DNA of 53,444 nt, taken from positions 1-53,444 of the forward strand of contig MCFE01000607.1 of NCBI GenBank assembly GCA_002104905.1, read 5' to 3'. This document shows, piece after piece, positions 1-53,444 of the stretch. The position numbers and the translations under genes are program-made. Each line of letters opens with the position of its first letter. Positions within the stretch are counted from its first letter, which is position 1. The stretch is from Basidiobolus meristosporus CBS 931.73. Lineage: Eukaryota > Basidiobolomycota > Basidiobolomycetes > Basidiobolales > Basidiobolaceae. Under the pieces are notes generated by a model. That model saw only the letters and a list, made by a program, of their open reading frames with translations, did not search any database and was not told where the DNA came from.

Positions 1-169
1 CAATTTAATGTGTGTCATCTTGTTCCCCAATAGAATGTGGAGTTGGTTGGGTCCATCACCAATATTTATTAAGCGCCTCAGCACAATTAGCAACGGTTGG
101 TGACTTTTGTAAGTGCCTTGGCTCTGCTTGGACTGTCTCAGCTTTATCCCTCATTTATTTGTATTTCTA

Positions 170-842
170 ATGAAGTTCTTTGAAACAAGCCATACCTTCG
201 AGTAATATTATCAACTGCATCTTCGCCAAGAATTCCTCTAACGTATCAATCCTTTTGTACCCAATAGACATAGCTGGGCTCAGGTCTCATCAGGGTGGTG
301 GAGAAAATATCCCAATGAAAACGCACCTCATATACTTCACGTGGACATCATTGGTGTCGAAGTGGACCCAGCTACTGGTATCTTGTCAACCGAACGTCTT
401 GTGGCAGCGAAACAGAGCACACCAACCATAATGCGAAAGGTATGGATTACTACAATATCCCTTGGCTCGCTAGTTGGCTAACTGGTATACCTTGCTCCTG
501 TTACAGCTCTTGGGCGGAGATCAAATTTCCTATGCACATGAGACCATAGAGGTTGATCCTAAGACAAAGACATTTACCGTCACGACCAAAAATATGACAT
601 ATAGTAACATTCTCGCCGTGGAAGAAAAGGTTGTGTATCGACCAAAGCTCACGGATCCTACAAAAACATCATTCGTTCAGACCGCTCAATTCAGCGCCCT
701 GGGTGCGCTATCTCGGGTTTCTGGCTACGTGGAGGACTTCTGTCTGAACAGATTCCGCGATAATGCCGCCATTGGAAGACAAGGTTTTGAGCTAGTACTA
801 AATCGCCTCTTTTCCGATAATCGAGGACTCGCCGTATTGTAA
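170..842 (+). CDS. PRELI/MSF1-domain intermembrane-space lipid transfer protein (Ups family)
   Basis: Three exons, 170-201, 268-439 and 507-842, give 179 aa, the usual size for a PRELI protein. Introns are 66 and 67 nt with GT..AG ends. The N-terminus MKFFETSHTFE matches the conserved first beta strand. It is followed by WRKYPNENAPHILHVDI, then by STERLV, and in exon 3 by the IEVDP, AVEEKVVY and RFRDNA segments that span the PRELI fold. Family members move phosphatidic acid or phosphatidylserine between mitochondrial membranes together with a small Mdm35/TRIAP1 partner and so support cardiolipin or PE synthesis. The sequence alone does not say whether this is the Ups1 or the Ups2/Ups3 type. 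I chose the ATG at 170 because it opens the conserved first strand. Confidence 0.88.
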
Positions 843-3800
843 ATAACATCATTGAATGCTTGTAATTTTCACCAACAAGGCCACCTGCGACACTCAACTT
901 GCCCATAGCTCAGAAGCAGCTATTCATCCATGAAGCACCATCCACATTAAATCAGCATCACCATCTTGAGTACATCACCTTGGTCTAATCTTGTGCTAAT
1001 ACTTGTGTGAGACCCATGTCAGGCACAATTAATCGTACAGTGAGCTTGATCAGGTTAACACCATCCAATCATTTTCTTGGGTCATAATGCCGAGGTGTGA
1101 AAGTTGTACTGATCAAATCATCAGAGTCCATGAAGTGCTCGTTAACTTGCTTTAGATTACCAATCACTGCATTCATCAGAAGTCGATGTTACTTGTTGTA
1201 AAAAGGGACTTATTCCTTGTGAACCTAGACACTTGTATGGGGGATATGCTAAACAGTACCACTTCCACGTGACAGTTACTCGATGCTTGAGCATGTGTCT
1301 ACAATCGCGTTTGCAGCATCTGGTAAGGTAAGAGGAGCCGCTGGGAATTTGTTGGGAGTGATTATGTTACCTTTTTTGAATGCTATATTGGATGCTATGT
1401 TCCAATTCACTGAAGCATCAGATGATCTGACTCCGGGTCAATTATCTAGTATTCACCAGATATTTGATGCGCATGTGTATAGGTTACTAGTGTGGATGGT
1501 GTCTGTTTATGCCTGAGACAGGAGATTCTAACCAATTGACTTGGTAACAGATCAGTTATTAGTTATACTAACACGAGAGAAAATATCGGTGAATAAGTAT
1601 TACATCTAGGCCTGATGGAGCCAAGAGCATCTGTGGTCACTCAGCCCAACTATGCAGGAATCCAATGCAACCCTACCAGTTATATCATACCACTTTGTAG
1701 TGTGTCTTACGTAAATCATAGGGCCGTCGTAATTGAAGTGACTCATCGCTAAATTCACCTGATATGCAATAATATTCTTAAGTAAGCATAGAATTGTATT
1801 GATTGGAACACCCCATTCAAAAAGTGGAGTGTTATGAGTTCACACCATAGGAGTGGCAGAGACTTGGTTGGTTCTCATTAATGTTCTTGGAAGTGTTGAA
1901 ATTATCCACCATAATTTGCAACACCTATAGTAAGTTTCGTTGCGGTCCCGTGATTTTCAGTTGAAATGGATATGCTCACATAGGTGGCTAGATAAAGCAC
2001 ACCACAAGTGGCAAATAACACGTTATGCTCTTGAGGCAAAATATGTTTTATGCTCCATATTACTCCTTAATTACACAACATGCATGTTGGCCCCCTCATG
2101 GTTGACATCTCATGGCCCATTCCTGTGTACTTGTCCAATTTAATAGAATGCATCTATGAGTATTTTGATTTGCAGCCAGTCCCAACTACTTGATCATTAC
2201 AGTTTGAAAGAAACTATTTTGCCTAGGCAGCAAATTTATCACAGATTTGTCTGTAGCGCTATATTTTAAAGAATGAGGCATACTGTGGAGTGCAAAATAT
2301 TTATTTCTTTATGAAGTGCGGTTATAGAATTACTTTACCTTATTGCATAGGACTAGTGACTAGCAACAAGCTACCACTATGGATCAATTCAGGATTTACA
2401 AGTGTAGGCTATTACTAGGCCTTAAACATTGGGCAGTTGGGAAAGTCAGTCAGCGCTCAGAAAAATGCAGTAAAATCCTTACGTCTCCCGAATGTATTGT
2501 GGCGTGGCACTTGAAACCACCTGCTTTGCCGCTATATTAATCTATTCAAGCCTAACCTAATTTAAAGGCATGCTGACCACTGGAAGAATTATCTTGAGTA
2601 TGGTTATTTATTTCCACCAAACCCGCTGTTCGAATGGTGTTTCTTAAGTCATGATAATATAAAAGATAATTATTCAGAACGGTTGGCAGTAGCATTAAGG
2701 AGCAATCACATACCCTTCCCAGTTTAGATTTTCAAACACAGTTCTAGATAATCAAATAGCAATTGCATATCTCAGATACCCCGAAATACGGCTCACAATT
2801 CGTTCCAGATCATAGATGGACACAGTTGAACTTGCAGCATTCACAGTATGCTACACTGAAGAGAAGGTAGGCAGTCTTGAAATGAATAACATGGAGATTG
2901 CGTGTTAGTCACGCAAGGTCAAGTGCCAGTCGGATTTTGATTGCAATAAACTAAGACACTACATGTGTACACCCATTAGGCGAGCCACTCCCAACCTTAA
3001 ATGAGGATCATGTACTAGAAAGTGCTGAGTCAGATGGAAGATTTCCCCACGAGAGACTGCATTCCATGATTGATACACAACCTTGAGAATCATGGCGAAC
3101 AGAAACTCAATAGTTCTCAAGTAAACCTTCTTGGCTTACCCACCTGGTTCCCATTCGTATCGAATCCTTGGAATCGAATCCATCTTCAAGTAAGACCACG
3201 TACCTATCGCACCAAACAGATTCCATTCCAGAATTGGCTTAAGAATTTGTAGGATGTCGGACTTTGCTATCTAGGGGAAATCCTTGTATCCATTTATCCT
3301 TCCATTTGAGACATCAACACTCCATAGAACACTTGGAAACGAAGTTGATAGACAGGGCACTGGTGTCACATTATGTTCAACCCATTCAGAAACCTCAATG
3401 CCCACCCCATAGGCCAGAACGAATCTGTGGTAACAGTGAGTTCTCAGATAGCTGGACTGAACCAGCCAAACCCAATAAAATCGCTGGGTACCAAATTCCG
3501 TGAAATACTTTGAATCCGCCATGGAGCGGGAAAATCATGGATTGTCATGATTATTGAAACCAGTCGGTTGGTACTTGTATGGCTGCGTTTTTACAAAATT
3601 TAATCAATATAGATGAAAATTAAGCACAGGTAGTTCTCAATGCTGTAAATCTCCATTGAGCGACGGTGCGCTAGTTACTTCGCCGTGTGGCTAGGAAGCA
3701 TACAGACCTGATATCCAACCAAGGCCCAAGCTATGGTGAGCCGATTCTACATATGTTTCATACCAGGAACAGGCCTGGTCCGATTGGAGGTATACGAGCA

Positions 3801-4040
3801 CCCTCGAACAAGGTGAGCAGAGACGTTTTTATGTATGAAGCTGAGAAAGGCTCAAGCCGAAAAAGGAGAAAATATGCATACTGAATCAGTGTTCCTTTTG
3901 CCAGGTCAATTTAACTTGGCAAATTCGCCAAAAATGGACGATAGATCACACTGAGTATATTTGATCGAAGTTGTCCGATTAAACCCCTCACTGATATGGT
4001 CAATTGCACACTCTAATCAACGCGCCATGTCGGGATCCAA
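843..4040. other. Intergenic, no gene recognised
   Basis: About 3.2 kb of AT-rich DNA with stops in all frames. The longest plausible frame is a 77-codon ORF at 1283-1516 (+) with a hydrophobic middle, but I see no splice partners and no family resemblance. Other frames under 85 codons look random. No tRNA or repeat was recognised. Confidence 0.5.
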
Positions 4041-4044
4041 ACAT

Positions 4045-4051
4045 TTATAAG
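4045..4051 (+). promoter_or_regulatory. TATA box of the C2H2 gene
   Basis: TTATAAG lies 82 nt before the ATG at 4133, next to a short G+C-rich stretch. The spacing fits a core promoter with a 5' UTR of about 50 nt. Confidence 0.5.
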
Positions 4052-4132
4052 GGCCGCCTGCTCACAGCAATTAGGATAAATCAAGACATCTATCTTTGAT
4101 TCCGGCTCCAGCAACCCTTCACATCTTCATTA

Positions 4133-4627
4133 ATGTCTTCACTTGTTCTGGATATGATCCATTCTATTCCCCGTCGTAAACAGCGCCGTGACAACGTTTG
4201 CGATATTTGCCAGAAGCCATTTGGCCGCCTTGACAACCTCAAACGACATTATCGTACACACACTGGGGAGAAGCCTCATCGCTGCTCTTTCCCTGGATGC
4301 AATCAGAGTTTCCCTCGAAGTGACCAGTTAAACCGGCATTCCAGCATGCACTCTGCCACTACCAGCATGAAGAAAAGGAAGTCCAGCTCTGATCGAGAGC
4401 TCGACACTGTCACCTATCAACCAACGCAATCCTTGAGCTCCACCATCACATCCACCTTCTCTTCTACACAGGGCCCAATATCGTGGGCACTTGCAAGCAA
4501 TAAGAAGCGGGCAGCCATGAACGTATCACAAATTCAGCACATTCTAGACTTCACCCCAGTACATCTGGTCATGCTTCCCGACGAGCAAAGATCCTCCCGC
4601 ATGGATCTTGCCTTCCTACTGAACTAG
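4133..4627 (+). CDS. Two-finger C2H2 zinc finger transcription factor, small
   Basis: Single exon, 164 aa. There are two tandem C2H2 fingers: finger 1 with C23, C26, H39, H43 and finger 2 with C51, C56, H69, H73, joined by the classical TGEKP linker. Finger 2 carries the RSDQLNRH recognition helix, close to the RSDELTRH type of Mig1/CreA and Msn2 factors that bind GC-rich sites. A basic patch (KKRK) follows at about 80-83 and may be a nuclear localisation signal. The rest is Ser/Thr-rich, ending in a short hydrophobic tail, MDLAFLLN, like short C-terminal motifs of other fungal regulators. A nuclear DNA-binding role is well supported; the target genes are unknown. It is isolated, with kilobases of empty DNA on both sides. 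Confidence 0.85.
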   Translation: MSSLVLDMIHSIPRRKQRRDNVCDICQKPFGRLDNLKRHYRTHTGEKPHRCSFPGCNQSFPRSDQLNRHSSMHSATTSMKKRKSSSDRELDTVTYQPTQSLSSTITSTFSSTQGPISWALASNKKRAAMNVSQIQHILDFTPVHLVMLPDEQRSSRMDLAFLLN

Positions 4628-7600
4628 TTCTATCGTACCGTCATCTTTTCATATGTATATTTTATGTAAGCTCTATCATTATCCTCAATCGCACCATTGG
4701 AGTCAATCAATGTGCTTTCTCTTCAAGATCATTTCGAGCGTTGACGTGAATTGTAATCATTCCATCTGCTTACCTGTACATAAATCTCGGAAGAGACATT
4801 CTGATTGAATAGATGTACGAAGTTTTACTTTACGGTTGCCCATTCACTCGACATTTTAATAAACCAAATAGCCGTAATTGATTAGTAGGCCTCACTGCAG
4901 TGTTCGCCAGATTTCAAATAGAAATCAGCCATTCACGAGCAAAAATGTTCGGGTGAATAACTCTAATCTTAGCTGATCTAACTAGGAAGCTTCTGCTGTT
5001 CGGTATAAACTATTTCCCAGTCAACGAAGGTGATTCAATGGAAAGTCTACTTGACCCCTTATTTCCTTCTGTGGAACCAACCCCTCTTGGAGCGATCTGA
5101 GCTCAACTGACATTTTTGTGCTAAACCCCGGGCACCATAGATCGGGTCCTGTGAACAGATCGGTTGGCTAATGTTTGCGCTGGATTGCTGAGCAAACAGC
5201 CGTCGTATCATTGCAACAAGCACGGGAAAATACATACCACCGCGGGTTGGAAATCGATTTAGTGTAGGCTGCTCAGTTGGGCAGATCATCGTGGCCAGCC
5301 AATCCTAGCGGGGCAGACTCACGCTGATCGGATTTGAGAACAATGCTAATACCTGTTGCCAGAATTGATCTTCATGCTTAACATAGCCAGCTAGTCCGAG
5401 TTTTGTGTAAGCATACACCTAGCTCATTGATAGGCAAGCAGGCGCAAGCCTTTGCCCATTGGCTCGCCGCACGTTCAGGTGACTGCCCATCAGTATATTA
5501 GACTAATATGAAACCTCAGTTTAAGCTTGTGGAAGTAACACTGGATGGACTGATTGTCGACATACGACAGCGATTGGTTCCTTCGATGTACATATTTAGC
5601 GCAGCGAGGTTTTACAGCAGTGTGTGAACCTTGTATGGATCTTAGTCTAGAACGCAACATGTTCCCATCGCTTGATTGCTTGGTTGAGCTGATGTGGGGC
5701 TTGATAGGCAGCATAAGCTTTGCAAACTCTAACTGATTCTAACTGATCAGCATTCCTGCTTTCAGGTATTCGAGTTTATGGATCTAGACGTCTGTCACCA
5801 AGATTGGCAATCCCATCGCTAAGCCGGTCGCCTGTGCTACGTGCCCAACACAAATCCACATAGACGAGTGGTTTGTTGATTTGAGGATCACTGAATGGGA
5901 TGGTTTGACTAGCATCTCCTTTGGATGAAGATACCCACATGCATGGAAGCTAGGACCAGCACTATAATCCTTTTACAATTGATGCGCACTCTAAGCCGAC
6001 CACGGACTCGTTGATGGGTCGGGTGATTTCCTGGTCTCTACACGCTGCACAATCATCGGTAAAACTTAATTTCTTAATCGTCAGGAGTTGATGTATGATA
6101 TTCATATCTTGAATCAGTCACCCGAAATGTAGGCATGAGCGATCGGTTTCACGTCCCCCTAGCATACCTATCCTACAGACTGCCATTTGATACACACCAG
6201 CTGCCGCATAGCGAAGCTGAGGATCACCCAGCCAGGACTTGATCCAGGCCTTGGGTGGAATTGCGCGGCAGTTACACAGATCATAGTCAAGTGCCCTCTC
6301 CATCAGTGCATAAATATACACCTACTAGTAGCTGCCCAAATCCATAGGCCGTTGGGAACATTCAGGCACAAGCAAGCTTAGAGTACTGATCCTACTACAA
6401 ACGCACCCAGCCAATTGCACGGGAGAACATGTACTGATATGAAATTTCATCTTGGTTGGATGTTACCAATGGTTAATCACGGCGATAGTGCACAGATACA
6501 ACGAAACTGGCTAGTGGATGCACGTTTTACCCTCTAATTTCTTAGACATAGATTGTCTACCCAGCTGTTGTGGCCAATAATTAAGGTAGGGGAGTTGATC
6601 TCCTCTACACATGTGACTTCTATTGGAGGAGTCTCAGTAGCCGGTATAGAGGCGAGGTAAATTTAATGGTGTGTAACTTGAGTGGTAGGAAATATAGAAA
6701 CGTACAACAAGGTTGACACATCACTATTACAAATATTTACTTTGAATTACTCCATCAAATCTTTTTTCCGTTGAGTCATAGACATATCAATCGATTCCCA
6801 CCATTCAGGACATACTGGCCAGAGGATATGGCAATCGCATTGTAATGTACTTTCAATACTCCACTTATATTTGTTTCGGGGAATCAGAGGGTCGAACGTT
6901 CGAGAGATATTATGCACTAGCTACTCCCATGATGCTGGACAAATATGGCCTTGTTTCTACTCCATCGACTACTCACCCACCAACGTTGGCATTGAGTCGG
7001 TTTGACTGCTGATGTCCCATTTCAGTCCATATGGGATCGCGGAACTGTGATTAAAACCCTGGAATGAACGTTTGTAGCTGATAGACCTCTACCGTATTTG
7101 GATCCTGCTTCCTAATCGATCTTTCCAGTTACCCCGTCACAAAAGAATTCCATTACATTATTGTCTGGTAGCTATTTCTCCCTGTTTTTAGGTCTCAGTG
7201 CCACCAAGAGCCTCTTTGCAGGGAATATCGGTAAAAGAGTTGGGGTAGCAGCTGTTGGGCAGCAATACGGTGAAGCGGTTACACCGTCCGGCAGGTATGG
7301 TAACATTGCTAGTTGCTACCGTGATTTATGATACGAAAGCCACCTCATATTAGTCTTGTGCATCTCTAGTCTCAGAGGTCGGGGCTAAGCAATCAAGAGA
7401 CTTGTTTAACCATATCATCCATGGATGGCTGAAACCGTGTGCATCTTTTCTGCCTTAGCAGCAATTATCGGTATTCCAGTAAACGTAGGGAACTGATCAA
7501 TTTCGCTGGGATCTCCAGCACACTCGTCACAAATCAACTCCCCTATGTTATCTCCAAGTGAAATCCATTTCTACCCTGGAACACGTGCAGCGCCACTCAT

Positions 7601-8021
7601 ATATTCAAGGAGGTGTGCACCATTGGATGAGACGGGAGGGATCAGAACTGACGCTGACTTGGATGAGAAGGTCTAAGCACAAGAAAACAGTGGACGCGCA
7701 CCCAGAGCAATCGGCGGAACCTGCGAAGCAGACTGTTCACTCATAGAGCGATCCGATGTGAATCACCTTCGATAGATCTGGCAATTTCTGGATTGAATAA
7801 TCCACGATTCTTGCCTGGAATAGAGCGCTTGCATAAAATCAGATGATGCTCGGCTAGGCACTTCGAAATAAGCCTATCAGTCATCCCAACCATCGGATGT
7901 AAGGGGACACAGCCCCTTACGATGCCAAAAGGATCTCCACAAATTAAAAAGGTGGTCAGTGGTGCTACTAACTGCTATGAGTCGGACCTCAAGTGTCTTA
8001 GAGCTGCTCGAAGCCAAATTC
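4628..8021. other. Intergenic, no gene recognised
   Basis: About 3.4 kb without a supportable gene. Frames of 60-76 codons occur on both strands with no conserved motif, no shared splice structure and no repeat that I recognise. Confidence 0.5.
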
Positions 8022-9268
8022 TCAGACATTCGTGAGGATGGGGAAAGGTTTACCCATGCGCATCCCTAGCTCCCCGAACAACGCATGCGAGAACACCAGA
8101 CGATGCTGCCCATACACAGCAATTTCTGCTGTGCCGCTTCGATTCCCCTTCGTGGGGGCCAAGGTAAATACGGCTGACGGATGGAGCCTGCCAGCTATGT
8201 TGGCCGGCATTTTGTTCGATATAGATGATTTTCGAACGGTATCAGGTTTGCATGAAAGATCAGCAGCAGCAGCCAACACCGATGATCATTCGCTTTGCCC
8301 AGCGCTGTACGATTGGATCCGTGCAATCCGCATCGTTCTCGTGGACTTTGGTGCGATAAATCCGCTGGTGGCCACGTTCATTGGACATGCTTTATCCAAG
8401 TCACTCGAATCGATCTTTTCTTCAGCATGAAACAATGTCTTGATCATTTGACCAGGTGTTTCTCTCACTGCCACTGCTGCTTCAAGGAATGCCACTACGT
8501 GCGATCTTTCCAGCCACAAGAGTGCTGGATGGCTGGATACAACGGAAGACACGATCATAGTGTGCGCTGGCCAATGACATGGGCTGTCTCTAATTGAGAC
8601 TAGTCTTATCAAAGGAGTCCTGCTGATTCCCACTGGGCACATAAGCGACATTACTAAGATGAAATAGCGGTTGCCACTGATGAGCGAGCATGAATTGCCA
8701 CAAGTCAGTTTTCACGGAAAAATCCCCAGAAACCGCGATGGTTTCAGGTCAACTGCTTATCCCCACGATTGCGGATCGCTTTCTCAGCACGATGACCAAG
8801 TGATCGTTCGGTGGGTTCTTGCAGTGTTGGACCGCATCTGCACACAATGGGTACGTGTCAGACACCCCACGCATACGCTCTTGCCCCCTAATATCCATCT
8901 GAGTGTCGCATCCGGTGAAACAGCAAGGCCCGAAAGGACTCCCGTATGCCACATCGGGCCTGCCGCCGTAGACAACTCTAATATTTCACCGTCCACTCAT
9001 CTGCATCCATGATCATCCGTGGAGATAGTGCTTTACCTAGTTCGCGTAAGAATGCTAGAAATTCGGCCAAACCGCTGGCGGATGAGAAGTGCGGCGCCCT
9101 ATTTAGGCGGTGCGGGACAGCACCGTCAATCCCAACCGATCTGTACGGAGTGAATCGAAATGGCAAGACGGTTCGAAATGGAAATTTTGAATTTGAGAAG
9201 TGCGCGTAGTGGTTGATCATGGCTGGGCAATGGATTGGCCCTCGTTCGGGGTCAGTCACCCAAAACAA
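8022..9268. other. GC-richer block with overlapping frames on both strands, unassigned
   Basis: This 1.2 kb segment is visibly richer in G+C than its surroundings. It holds several long frames: 132 codons at 8032-8430 (+), 121 at 8286-8651 (-), 96 at 8978-9268 (-) and 113 at 8671-9012 (+). None joins into a convincing gene by short introns. On the minus strand two short stretches weakly recall known folds: GLAEFLAFLRELGKAL resembles a GH18 segment, and FTLAPTKGNRSGTAEIAVY resembles a copia RNase H. Neither has catalytic residues in place. A decayed gene or retroelement fragment is possible; a function cannot be given. Confidence 0.3.
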
Positions 9269-11560
9269 TCTACTGGGACTGTAGTTGGCATCGTTTGAGA
9301 TTCCGATGGGAAATTAGGTCGACTTGATTAGTCTGATGCATGGCTCTGGGAGTATCAATAGCCATATCCGATTCAGAGTGCTTGATGTTTATGTGCAGCC
9401 GTAAGCAGGTCATTTGACAGTGGATGAGCCTATGGGAGAGGCTCCTTTTCGCGCGGCATACCCTGCGCCGGCTCGTAGGCAACTGGATAGCCAGGCGTTC
9501 ATGCAGAGTCGAGGACTATACGTAGTAGTGAGCTAACCTAGTGTTGATGCTCCTCGGAGAGCCGAGACCCATCAGGATATGGGCCACCAGGACTTCGAGT
9601 TGAACTACAGATGGTTAATGATATGTGTCTCAATGCCATCATCCCCAATTCCACATTGGGATATCTGAGTTCTACCAGATGTATATATCTGTGAGCTTCG
9701 ATCCATCAGGTTCGCAATAACGGGAGATTTATCCCAGCGCTGGGCCTTCACCTCCAAAGCCCTTTAGGGACATAATTATGGCAATCCACCTAAGGGGCTC
9801 GAGATTGGCTCAAATGGTGGGGGTTTGAGGATTGCCTGGCTTAATTGGCATCAGGTGCATCTTGGGGATGTGTGTCACCCTGGTGAGTGGATTTCGCACC
9901 AACCTGTGAACCCCATCGTGGTACGGCTTCTCCTACATGTTTGTGGAGCACATGCTTGCTATGTCCGTTGAAGGTTGGTCTAGTGTAAATATTCTAATAT
10001 GGAGCTGAAGCGTTGGTTGATTTGGGATCACCGGTGGTGATTCAAGTAGCCCAGGAAAACTGATTGATTGTGACGATCTTAATGATAGAACCCGAGCGCT
10101 CACTGAGAAAGCACGATGGTCCCCAAGTCATTGGAAGACTGCATCATCTCAAAAATAGCTTCTTCCTTGTGTGGGTAAAGTTGGGAACTCTTGATTTTCG
10201 TGCAACAAGGCAGATGGCCATACCATCAGACTGCATGAAGTGCGGGGCTTGTGTGTCACTACTTCATAATCAGCACAGCAAGGCGCAACGTGCAATGTGT
10301 AGCATGAATTAGCAATTAAAAAATGGATCAATTGGTTGAGATTTACATATCCGTATATTGGCTGAAATTACTCTGGAGTCAGGCCATCACAAAGCTGGAA
10401 ACAATTTGTCTATGTTTGCTCAATGTGTTCTGTACCAGGTGGATTGTTACGGATCTATACCGTTGACAGATTTCTATCCTGTGAATTTCACAACATCCGC
10501 TTTCCCAGCCGGCTGCTGTAATTTCTGTATAGTGCCTATGAGGCTCCATCCAAGTTCGTACCCTGGTAAGTTTGGTTGTAACATTTCTTGCGATCATCCG
10601 TATCATCCTGATAATTGGATTGTGCTGGGAATATGCGGATTAAACTAGGTACCCTTAATGGGATGACTACATATTGATCATTGGGTTTGATGTTATGTTA
10701 CCGAATTTTGAGGTGGTGGGAAGTAACTAAACGCCCGCATTCTCCAAGGGCTACCTAATTATACCAGCTTGTTTCTAGGCCCTTCCATGCGCCTACTTGA
10801 CTGGCACTATTATTGTGCTCTATTATGAGTCATGCAATCTTATTCAAAAATCCCCAAGTGGCAATACCCCACTTTCCTCCATTAATCTTAAATACTATCA
10901 AATTGTTAAATGTTGTCTTTTTTGTGCTGGTTTCATTATAGCTTGGTTGTAAACACAGAACCATGGAAATAAACCCCATTGTACACCATTTGTCTAGTTG
11001 GCAACCACGCTGATGTTTGGGATCCAAGGATCACTAGCTAATGTAATGTTCATTGGAATTAGTCATTTTTGTAAGCAAGTGAAAGTGGAAAATTGACAAG
11101 GATTAATGGTAGTAGGAAACGGATAGGGTTTTCACTTTTGGCTACTAGGGGCGAGGTTACAGTTTCAACCGCAAAACTTACTCTAGGTGGTAGTAGAAAA
11201 CACTTGTTATATTTTAGGTTGATTTTTGAGTTTTCTCCAATTCAGAGGAAATAGAAGCATATCACAATGCCCCCAAATATTCACTAAGCTGCAATCCCTG
11301 ATATGCCGATTCTCAGCCTTGAATTTGATGTAAAGCAAGGACTTTGAGTAATTTGGTAGCAACTAGGATAATGCGTGTCCATTACTTGAAGTACAGAGTG
11401 CTTATACATTGGAAGGACTTCCTGGGCTGAATAAAGGGAATGTGCTCTGCTGGAGCTCATTGTTAATGTACACTTTTTTCTCCGAGCCATTGATCATAGT
11501 GAATAAATCTGGGAGTAATGTATACTGTGTCCAGCTTATCAAATGCATAACCACATTTGG
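9269..11560. other. Intergenic, no gene recognised
   Basis: No supportable coding region. Frames of up to 96 codons (10358-10648, +) have no recognisable motif. Confidence 0.5.
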
Positions 11561-11567
11561 ATGTAGA

Positions 11568-11918
11568 CCCTGTTTTGAGTTTCATAATTACACCTAAATA
11601 TTCACCTAGCTTAGTCACTTGGATCATTGTCTATAAGTTTTAGAGAATTCTGGTCAAACTCCTTGTAGAGATTTACTTGGAATATATCCACCAAAGTATC
11701 AAGTACCCAGAACATGCAATATTGATAAGTTGTCCAAACAGCCCCAAACTTTGCGCATATGTTCTTGGGATCTTCCTGAGCAGATTCTACGTGTTTGTTT
11801 TGCCAAGACAACACAAAGGTATAAATACTACTTTTACATTGAATAAATCATTAAGTGAAAACCGCATAATCTATTTGTTTTCCCAATCACTTCCAATATC
11901 TCCAAAACTCTTACAACA
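11568..11918 (+). repeat. Solo or decayed LTR of the Ty1/copia family, forward
   Basis: The segment matches the LTR at 47537-47858 along its length: the CACCTAAATATTCACCTAGC start region, the TATAAATACTACTTTTACATT TATA segment, and the TCACTTCCAATATCTCC end followed by the terminal TTACAACA. A few bases after the end (CCCCATCCCCAACT..) still resemble the sequence just inside the full element, so this was once a 5' LTR. It is clearly diverged from the 47 kb copy. Confidence 0.8.
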
Positions 11919-12139
11919 GACCCCATCCCCAACTATCAGCAGTTTTAAAATATGTCCAGTTCTCTAAATCACTTTCAAAACTTTCCATCAGCATAGTATT
12001 CCCACAATTTTATTGGATCAAGACCTAATTTACGTAAAGTCTTACTTAATGGCATATTGGTGGTGTGTAATGTGGCGAGGTTAGAATTTGTATATTTCAA
12101 TGTTTAAATCTCTGATGATCAGACCTTCATGAACGGTTT

Positions 12140-12485
12140 TGAGTTTAGGTCACTTGGATTGATTCACATATGGTACTGCTTTCTGTAAATCTTGTGTATA
12201 TATCTAAATATTTAGAGTCATTTATTCACTCTGAAGCTAGTCTATAAATCTCATAATTTCTTGTTCATATTCTTTGATGAGATTAGTTTGGAGTATCATT
12301 TGCCAAAATGCCAGACTCCAAAAATACGTCACTTTGCAAAATTGTCCAATTGGTCCTGAACTTTCCATATGTACTTGACGCCTTCTTTGAACATACACTA
12401 CGCGAATGTCTCACATGTAATAACAGCATTCGCATCGCTTTTATTTTCAGTACATCTTCATCCACTAACTATGCAAATCACCTCC
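12140..12485 (+). repeat. Strongly diverged forward LTR relic
   Basis: TTTGGAGTATCATTTGCCAA and the following 150 bases align, with many substitutions, to the middle of the copia LTR (the ACTTGGAATATTTTCACCAA region through the AACATGAAAATTC, GTCCAAACAG and CCTTGGGACCTTC equivalents). The end AATCACCTCCAATTATTATA resembles the LTR 3' end. The borders are approximate. Confidence 0.45.
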
Positions 12486-12489
12486 AATT

Positions 12490-12815
12490 ATTATACGAGT
12501 CTTGGAGATATTGGAAGTGATTGGGAGAACAAGTAGATTGTGTGATTTCACTTGGTGATTTATTGAATATAAAAGTAGTATATATACTTTACATGGACTT
12601 GGCAAAAAAAACCACGAAAAATATGCTTAGGAAGGTTCCAAGAGCATGCTTGCAAAGTTTGGGGCTGTTTGGACAACTTTGAGATTTTCCATGTCCTGGG
12701 TACATGATATTTTGGTGAAAATATTTTGAGTAAACCCGACAAGGAATTTGGCCGGAATTCTTTAAGGTTTGTAGACCATGATAGAAGTGACTAAGTTAAG
12801 TGAATATATATACCT
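12490..12815 (-). repeat. Decayed LTR of the Ty1/copia family, reverse
   Basis: GAGTCTTGGAGATATTGGAA, GATTGGGAGAACAAGTAGA and CAAAGTTTGGGGCTGTTTGG are the reverse complement of the LTR in the 47 kb element. The unit ends near AAGTTAAGTGAATATATATA. It directly follows the diverged forward relic, so the two form a tail-to-tail pair. Confidence 0.75.
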
Positions 12816-13078
12816 ATCAAGACTTCATGACGAGTTCTATCACAATAAAGCAAACCATCAAAGGTGTAAAGAGCTTAGTGCAACCTATGAACCAGGCGCA
12901 TCACAAGATTCTAGGAAGTGTGGTATTTTATTACATTTGTATCACAACAGATAACATCACCCAAGCACAACAAGAATCTACCACCAAATTAAAGCATGTA
13001 CATATTCCTCTTCAATGAGATCTAATGGCTCGATTGTAAATGAGTGTCTAAATGGATTGCTCGGGGCTTACACATTTT

Positions 13079-14221
13079 TCATGGTCTTTCTTGCATTCCG
13101 AACGAACTACGAGGTACGGAAATGTCACCTGTTGCGTTCCGTGTGACATAAGTGATTGGTGGTGGTGGGGGAAACTGAAGTAACATCAATTGTTAGTTAA
13201 CTGCAGATATCATGACGAAGAAGAGTTGAGAGCACCTGTCGATCAGGTTGATTAAAATGAATTGCGCACCAAGCGGGATGGGTATTCTCGAGTTGAACAA
13301 TCCTCTCCTCTAGTGATGTTAATCGGTGATAGATTTCCACGGGGGTAGGAGTGACTTGACACGTCTTGTTAGGTCACTGAAAGTTGAAATGCGGATATAT
13401 ATCAGAATACTAACTGATCGTATCGTTATAAATAGACTCCAGTCTTTGTTTCTCTTCGCTCTCCTTGGTCTGGACTATCGAGAAGGTTGGTCTAGCACCG
13501 TCCTCTTGCTGTTCAACATCGACGTGGGTCTGTGTTTGAGAATGATTGCTATTATTTGTTTCGTTCATTTTTAGGTTTGAGTGTTCGGGCTGGATATTTT
13601 GAAATGTATCACTGCTTGCCCCAACTGAGGTAGGAACAGCCGACTTCCCACCTGCTTGCATATCCTCCTTTTGCCGTTGCGTACTAGGGGTAGGGGTCAT
13701 TTCTGAATCTGGTGGTCTGACATTAGTAGACATAGTGACAAGCTGAGATGCCTAAGTATACCTGATTCGCTATTTGAGCTCGAATAGTCTGTATGCAATA
13801 ACTAAGTGGTCAATAAAAAACTCATGGATCAAGAGTGCAGTATTGATTACCAGAGAAACTCATTGATTGTAAAGCACCTCCGCCGGTATATTCTAGCGCA
13901 GCCGAAAAAGGGCGTTTACCTAGACAGAGTAAGACTCAAAACCCTGTGGACCCTTGGAATCTGAGAACTCATGGTCTACCTGAGCGGGTGGTTCGCGGAC
14001 ATTTTCCAGCGAATTGGCTTACATTTCCTATTGCTCGCGGAACTTTACCGCTTAAAGAATAGCTAGGCGTTTCGCTGCTTTCCCAGGTTGTGGCTGTTTG
14101 AAAATGAATAAGACTTTGATATTAGCCACTCCGAAAGCACGGTTTATGAAGGGAGCCTCAAGTTACAATCATCGTGATCCTCGGTTTTCATTTTCTTGGA
14201 CGAAGCCTCGTCAGAACTCAT
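13079..14221 (-). CDS. MBIP-like coiled-coil nuclear protein, seven exons
   Basis: Exons in transcript order are 14167-14221, 13980-14093, 13851-13919, 13762-13788 (27 nt), 13415-13702, 13236-13354 and 13079-13174. Phases close to give 255 aa, and introns are 59-73 nt with CTAAC- or CTAAT-like branch sites. The N-terminus is acidic and basic (MSSDEASSKKMKTEDHDD), the middle is Ser/Thr/Gln-rich and disordered, and the C-terminus has a short leucine-rich coiled coil (RLTSLEERIVQLENTHP) followed by WCAIHFNQPDRQFPPPPP. This coiled coil plus FNQP block recalls fungal proteins annotated as MAP3K12-binding inhibitory protein 1 (in animals an ATAC histone-acetyltransferase subunit). The gene model is well supported by phase; the family assignment is from memory and weaker. 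A shorter model starting at 13733 would be one long first exon, but it skips the upstream exons that read well. Confidence 0.6.
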
Positions 14222-15184
14222 ACTCTACAAGTAAACAAGTGTGCAAGAAAATACACTAGTGACTTTGAAATACCAACATAAAATAAATTTTGAGTGAAAC
14301 TCACACTTATCCAGGGATGTATTAGGTTTAAGCCGATGCGCAAAAATAGTCTAGAAATAATCTAGAGCTTGAATAGGGATACAATTCATGAGTAAACATA
14401 TCTGGATAGCACTGTATTTGTTGAATCGGTGAGCATTCATATTAGCCACCAGCTGGCATGTTTTAGATCAAGACCGATCACACGTCCTTCATACACAGTG
14501 TCACTTGATCACGTGAATGATTCTTGCCAATCGTAATGGACTTAACTAAAGCATGTCACCATCCGAAATCAAACTCCTCCCACAATTACCAAGTCACTTT
14601 CATCACCACAAATATTCCATCCATCACTAAAATTACACCATCCCACACTGAACAAGCGATCCTGGTAACGGATGGTTGGGACTCTGTGAAGGAATTCTGA
14701 GGGTTCCGCGGCGCTGGGTACGTTATGTACACAATCTGGTTATGAGAGAATAACCGAATTTTTGTAATCCTCTTATGGAGGATATCTATTGAATTATTAA
14801 TAGTACTTGGAAATCTCAGTGCTGGGAGGTGATAGTGTGTCGGAGTATACCAATATGCTATAGAACGTGAAATTGGGCTCAAGAAATGGTATTGATGCTG
14901 ACAGTTGCGTATTGAAAGACTCCAATCCATGAAAATTCACCAATCCCTCTAACCAATCCTGTCCACGATTCCGGGTTTATGAGCCCTTATCAAACAAGCT
15001 AACCAAAGATGAAATCAATAATTAGTCTGTTTGCATAACTTAAGAGGCGATTTTTTTTGCTCCCAGCAAAGATGAACATTTCCGACATAAAAAAAATTGA
15101 GAACCCGTTCACCAATGAATTTTATAAAGAGATTTATTTTTTCCATGTGAGCTGGGTCTCAGGTTGACAGACGTATCTATTACA
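14222..15184. other. Intergenic between divergent genes
   Basis: About 960 bases separate the MBIP-like gene (-) and TRM6 (+), so it must hold both promoters. A 114-codon minus frame at 14586-14930 has no motif and a non-protein-like composition. AT-rich tracts at 15050-15130 precede TRM6. Confidence 0.5.
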
Positions 15185-17096
15185 ATGGGCGACGTTCAAA
15201 TGCAAGATGAAGGAGTTCTGCTTCAGGAGAATAAGGAGCAAATGGAGGATATCCCAATTATCAAAGAGGGCGAAAATGTCTTCATTGAGATGCCTAGTGG
15301 AAATGTTAAAGTAGTATCTCTCAAAGCTAACAGGTATTCCAAATCAGCACGTCTAGAGGCTTCGCGTTGACGGCATGACTTACAGAGTTTTGCTCGTAGC
15401 ATTGTGAACATGGGGAAATTCGGAAACTTCCAAGTCAATGATTTGATCGGCAAACCTTTTGGTCACTCTTATGAGGTTATCGGAAAGAACAAAATCCAAG
15501 TTACCCGTCATGCTGGTCTCTCTGTAATCAGTAAGCTCTTTATTGCGCACAAATATCACCAAAGTTCGAATACTAAGGTTTCTGAATATGCAGCCGAAAC
15601 TACTGCCAATAATCGTGAAATCGTAGACAATAATGCTTCGCAGAAGCTTAGCCAAGAGGATGTCGAAAAGCTCAAGGAGACTGGTCTTGAAGGCGGTGTC
15701 AGCGGTGATGTAAGTGTAACATGAATTTCGTTGTAACCCCAACAGATTGCTTACCAGTGATACAGGCCATTGTGGAAACCTTAGTAGAGAATCACGCGTC
15801 CTTTGAGAAGAAAACTGAGTACTCCAAGGCTAAGTACATCAAGAAGAAAGAAAAAAAGTAAGTTACAGCAATTGATCTTCTGTGTACTCTTAAGCTTACA
15901 CGCCTGGATTTTAGATTCAAGAAGGTGTTCACCCCAGTTAAGCCCAACTTGTACTCATTGTGCGACTACTTCTTCAAGAAGAACCCCACAAAAATTCGGT
16001 ACAGTTTTTTCACCTTCCATCTTCAAAAGTCCCCCTTCTAATAATACGATGTGTTATACAGTGATCTGCGCATTGATACATTGTCGCAAATGTTAAATAT
16101 GGGAAATATTCGTGCTCACTCCAAGATTCTTGTCGTCGACGACACTCAAGGCTTGGTCATTTGTGGTCTTATGGAGCGCATGGCTGGTAAATGCACTCGC
16201 ATCTCATATTTTACTCATGTAACTCACCAGGCCGTTAGGATATGGTTCAATCCTTGGTATCCATGATGGTGACAACCACAATTATGATACTATGAGATAC
16301 ATGAATTTCCCTACGCACACCCGCGACATGTTGAAGGTCCTGTCCTGGGCTTATGTGAGCAAGGACTCAGCGCCAGGTAAAGCTATAGAGTACCAAGCAG
16401 ATTGATTGTCGTGTTAATATTTTTCTAGAGCCATTCCAGGAGCAAGACACCTCCGCCATGGAAGAAAGAGAGGTCATCGCATATAACCGTAAAAAGAAGG
16501 CTCATGAGAGACTTTCAGGTGCTCAGAATATGCTTTGGGAAGGTGACTTTGACGCGTATGTACACACTCGTTTCTACAAATGATCGAAATCCATTGTACT
16601 TATGATCTGGTTAGTCTGCTGATCGCTAGTCAGTATGCGCCTGATAGCATTTTGGAGGAGTTACTTCCCTATGTTGCTGGATCGAGACCTATTGTTGTCT
16701 ACAGCCCCAACAAAGAGGTAAAATCCGGCTGGCCTACGCTGTTCTCACCTAGCATCAAACTAACCTGCTGCACAGGTACTCGTTAATACTTACAATTACA
16801 TGAAGAAATCGATGGAATGCTTGAACCCTCAGATCACTGAAAGCTGGCTCAGAGAGTACCAAGTCCTCCCAGGAAGAACCCACCCCACTATGAACACTAG
16901 TGGTAGTGGTGGATATCTACTCAACGCAATCAAGGTTATTGATTGCCCAGCTGAGCCTATGAATGCGAACAGACGCAAGGGAGCACGCAAACTAGCCAAG
17001 GCTGCCAACACAAATGATGACATGAAAGTTGATGTGGAAACTTCACAGCCAATCGAAGCTGAGTCCAATGTGGCAAAACGAACCAAGCTTGAGTAA
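15185..17096 (+). CDS. TRM6: tRNA (adenine-58-N1) methyltransferase non-catalytic subunit Trm6/Gcd10
   Basis: Ten exons (15185-15333, 15388-15530, 15594-15709, 15766-15857, 15915-15998, 16062-16186, 16239-16376, 16429-16555, 16615-16717, 16776-17096) keep phase and encode 465 aa. Family hallmarks are GKFGNFQVNDLIGKPFG near the N-terminus, the ANNREIVDNNASQKLSQED segment, a lysine-rich linker (KYIKKKEKK), VFTPVKPNLYSLCDYFF, and the degenerate Rossmann half (KILVVDDTQGLVICGLMERM, GYGSILGIHDGDNHNYD). Trm6 binds tRNA and pairs with catalytic Trm61 to make m1A58, which is essential for initiator tRNA stability; the complex is nuclear. The C-terminal tail is basic, then acidic (about 410-465). I prefer the ATG at 15185; no in-frame ATG lies upstream before a stop. 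Intron 2 is 63 nt with no in-frame stop. Confidence 0.93.
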
Positions 17097-17433
17097 ATTT
17101 TTATCACATATCACCAAATAATAAAAATAGATAACTTATTTCTAAACTAAGCACACATTACCTGATTGCAATTTAATTACACATTTATTGCCAGAAGCTC
17201 GAGCGACCCTGATCGAACGTGCACAATGAATGACCCCACGTCCAGTGACAGTAGGTGCGATCAATGAGCGTGTCGATAATATTCACAAATTTATTTGCAA
17301 CGTAAATCCTCTAAGTATCTAGCTAAAGAAAGAGCCATGGGTCGCGAGATAATTAGCGATTCTACATGGATAAATATCTTCAAAATATTCTACACTGAAA
17401 CATGGCATAAATAAAAGATCGAACATATGTAGA
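17097..17433. other. Convergent intergenic region
   Basis: 3' ends of TRM6 (+) and the KEN-box gene (-) face each other across 337 bases. An AATAATAAAAATAGATAA stretch shortly after the TRM6 stop is a possible polyadenylation region. Nothing else was recognised. Confidence 0.5.
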
Positions 17434-18171
17434 TTAGAAACGTAGATTTCTGTTGGGAGCAATTCGCTGGGAATTCTTTCTATTGCGACTATATTCTTCA
17501 GTGGCATCAGTGGTGCTGTTGAACTGAGCCTTTCGGATCTTATGGGCTCTAGTTTTGATGTCTGATACACTTGACCGCTTTTGCGGGCCAGGAATTTTGG
17601 ATGCGGAGTAGAGAATCGACTTCGTCTACCAGACGGGTAAGTATGTTGCAAATGGTTGGTCAGAACATGATAACTGTACCTCTTCCTTGCATGAGAGGGG
17701 TGAGCTCTCATTAGTTTGCTGTTGCTTCAAAGCCCTTTTGGCTACTCTTTCAGAACGGCGCAGCCTCTGGACATAAAGGTTAGCTTGCGCTTAGAACAGT
17801 GTAGCTAATTGGTAACGTACTATGCCATCCACGCTATACGCTACTGAAAGTGGGAGTGGAGAAACGTATGAACTATCGTGGGCCTCGGTGATATCTGCAA
17901 GTGGGGAGGGTGTATGCCCAGTTATAACGTCGCTTTGACGAAGGGAATTTACAGGCGTTTTAGCCAGGTTTTTTGATCGAGTGGCCTGCTTTCCTGCCTG
18001 CTTGTTTGGAAGCGATTTTCCAAAGGGGTCGATATTCTCTTTGTTATCACCCTGGCACTTGGTTTGGATTCTTGTAATACGCTTAACAGCAGTTTGTTCG
18101 GTCTGCTGCTCTTCCCCTATTGGGTCTGCGAATACTGTGATTTTGGATTTAGCTACTTTGAACGAAGCCAT
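17434..18171 (-). CDS. Unrecognised nuclear-type protein with KEN box
   Basis: Exons 17821-18171, 17680-17766 and 17434-17625, all joined in phase 0 with introns of 54 nt, encode 209 aa. No family was recognised. What is visible: a lysine-rich first 15 residues, a KEN box within GDNKENIDPF (44-46), TP/SP sites (KTPVN, HTPSPLADITEA, YVSPLP) that could be CDK targets, and an Arg-rich exon 2 (RLRRSERVAKRALKQQQ). The C-terminal exon is basic (KIPGPQKRSSVSDIKTRAHK). A KEN box plus SP/TP sites in a disordered basic protein suggests a cell-cycle factor degraded through APC/C, but that is inference. The last exon has a second open frame (RRSRFSTPHPKFLARKSG..) that would need a different acceptor; I chose the phase-0 join with a TAG acceptor. 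Confidence 0.6.
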
Positions 18172-19943
18172 GATGGGGTAGAGAGTGACTGTGGTAAGTG
18201 GGGAGAATATAAACAGCTAAAAGAAAAGAAATGTTAGTAAGGGAGGTATCGGCCGAAGAATGTCAATGTGTAGAGCGGCTTATGAAGGTAGAAGAGGCAT
18301 GAACAGCTCTTACGCGAAGTGTGGGTATTTGAGCAATCTTCGTCGTGATTGATTATTCAATACCATCGCGTGATCCAATCAGAAGTCCCGTAGATTAGTA
18401 TAAACAATAGCCGTTCAATCAGAAGCGGTCTCGTTTATCTTCGTTGGCTAAGTGGAGATAAACGACCTGGTATTCAACTTGAATAATTATACTCCACTTA
18501 TTTATTTGTCCGGTTTATGTTATCTCAAGTTCGCTGATCTTGATAAATGGTGATTGCCATATGCTATGGAGATGCCAAAATGTATTTTTAGCTCAACACG
18601 TTGAATACCGAATCCGCACCCTGATCTAGCTGACGTTGGCAATATGTAAGTACATAAAGATATGTATGTATGCATCGACATACACTGATACAAGTGGATC
18701 TTGGTGAGAACCCCACCTGAACATTCTGTTGCTTCGCCTATGTCTGCTAATTTATGCCACCCAATTTGGATGGGGAGTAGCTGACAGCATTAATGCGCTC
18801 AAGTACACTCCTGCATGGGCCTCTGGAATGCAGATGTTACTACGAACTCGTTTGTGTGTTAATCGAAATATCAGGCATCGCTTTGATTACCCCACCATGC
18901 AACAACACCCCTCATGAATTTATGAATTGGAGTCCATAGTCCAATGACCTGTCATTTGTGGTTTGTTGATGGACTGATGCGTTCCATACATACATCGATC
19001 CATTCCGACTATAGAGTGAGCCTGTTAATACTTATTTGTTCACCCGAGAGGGTATGCGTTTATGCAACTAGGCGGCTGGAATAACACCTATAGTATTGTA
19101 TCAATGCAAATGTTCTCATTGATTTGCTTCTCTTCGCATGATCTGCTGTTACTTTAAATTTCCTAGTGGATATTGCCGAGGAATGTAATCTGAGTCACCC
19201 ACTCCAAATCGGCGGATTCCGCATTGACACGGACACCGGGTGAATGTGGCATAGAGAGAAGCCGGTGTCGTTACTGTACCATGAGATGACGGATTCTATA
19301 GCCATTTTCCCTAGACGAATTCAAAGCCCCATGAATATATGCAGCTCCGATCCATTACATAGGTGAAGCTATTGGCAGAATTTGCCTCGTGTCTTGGGTA
19401 TGTCCTTGGCCCTGTAGAGGGTGGGCAGAGTTACCTCGTTTTTGGCAACCACCGCTTCCAGCTATCACTTGAGCTAGACATAAAGGCCAGGAACAATAGG
19501 TCTGGCTTTGTATGGGCCGCATACAAACAGAGATCGTATAGTTCTCATTTCAGGTTGCATATACACATCTGATTGCGATAAATCCCACTCGATATTTATG
19601 GTCATTTCGACCTCCAAGTTGCAACATTAATACCATTAATACAATGTAGCTCTATATTGTAGTAATTGGAACATACATCAGGAGATCTCCCTGCATTCGG
19701 TGCATGCACGAGCCGAAGAGAAAATCAAAATATGTCCCCTAGCCTCGGTCTCCTTGTTGTAATCTACCTTGATTAGTACCTAATACAATGCTTCATTGAT
19801 TAATCGAAGTCCATTTCTAGGCACATACTTACAATAGTCAATTCATCTATATTTGAGGCCGTATTTGTTCAATTCAATTGTCTGGCTAGAGGAATCCGGC
19901 AGCTAGAGTACATGGCTTCAGTAAACTCGAGCATCATCTAGCA
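18172..19943. other. Intergenic, no gene recognised
   Basis: 1.8 kb upstream of both the KEN-box gene (-) and tyrosinase (+). Frames of 62-69 codons (18729-18917, 19363-19572) have no motif. Short TATGTATGTATG and TACATACATAC tracts occur at 18660-19000. Confidence 0.5.
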
Positions 19944-19950
19944 TATATAA
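19944..19950 (+). promoter_or_regulatory. TATA box, probable tyrosinase promoter
   Basis: TATATAA lies 252 nt before the tyrosinase ATG. This implies a 5' UTR of about 200 nt or a short UTR intron; GTAAGAAATC..TTACTTAG at 19978-20004 has splice-like ends but would be very short. Confidence 0.35.
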
Positions 19951-20201
19951 GTAACCAGCAAGAGCCTGTATTCTTCGTAAGAAATCTGAATCAAGCTTAC
20001 TTAGCATTGACAAGAGCCCAACGAAGCTTTTGCCAACGACGATTTATCCAACTGTAGAATAGTAGTAAATCGTTACTGTGGAAACGTCCTCCGTAGTGAG
20101 CCTGCGAACATTCGTCCTCCAGTTTTATTTCCTCCTTGGATTTTGATTGAAAATCGAGTCAAATACCGAACATTTCTCAGCGTAAAGGTTTCTGTGAAGC
20201 A

Positions 20202-21828
20202 ATGTTGAATAAGCTGCTCCTCAGTTTGCTAGCTGCTTTCTCGCTTGGCACCATATTCGCGGTCCAAGTGGAAGGACAAGCCTGTGACCAACCAAGAGTT
20301 CGCAAAGAAATTCGTGAGCTTAGCACCGAAGAATGGAACGCATACATTGGCGCTGTCAAAAAGCTGCACTCCGGACCAGCCCCTACTGCGTATGATAAAA
20401 TTGTGGCTATTCATCTCAGAAATGTACCTCAAGCACACAATGTCCCATGCTTCTTCCCATGGCACAGAAAGTACATTAGAGAGTTTGAATTGGCGCTACA
20501 AAGCATCGACAGCTCCATCACTTTGCCATACTGGGATTGGAGTCTTGATTCCCAAGCTCCAGAAACCAGCTTGATATTCACACCCGAGTATTATGGTTCT
20601 AGTGGTGAATCACCTTGCATTGAAGAGGGGCATTTCAAAGGCTGGCAGATGTCCGTCCCAAAGCCTCACTGTCTGAAAAGGCAATGGAATAGAGGCAAGA
20701 AAATCAGTGCGCTGTATCCGCCCGAGTTGCTTTCGAAGATTATCACCGGTGCGAAATCTTACAACGAATTTCGGGTCGCCATCGAGGCTGCTCCTCACGC
20801 GCTAGTTCATGTTAATATTGGTGGCGAAACCGGGGACATAGGAACTATGTGGAGCCCAAATGAGTAAGTTGATGCAGATGAATCTCCTGTCCAATTAAAC
20901 ACTAAAATTACTTGGAAATAGCCCTTTATTCTGGTCACACCACGCATTTGTCGACAAAATATGGGCGGATTTCCAGTTTCTCAACCCAGTTTTGGCTCAT
21001 GATTATGGCGGATTCAATAGCAATAATGTCTCGGTTTCAGCGGATGAAGAAGTTATTCCGTTTGGTATAACAGTGGCAAGCACCTTTGACACCAGTTCCC
21101 CAGAATTTTGCTACAGCTACTCGAACACCGGTATTATTGCCAAAAGCCCCCAGGCAAAACCAGCAGGCGCTGCGACCCCACCGCCTACCGACACCCCCAA
21201 TCCCGCAAACACGGCCCCTACAACTCTACGCCGCCGTCGTTTTCGACGCGGTAACCATGCCTACTCAGCTAAGCCACCAGCGCAAGAATCGTATAGCAAC
21301 TCTACCACGACCCCTGACAAGGACTGCTACCTAAATGCAGACGACCGTGAAAACGCCAAACACCTACGTATTCCCCCACCAGTACCTGAAGCATGGGTAA
21401 AGATGAATGGGTACACTATTGAACAAGTTCGTTCATTCGAAAGTGAATACTCGAACTTCATCGCAAATCTCAACAAGGATCCGAACTATGTTTCTCCTGT
21501 ATCTTTAGAGCGTCATGACGGCATCGTAACAAGCCTGACTGAGGGTACCCTAGAGTCACTGGGGTTGTTTGATGGGCTATCGGAAGAGCCAGTGCTAAAT
21601 TTGGAAGAGCCACTCAAGTTGGTAGACAACATAGTGAATACAGTTACCGGCACTATTGATGGCGCTTTGTCACCTATACTGGGAAATGATGAAGAAGGCG
21701 GTGGCTTGCTAGGAGGTGTTTTAAATACTGTCAGTGGGATATTCAAGTCCTCAACTGGAAAAAAGAGCACCAAGGAGCCATCGGAGGAACCAGAGTCTGA
21801 TTCCCTTGGTGACCTTGGCTTGATTTAA
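20202..21828 (+). CDS. Secreted tyrosinase with long C-terminal extension
   Basis: Two exons, 20202-20863 and 20922-21828 (58 nt intron), encode 522 aa. Residues 1-26 form a signal peptide (MLNKLLLSLLAAFSLGTIFA). The type-3 copper centre is complete: CuA histidines H71, H79 and H88 (the last in FFPWHRKY), and CuB H199 and H203 (HALVHVNIGG) with the third in DPLFWSHHAFVDKIW after the splice. LPYWDWSLD is the usual linker. The enzyme oxidises monophenols and o-diphenols to quinones, typically for melanin. After the catalytic core (to about 290) come a Pro/Thr-rich spacer, an Arg cluster (RRRRFRRG) that could be a processing site, and about 170 residues ending in a Gly/Ser/acidic tail (NTVTGTIDGALSPILG) that may act as a shielding propeptide. 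Start chosen for the signal peptide. Confidence 0.92.
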
Positions 21829-22785
21829 TGTTTGATACTCAGTGCTTTGGAATGATTGGTTAATTGGCAAACTTAGGTAACCTCAATGCTTCACCTTATT
21901 TATAAGCATATTTTTCTCTTTAAATAGCCATGTTGCCTTTTCGTCAACTATCCCCAATCAAAAGTATCTGACCGACCAACCTGAACAATGAGAAATAAAC
22001 ACCTTCTACTATTATGTGGCGTGCGGTTGATCCAAACATTTTGAGCAAAGCTTAGCTATTCAAATGGCCAACAATCTAACTCCCAAATCAATCAGGTAAA
22101 TTTGTTGAGGAATATTCTCCGTCATAAGTTGTGGTGACCAATCTATATATAATTGATTCTAAGATTTCGTGATACTATTACACGAGGACTAATTAGAGTT
22201 TGTAGATACTTGCTAGATCTCAAATATCGTTGGCGTAGCCAGTATTCCTGATTTCATGGTATTAGATACATAATCTTATCGAAGCCCCCATGCATGATGC
22301 ACTCTCAATTATGGTTGTGAGAACTTTGTAGCATTGCTAAAATAAAATCCCGGCCGTATCTCGTGTTTCCTCAGATGGGGCTGTTTCACCAACAGCGATT
22401 TAGTATGAAGATCACACATTCTGCTAATCCAATCATCATACAAGAGCAAATGTGCGCGCCATTGTTGGGCAACATGATTGAAAAGCTTGGCTACTTTCAT
22501 TGATATTTATGAAAAATGACTTAAACTCAGTATTTATTCATGATGAACTCCAATGGAACTACAGGATGACGAAAATGAATTTTAAGATATACAGATTTCA
22601 TATATATATATGTATATACAATTAAGGTTTGACCCTTTTAGCCCGCTATTACCTAATAACATGGAGAGGCAAAGTGATCAACAAAACAAGATTGGCTCAG
22701 AAACATGGTGGGTTGGGTTTTAGAATTTTCATAACAGCAGCAAAAATTTCCATATATTCACAGATCATGCAATGCAAGTTGCCAT
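21829..22785. other. Intergenic between convergent genes
   Basis: About 960 bases separate the 3' ends of the tyrosinase and LITAF genes. An ATATATATATGTATAT run is at 22600-22617. No gene or repeat was recognised. Confidence 0.5.
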
Positions 22786-23350
22786 CTAAAGACGCCGATA
22801 TCTGCCGATATGTCGTTGGCAATGCGGACACTCATGAACAACGTCTGAGAATTCGTTGTTAGCTGGTGTGGTTGCTAAAGACCATGAGTCCAACTCACCT
22901 TTGCACATGCGAGTCATGAAAGGAACCCAGAAAAACACCCCAGTAAGAATAAACCTAGACGAAATATTTTAGCTATTACAGCAAGGGCTAATGGTGAATT
23001 CGATGCGCTTACAAGCCAAAGGCTGCCAACCACACAGCTGAGCCGTTCTTGTGTTTTAAATTAGTAGTACAGTATTTATGGCAGTTCGGACACTGTATCC
23101 GTAGAGGGATGTCGCGAAATCGAACTTTTCGAAGGCTGTGGAAGCGGCGAAGGTTGGGTGGGAGAGCCAACTCTAAGGAAGGACGTGGAGGCGAAAGAGT
23201 TGAAAGTCGATGTTTTAGCTCAGACATAACCGAATCGGGTAGATTTTGCTCCGATAGAGAAAGTTGAGCTGGGACGAGCTGAATCGGAAGACTGGCAGAG
23301 GATACAGCTGACATCGAAGGTTCTCGGTAATTGGCATAGTTGGTCGTCAT
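22786..23350 (-). CDS. LITAF-domain membrane-associated zinc-binding protein
   Basis: Three exons, 23013-23350, 22899-22954 and 22786-22844, keep phase and encode 150 aa; introns are 58 and 54 nt. The C-terminal 70 residues are a complete LITAF domain: CPNC knuckle (IQCPNCHKYCTT), the hydrophobic insert WLAAFGLLFILTGVFFWVPF split by intron 1, and a second knuckle, HECPHCQRHIG. In this family the two knuckles bind one zinc while the hydrophobic stretch dips into the membrane from the cytosolic face, at endosomes, lysosomes or plasma membrane. The first 80 residues are Ser/Pro/Leu-rich and lack the PPxY or PSAP motifs of animal LITAF, so ESCRT/Nedd4 binding is not evident. The role in fungi is poorly known. 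Confidence 0.87.
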
Positions 23351-25339
23351 TAGGATGTTTGTCAGTAATGAGGAATGCGATACTACAGAGCGATGATGTT
23401 GAGATACTAAGAAAGGTGGTTAGAAAGGAGCCAGGGTGGGGGAAAAAAGGAAAGCGCGAGACAATTACACCTCAAGCCCTTCTGGAACTTGTAAAAGGTG
23501 GCTACCGAGTTGGGATGCTATTTATATGATATTGATGCTGCGCAGCACACAAATCCTCGTTGAGGTGACTGTGATGATCAATATCCCAATCCCCAAGCTG
23601 TTTCATAGTGAACTGTTCCACACCGAATTCAATCTACTGTGCAACACATTGCCATCCTGTGATAAACCTAGTCATTCCATGCTGTTAATGCATTTCTTTT
23701 GCATACATTCCTTAAAAATCTCCGACATGCGTTTCTATAAAGCATCATATAATTAATATTTTAAAAGGGAACAGTTCGTCAGCACCCCTAAGCGATCAGT
23801 ATGATACTTTATATATATATGTATATCCTATATCGAAATCTCGAAGAGAATTACGTTGTATCCGATTTGAGAAGACTAATGCCTCAAATATTGGGTTAAG
23901 AGATTAGCGGCTTACTATGACCACACATGTGTAGGACCGTACTACATGACAATGATTGATTTATAGAGACGCATCTATCCATGGCTTATAGGCATTGTAG
24001 TTCACTGTTTGACTGGCGAAGTATACCCTAGTGAGCAACTAATCATTTATGAAATACTAGATCAACATTTCGGTTTCATGAATCCATTAGATCTGAATTT
24101 ACGCACTAAATAAGCACAATGTATATTTCCTTCTCAAGTTAATTGAAATGGAGTTTCTTACGGGTGGTGTCCAGAGCAAATGACACATAGTCGAACGAAT
24201 GCTGCTCATAATGAATCCCCGCCATGAAAATGCCGGAACTAGTATCTTATCCAATGCTGCCCCACGGTTGATGATATTGATGACGGCGGCGTCTCAGAGT
24301 TTCTCATGCAATCTACTATTCCAACGTCTCCCTTCCTTGAATGACAAACGAGGTCAATCAAACATATGTATGCTCAAGAACGGTCCCAACACAAGCAGCT
24401 CATAATGACACATGGCATACAACTTTAATGAAACTGATTGCTAATCGGGATTGTTTGCGCAATGCTACAGCAAAGCCAGACCTAGTGGGCTTAGAGACCG
24501 ATGTATATTTTCAAGAATCTAAGAGTGTATTCATATATGCTGCTCCTGAAGAAGAGGCATATGGAACTCAAGTCACAACATTAGTCATGCGTACAGGGAT
24601 GCGACGGTTGAGTTCATTTCGCATAGTGGTATAGATGTACAAGTTGAAGGGCCTCAATGGCATACAGTAGTGCTCATACGTTGTTTATTAAACTTGACAG
24701 ATCTTATCTACGTATCACCTATTCATGCAGAATAATATGGATAAATGTTTAGAAGACTGCTGATATTCGACATCGAGAAATGAATATATTGGCGATAAAT
24801 GCTGTCTAACATTGAGTTAGAGGATTTGATAGGATGTGCTACAATATAGTTCTACAAGAGCATGCTGGATCCCCCATAGCATTAAACTAGGATCGATTTA
24901 TCGTAGCAATCAGGGTTTCGAGAATAGGGTTAATTCTCAACTCTCCAGGCTGATATTGAGCGGTCAATAAACATAATCCATGCAGTTATATATTCTTATT
25001 TCTATTTATGTATATGCTCTAGTTCTAAGTACTTTCTCGTGTAACATTTGGAGATAAAAGAGCATGGCGGTGGCTTATGCCAGCCAGTCTCCTCATGAGA
25101 AATTGATGGAGAATTCTGTACATGTTTCTAGACATGTGAATGAAATTGCAATTATTTAGGACGATTCTAATGTGGGATGTATACGAGAATTTCACGGTTC
25201 GAGAAGTATATCAATTAGACAGGCGAGAAATGTATGTATAGAGGAAGAAACAAAGTTATGATTACAGACAGAAAGGCAGGTGCTCTGGGTAGTTGTGATG
25301 CGGTGCAATATATAGGCAAAATCCAAGCCAAGTGTACAT
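23351..25339. other. Intergenic, no gene recognised
   Basis: About 2 kb with frames of 68-106 codons (23436-23756, 24341-24634) that show no motif. TATATATATATGTATATCC lies at 23809-23827. Confidence 0.5.
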
Positions 25340-26752
25340 CTAGATTGGCGGTAATCGTATTGGGTAATCGTTGGTCCATCCCTTATGACGAAGAAATCGA
25401 GGGAAGGTCTGCTGGAGCATCATATCCAAGACCTCTGCAATAGCTTGGTCAAATAGCGAGCTCCCTATATTCCCTGTTAGTATGTCTTTGGATATTTGGT
25501 GGGATGTTTCTGAAGTAATGTTGATTTCGTAGTCTGCATTACTTGCGATGAATAGTCGATAGATTTCATGTGCTTCCTGGTAGGTGCTCTCACAATTTGT
25601 AGAGGAGCAGTTGCGTTGCTCCAAATCTTTCATATCGAGGATCCACTTGTTGACACGGTTATAAAACAGCGGGTTCTCAACACTGAAGTCGCGCACGCTA
25701 AATGCATGAAACTCCTGGAACAAGTGGGAGTCGGTAAGCAGTTCTTCAAATAATGAATGTGCGCATTTCTTCGAAGGGTGTACGGCCAAAAATCGACGTT
25801 TTTCGCGGAATGGAATGAACACCGATATCCAGTACATGCACATGCACATTACAGCGGTCCACATCTGGTTAGGAAACACTCGCAAAAATTCTTTGTCCTC
25901 GTTCAGTTCGGTGGACAATAGGCAAGCAAGTGTCCCCACGGTTCCAGCACCAATATCCCACAGAACCTCCAGGCGCATATCATATGCATCCTTGATGCCT
26001 CTGATATAGAGTAGGATAACCGGCAACACACCTAAAGTGTAGAGTATGAAGATTCCAAGTATGGGAGACCAATACCAGTTGTTCACACAGACTTCAACTG
26101 TAGTGTTGGGGGAATATCCCTTATCGGCTCTATTTAAAACAACATGCAAAACGGTGGCAAGGATGCAGTGTGGGATCATCCACACAATAATACCTATTAT
26201 ATGTGCCTTTGGAGTGAGCAAGCGACGGAGCCAACTTCCTTTCGGAAACAGATTACGACTTAGTACTTCAGTAGTTGAGTTCAGGTAGGAGTTGTTTTCA
26301 CTATCAAGACTTGGGTACAGGGAGGTGTAGGTAACGATTCTTTCCGCACCAAACCTGTACAGGATAATAAGCCTGATATGTTTGACCAAAGTAGTGATAA
26401 TCCATAGAGGAAGGCAAAGATACAAGATCCAAAAATACACAAAGCACATATATTTAGACGATAGGGGGCCTGAAAGAATGATATTTACAGTAACAAGGAG
26501 GTTGGTCAGTGCATTGACGAAGAACAGTGGGACACTCCGGTATTTAATGCTGGGGTAGTTGATATTTTTCATGAACAGGTAAGCTGAGATTACAACGAAC
26601 ACAGTCCAAACGCCAGCCACTACGAAGTAAATGACGTCAATCGCTTCGGAATCCATTAGTCTCAAGGGTAGAGCAAGCAAGCATTCAGTAGTATCGTAGG
26701 AAGCCCCGAAACCCTTATATACTACAGCGGACGGTAGAGCCTCAGCACTCAA
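25340..26752 (-). CDS. Seven-transmembrane receptor with C-terminal RGS domain
   Basis: Intronless, 470 aa. Seven hydrophobic segments can be picked out: about 38-60 (IDVIYFVVAGVWTVFVVISA), 75-95, 100-125 (CFVYFWILYLCLPLWIITTL), 185-205, 230-255, 268-285 and 300-320, with the N-terminus outside. The cytosolic tail (about 335-460) is an RGS domain: SLFEELLTDSHLFQEFHAFS at the start, AHEIYRLFIAS in the middle and SSLFDQAIAEVLDMM near the end. RGS domains speed GTP hydrolysis by G-alpha subunits, so this protein could sense an extracellular ligand and switch off its own or another G-protein pathway. The layout is that of plant RGS1 and of fungal RGS-type receptors such as Aspergillus GprK. The ligand is unknown. 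Absence of introns contrasts with most neighbours. Confidence 0.88.
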   Translation of the reverse strand: MSAEALPSAVVYKGFGASYDTTECLLALPLRLMDSEAIDVIYFVVAGVWTVFVVISAYLFMKNINYPSIKYRSVPLFFVNALTNLLVTVNIILSGPLSSKYMCFVYFWILYLCLPLWIITTLVKHIRLIILYRFGAERIVTYTSLYPSLDSENNSYLNSTTEVLSRNLFPKGSWLRRLLTPKAHIIGIIVWMIPHCILATVLHVVLNRADKGYSPNTTVEVCVNNWYWSPILGIFILYTLGVLPVILLYIRGIKDAYDMRLEVLWDIGAGTVGTLACLLSTELNEDKEFLRVFPNQMWTAVMCMCMYWISVFIPFREKRRFLAVHPSKKCAHSLFEELLTDSHLFQEFHAFSVRDFSVENPLFYNRVNKWILDMKDLEQRNCSSTNCESTYQEAHEIYRLFIASNADYEINITSETSHQISKDILTGNIGSSLFDQAIAEVLDMMLQQTFPRFLRHKGWTNDYPIRLPPI

Positions 26753-29385
26753 GGGAAGATGTCAAGTTGTACAGGGTATGCCACCTCCATATTCGGGAGA
26801 CCAGTTACAGTTATAGAAATACCGATCATTTACTCGCCAATTGTGGTTCCCGAGTTCTAATTCGCAACAATGAGTGTTTTCTGTTAGCAACACAGAGATT
26901 GTAATTTTGTTCTGTTGCAGGATCCTAGATTACGATCTGATTGTGAACCAACCAATGATCCTGGATATTCGTCTGTGGTGAGTTATAAGTTATTGTGCAT
27001 ATGTATCAAACCCAGCAACAAAATTCGGACTTGCATTCCAAGTTCTAGAACGGCTAGTTACAAGGACTTTGTGACAAAAGAGCAGCAGCGAATTTTGGGG
27101 AAGCAAGCGCCTAGACATCGGAGAATGTTCGAAATTGGTACCGATCTAAGAGTGAAATATAGATGGAGTCACAGCCTGCCCTACTGGAAAAGCATTCATG
27201 ATTTAACCCATTAAATCTCCGAGGCATCACACTCCATCTGTGTTTGTTTGATCTTCTATAATAAGCACTGCCCTAGGCACTTGAAATCTATATAAAGTCA
27301 GAGCTTAGTCATAAGATTGGCTACAAATGGCATCTCGTGAAAATGGCTTCGCAGAATTTTGATTTAATACTGTTTCTGAACATGAGCGTGTACCATCCAT
27401 AGTAATCCATCGACAGTCAATCACTCCTTGTAAAATACTATTCCAAATGTTGAGGCCTAGTGTGTCATGGACTCCAATAATTTGTGCATTTCTGCACCGA
27501 GAAAAGGCCCCAACAATATACAGTGGAGTGCATCAAATATTCCTCAGTGAAAATCATCCGGATAATTCACCCCTTCTGCCGGGGTTCGGGCTATATTGCG
27601 GAGCGACGCTTCTGTGGTGTGGGAGATTGGCGGCAATATGTTTTCCAAAATCAGCCCTAGACAGTATACAACAGAGAGAATATCTTTAAGCAACTGTACT
27701 TCAAGGCATTCGCATCAGAAGACTATGGAAATGCTGTGGTAAATGGAATTGAGCAAGCTTACCCGAGTCTGTTACGGCGATAAATTCTTGATATGTTTCA
27801 TCGCCATCTATTAGGCTGAGTTAATACATTACTATTTCAAAGAGCAAATAGGAAGTTGGCAAGGTTTACATTAAGGCGTTGCGTAGCTTTTTATGTAGCA
27901 AGGTATGTCTCAGCAGGGTAGCTACTGGCAGGGTTGTCCGATAGATAGAGCAACTACAAATACAAAGGTAATTCTGCACCCATCTTTGACAATGAGTGTT
28001 TTATGGATATCTATCAATTTTGGAAGATCCTCAAATAAAAACCTTGTTTGCTGTCAATCTTTCTTAAAGCCATAAAGACCGATATGGCCCTTATGGTTGC
28101 TTTTGCCAACTTAATCGATCACTGAATGCCGTATTCTGTCCACATTGTGTTCCGAAAGACGACCAGATACTTAGGCACGGAAAATGACTTTGGAGTCTTC
28201 TGATGGCTATATTGATTGTTCTGGATTCTAGTACATGATATCAATAGTAAGATAAATTGCCTTCACCAAATACCCGCGTTTTCTGCATTGGGGATTAATC
28301 TATTGCTTTGGCGTTAACAATCACCGTGGGATATTCCTACACGATGTGCTTACATATATGTTCAGACGCGTACAAGGTTGGCAGTTGCTCTTGATACATC
28401 ATCCACCCAAGTAGGGAACGGGGAGCCTGATTTTTATTGGAGGCAGCCATCACGAAAACACTTTGACCATGGAGCATCTGATGCATATTGAAGAACTGCC
28501 AGGGCTGATAATTTGACAATTCTGTCAGTCCTTTTGTCGCCTGTACCATGCAGTAATGCCGTGTCAAGCATCGTCCATTCTCGAAGTATCGAATCATCAT
28601 CAGTATATACATAACCCAACATCAGGCTTGCATTACCAAGATACCCCAGTCAGTTTGGGTTTTTAAGCTCTACAGCCCTGTATCCATATTTTGGGGGACC
28701 CTCCAATGAGGCGTCTCATTCAAGCAATCACATGCACCAACTTATCTCTGTGACGGCTGTTCGTTTATTCAGGATGGATATCGATTATATTGTGGTCCAA
28801 GTCATTGACAAAGATGGCCAGGCCAGGTAGGTAGGTTCAATAGGCTCTATCAAGCAGGTTTCATTACTACCCAAACTCAAACTGATGATCTGTTAACAAC
28901 CTCTCCCCCAGATGGGAATATCCGACATCAGGATATTTATTTGGTTTTCTATAGTAAAAGGAGTACGTCAAAAATTTCTGTCATCTGCCCTTCTTTTTCA
29001 TTCAGTTGATTACGCAACCGTATCGCGCTTATCGCATCTCGCACCAAATACACTAAATGAAAAACGTAATTATTCATCCATGGTGTATCAAATACCTCAG
29101 CACTGTCATTCGTGCCAAGAGGCATTCGGTGGTCACCTACACATACACGATTTGTTGATCAAGCTTCATGAATAAAAAAATACCTTGCTTATTCATTTAG
29201 CTGGTATATGAATTTCAGGTCACCAGTGACAATTGGCCAAATGCTACATCCTCGATCATTGTTCGCTAGACCTTATGGATGTGACAAAAGTTGCCCATTA
29301 AATAAATCTCGCCTAGGAGTCTTGTTATCCATTCTCCTGGTTTACGTCGGATACCTTTCTGCAGTTAACTCTACCTCCTTGAACC
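26753..29385. other. Intergenic, no gene recognised
   Basis: 2.6 kb between the divergent receptor and Pom33 genes. Small frames (26915-27214, 27447-27689, 28337-28612, 28912-29175) have no motif or splice partner. Confidence 0.5.
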
Positions 29386-30445
29386 ATGTCGTCCAGACCT
29401 CAAGCGCCTTCCTCACTAATCGAGCGTGTCAAACCTATGGTTACTGTAAGGATTGCAATTCTAACTTCTCCTTGATAAATCTAAACTAATTCCACAACAG
29501 AATCCAAGGTTTGCGTGGTGGATCGGCCATTGCGTTGTTACTGTAAGCTCGCTCTTTTATCTCTTCAACAAACTGTTCGGCTCTACTCTCGCTACGCAGC
29601 GTTGGTATTATAGAGTGTATATTGGTGTATTGATTAGCTACGGGATAACAGTATGGAAGACTTATGGGGTAAGTTCCCGCCTCCCGAAAATGTCCAGCCT
29701 GGCTTAGCTCCTCTAAATTGTTGTACTTCTAGGTTCCTCAATTCAACACTGCATTTCTGCAACGCATTATGTTGGATGATAACGTTCACTATTTGCTAAT
29801 GGGTTTATTGTGGTACAGCTCGCCTACACTATTTGGTAAAGTATCAGAGGCAACCTTGAGAAATAAGAACCTCCATTAATATTCGACTTCTAGTGACTAT
29901 TATCCCCTTTGCTGTTTACTCTTTGTTCCACGTTATTGACTTCGCTCGTGCTACGCTTCTCCCTACCGTATTCCCAGATATTAACTCTACTACTCGGTCG
30001 GCTGCAGCCACTCAAGCGGCCAACCTTGCCAAGATCATGAAGCATATCAAGGACACTTACTACGACATAGCCATGAAGAACGTTGCCAGAGTTGAAGTCA
30101 TAGGCATCATGGGTTTGCAACTCCTGGGTGCTATAACGTCAGTTGATTTTTTGGCCGGATTTCATCCTAGATGCTAACCATAATCACATGTTGCATAGAT
30201 TCCAGCTCTCTCCTCTTGGCGCTCTCTTTTATGCCAACTTTCTTCGTGTCCGCTACCATCTATCTCCCCATATCCGCCAGACTTTCACGGATATTCGAGT
30301 ATTCCTTGACAAGTATCTCCTTCCCCCTGCAAATCCCAAAATCCCTGCTGCTGTTGGCAAAGCCTACACCTTCGCCCGTGACGGCGTTATTTCGTATGGC
30401 CAATCAATTGCTCCACAGCCCAAACCTCAAGCAAGTAGCCAATGA
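29386..30445 (+). CDS. TMEM33/Pom33/Tts1-family membrane-shaping protein
   Basis: Five exons (29386-29445, 29501-29668, 29733-29835, 29894-30137, 30199-30445) keep phase and encode 273 aa, the family's usual size. Conserved parts are NPRFAWWIGHCVV after the first junction, WYYRVYIGVLISYGITVWKTYG, LLMGLLWYSS, VTIIPFAVYSLFHVIDFARA and the helical C-terminal half with SPLGALFYANFLRVRYHLSP. Three to four membrane segments lie in the first 150 residues; the C-terminal region likely contains amphipathic helices. Yeast Pom33 and Per33, fission yeast Tts1 and human TMEM33 sit in the ER and nuclear envelope, shape tubules and help nuclear-pore distribution. The hydrophilic end is Pro/Gln-rich (PQPKPQASSQ). 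Confidence 0.9.
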
Positions 30446-31069
30446 GACACTTCAGGTAACTGACAGTCCATTTTTCGTTTTAGCTATATCTATCACAACC
30501 ACTTCATACTTTGCAAACCTGCGCCTCGAACATTTTTAATAAAGCTGAATCGATATCTTGGCTCTCTTACCGAACAGTCCGATTTCGTGCCGCGATGGTG
30601 TCTCATGCTCATATCGTTGGGTCGGGTGATGGTGACTCTGGCCACTTACGGTGATTGATATGTACAAACCGAGAATCTGGCGTTAGCTGTCTGTAATGTA
30701 ATAATAGCAACAAATCTAGGTGCACAGCTCGCCTCTCGGCTGTTCTGAGGAGTAGTATGAATGATATGAGTGTTTATGTTGTACAACCCATGTTTCAGTT
30801 ATTACGATTAGATAGGTCGATGGGATGTTTCCCCTAGATGTAGGTGGTGTCGGAATACACCAATGCCTAATGATCCTGTAGAACAGACTGGAAATGACGA
30901 TCTTTCGTTAGGTTGATATATTGGAAGTGTTTCGAAGAGATGACACCCAGATCAACAAAAATGAATATGGAAAATCATAGATTCGATGAGCCAAAATGAC
31001 TGGAAATATGGTAGATGTGCTACCAAGTGATCATTGGTTGGATTTAATGACAGTAGAGGCAGCAGTCTC
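30446..31069. other. Intergenic, no gene recognised
   Basis: 3' flank of the Pom33 homologue and 5' flank of small paralogue 1. Nothing beyond the TATA-like element described separately. Confidence 0.5.
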
Positions 31070-31077
31070 TATTAAAG
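31070..31077 (+). promoter_or_regulatory. TATA-like element of small paralogue 1
   Basis: TATTAAAG lies 46-53 nt before the ATG at 31123. All four paralogues have a comparable element at a similar distance. Confidence 0.4.
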
Positions 31078-31122
31078 CTTTGGGATTCTTCGCAGTTCAG
31101 ATAATATCCACTCTCCAGATAG

Positions 31123-31413
31123 ATGTTCTCGTTTACACGGTTAATCTCTCGAAGAAATCGCCCTTATTTCAAGCTGTTGTCCAAAGCATCCTTAGGGCGC
31201 GATCCCCGCGGCGTTAGTCACCCATCGCAAGTTTCGATCTTTGAAGAACTCGAGAATATCATGAACAGAAACTCCTTTCAACGATTTTCTGAACAAGAAG
31301 TAACCTTGAGTAAAGAGAAAGAGATGGAATTAGATCTCGCCAAGCTTTCTGGCCTTCTTCAAAAATCATCCCTGTATCGTATGGAAGCTCAAGACTATAT
31401 CGCCATCTCCTAA
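31123..31413 (+). CDS. Small paralogue 1 of an unrecognised clustered family
   Basis: Intronless, 96 aa, family not recognised. The N-terminal 25 residues are basic and hydrophobic (MFSFTRLISRRNRPYFKLLS), which could form an amphipathic helix or a targeting peptide. Residues about 38-96 are the shared core: FEELENIM, then QRFSEQEVTLSKEKEMELDL, then AKLSGLLQKSSLYRMEAQDY. The same pattern recurs in the genes at 35543, 37104 and 38985: R-[FY]-x2-Q-x-[VI]-x-L-[ST], an acidic E-[MLF]-[DE]-[LI]-[ED]-L-A stretch, L-[ST/A]-[GA]-L-[LI], and a basic turn before Q-[DE]. It is convergent with WASP; only about 400 bases separate the stop codons. Confidence 0.75.
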   Translation: MFSFTRLISRRNRPYFKLLSKASLGRDPRGVSHPSQVSIFEELENIMNRNSFQRFSEQEVTLSKEKEMELDLAKLSGLLQKSSLYRMEAQDYIAIS

Positions 31414-31814
31414 AACAATAGCTTTGCTCTACCCGCTGTCGTGAGATATACATAAATCCCTTATAGTACCAGTTGATTACCATCAGATGTACATATATAA
31501 ACCACGTTGTATCGCGTTCTACTCCAATCAATTGCTTGTGCGTATAACCATTTACATTTCAAATAAGTCAACTTGTTCCCAAGATGGACTCATCATACAT
31601 CCCAGTTAGCATTTGGTCCTGATATCACGACGCAGTTGATACTGCTTCTAAGGTTGGCCAACTTTGGCTACTTGTTGCTGCAAATGACTGACGGTATGTT
31701 ATATCTATTAAACTTCTTTTTGCTTTCCATTGCAGCGAACCTTTTAAGCGCGTTCAAATGTCAAATGATCACTATTCCAAGATTTTATTGTAAAAAAGCA
31801 TGACTAAATTTCGG

Positions 31815-33870
31815 CTAGTCGTCGTCGTCCCAATCATCATCATCTTCATCATCTTCGGAATCTATTAGAGTATTATTAGTTTAGGAAAAAGATGTTTGTC
31901 AAAAATATCTGAAAAATCATACCTGAATGCGCCAAGACTTTGTTTCTGGCACTTAATGCACTGGCTAATGCCATTGCCAGATCACTACCACCAGCAGAGT
32001 CTTCCACAGGACTGGGAAGCTTAGGTGATGCTGCTTCAGTACGATCCACACGTTTAAGCGCACCTACACCTCCAGCATCACGAATACTAGCCAAGAGCAT
32101 ATTGCGATCATTACCAGGTACAGGTAAAGAGTGGCCTGAATTGCCTCCTGCTGGAGGCGGTGGGGGTGGTGGTGGTGCAGCAACACCCATTGGAGGAGGT
32201 GGCGGCGGGGGTGGTGGTGTACCCGCAGCCATTGGTGGTGGTGGGGGTGGCGGCGGTGGTGGCGGTACATTACCACCCATTGGAGGGGGTGGTGGGGGTG
32301 GCGGTGGTGCAGTAGTGTTCATTGGTGGCGGGGGTGGTGGTGGTGGTGGTGGTGGTGCAGTAGCACTCATTGGAGGAGGTGGCGGCGGGGGTGGTGGTGT
32401 ACTCACAGCCATTGGTGGTGGTGGTGGTGGTGGTGAGGCTGGGGTTCCAGTACTCATTATAGGCGGTGGTGGTGGTGGTGGTGGTGGTGGTGATTGCGCT
32501 CCAGTATTCATAGAAGGTGGTGAGTGAACTCCCACGCTTGGTGATAATGCCGGGGCATTTATCATAGGATTAGAGGCTGGGGGTGATACGCGAACTGGCG
32601 GTGGTGCAGGAGGATTACTCTTATTCTGAGCAACCGCAGATGCTCTAGTTGCAGGAGGCGCTGGGCCTCTGGTACTACGAGAAGGTGGTGGTGGTGGGGC
32701 CTGACGGCGTGATGCTGGAGGTGGTGGCGGGGCATTCTTTCGAGCAGCTGTTTATCGTATTGGTAAATGGAATTTTACGAAATTATTGATATAAACAAGT
32801 ACCTGGTGGTGCCGGAGTATTGTTCACAGCACTTGCGGCAGGTTTGCTTGCAGTCGAAGTGCCTGGGGCAGCTCCAGGGCCACCACGGTCTTGTACGTAT
32901 TGGAAAATAAACTTTTGAGTCTCCTTATCCGCAAGTTGTTCTTTACTTATACCAAGTTGGCCTAGTTGGTCAAATAGTTTCGTCCATTCAGGATCAATAT
33001 TCTCAGTCTGTTAACAAAATTAATTAAAGCTCATATTCTTCCAGGTAGAGGTCTTAAAACTTACACTAAAGCCTGTATCAGGGTCAAATCCTATATGACC
33101 AACATGTCTAAAATCGGATGGCCCACTAATCATGGACTTGTCAAACTTTCCTTTCGCCTTTTTCCCACTAGAGCGAGATTGGGTGAAGAAAAGCCCTGAC
33201 TTGGCTGGCTTAGAAGAGCTCTCGCGTACCGTTTTGGATTCTATATTTAAACAAGTAAGAGAAGATCCGGAGAGCAATAAATGAGTTATGTTTACTTTTG
33301 AGTTTTCCACTCTCCTCTCGTTTAGACACTTTTTTGTAAAATACTTTTGCCTCATGTTCATCCGCAAAAGAGAAAGCAGCGGAGCAATTCTAAATAACAT
33401 AAATAAGAAATGGTTTCTCTTACATCTTGAAATACAGAAACTACCTCTAAAGCAAAAGTGTGAAAGAAAGGACGCTCATCAACGTACTGAAATCCCTCAT
33501 ACAGCTCTTGCTCCCAGATGATACCGTCGCTTCCCTAATTAAAGTATTGTAGCGATCAGTTCTACGTTCTGAGTACATTTTTGAGGAAACTTACGTTAAG
33601 ATCCACGATGCGAAAAAAGTAGGATCCCGTAGCTTTATCTCCAACAAATGCCAGTGCACCCATGATGCCGGTGTAATTCCAAACTGCTGGATCAGGATAT
33701 GCTACATACAGCCTAGCAACTGTAGCGGTATGGATTTTCTAAAAATTACCAGTCAGTGATCTTTATCGTTTGGCAATAATAATACGAGTAAATATTACGT
33801 TCTGTGAGGAAGGTAAAGCTTTTTTAATCTTGGCTTTATCATCTGCTTTAGGTAATGTTTTCGAAGGCAT
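31815..33870 (-). CDS. WASP/Las17-type Arp2/3 activator
   Basis: Eight exons (33799-33870, 33595-33738, 33445-33534, 33296-33389, 33065-33240, 32803-33007, 31923-32747, 31815-31861) keep phase and give 550 aa. Domain order: WH1 (about 25-130; TATVARLYVAYPDPAVWNYT, GIIWEQELYEGF, FHTFALE), basic patch, CRIB/GTPase-binding motif (ISGPSDFRHVGHIGFDPDTG), a helical stretch, a long run of proline tracts (SH3 and profilin ligands), one WH2 (NMLLASIRDAGGVGALKRV) and a central-acidic tail ending DEDDDDWDDDD with the Trp that contacts Arp2/3. The protein binds Cdc42-type GTPase, recruits G-actin and switches on Arp2/3 branching at endocytic patches. Its own target subunit, Arp3, is encoded 7.3 kb away on the same strand. 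Unlike yeast Las17 it keeps the CRIB motif. Confidence 0.93.
32155..32510 (-). repeat. Coding polyproline repeat within WASP
   Basis: Eight proline tracts of about 7-11 residues are separated by short spacers of the type PMxxxxP (PMAVST, PMSATA, PMNTTA, PMGGNV, PMAAGT, PMGVAA). On the plus strand this reads as GGT/GGC/GGA/GGG arrays. The unit is about 36-50 nt and near-identical between copies, so its length is likely to vary between strains and to be assembled poorly. Confidence 0.8.
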
Positions 33871-34482
33871 CGAAACCGAAGGATGTAGGTCAAGCTACTA
33901 GTTACTGGTTCGAAATACAGCGTATATATTCAATTCTTTATACAAGACATGGCTGACCTATCAGCACCATCCTATCACCATCGTGTAACTATATTCAACA
34001 AATCAGGTTATCTAACCGAATTTCCATAGCGAATGATATTACACCATTTGTCTTTTGAAGAAATCGTTCATGACTAAAACTAGTCTCAATTGCAAGATGG
34101 ACTAGGAAACCATGTCTAGCATATAGGTGTAGCTATATACGCTTCAAGATGTACGTACCAAGTCCACTCGTGGATTTAGGGTGAACAAACCGTAGTAGTA
34201 GTGTGCGCAACAATAAAATCAAGACGGCATATATCCAATCAGCTAATAGAGTGACCCGTATATTCGTATAGCTTTAATCAGGATCTTGCAATATTTTCAA
34301 GCAGCTACGAGATATATTAAGAATCGCTTTGAGAAGCTGTGGCTAATTAATCTGCAGAATCAGTGCTTGTAATATGATTCAGATCAATAATTTCATTCAT
34401 AACACATATGAGGTAGGTCTCCAGTGGATTACCTAGATTACTTAGCACAGCTTGGTGACTACGCAAGCCCTTAAATATGCAT

Positions 34483-34494
<12 letters not shown>

Positions 34495-34522
<28 letters not shown>
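34495..34522. repeat. (AT)n microsatellite
   Basis: About 14 uninterrupted AT units, preceded by an imperfect ATACATAC stretch. Confidence 0.9.
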
Positions 34523-34525
<3 letters not shown>

Positions 34526-34802
34526 CTCAATATTCCGCTGAATATAGCCAATACTACGAATCACTGTCTCTTCAGGCCCGCATCCGTCTGGTAAAATGAA
34601 CTCAAATCAAAATAGCATATCACGCCTGGCATAGGTACTAGACAAAATCACTGAACTTTCTTGGGTGTAATTAATATGGATGCACACTAGACTTGACGTA
34701 ACACATACACCCATCATCTGACCGGATTGAAATACAAAAATGTGACTTATGATTTCGACATCTCTTACCACCAGGTTGAAATACCACCAGCGGTATCCAT
34801 AG

Positions 34803-34849
<47 letters not shown>
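34803..34849. repeat. Compound (AT)n(GT)n microsatellite
   Basis: About eight AT units run straight into about sixteen GT units, followed by ATGTATATAGAG. It is a candidate polymorphic or Z-DNA-forming site. Confidence 0.9.
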
Positions 34850-34852
<3 letters not shown>

Positions 34853-35480
34853 ATATAGAGAGTATATGCATCACGCCCAGCGAGATTTCTTTGTATTCCT
34901 GGGTGCTACTCGAAGTGAACGATCACTTTGAATTTTCAAATAGCCTAGACTCATTTTTGACATCATGTGAGCATGAGAGTCTTGTGAGTAACCCATTGCT
35001 AAGAATGCATTATTTCTGAGGACTCCCAAGGATATGCAAGTACTGATCAGCGGCGCTTGTGCTCGTACTCTTGGCTGCTCCTCAGTTCATGTGATATCGT
35101 CAGCGTAATCCTGGTATATTACAGGTGTTACACGGTGTCCAGAGTTTAATCGGCAGTTAGATTACTATCATCGGCATTACAAAGCTAACTAATCTAGTCA
35201 TAATTTATATTGCCACAAATAATACTTTTATTATTCGTATTTCAAACTATCCTCAGCTGTCTAACAGCAATAACTTGTTGATTTGAAACCAATTTGTACA
35301 CTAACGGGTTACTTTTGCTTTGTTTCACTCATTTGACACTCAAAAATCCGGACTCCAATCCCGAACTACAGATAATCCCAATGTTTGTGTAAGGTTGAAC
35401 AGGCCAAGGGTTAGTCTCATATTACAAGCGCAATGATATCATGTGAATTCGGCACCTCGCCAACACCACTAGCTATTCAG

Positions 35481-35488
35481 TATATATA
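35481..35488 (+). promoter_or_regulatory. TATA box of small paralogue 2
   Basis: TATATATA lies 55 nt before the ATG at 35543. It is the clearest TATA box of the four family members. Confidence 0.55.
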
Positions 35489-35542
35489 GACCATACAAAG
35501 CATCAGTAACATCATTCACATTTCATACTCGGCTTGTAAAAT

Positions 35543-35872
35543 ATGGTTTGTCCCAAGTTTCTCGTCTTCAAAAAACTACCCTTTCCAAAACTCAACGCCA
35601 AGTCATATTCCAACTATGGCAACGAGAAATTCGCCAAGCTAAACTCAACTTCAACCTTGCCTTTACCCTCGGAGAAGCTGATGCAGACCAACGATATTCA
35701 GGACGAGTTTTCCTGGATTTTCGACCGGCCTGGCCTACAACGCTATCAAAAGCAAGATGTGGAGCTCACTGAAGAAAAGGAGATGGAGATCGAATTAGCA
35801 GGGCTGGCGGCTCTTCTTAACCGTGGGCGATCACGTCGCTTTCATTGCCAGGAATTCTCTGCACTATCTTGA
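35543..35872 (+). CDS. Small paralogue 2 of the clustered family
   Basis: Intronless, 109 aa. The N-terminus is basic and hydrophobic (MVCPKFLVFKKLPFPKLNAK), then a Ser/Thr-rich linker, then the shared core from about 53: FSWIFDRPGLQRYQKQDVEL, TEEKEMEIELAGLAALLNRG and RSRRFHCQEFSALS. Compared with copy 1 the core keeps the acidic helix (EMEIELA) and the position of Q before the acidic residue, but replaces the SG of LSGLL by AA. No signal peptide cleavage site is obvious. Function unknown. Confidence 0.75.
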   Translation: MVCPKFLVFKKLPFPKLNAKSYSNYGNEKFAKLNSTSTLPLPSEKLMQTNDIQDEFSWIFDRPGLQRYQKQDVELTEEKEMEIELAGLAALLNRGRSRRFHCQEFSALS

Positions 35873-37103
35873 TGCCACTGTAATATTTCAACCTTGTACT
35901 TCTGTATTTTACTTTGTTAAAATGTACTTTTCCATTTATATATATACATATGCACCCGTACTCTTAACCATTACCTGTTTAAACACAAACATTTGTTTAA
36001 AATAAACATCATATCAGCATTAAGCATGAACCATAAGAAGCCGAAACCCTATTATTGTGAATATGATATCTCAAGAGAAGCTTGGAATCCCAGACCAGGG
36101 TCTTGTCTGTTGAAGTCCGATACCACTCCACTTTATCACCAAAGCGTATGCAGATGCGTGTGCTTAAAGAACACTCTGATTCATGTTTTCGATTATTGAT
36201 AGTGCATCCGCAACAAATGGCGCTATATCCCATTACCCGTTCTCCAGTAGTGTGTCAGCCATCGCGTCTAAGCATCCGCACTACCCCCTACAGTTATTAA
36301 AAATTGACGAGGCCATTTAGCCATTGTTCACCCATGTAGGTGGTTCAAATCTTGCAATAGACTGATGACAGATCATATGATCAGTAGATCTAGAGATTAT
36401 TCAAGACATAATATGCGGCAACAATTATAGGGCTTGTAGTCTGTGGAACTCATCAAAAGACTTGGCAGTTGCTCACAACGATCGTCGAATCAAATGTGCC
36501 CGCGCCCCATGATTCATCACTGGCTTAAAAGCTGGACTGATCGTCACAATACCTTGGATACCAATGAAATGCAACCATAGATCAAGCACTCTACTTCATC
36601 ATCTTGTACACACAACACATCAGACCAACTAACCTTATACCATGGGTTATCTCGAAGAGTGGAACCCATTGTTTGAGACCAACGTTACGGATTGGGCATC
36701 CATCCTAGAGTATACTCATTATGTCTGTTAAGCCAATATAGCCTTCTAAGCAATGACAGTGCGCCAGTAGCTGAAATACAGGTTCGAAACAGGAAATATA
36801 AACCATCCTGCCATTGGAATCCAATCACGAAGTCAGGACTACATATGGCGTACTAAACTATCTTCCTGATAGAAATACATGTTGAGGCTCAAATAGTGTT
36901 TATTTTTGCTCACTGGCGATATTTCAGTGAGCATCGATTATGCGTCGAATTCCTGCTTATTTACAACATGTATCAGTCATCACTTGGTATTTTGTTCGAT
37001 ATTTACACTAGATACGTAAGAAGTTGGGGTGGAATCACCGGCTCTTTCATTAAATAATGACACAAGCCATTTTGGAGTATGTAAAGGCTATTGGTCTTGA
37101 GGT
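35873..37103. other. Intergenic, tail-to-tail between paralogues 2 and 3
   Basis: 1.2 kb. A 29-codon frame at 36642-36731 (+), MGYLEEWNPLFETNVTDWAS.., reads like protein but ends without a splice partner. No other feature was recognised. Confidence 0.5.
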
Positions 37104-37445
37104 TTAGTGTTGAATACTGCAGTCTTGTGACTCAAGGCGATGCCTTTCTCCTCGTATTAATAGCCCAGTAAGCTTGGCCAACTCAAGGTCGAGCTCCTGA
37201 GATATGCTTAGATGAACATCCTGCTCAGAATACCGGGTCTTTGTTGCGTACTCCAGAATGTGTTCGAACTCTTCGATCGCTTCAGCATAAATAGACACCA
37301 TAGAGTTTGGAGTTGCGACACCGTTCACCTTCCTGGCACCAAAAGCGGGAATGGGTGTATGGGGAGAGCTACCTCTTGGATTCGATTTTTGCTGCTTTTT
37401 GCTCTTGTCAGCTTTATTGTTGGTAAAAAGGTTGAGGGATTGCAT
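37104..37445 (-). CDS. Small paralogue 3 of the clustered family
   Basis: Intronless, 113 aa from the ATG at 37445; an in-frame ATG at 37469 would add eight residues. I prefer the inner start because it puts the TATA-like element about 41-49 nt upstream. The N-terminal half is Lys/Ser-rich (NNKADKSKKQQKSNPRGSS), more hydrophilic than in the other copies. The core begins at about 58: EFEHILEYATKTRYSEQDVH, LSISQELDLELAKLTGLLIRG, then RHRLESQDC. It shares RYSEQDV and the LELAKLTGLL stretch with copies 1 and 4. Function unknown. Confidence 0.75.
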   Translation of the reverse strand: MQSLNLFTNNKADKSKKQQKSNPRGSSPHTPIPAFGARKVNGVATPNSMVSIYAEAIEEFEHILEYATKTRYSEQDVHLSISQELDLELAKLTGLLIRGERHRLESQDCSIQH

Positions 37446-37485
37446 CTTGGAAGAAATTTGGTAAAGCAAATATGGCCTGAGTCGA

Positions 37486-37494
37486 CGTTTAAGT
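37486..37494 (-). promoter_or_regulatory. TATA-like element of small paralogue 3
   Basis: ACTTAAACG on the minus strand, 41-49 nt before the preferred start. It is a weaker match than in copies 1 and 2. Confidence 0.3.
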
Positions 37495-38984
37495 ACATTT
37501 CAACCTGAAATGTTTAGGTAACACCATCATTATAATACTACACAAATCTCCGAGTATGGATATCAAAAAGAGGCTTATAAGACCAAAGCACCTTAATCGT
37601 TACACAGTACCTTGACATAAGGGCGTTCTATGATGTAGAGGATATTAATCATTCAGGGTCGCTATCGGGTTGTCTATGTACAAACTTCAAATTTTTGGAA
37701 CCGTGTAACATCTACTTCTGAGAGTAAACCACTTACTATTCCTAAATTGTAGCCCATTGTTCGGCTCAAAGGCATCCAAATTCGTAAGAAGAATGTTTTA
37801 GGAATTGCCTTTTATACTGTTGGCATCGATGGATATTCTGTATAAAACGTTAATATCCTTAAATTTCAATATGACTTTGGCATTGGCTAGTTGTAAGCCT
37901 ACCTGGACCATTACCATCGATAAAGAGAATCACATGAGTGACCAGAGCTATTTCTGTTTCTACGATAAAGGATGCTGTTTCCAAGTATAACTTTGTGGTT
38001 CCGTGACATAGCTTCCAAATATATATTCCCTGCTGTTTGTGTATTGTTTGTTTATGGCTTTGTGTAAATTGATGGTTTCAAATAAATCACTTGCATTTCA
38101 TATTGAAATAATGAGGGGAAATATTCGAAAACGTCCCCAGGCCAATCGGTTCTGGGGATTTGATTGGCTTTGAGACTGTCCCACTTGACACATCGCCCAA
38201 GTCAGTCGCAGAAACAGCAGAGATTCCGTAGATTTCTATATATGGTTGATGGTAGATGTAGTTATAGCAGCTTACTATAAATCCATCAAAAGAACAGTCC
38301 GATTGATCGGTACCCTAATCAGAAAGAGCCTTGTCAGAATACATTTGAATTGATCAATGATTATATGCTAGCCCATTCACTTGGTGTAAGGTTTAAGAGA
38401 AGCGGATGTTCAATCATACCATCTCATATAGATGAAGCGGCACAAAATATCTGGATAGTCTCAATATGGGCCTGTAGGCGGCAATGATGGAAATCAATTT
38501 GTCGCAGAACAGTTTCGAATTCTTCATGACCCTATTATGAGTACTAAGAGCCTCGACTATACAAGGACTTAGGATAGTCAAAGTGACACTCCAGGGTTGG
38601 GTCTGTTTGTTGTATTAAGAGCGGGCACTGGCTGCATGGCGCCGCCTTTTGCTTTATTGACCGTGCATGTGATCCCCACACAAACTTAAGATAGGATGGT
38701 TTTACGATTCACGAATGGATTCAGAAGGACTAAAGGTATAATAGAAAAGTGCCAAGCTTGGTTACAATAGCGAGTTCAATGCTCTGGGTAGAGAACAATG
38801 GTTTTTGTGAAGGTTGGCGAGTATTAACAGAAAATTAGAACAAGTTAGGGCAATTAGGTGTTAAAAAAGTTGATATGCACATGAGAAGTCGAGGCCGATA
38901 CATTGGGCTGATAAAATACAATCACCTCCCCAAGGATATATATTTACAAGAGCAACATGATAAAGCATGATGCTTCCGACTGTC
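37495..38984. other. Intergenic, no gene recognised
   Basis: 1.5 kb between two paralogues on the same strand. No frame over 61 codons and no remnant of a fifth family member that I can see. Confidence 0.5.
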
Positions 38985-39317
38985 TTATGCGATCATCAGA
39001 CACTCTTGATCGCCAAGTCGGTGCAGGGCGCTTTTCTCAATAAGCCCTGTAAGTCTTGCAAGCTCCAGCTCAAACTCTAGCTCAGGTGTGAGTTCGATAT
39101 GCTGGTCATCAAATCGTTGGAGTTTTGACGAAGTCAAGAGCGCTCGCAGCTCTTCAAACATATCCAGCGTAGTAGTTTCTGAGATGACAGAGTCCACAAC
39201 TGATACATTATCATTTAAAGATGGAGTGCAGATTGCGTTTGATTTCTTTAGTAAGAACTTGGCGCGCCGAGAGATTTTGAAGCGTCTTGCGATACGTAGA
39301 AGATTTCCTGAAACCAT
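38985..39317 (-). CDS. Small paralogue 4 of the clustered family
   Basis: Intronless, 110 aa from the ATG at 39317; an in-frame ATG at 39338 would add seven residues. The first 30 residues are strongly basic and amphipathic (MVSGNLLRIARRFKISRRAK), the most mitochondrial-presequence-like of the four. The core from about 53 is FEELRALLTSSKLQRFDDQH, IELTPELEFELELARLTGL and IEKSALHRLGDQECLMIA. It is closest to copy 1 in the FEEL start and the spacing to QRF. Function unknown. Confidence 0.75.
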   Translation of the reverse strand: MVSGNLLRIARRFKISRRAKFLLKKSNAICTPSLNDNVSVVDSVISETTTLDMFEELRALLTSSKLQRFDDQHIELTPELEFELELARLTGLIEKSALHRLGDQECLMIA

Positions 39318-39371
39318 AGCTGACTTGTGAATATACACAGTAGAGATACGACATTCTACGGGCTGGCTTTC

Positions 39372-39382
39372 GGTTTTTAAGG
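39372..39382 (-). promoter_or_regulatory. TATA-like element of small paralogue 4
   Basis: CCTTAAAAACC on the minus strand, 55-65 nt before the preferred start. Confidence 0.35.
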
Positions 39383-41198
39383 CTGCGAGTTAACAGCAAG
39401 AGGCGCTTCAATGAGGCTTATACTCGCAATTATTCCAATTCCAAGTCAAATTGATCTATTTTGGGCAATGACATGGGGTATTTTCATCAACTGCAGAGCG
39501 TTGGCTTGAGGGGAAAGCATTCGCTTAAGTATTAATTGATATTTTGCAATAGTTTTCAACACCACTCCTTGGAACCTAGCTACTCTTCATCTGCTATCTT
39601 AAGGATAATCACACTATCCCTAGGCTAAATTCTCTAACAGGTTTTGCATGAACCTTCTGAGTGAAACATATTTGCATGCTAATCTAATAAGCGTTAAGGA
39701 TATATCAAGTGGTTGCCCAGCTACTTAAACCATCGATGGCCATATACAGTATCCAACGGCAAGTGAATACATGATGTAGTCTTCAATTGAATACTCCCGC
39801 ACATGATTCTTAAAGGGGGTAATAACAAAAGTACATGGTCGAAGTTGGGCAGCCGCCCGAAGATTTGTACTCTACAACGGCGATTAGCGGCCCAGTACTC
39901 AGCATGTTTCGAGATGAGGTGATTGTGGTAGGTCCATGAAGCGCAAGGTTGTGGAGAGCAACTATGCTAGCCGTGCAGCAGTATCAGCTCAAACCTAAAA
40001 AAATGCGAGTCATTTCTTAGACCTTGGTGGCTTTTTTCAAGTGGAGTAGCTTACCAGGCGCCTATGGCAACTTGGGAATTCCACCACCATGTTGGGTAGA
40101 GTTTCACACCGGGAATTTAATTGACACGTTGATTCACATTGTTATTAATTTTCCGTAGTATGTTACTAATGGTATGATGGATAACGACAGCCTTGCGGAA
40201 TTAAAGCTCCTCGTATTGGAATAATTGCGTTATTCGGGTCTGGAGGCAAGGAGATGTCGAGAGATAGTGTTTAAAGCCTGACTTCGAGGTTTCATACAAA
40301 AGTCTAGGCAAAGCCAAGAGTCATACTAATGTTTCGGAGATGGAGGCGTGGAGTAAGCACTAGGTTGAGATGGGCAACTCTGGTTTCGTGGTTGAGGTTT
40401 GAGCCATATCATTGCTACTACTCAATCATTAGCCAAATATATATTACCAATTTTGGAATTGGTGTATCAATCGAGTCTCCATAAGTAAAAATCCAAGTGA
40501 CAGATTGATGAAAACTAATGTTGCATATCCATTTGATCTAGCACTTGAAACTTGTTCCATACACAGGCTATGTTATCTAACGATTCCCAAGAAACTGTTG
40601 CGTGCGCTTATGCGTCAAATGGCTAGAAAGCACCGTATATATAGTCAATGAAATGCTGCTGTTATGCAATTTCATATAGTGTTGAGTATTTAAAAAGCAT
40701 CGCATCGAAGGCCCGAAGTGGCCTTGGGATCAAGACTCAGTTTCCCTTAATCATTGCTTCATCCATTCTTGGGTCAAATCTATCCAGTTAAGCATGATCT
40801 ATATACACTGCGCGATATTTTGTGATACAAACCTACTACAACTTTGAAATCCAACTCAATATATTATTGGCTTATTTTCGCTCTACTTTGGTATACAGCG
40901 AACTGTTACTTGGCCTCAATCCAGAATACGCTGGAGATGTACAATATTCACTCTGTTAGGACGCCTCGAAGAGTACCTGGTGTGGTGTTGAATATTTGAA
41001 ATAGGAACCTTGGCTGCAATCGCTTACCGGTCGATGTGGAGAAAACGATAGTTTATTGAGATTTTACGACTACATCCAAAGATAGAGCCATCTCATAAAT
41101 TTACTCAGAAACATCGACCTGTTGTTGAACTTAAATTCATCTATGAGGTTGGGAGAAATTGCTAGAGGGGGTAATTGAATGACGGCTTCAAGTGGAGC
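39383..41198. other. Intergenic, no gene recognised
   Basis: 1.8 kb between paralogue 4 and the 3' end of ARP3. No frame longer than 60 codons and no repeat was recognised. Confidence 0.5.
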
Positions 41199-42922
41199 TT
41201 AAGCAATGGAATTGAAAACACGGTTGTGTCTACAAATAGATGGTCCATACTCCTCATATTCCGCTTTGGTATGGCTAAATGAATAGAATTGGTCCTACAT
41301 TTAAAGCGCAAGTTAATACCAAATTCTAAAGTACAAAACATCAAATGCTCACTAACAGTAGTAGCCATTAAGCTGCCACCAAACCACACAGCGTATCTCT
41401 GTTTCTTGTGGGCAATTACATTAACATCAAGGGGTGTAGCCTTGTATAGAAGTATACCATTAGCAAACGCGGCGATTGAAGAGAGCTGATTATTACTAAC
41501 CTTAAGATGACCACCACTAAGCTCCTCACTTCTCTTCACGCGGCCGTCGACAATTCTTTTGATATCACGCTGAAGACGCTTCCCAAAGTCTTTGAACATG
41601 GTGGAGCCACCAGAGAGCACGATATTCTACAATTCACGTTCAATATTAGGTGCACAGTAGCAAGGAAGGGGTCAAAAAGACGACTAATACCTTATATAAA
41701 CCACGTCGAGTATCGATTGGACTGCTCTGAATAACATTGTCAACTACCTCGGGCAAAGGAGTTAAGAAATCGGAGCTTATGATTTCAGGGTTGAAGAAAA
41801 TCTCAGGCGCAAGGAATCGCTCATAACCAACATCTACTTGATATGACTAATGGATTGTTAACTTGGAAGAGTGAAAAAAGTGTGTAGTGGAGAGGTGTAC
41901 CTTCTTGGTAATGCTGTGAACGGCGTCAAATTTTTGGAAATACTTGTCTCCTTCTTGATCGTATCTCTGAAACTCTTTGACAATATCTGGACAAACATAT
42001 GCGTATTTCTCCTTAATACGCTTCGCGATTTCCAAAGAGTCTTCAGGTGGTATTTGCGTCTCGTTATGCTCACGCAATAGCTGTTGAACAAATGCAGTAA
42101 GATCACGACCAGCAATAGGTATATGCTTGATCGAGCTACCGACTACGTAACCCTCGGCCTGGAATATTTGTTGGGCGTTAAAACATTGCGGCAAAGGCTT
42201 TGGTTGATATGAACGTTAAATACTTTACCACAGGAATTACGTGAGTTACACCATCACCACTGTCAATTACAGTGCCGGTTAGGCTTTTCTCAGTGGATTT
42301 TCCTGAAGTCCAGCTAGCAGCTAAAGCCAATACAGCCTGCACTGCAATATAAAGCCCTTGACAGTTGAACGACTCAAACATGATTTCTGCTGTTTGTTCT
42401 CGATTTTCAGGAGCGTTAAGGGGTGGCTCGGTCTTGTGGAATAAAATACTCAGAACTTAATACTAAAATCCTCTAATTACCAACACACGCAGAAGTAATG
42501 TATATTCACCAAAAGGAAATAATGGTCTTCGGGCTGGCAACGAAGGTACTTGAAGATGCATTGCTCCCAGTATCTTTCCATGTAATCCCAGTTCTCGATT
42601 TGCCCGTGGCGGATAGGATAATTGATCCCGTAGGTTTTGGAGTTGGCCAAAGCTTCATCCCCAATGAAAAAATCAAGATCATCTATCCCACGTTTGGAGG
42701 CAATGTTGCTTGCTTTCTTCGAAATCCCGTCACGAGTGGCAATAGCAGTAGGAATCACATAGGATGGCTGAGTGTTGCCAGAGAATCCCATTTTCGTATA
42801 ACTATTCCATTGGCAAACATTAAAAGCAACTTCTTGGCGAAAAAAAGAGAAGGAACAAGGGGCGTAAAAGGAATTGCTTACCCAGTACCATTGTCGATGA
42901 CTACAGCAGGTAGGTGTGCCAT
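41199..42922 (-). CDS. ARP3: Actin-related protein 3, Arp2/3 complex subunit
   Basis: Eight exons (42882-42922, 42510-42801, 42229-42432, 41901-42158, 41691-41846, 41501-41626, 41357-41440, 41199-41294) keep phase and give 418 aa, the same length as human ARP3. Typical stretches are [17 protein letters not shown] (phosphate loop 1), [44 protein letters not shown] (phosphate loop 2), [38 protein letters not shown] (nucleotide pocket) and the C-terminal [13 protein letters not shown]. Arp3 with Arp2 forms the pseudo-dimer from which an actin branch grows once a WASP acidic tail binds. WASP lies downstream at 31.8-33.9 kb on the same strand. Confidence 0.97.
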
Positions 42923-43361
42923 GTTGACCCAAAAGAAAAAAGTATATAATTGAGAGAGATAGTCCTGGAAACTGTTTAGTTTAGACTATCTCTTGATGTG
43001 CAAATACATGGATTCAATCAACATGCACTTAATTCGAGTTCGTCATCATTCAAGCACTTACTGTCCCTACCGACTCAGACCCTGGCACCCTAAATTTAAT
43101 ATCGAGAAAAGAGAAATATATGCCTAATCCCCAAGGTGAGGTGAGGTCAATCGAGCCTTAAAGTTTGGCAATATCTAGTATGAAAGGATTAGGCCCAATA
43201 CAAGAACCGTCTCTAGAAACCAAATGGTAAATACGCACCACACTTGGCGACATTGGGTATGGTCAAGGAAGCAAAGATTTATTGATGAATTTCCAATTTT
43301 CGCTCAGTTTATGACAAACTAGGAACTAACTTCCGAAAATAAGACCGAGCATTCAGTAAAC
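42923..43361. other. Intergenic, ARP3 promoter region
   Basis: About 440 bases between the RPL30 stop and the ARP3 start. It must include the ARP3 promoter. No clear TATA or other site. Confidence 0.5.
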
Positions 43362-43697
43362 CTACTGTTGCTCTTGGGTCTTAAGAATATCAGAGTCACC
43401 AGCGTCGGTGATGGAAAGGACACCAACACGGAAGTATTTACCACAGGCAGTACCGAGTTCAATGTTGTTACCGTTGTAATGGTGGACACTAGTCTTGGAG
43501 AGCATAGCGTAGTACTCGATCTCAGACTTTCTCAAAGGAGGGCAGTTACCAGAAAGAATGATAAGCTTAGCCTTGCCATTACGAATGGCCTTCAAGGTGG
43601 ACTTGTAACCAAGAGTAGATTTACCACTCTTCATGACCAAAGCCAAACGAGAGTTGATGGATTCAACGGATTTCTTGGACTTCTTGATGGGAGCCAT
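43362..43697 (-). CDS. RPL30: 60S ribosomal protein eL30
   Basis: Intronless coding region, 111 aa, the normal length. The sequence is the eL30 fold throughout: [40 protein letters not shown], the [18 protein letters not shown] loop, then [17 protein letters not shown] and DAGDSDIL. eL30 sits at the subunit interface of the large subunit and in yeast represses splicing of its own transcript. The start at 43697 gives the family N-terminus MAPIKKSKK; an ATG-free extension upstream is not needed. A GTAAGC at about 43829 on the minus strand is a possible 5' UTR intron donor. Codons are biased to a preferred set, as expected for a highly expressed gene. Confidence 0.96.
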
Positions 43698-44433
43698 TTC
43701 GTAATACAATTGTCTCTATATAACACAAATTTCGGGATTTAATGCAAGGCCAAATGATAGATGACTTGAAGGTTGCAATGGATAGGCAACTGCAAGAACT
43801 TCCGTAATAATATTTAAAATTCTGGCTTACCGGCAAAAGATGACCAAGTGGAAAAGAGAAGGAAGAGGCTTGCAGTTTCTCGCCTTTTTTGCCTATTCGA
43901 ACAAACACCTAAACGCATTTCAATTGGTCAGGAGGTACAGGTGACGAAAAAAACGGTATGATCTTTGCGATCATGTGACTATATGATTTTTTTGTGCATA
44001 CATTGATTACTATTAAGCCAGATAATCAACAGAATACCCCACTAGAATGGATGTAAAATAGAATGAACCCATGTCAAGGTAAGATAGAGCTATCAACGAC
44101 TCTGAGATCATGTATCATAGTCGATACTTTTCTGTTATTGCATGGGTTATCATCAGACAACTGTCGTACACAGGCCCGAATCCACCCTCAACGCACATAT
44201 TCCACAGCACAGGAATTTAAAATCAAAACACCGTTCATGATCAACTTGAACGAGGTTTATTGGACGTCCTCCATTTAGCAAAATCAAAACACAACTCATT
44301 GATCACAGAGGTATAGTTTAAATTATCCGAATTTTTTATTTATATCTAACGACGTAAAATGTGTGTTCAAATGATTTAGAAGTCAGGATACATCGAAAAT
44401 GTCTAGAAAAGAAAGCTACCAGATATTTGTGCA
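43698..44433. other. RPL30 upstream region
   Basis: RPL30 5' UTR and promoter, then the 3' flank of the Stm1 homologue. No TATA box or other gene was recognised. Confidence 0.5.
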
Positions 44434-45153
44434 TTAAGCAAGGGTGGGGAAGGCAGATTGGTCGTTGACGTTGACTCTGTTGGAGTTACGACCGCCACGG
44501 CCACCACGGGTACCGCGACCACGGCCTTCGAAACCGCCACGTCTTCCGCTCTCGTTGAAGCGTTGTTCAATTTCAAGGTGAACCTTCTCCTTCTTATCTT
44601 TCTTGGCCTTGGTCTTGGATTTAGCAGAGGCAACAAAGTAGTCTTCTTCAGTCTTCTCTAAGGCGACACCACCCTTCCACTTGGAGTCATCGGAGCCCTC
44701 GTTGGCAGAACGAGCTTCGGGAAGAGAGATTCCCTTGGAGGCAAGCTTCTGAGCCTTCTCAGCGTAGTATTCCTCAAGAGTCTTAGAGTTATCCTCTTCG
44801 ACGGGAGCTTCAGCCTTGGCTTCCTCGGCCTCACCTTCTTTGGTCTCACCGTTGGCGATCTTCTCACCTTCCTTGATGTCGGTCTTGGCGTCTCCCCAGG
44901 ATTGGTGAATCTTCTTTTCCGAATCGACCTTTCCGGTGCCAGATTTGCGGTCGAACTCACGGCCACGGCCAGAATATCCGCGACGAGCACCGCGGGCGCC
45001 GCCACGCTTGTTGTCGGTGCGAGGCTTTTGCTCGGCTTTTTTGGGAGCCTCGGTCTTGGGTTCGGCAGCCTTTTTCTCGGATTTGGCGGGGCGAGCCGCA
45101 ACTGGAGCATCCTCCATCAAGAGCTCAAAGGGGTTCTTAGAAGCAACGGACAT
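44434..45153 (-). CDS. Stm1/SERBP1 (HABP4)-family ribosome-clamping protein
   Basis: Intronless, 239 aa. The N-terminal KNPFELLMEDAP is the Stm1_N motif. A Lys/Glu/Ala-rich stretch and the RGG-type block GARGARRGYSGRGREFDRKS follow, with the family signature REFDRKSGTGK. The middle has a helix, TLEEYYAEKAQKLASKG, and the C-terminus is a second RGG region (RRGGFEGRGRGTRGGRGGRN). Yeast Stm1 and animal SERBP1 thread through the mRNA channel of idle 80S ribosomes and preserve them in starvation. Neighbouring RPL30 lies on the same strand, 0.7 kb downstream. The coding strand is G+C-richer and strongly codon-biased compared with the flanks, suggesting high expression. Confidence 0.9.
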   Translation of the reverse strand: MSVASKNPFELLMEDAPVAARPAKSEKKAAEPKTEAPKKAEQKPRTDNKRGGARGARRGYSGRGREFDRKSGTGKVDSEKKIHQSWGDAKTDIKEGEKIANGETKEGEAEEAKAEAPVEEDNSKTLEEYYAEKAQKLASKGISLPEARSANEGSDDSKWKGGVALEKTEEDYFVASAKSKTKAKKDKKEKVHLEIEQRFNESGRRGGFEGRGRGTRGGRGGRNSNRVNVNDQSAFPTLA

Positions 45154-47109
45154 GATTATGAAATCTCTTAGGAGAAAAGGGAGGAGCCACCAAACGTCGT
45201 GTAATTAATAGATAGCCATGTCACTGAAAATTTTATATTCTGTCCCCCGTGAAGCATGTACCCGAGCAATAAAATTCAGCAAAATCCTTAATTCGAAATG
45301 CGGGTTCATGTAGAACGTACGTCGAAATCACGCCTCGGATTCCAAAAACCCGATATTTAGCCAATCTGTTCACGCAAAACCATTTTGCTTCAGACTCATG
45401 CTGGACTTTTTCGGTGCGATGGGCTTTCCCGAGTGGTTTCACTTTCAACATCATATGGATTCAAAAGCTCAGTCGAAGTGGTTCAATCCTACATAGATTG
45501 GATGATATGATGGTGGTTTCAACCGTCGAGCATGGATTGAGCCTCCGATTTATTTGGAATCTCTATAGTTCATTTAGTAGCACTTGCCACAGTTGGGCTG
45601 ACGTTGGGTTATTGTGTACCAAGATGATTGGGTTTCGAAGTGTCCACGATACGGCGAGCTTATTGGTGGATTGGGTCGGTGGCTGGAACGTCTTTTCTTG
45701 GAATCCATTTGGGCTCTGATTCACTGGATTTTCGCCAAAATTGGATGGCGATCCCAAATGAAAATGATGTTGACCCACCAGCACGCCCACATTCCAAGAT
45801 TGAGTTTGGAAGTTCAGGCTCCAATACAGGTGCCTTATAGAGATTTGGGTAGTAGCAAAGCAGTGTGTTTGTCATTGATTATGTAACATCCAGATCGACG
45901 GCGCCATTCAGCCATTTCCAGCCCGACAGTTCGTGTCTGTCTAGGCCCTTTATTCTTTGCATTTGGGTCGGAGCCGGCTTACGAGCATGAATTCGAGAAT
46001 CCCATTATTGCATTAGATGGCCAACAAAGTTTCGTACAACAAAAGTAATAACTCGATAGACATCGACGAGAAACAAACCGGAATGGCATCGGCTGCAGTC
46101 AAGAAAGCTGGTCACCATGAGTAGAATATAGGGAGCAATGGACGATGTGAATGCAACAGACACCATTTCTAATAGCATTCAGCGTTTGACCGCCAAGCCT
46201 TGAACAGATCATGGTTCCTGAGCAAATTGAGATGTATTCATGAAGCATTTGCATTGTGTGTTGAATAGCTGTGTCACATCCAATCAATCACGGCTGATGT
46301 GTAGTGATTTGTGGTAGCTGGCACCATCCATAAAGAACGATTGCCAGCAATTGCATAATTATGCATGGTTTTTAATCCTGAAAAAAAGGGCACCAGATGA
46401 CTCACGAAAGGCCGAATATTCCATGAATCTTAATTATCCGAGATACCGCCTATGCATGGACCTTTGTGTGAAGCTCAGAACACTCAAAATGAAGTATTTG
46501 CTACTCCATCCAATATTCTACAGCGGCATTAGGTTAACATCCCTGTGTTGCCCACCCTGGTTGTTGGTGAGCTCTGGCTAATTCCCAAACTAGTGAAGAG
46601 AGGTTTTGTATTTGTCCAGGTTTTCATACGCTTATATTAAAGAACTGACAGGCCCTCAACATTATTCATTGCTTACTCGCACCTTCCATAACATGATCCA
46701 CGCCAATTCAACACTAATTAAATGGGTAAAATGGTGTGCGCCAAATCATATAAAACTCAGTGATTGCAACACATCAATTTTGTTGCATCATCTGGTTCTT
46801 GTTAGGGCATAAATATTTGTACAGTGATCTAGTGTTGCAAATAAGACTACCTGGCTTATTAGTTGGACTTGATGTTATAGAGGTAATAGACTTTACATTG
46901 AGGAGTGCCAGGTTATCCCTTATCTTTCCAGATAATGTTACAATTTATGTGAAAAATCATAGATTTTACTGTAATGCTTTTGAAGAAATTTGAGATGATT
47001 TGGAGAGCAAGTAGATCAAGCATTTTTCCCCTGATGAGATATTGAAAGTGATATTGATACTTCTGTTGTAAGCCTTTCAGTTACACTAGGATATTGACCC
47101 AGCTTATAA
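45154..47109. other. Intergenic, no gene recognised
   Basis: About 2 kb. Overlapping frames at 45414-45886 on both strands (up to 101 codons) are Trp/Ser-rich and have no motif. Fragmentary LTR-like words appear from about 46980 (AGCAAGTAGATCAAGCA, GATATTGAAAGTGATATTGA), showing older insertions. Confidence 0.5.
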
Positions 47110-47186
47110 TGTTGTAGGAGTTTTTGAGATATTGGAAGTGATTAGGAAAAGAAGTAGATAATGTGGCTTTTGATTAATGACTTGCT
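47110..47186 (-). repeat. Truncated reverse LTR relic
   Basis: Begins TGTTGTAGGAG and continues through GAGATATTGGAAGTGATTAG and AAGTAGATAATGTGG, matching the first about 70 nt of a reverse LTR. It is cut off by the next, intact reverse LTR. Confidence 0.7.
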
Positions 47187-47536
47187 TGTTGTAAGAGTCT
47201 TGGAGATATTGGAAGTGATTGGGAGGACAAGTAGATTATGTGGTTATCACTTAATGATTTATTGAATGTAAAAGTAGAATTTATACTTTTACATGGTCTT
47301 GGCATAACAAACACATAGAATAGGTTAAGAAAGATCCCAAGAACATGTGCGCAAAGTTTGGGACTGTTTGGACAACTTTGAGAATTTTCATATTCTGGGT
47401 ACCTGATATTTTGGTGCAAAATTTTCCAAGTAAATCCCAACAAGGAGTTTGGCCAGTATTCTCTAGGATATGAAGGTAATGATCTAAGTGACTAAGTTAA
47501 GTGAATATTTAGGTGGAAATACGAATTTTTACAACA
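47187..47536 (-). repeat. Full-length solo LTR, reverse orientation
   Basis: 350 bp with perfect 8-nt terminal inverted repeats, TGTTGTAA..TTACAACA, and no internal sequence attached in this orientation. It is the reverse complement of the LTR that starts immediately after it. Confidence 0.9.
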
Positions 47537-47858
47537 AATACTCACCTAGCTTAGTCACTTAGATCATCACCTTCATATCCTAGAGAATACTGGCCAAACT
47601 CCTTGTTGGGATTTACTTGGAAAATTTTGCACCAAAATATCAGGTACCCAGAACATGAAAATTCTCAAAGTTGTCCAAACAGCTCTAAACTCTGCACACA
47701 TGTCCTTGGGACCTTCCTTAACCTATTCTACGTGTTTGTAATGCCAAACCATGTAAAAGTATAAATACTACTTTTACATTCAATAAATCATTAAGTGATA
47801 ACCACATAATCTACTTGTTCTCCAAATCACTTCCAATATCTCCAAGACTCTTACAACA
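47537..47858 (+). repeat. 5' LTR of the Ty1/copia element, 5'-truncated
   Basis: Lacks about the first 27 nt compared with the LTR start at 51845. It contains the likely core promoter (GTATAAATACTACTTTTACA) and ends with TCTTACAACA followed by the primer binding site. Confidence 0.9.
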
Positions 47859-47871
47859 GGCTATGAGCCCC
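47859..47871 (+). promoter_or_regulatory. Primer binding site, initiator-tRNA anticodon-loop type
   Basis: GGCTATGAGCCCC starts one base after the LTR. It is complementary, with about one mismatch, to the anticodon stem-loop of eukaryotic initiator tRNA-Met (GGGCTCATAACC), as in Drosophila copia, where an internally cut half-tRNA is the primer. Confidence 0.6.
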
Positions 47872-47889
47872 AAGCTGTCACTCTCTGCA

Positions 47890-49290
47890 ATGTCTACTAC
47901 TGCTATTACTGGGATCTTTCCCTCTGCTGAAAAGTTGGATGGATCTAACTACCAAGTGTGGAAGGTGAAGATGAAGATGCTGCTACAAGAAAGAGGCCTT
48001 TGGGATATTGTCATGGGAGAAGAATGCCCTCCTAAAAACGTGGGAGAGGAAGCCTTAAAGTACCAGAAGAAAGAACAAAGTGCCTTTAACTGCATTTGCC
48101 TTAATGTCAAGGACAAATTGCTAATTCAATGCTCAAGAGCAAAAATGGCAAAGAATGCCTGGAAAGCATTGGAAGACACCTACCAGTCATGTTCAGCTGC
48201 CAAGAAGATGTATCTGAGACAAAAATTCTTTACTACAAAGATGCTGCCAGGAGAAGAAATGAAAAATCTAATTAACAGAATTACCCTGCTGGTAGATGAG
48301 ATGGAATCTGTGGGCTTACCAACTACTGATGAGGATGTGATAGTTACCATCCTGAATAGCTTGACAGACACGTTTCAGGGCCTTGTATCAGCCCTAGAGT
48401 CCAGAACTGAAGATTTGACCTTAAATTACGTATATGGAAGGCTCCTGGATGAAGAATTAAGAAAATCAAGCACCAATAAGAAGGAAGAAGAAAATACTTT
48501 AATAAGCAATGATAACCAACAAAGGAGGTACCCAAGACCCTACAAAGGCAACAGCAACCTATTTTGCAACTACTGCAAAAGGAAAGGACACACATCAGAC
48601 CGGTGTCTCAAAAAGAAAGATAATCAGCAAAAGAAGCCTGAATATGGAAATGCTACAACAACTGAAGATAGACCATTCATATCTGCACTAAGTACAACCA
48701 CAAACAAGGATTCTCAGATGTGGTATATTGACTCTGGAGCTTCTCAACACTTTACACACCAAAAAGAACTTTTTACCAAATATCATGAAATTCCAATTAA
48801 GAAGGTTCTAATAGGTAACAATAGAACACTTGATGCAGTGGGAGAAGGAACTATCCAAGTAAACCTTAGAAGCAGTGAAGGAAGCCATACACTGACCTTT
48901 AAAGAAGTACTCTATGTACCAGAAATAGCCAAGAACCTACTCTCTGTAAGCAAGGCCACAGCAGAAGGACTCAGTTTCAGTTTTGACAATTCTGGATGCA
49001 GGATCACTGATCAAAATGGTGCCCATATTGCTTTGGACATCACAGATCAGAATCTATACAAGCTGACTTATATTCCATCATATTTGGAAGCCAATATAAG
49101 TAACTTAAATGAAGAAACACCAATGCTTTGGCACAGGAGATTTGGACACATCAATTTTGATTATTTGCACAAAATGATCAAAGATCAGCTATTTTCTGGA
49201 GTGAAAATTGATCCCCCAGCTAATTTGGAGCACTGTGAAGCCTGCATATATGGAAACAAGCCAGACAACCGTTCAAGAGCTCTGGGTTAA
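47890..49290 (+). pseudogene. Gag-protease part of the copia polyprotein
   Basis: The gag region starts with MSTTAITGIFPSAEKLDGSN and YQVWKVKMKMLL (UBN2/DUF4219-type copia gag). It has a single CCHC zinc knuckle (CNYCKRKGHTSDRC) and the retropepsin active site WYIDSGASQHF, followed by the pre-integrase HHCC-type domain (LWHRRFGHINFDYL, CEACIYG). It ends in a TAA at 49288-49290, one nucleotide out of frame with the integrase. An ATG at 47863 lies inside the primer binding site and is less likely to be used. The same TAA in the same context occurs in the second copy at 53245. Confidence 0.9.
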
Positions 49291-51833
49291 TCAAAACTAA
49301 GGAAAAATTAGATCTAATTCACTCAGATCTGTGTGGACCTATGCAAAATTTATCCTTAGGTAGGATGAAGTATTTAATCACTTTTATTGATGACTATACA
49401 AGATACACATGGGTCTACTTCATGGAGAGAAAGGAAGAAGCTCTGTCTAAGCTCAGGGAGTTTAAAGCCATGGTTGAGAGAGAAACTGGTGAAAAAATCA
49501 AGAAAATACGCTCTGACAATGGTGGAGAATATACCTCAAAACTCTTCATCCACTTCTGCAAAATTCATGGGATAAAGCAAGAGACTACTGTACCATACTC
49601 CCCACAGCAAAATGGAGTAGCAGAACAAGCTAACAGATCAATAATTGATATGGCAAGATCTATGATCCATGATCAAGAATTATCCTATGATTTTTGGGCG
49701 GAATCAGTTGCCACTGCTGTATACCTTAAAAATAGGAGTTATAACAGAATACTTTGTGATTCTACTCCATTTGAAGCATGGTATGGATACAGACCAAGTG
49801 CAGAACATCTAAGAATATTTGGGTGTACAGCATATGCCAAAAAACTGGCCAGAAATCAGTCAAAATTTGCGCCAAAAAGTGTAAAATGCATATTTTTGGA
49901 CTACTGCAATGAGAGTAAGGCATACAGACTCTACAATACCAAAGCAAAGAAGCTGATCAAGTCCAGGGATGTGTTGTTTGATGAAAATTCAAAATTTTCA
50001 CAAAAAATGACATCAGATGATGGCAAAAATTTGATCTCAAGTCCACCAATTGTCAGGATTGAATCAGAGCAAAACAATAAAACTTTTTTCACTCCAGAGG
50101 ACTCTACAATTGTGGTTTAGCCAGAATCAGTGCCCAGGAATATCCCAGAAGTGATCTTTCCAGTATCAAATGCCCAGAGATCCAATCAGACAAGAAATAG
50201 CCCAAATTACTATATCAATGAGGGTACAAACTTAGCCTATGCCTATTCAGTCCATATTGATGAGCCCCAGACTGTAAAAGAGGCCCTAAATAGCCCTCAG
50301 ACAAAGTATTGGAGATCTGCAATGACTGAGGAATATCAGGCCCTGATGGAAAATCAGACTTGGGACTTAGTCAAATTACCAATCAACTGAAAATCAATTG
50401 GATGCAGATAGGTCTTCAAGACAAAATACAAGGCTGATGGCACAATTGAAAGATACAAAGCAAGACTTGTAGCCAAAGGATACTCTCAAACAAAAGGACT
50501 TGACTACACTGAGACCTTTGCACTGGTAGCCAAGTTTAATTCCATCAGATTAATATTGGCTATTGCAGCCAAATATAAGTTTTTTATTCATCAAATGGAT
50601 GTAAAAGCTGCATTTTTGAATGGAGAACTTGATGAGGATGTGTATATGGACCAGCCTGATGGGTTTGTTGATCAAGATAACCCCCATCTGGTCTGCAAGC
50701 TTAAAAAGTCACTATATGGTCTCAAACAATCACCAAGAGCCTGGAATTGCAAGATAGATTCTTATTTGGAATCTTTGAGTTTCAAAAGGAGTAATGCTGA
50801 CTATAGTATATATTATAAGCCAGATAGAGCAAATCCAGTTCTATTAGCTCTATATGTGGATGATCTTATTATAGCCACCAATAACCTAGAAACATTGAAA
50901 GAGACTAAATCCAGCCTATCTAAGGAGTTCAAGATGTCCAATCTAGGAGAACTTGGTTACTACTTAGGGATTAAGTTCTCCATAGACAGAAGTACCCAGA
51001 CTATTACCCTAAGCCAATCCAAGTATATTCAAGATATACTAAAGAAGTACAAAATGGAAGACTGTAAACCGGCAGCTACCCCAATGGAGACAAACCTTGA
51101 CTTGGTCAAAACTCAACCAAATCAAGAGAGCTTGGTGCCATCTGAAAGCCCTGACTTTCCTTATCAATCCATGGCCGGCAGTCTGATGTATATCATGCTT
51201 GGAACACGTCCAGATATCTCATATTCAGTGGGAGTTGTAAGCCAACATAATCAGAACTATGGATCTGATCATATTGCAGCAGTTAAGCGGATTTTTAGAT
51301 ACCTAAAAGGAACTGCTGATATCTGCTTAAGATACACTTATAAGAATTCAGAACAGGATCTTGTGGGATACTCTGATGCAGATTGGGGATGAAATTTGGA
51401 AGACAGAAGATCCACCACAGGATGCACCTTTCTTTACTGTAAAGGAGCAATTTCATGGAATTCAAGAAAGCAACCAACCATAGCACTTTCTACCACAGAG
51501 GCAGAGTATATGGCAGCCTGTGAAGCTACAAAAGAAGCAATATGGTTAAGAAAGCTCTTTACAGATTTAGGCCTATGTCAAAAAACGCCTATTACTTTAT
51601 ATCAAGATAATCAAGGATGTATACAATTAGGTAGAAACCCAACTTTTCATGCTAGAACCAAGCACATAGATATTAGACATCATTTCATACGTGAAGCTAT
51701 AGAGAATAACTTAGTTAGCTTAGTTTACTGTCCTACAGATGAAATGACTGCAGACATATTTACCAAACCATTAGCTAGAGACAAGTTTGAATATCTTAGG
51801 TCAAAATTAGGACTAGACAGTATGAACATTTAG
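49281..51833 (+). pseudogene. Integrase, reverse transcriptase and RNase H of the copia element, broken
   Basis: One reading frame, -1 relative to gag, runs to 51833 but is interrupted by stops at 50118 (TAG), 50388 (TGA), 50409 (TAG) and 51390 (TGA). Integrase core: HSDLCGPM, RSDNGGEY, YSPQQNGVAEQ with the D,D-35-E residues in place. RT: AFLNGELDEDVYMDQP, KKSLYGLKQSPRAW and the YVDD catalytic motif (LALYVDDLIIAT). RNase H: GYSDADWG, STTEAEYMAACEA, YQDNQGC, TKHIDIRHHFIRE. The stop at 50409 falls where the family has an invariant Trp (GCRWVFKTK). Active-site motifs are intact, so decay is recent. Confidence 0.92.
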
Positions 51834-51835
51834 CT

Positions 51836-51844
51836 GAGTGGGAG
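51836..51844 (+). promoter_or_regulatory. Polypurine tract
   Basis: GAGTGGGAG lies immediately before the TGTTG of the 3' LTR, the standard plus-strand primer position. Confidence 0.75.
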
Positions 51845-52137
51845 TGTTGTAAAAGTTTGTATTTCCACCTAAATATTCACCTAACTTAGTCACTTAGATC
51901 ATCACCTTCAAATCCTAGAGAATACTGACCAAATTCCTTGTTGGGATTTACTTAGAATATTTTCACCAAAATACCAGGTACCCAGAGCATGAAAATTCTC
52001 AAAGTTGCCCAAACAGCCCCAAACTTTGCACACATGTCCTTGGGACCTTCCTTAACCTATTCTATGTGTTTGTTATGCCAAGATCAGGTAAAAGTGTAAA
52101 TACTACCTTTACATTCAATAAATCATTAAGTGAAAAC
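51845..52137 (+). repeat. 3' LTR of the copia element, 3'-truncated
   Basis: Starts with an intact TGTTGTAA and matches the 5' LTR until CATTAAGTGAAAAC, where it stops short of the last about 57 nt and meets a reverse LTR. Confidence 0.9.
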
Positions 52138-52485
52138 TGTTGTAAGAGTCTTGGAGATATTGGAAGTGATTGGGAGAACAAGTAGATTATGAGGTTTTCA
52201 CTTAATGATTTATTGAATGTAAAAGTAGTATTTATACTTTTACCTGATCTTGGCATTGCAAGCGCATAGAATAGGTTAAGGAAGGTCCCAAGGACATGTG
52301 TGCAAAGTTTGGGGCTGTTTGGGCAACTTTGAGAATTTTCATATTCTGGGTACCTGGTATTTTGGTGAAAATATTCCAAGTAAATCCCAACAAGGAATTT
52401 GGTCAGTATTCTCTAGGATTTGAAGGTGATGATCTAAGTGACTAAGTTAGGTGAATATTTAGGTGGAAATACAAATTTTACAACA
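52138..52485 (-). repeat. Full-length LTR, reverse orientation, between two element copies
   Basis: 348 bp, bounded by TGTTGTAA and TTACAACA. On its left is the truncated 3' LTR, on its right the gag interior of another copy, with no LTR remainder. It is nearly identical to the reverse LTR at 47187-47536. Confidence 0.9.
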
Positions 52486-53444
52486 CCCAAGACCCTACAA
52501 AGGCAACAGCAACCTGTTTTGTAACTACTGCAAAAGGAAAGGACACACATCAGACTGGTGTCTCAAAAAGAAAGATAATCAGCAAAAGAAGCCTGAATAT
52601 GGAAATGCTGCAACAACTGAAGATAGACTATTCATATCTGCACTAAATACAACCACAAACAAGGATTCTCAGACGTGGTATATTGACTCTGGAGCATCTC
52701 AACACTTTACACACCAAAAAGAACTTTTTACCAAATATCATGAAATTCCAATTAAGAAGGTTTTAATGGGTAACAATAGAACACTTGATGCAGTGGGAGA
52801 AGGAACTATCCAAGTGAACCTTAGAAGCAGTGAAGGAAGCCATACACTGACCTTTAAAGAAGTACTCTATGTACCAGAAATAGCCAAGAACATACTCTCT
52901 GTAAGCAAGGCCACTGCAGAAGGACTCAGTTTCAGCTTTGACAATTCTGGATGCAGGATCACTGATCAAAATGGTGCTCATATTGCTTTGGGCATCAGAG
53001 ATCAGAATCTATACAAGTTGACTTATATTCCATCATATATGGAAGCCAATATAAGTAACTTAAATGAAGAAACACCAATGCTTTGGCACAGGAGATTTGG
53101 GCACATCAATTGTGATTATTTGTGCAAAATGATCAAAGATCAGCTAATTTCTGGAGTGAAAATTGATCCCCCAGCTAATTTGGAGCACTGTGAAGCCTGC
53201 ATATATGGAAACAAGCCAGACAACTGTTCAAGAGCTCTGGGTTAATCAAAACTAAGGAAAAATTAGATCTAATTCACTCAGATCTGTGTGGACCTATGCA
53301 AAATTTATCCTTAGGTAGGATGAAGTATTTAATCACTTTTATTGATGACTATACAAGATACACATGGGTCTACTTCATGGAGAGAAAGGAAGAAGCTCTG
53401 TCTAAGCTCAGGGAGTTTAAAGCCATGGTTGAGAGAGAAACTGG
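52486..53444 (+). pseudogene. Second copia copy, 5'-truncated, running off the window
   Basis: Begins inside gag at CCCAAGACCCTACAAAGG (equivalent to position 48533) and is nearly identical to 48533-49490: CCHC knuckle, protease WYIDSGASQHF, pre-integrase domain, then the start of integrase. Differences are scattered single bases (for example R to W in the knuckle, TSDWC). It carries the same TAA frame break (53243-53245). It lacks LTR, PBS and the gag N-terminus on its left; its right end lies beyond the window. Confidence 0.9.

Follow-up and report, generated by a model that had tools for sequence, protein, structure and literature searches.

The window, i.e., the whole 53,444-nucleotide stretch of Basidiobolus meristosporus CBS 931.73 contig MCFE01000607.1 that was analyzed, contains four intact open reading frames (ORFs) of 96, 109, 113, and 110 codons at 31123, 35543, 37445, and 39317, where the original prediction had placed four intronless genes of 96 to 113 codons. 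The genes and their conserved cores are listed below, with the supporting evidence in parentheses.

31123..31413, + strand: family member 1, 96 aa, intronless (ORF, paralogy, tree)
31237..31401, + strand: core of member 1, two ∼32-residue units of a helix plus R[YFL]xxQ[DE] (alignment, profile, repeat test)
35543..35872, + strand: family member 2, 109 aa, orthologue of B. ranarum K7432_010919 (ORF, tree, alignment)
35699..35860, + strand: core of member 2 (alignment, profile, repeat test)
37104..37445, - strand: family member 3, 113 aa, nearest to B. ranarum K7432_010917 and the C676 pair (ORF, alignment)
37116..37280, - strand: core of member 3 (alignment, profile, repeat test)
38985..39317, - strand: family member 4, 110 aa, nearest to B. 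ranarum K7432_010915 and K7432_000861 (ORF, tree, alignment)
38997..39161, - strand: core of member 4, limits from the alignment with member 1 (alignment, profile, repeat test)

The cluster is flanked by WASP-like and actin-related genes. Local alignments of the six protein pairs scored 87 to 137, versus a top score of 46 to 57 among 500 shuffles per pair; the observed score was never reached in any pair (0/500), which bears out the predicted paralogy. With the 37445 protein as the query against the whole genome, the other three were retrieved at E values of 8.3e-8, 4.6e-5, and 5.1e-4. A profile scan of the six frames of the window (1352 open stretches of at least 25 aa) recovered the four members at E values of 2e-25 to 6e-24, which are circular because the four are part of the profile, and detected no fifth member in the window (next E value, 1.2).

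Searches of Pfam, NCBIfam, and PDB yielded no match above cut-off, in agreement with the earlier description of the family as unrecognized, and Rfam reported nothing on the window at gathering cut-offs. Several weaker matches were rejected. Those below the curated Pfam cut-offs were Copper-fist (0.012), Sec3_CC (0.018), an AIR2-like zinc knuckle (0.77), TLN1-like_RS (0.0079 to 0.018), which recurs in C935b and two public models containing that gene type, and DUF2024 (0.05 to 0.18), which recurs in three knuckle-bearing proteins. The NCBIfam matches of P0014 (0.043 and 0.17) were likewise weak and below cut-off, and a PDB sequence match of the family's long form (see below) to an ADP-ribosylhydrolase (E value of 0.28) was attributed to chance. 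Our literature search found no paper on this family, and the accessible part of PMC8778642 makes no mention of one.

The common C-terminal core and its proposed residue pattern hold in the alignment of the four proteins, which has 12 invariant columns: Met1 and, in member 1 numbering, E42, R54, Q58, L62, E67, L72, A73, L75, L78, R86, and Q90. The core is a duplicated ∼32-residue unit, each copy of which is made up of a helix and a loop R-[YFL]-x-x-Q-[DE], with L-[ST] before the next helix. At offset 32, the mean BLOSUM62 score of the core against itself was +0.40, whereas none of the 29 other offsets examined exceeded -0.24, and none of 2000 column shuffles reproduced this signal, whether the R and Q columns were included or removed. 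The last R..Q is absent from C935a, C658a, and B. ranarum 000707, which shows that one branch can do without this loop. AlphaFold2 modeling of member 3 predicted helices at residues 46 to 71 and 81 to 112, one confident and one moderate. Given that the models are weak (pTM of 0.29 for this short protein and 0.31 for the long form), we infer, rather than observe, that the core packs as a hairpin. Foldseek comparison of the short model with the PDB gave nine matches up to an E value of 10 (best, 2.9), none of which was meaningful.

The four genes belong to an expanded, so far unnamed family, known to date only from Basidiobolus. It comprises 20 loci in the B. meristosporus genome and at least eight proteins in B. 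ranarum, and searches over 5.8 billion proteins found no member outside the genus. The numbers of B. ranarum K7432_010919, K7432_010917, and K7432_010915 follow the order of their relatives in the window, and the contig is 9678 long for each; a clear counterpart of member 1 was not found in that species. The family tree, with strong support for only 6 of 23 inner branches, gives no firm subfamily order, nor does it fix the branching order of member 3, K7432_010917, and the C676 pair. Eight of the nine alignment rows of a sister subfamily carry, N-terminal to the core, a metal-binding-like CX2CX3HX4C motif; the ninth (C959) has CX2CX5CX2C instead. The close spacing of Cys, Cys, His, and Cys is reminiscent of the CCHC zinc knuckle (Pfam zf-CCHC), the spacing of which is, however, CX2CX4HX4C. 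The family motif had no Pfam match above cut-off and occurs in none of the 10 rows that represent the window's branch, nor in the window's four.

A long form bears three cores in tandem, matched by the core profile at residues 55 to 93, 104 to 152, and 162 to 213. Its score with this profile, which was built without it, was 56.8 bits, versus at most 10.3 for 2000 shuffles, and a matrix scan identified three unit matches per protein in two species, none of which was equaled by more than 2 of 500 shuffles. The AlphaFold2 model of the long form had a mean pLDDT of 50.9. TPR and HAT are helical-hairpin repeats of about 34 residues, and the period of 32, the predicted helices, and the tandem copies in the long form resemble them; unlike in those repeats, the conserved part takes in the R..Q loop, and no Pfam or PDB sequence match links the two. 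The predicted lack of introns applies to the window's genes but not to the whole family: in at least one relative, C380, an intron lies at the Q|D closing the core (our gene model equals the annotated P0013), and another is predicted at the same place in C490c. The first interpretation was right as to paralogy, the lack of a named domain, and conservation of protein rather than DNA, but it underestimated the extent of the family. The 20 loci, the two-unit internal repeat, the zinc-knuckle-like sister subfamily, the three-core long form, and the occurrence, so far, in a single genus go beyond it.

Comparison with B. ranarum qualified the claim that the N termini differ. Paralogues do differ there, yet the N terminus of 35543 is kept in its counterpart (41/54 residues conserved, versus 39/55 in the core). 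In contrast, the N terminus is less conserved than the core in 39317 (21/54 versus 42/56) and 37445 (20/58 versus 36/55). Because dS is saturated in all six pairs of the window's four, dN/dS is not computable for them. In the sister subfamily, duplicates paired as C935 versus C658 gave values of 0.09 and 0.08, which establishes purifying selection on these duplicates. The proposed selection on protein is thus upheld through those relatives and through the conserved counterparts that three of these genes have in B. ranarum, and the family appears to have been kept intact by selection.

Putative regulatory sites were found downstream of the genes. The PUF-type site UGUAAAUA occurs within 200 nt after the stop in 7 of 15 family genes (background chance of 0.015 each), with no occurrence on the other strand (0/15) or upstream (0/16). 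The PUF-type sites after the window's genes are as follows.

31488..31495, + strand: TGTACATA, PUF-type site UGUA[ACU]AUA, 75 nt after the member 1 stop
37000..37007, - strand: TGTAAATA, PUF-type site, 97 nt after the member 3 stop
36958-36965, - strand: TGTAAATA, second copy after member 3
38941..38948, - strand: TGTAAATA, 37 nt after the member 4 stop

Thus, UGUA[ACU]AUA follows three of the window's four family genes (35543 has no PUF-type site) versus none of five other genes, an excess over background that concerns a motif picked post hoc and a general Basidiobolus 3′ UTR frequency gauged on those five genes only, one of which, the WASP-like gene, has an unsure stop. The UGUA tetranucleotide is, in addition, found close to poly(A) sites. 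Upstream, 9 of 16 promoters contain TATA[AT]A[AGT] (against a background of 0.067), including that of 35543 alone among the window's four; shared upstream words, counted without a control, gave nothing reliable beyond this TATA box.

What these proteins do can be read in several ways. They could be nuclear-encoded mitochondrial proteins, in which case the basic N terminus would direct import and then be cleaved off, and the core would function in the inner membrane or the matrix. The first 20 residues lack any acidic residue in 18 of 24 short proteins (member 3 has one) and include at least four K/R in 23 of 24, as this reading would have it. Moreover, according to the accessible part of PMC4654594, UGUA[ACU]AUA is the Puf3 site that marks mitochondrial-protein mRNAs in part of the Ascomycota, budding yeasts among them. 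However, the link is documented there for Ascomycota only, Basidiobolus belongs to a different phylum, and the family sites are putative, called from sequence. Helical amphipathicity of the N termini was not above that of shuffles (mean z of 0.27 for 26 proteins; 0.56, -1.77, -0.82, and 0.86 for the window's four), and the long form starts with two acidic and two basic residues among the first 20 in both species. A mitochondrial role is rather unlikely.

It is improbable that the family consists of ubiquitin adaptors with UIM-type ubiquitin-binding helices. A UIM combines an acidic stretch, hydrophobics, a central Ala, and a Ser four residues after the Ala. E-x-E-[LM]-[ED]-[LI]-[ED]-L-A resembles it up to the nearly invariant Ala (A90 of the family alignment), and the PPSY motif kept in both long proteins could recruit a WW-domain ligase, but the Ser is present in just 1 of 19 rows (G/A/T in 18, counted by eye), and Pfam searches, in which the HMMER filters can discard short motifs, found no UIM up to E values of 10, 10, and 1. 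An origin from domesticated retroelement Gag, with zinc knuckle and helices as remnants, is very improbable. CX2CX3HX4C does resemble Gag knuckles, and the window contains copia-like pieces with CX2CX4HX4C; nevertheless, the family motif is N-terminal, differently spaced, and missing from the window's branch, the long form has an intron, and Pfam yielded no Gag match. Finally, small, intronless ORFs with no Pfam domain might be chance ORFs or decaying copies, which is hardly credible in view of the second-species counterparts, the low dN/dS in relatives, and the shuffling results.

From the observed family and repeat, we tentatively favor small regulated intracellular adaptors that share a helical module and differ in their N termini, a role that is quite possible. 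The core would fold as a helical hairpin offering its R..Q loops to one common partner, so that the proteins would serve as small adaptors or regulators inside the cell. Location, or a second ligand (metal, RNA, or membrane), may be set by the variable basic N terminus or by the CCHC motif. Transcripts would be regulated by a putative PUF protein binding UGUAAAUA in the 3′ UTR and, for some of the genes, through TATA promoters. A more specific version, in which a modular repeat (helix plus R..Q loop) of Basidiobolus's own, used as one core pair with or without the knuckle or as three, has given rise to ∼20 adaptors under joint PUF control, is rather unlikely.

Multigene families specific to one lineage are no rarity, but only a small number can be traced from a single repeat unit onward. 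Here, the path leads from the repeat unit through its duplication, and through a metal-binding-like motif that was gained or lost, to concatenation into a longer protein. A second species is available for comparison, and the lineage is an early-diverging one among fungi in which few genes have been studied. Should a PUF protein indeed bind the UGUAAAUA sites, this would suggest that the lineage has a set of genes under PUF control.

The four small open reading frames of the original prediction are present in the window as described. As it had proposed, they are intronless (0/4 with an intron) and share descent, since all six pairwise local alignments scored 87 to 137 versus maxima of 46 to 57 for 500 shuffles each. 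A profile scan of the window returned no fifth family copy. The family genes and their neighbors are as follows.

20151-21828 (+), protein with a tyrosinase domain
25340-26761 (-), long open frame that encodes hydrophobic stretches and, at its C-terminus, an RGS domain; possibly a receptor-RGS protein
31123 (+), family gene, 96 codons
31876-33475 (-), one cluster flank: proline-rich stretch and P21-Rho-binding (CRIB) domain (Pfam PBD match), which we take from its motifs to be WASP-like
35543 (+), family gene, 109 codons
37445 (-), family gene, 113 codons
39317 (-), family gene, 110 codons
41162-42980 (-), other cluster flank: actin-family gene exons (Pfam Actin match), presumably Arp3-like by motif
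47722-53245 (+), pieces with a CX2CX4HX4C knuckle and the gag part in two copies, assumed from motifs to be a copia-like retroelement

The finding is genuine and bigger than first stated. Searching the 89-Mb Basidiobolus meristosporus genome (1,311 contigs) with eleven family proteins located 20 family loci: four in the window, three each on contigs C490 and C158, two each on C676, C935, and C658, and one each on C1160, C959, C380, and C3. Weak places on C25 (E 2.8) and C962 (E 1.7) were kept out. Some queries matched C959 and C380 poorly (E up to 4.3); the former was accepted because as a query it finds members at E 1.2e-6, and the latter because it scored 56.8 bits versus at most 10.3 bits for 2,000 shuffles, using a core profile built without it. 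The C3 locus was matched only by the long C380 protein (58% and 53% identity). C158:55006 (L072) and C1160:23447 (L073) have identical translations and equal scores in every search finding both, and differ by at least one base downstream; the C1160 locus may be an allele, an assembly duplicate, or a very recent duplication. The public models K493DRAFT_345929 and 347119 (P0009 and P0010; C935:24028-25085 and C658:135516-136495, L061-L065) each join a tandem pair of family genes in a single protein. That each represents two genes is suggested by B. ranarum P0014, which is a protein on its own, and by a TATA box and TGTAAATA lying in between at C935.

The family core is a repeat: slid against itself, it gave a single sharp optimum at 32 residues. 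Most window-branch rows close unit A with R[YF]xxQ[DE], and unit B closes with R[LFYM]xxQ[DE]; L[ST] precedes the second, longer helix. Across 19 aligned proteins, Met1 and a single Gln are the sole invariant residues; one each of Glu, Ala, and Arg is nearly invariant. The AlphaFold2 model of the 37445 protein predicts helices at 46-71 and 81-112. Mean pLDDT (97 and 95 for 81-100, 71-77 for 51-80, 72 for 101-110) makes the second predicted helix confident in its first 20 residues and the first moderate; at a pTM of 0.29, their packing is a predicted arrangement only.

The window's branch (10/19 rows) combines a mostly basic N-terminus, a linker, and the core, and the sister branch (9/19) a basic N-terminus, a knuckle region, and the core. 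The knuckle-like CX2CX3HX4C motif occurs in 8/9 sister-branch rows and likewise in B. ranarum P0011, P0012, and P0014. The long-form proteins are P0013 (258 aa), B. ranarum P0015 (257 aa), and a second copy in B. meristosporus, located on C3; this form has three cores without a knuckle. PPSY is conserved close to its start, and R..Q loops are, by eye, among the stretches kept between the two species. The C380 intron sits exactly between the Q and D closing the middle core. At the matching position C490c contains a GT..AG stretch; P0012 there reads VNQVYT and then ends, as if read into such a stretch. C158c and C3 may have an intron there too, but their frames run open through the gap (48 bases in C3), which may instead be an insertion.

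Profile searches of 5.8 billion proteins, to E 10, yielded 617, 2,840, and 3,193 candidates. Outside the host they matched eight proteins, all of B. ranarum (K7432_010915, 010917, 010919, 000861, 007605, 008809, 000707, and 008297), and none beyond Basidiobolus; common 5-residue words were required, so distant relatives could escape detection. As far as these searches can tell, the family is undescribed and genus-level. In the tree, 35543 paired with 010919 (support 100/98), 39317 grouped with 010915 and 000861 (92/95, under the mark for strong support), and 010917 was placed only tentatively next to 37445. Proteins 010915, 010917, and 010919, each listed on a contig of 9,678 bases, are numbered in the order of 39317, 37445, and 35543, which suggests conserved gene order.

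Purifying selection was measured on the sister branch, where NG86 ratios among duplicates are low: 0.09 for C935a versus C658a (dN 0.033, dS 0.392), 0.08 for C935b versus C658b (0.046, 0.568), and 0.16 for C490a versus C158a (0.236, 1.503). Among the window's four, dS was saturated in 6/6 pairs, and third codon positions differ most (0.64-0.74 versus 0.33-0.48 at second positions). Purifying selection on three of these four is supported indirectly by core conservation toward B. ranarum (39/55, 42/56, and 36/55 identical).

Candidate regulatory sequences were sought at 16/20 loci, omitting the C658 pair and C1160 as near-duplicates, and also C3. TATA[AT]A[AGT] lies 35-100 nt upstream of the ATG at 9/16 (background chance, 0.067), within the window only at 35543. 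TGTAAATA occurs on the sense strand within 200 nt past the stop at 7/15 loci (C158b, with an unsure 3' end, omitted), on the opposite strand at 0/15, and in the 200 nt upstream at 0/16. The test is conservative because the background includes family sites; its binomial value of 9e-10 is a rough guide only, since the genes share ancestry and the motif was chosen by visual inspection. UGUA[ACU]AUA, a conserved Puf3-type site whose link with mitochondria PMC4654594 documents for Ascomycota, lies within 500 nt past three of the four window family genes (not 35543) and past 0/5 other window genes; PUF control may be envisaged.

The family proteins would be small adaptors or regulators presenting a helical hairpin, whose paired R..Q loops would be offered to a common partner, while the N-terminus or the knuckle would determine the place or a second ligand.
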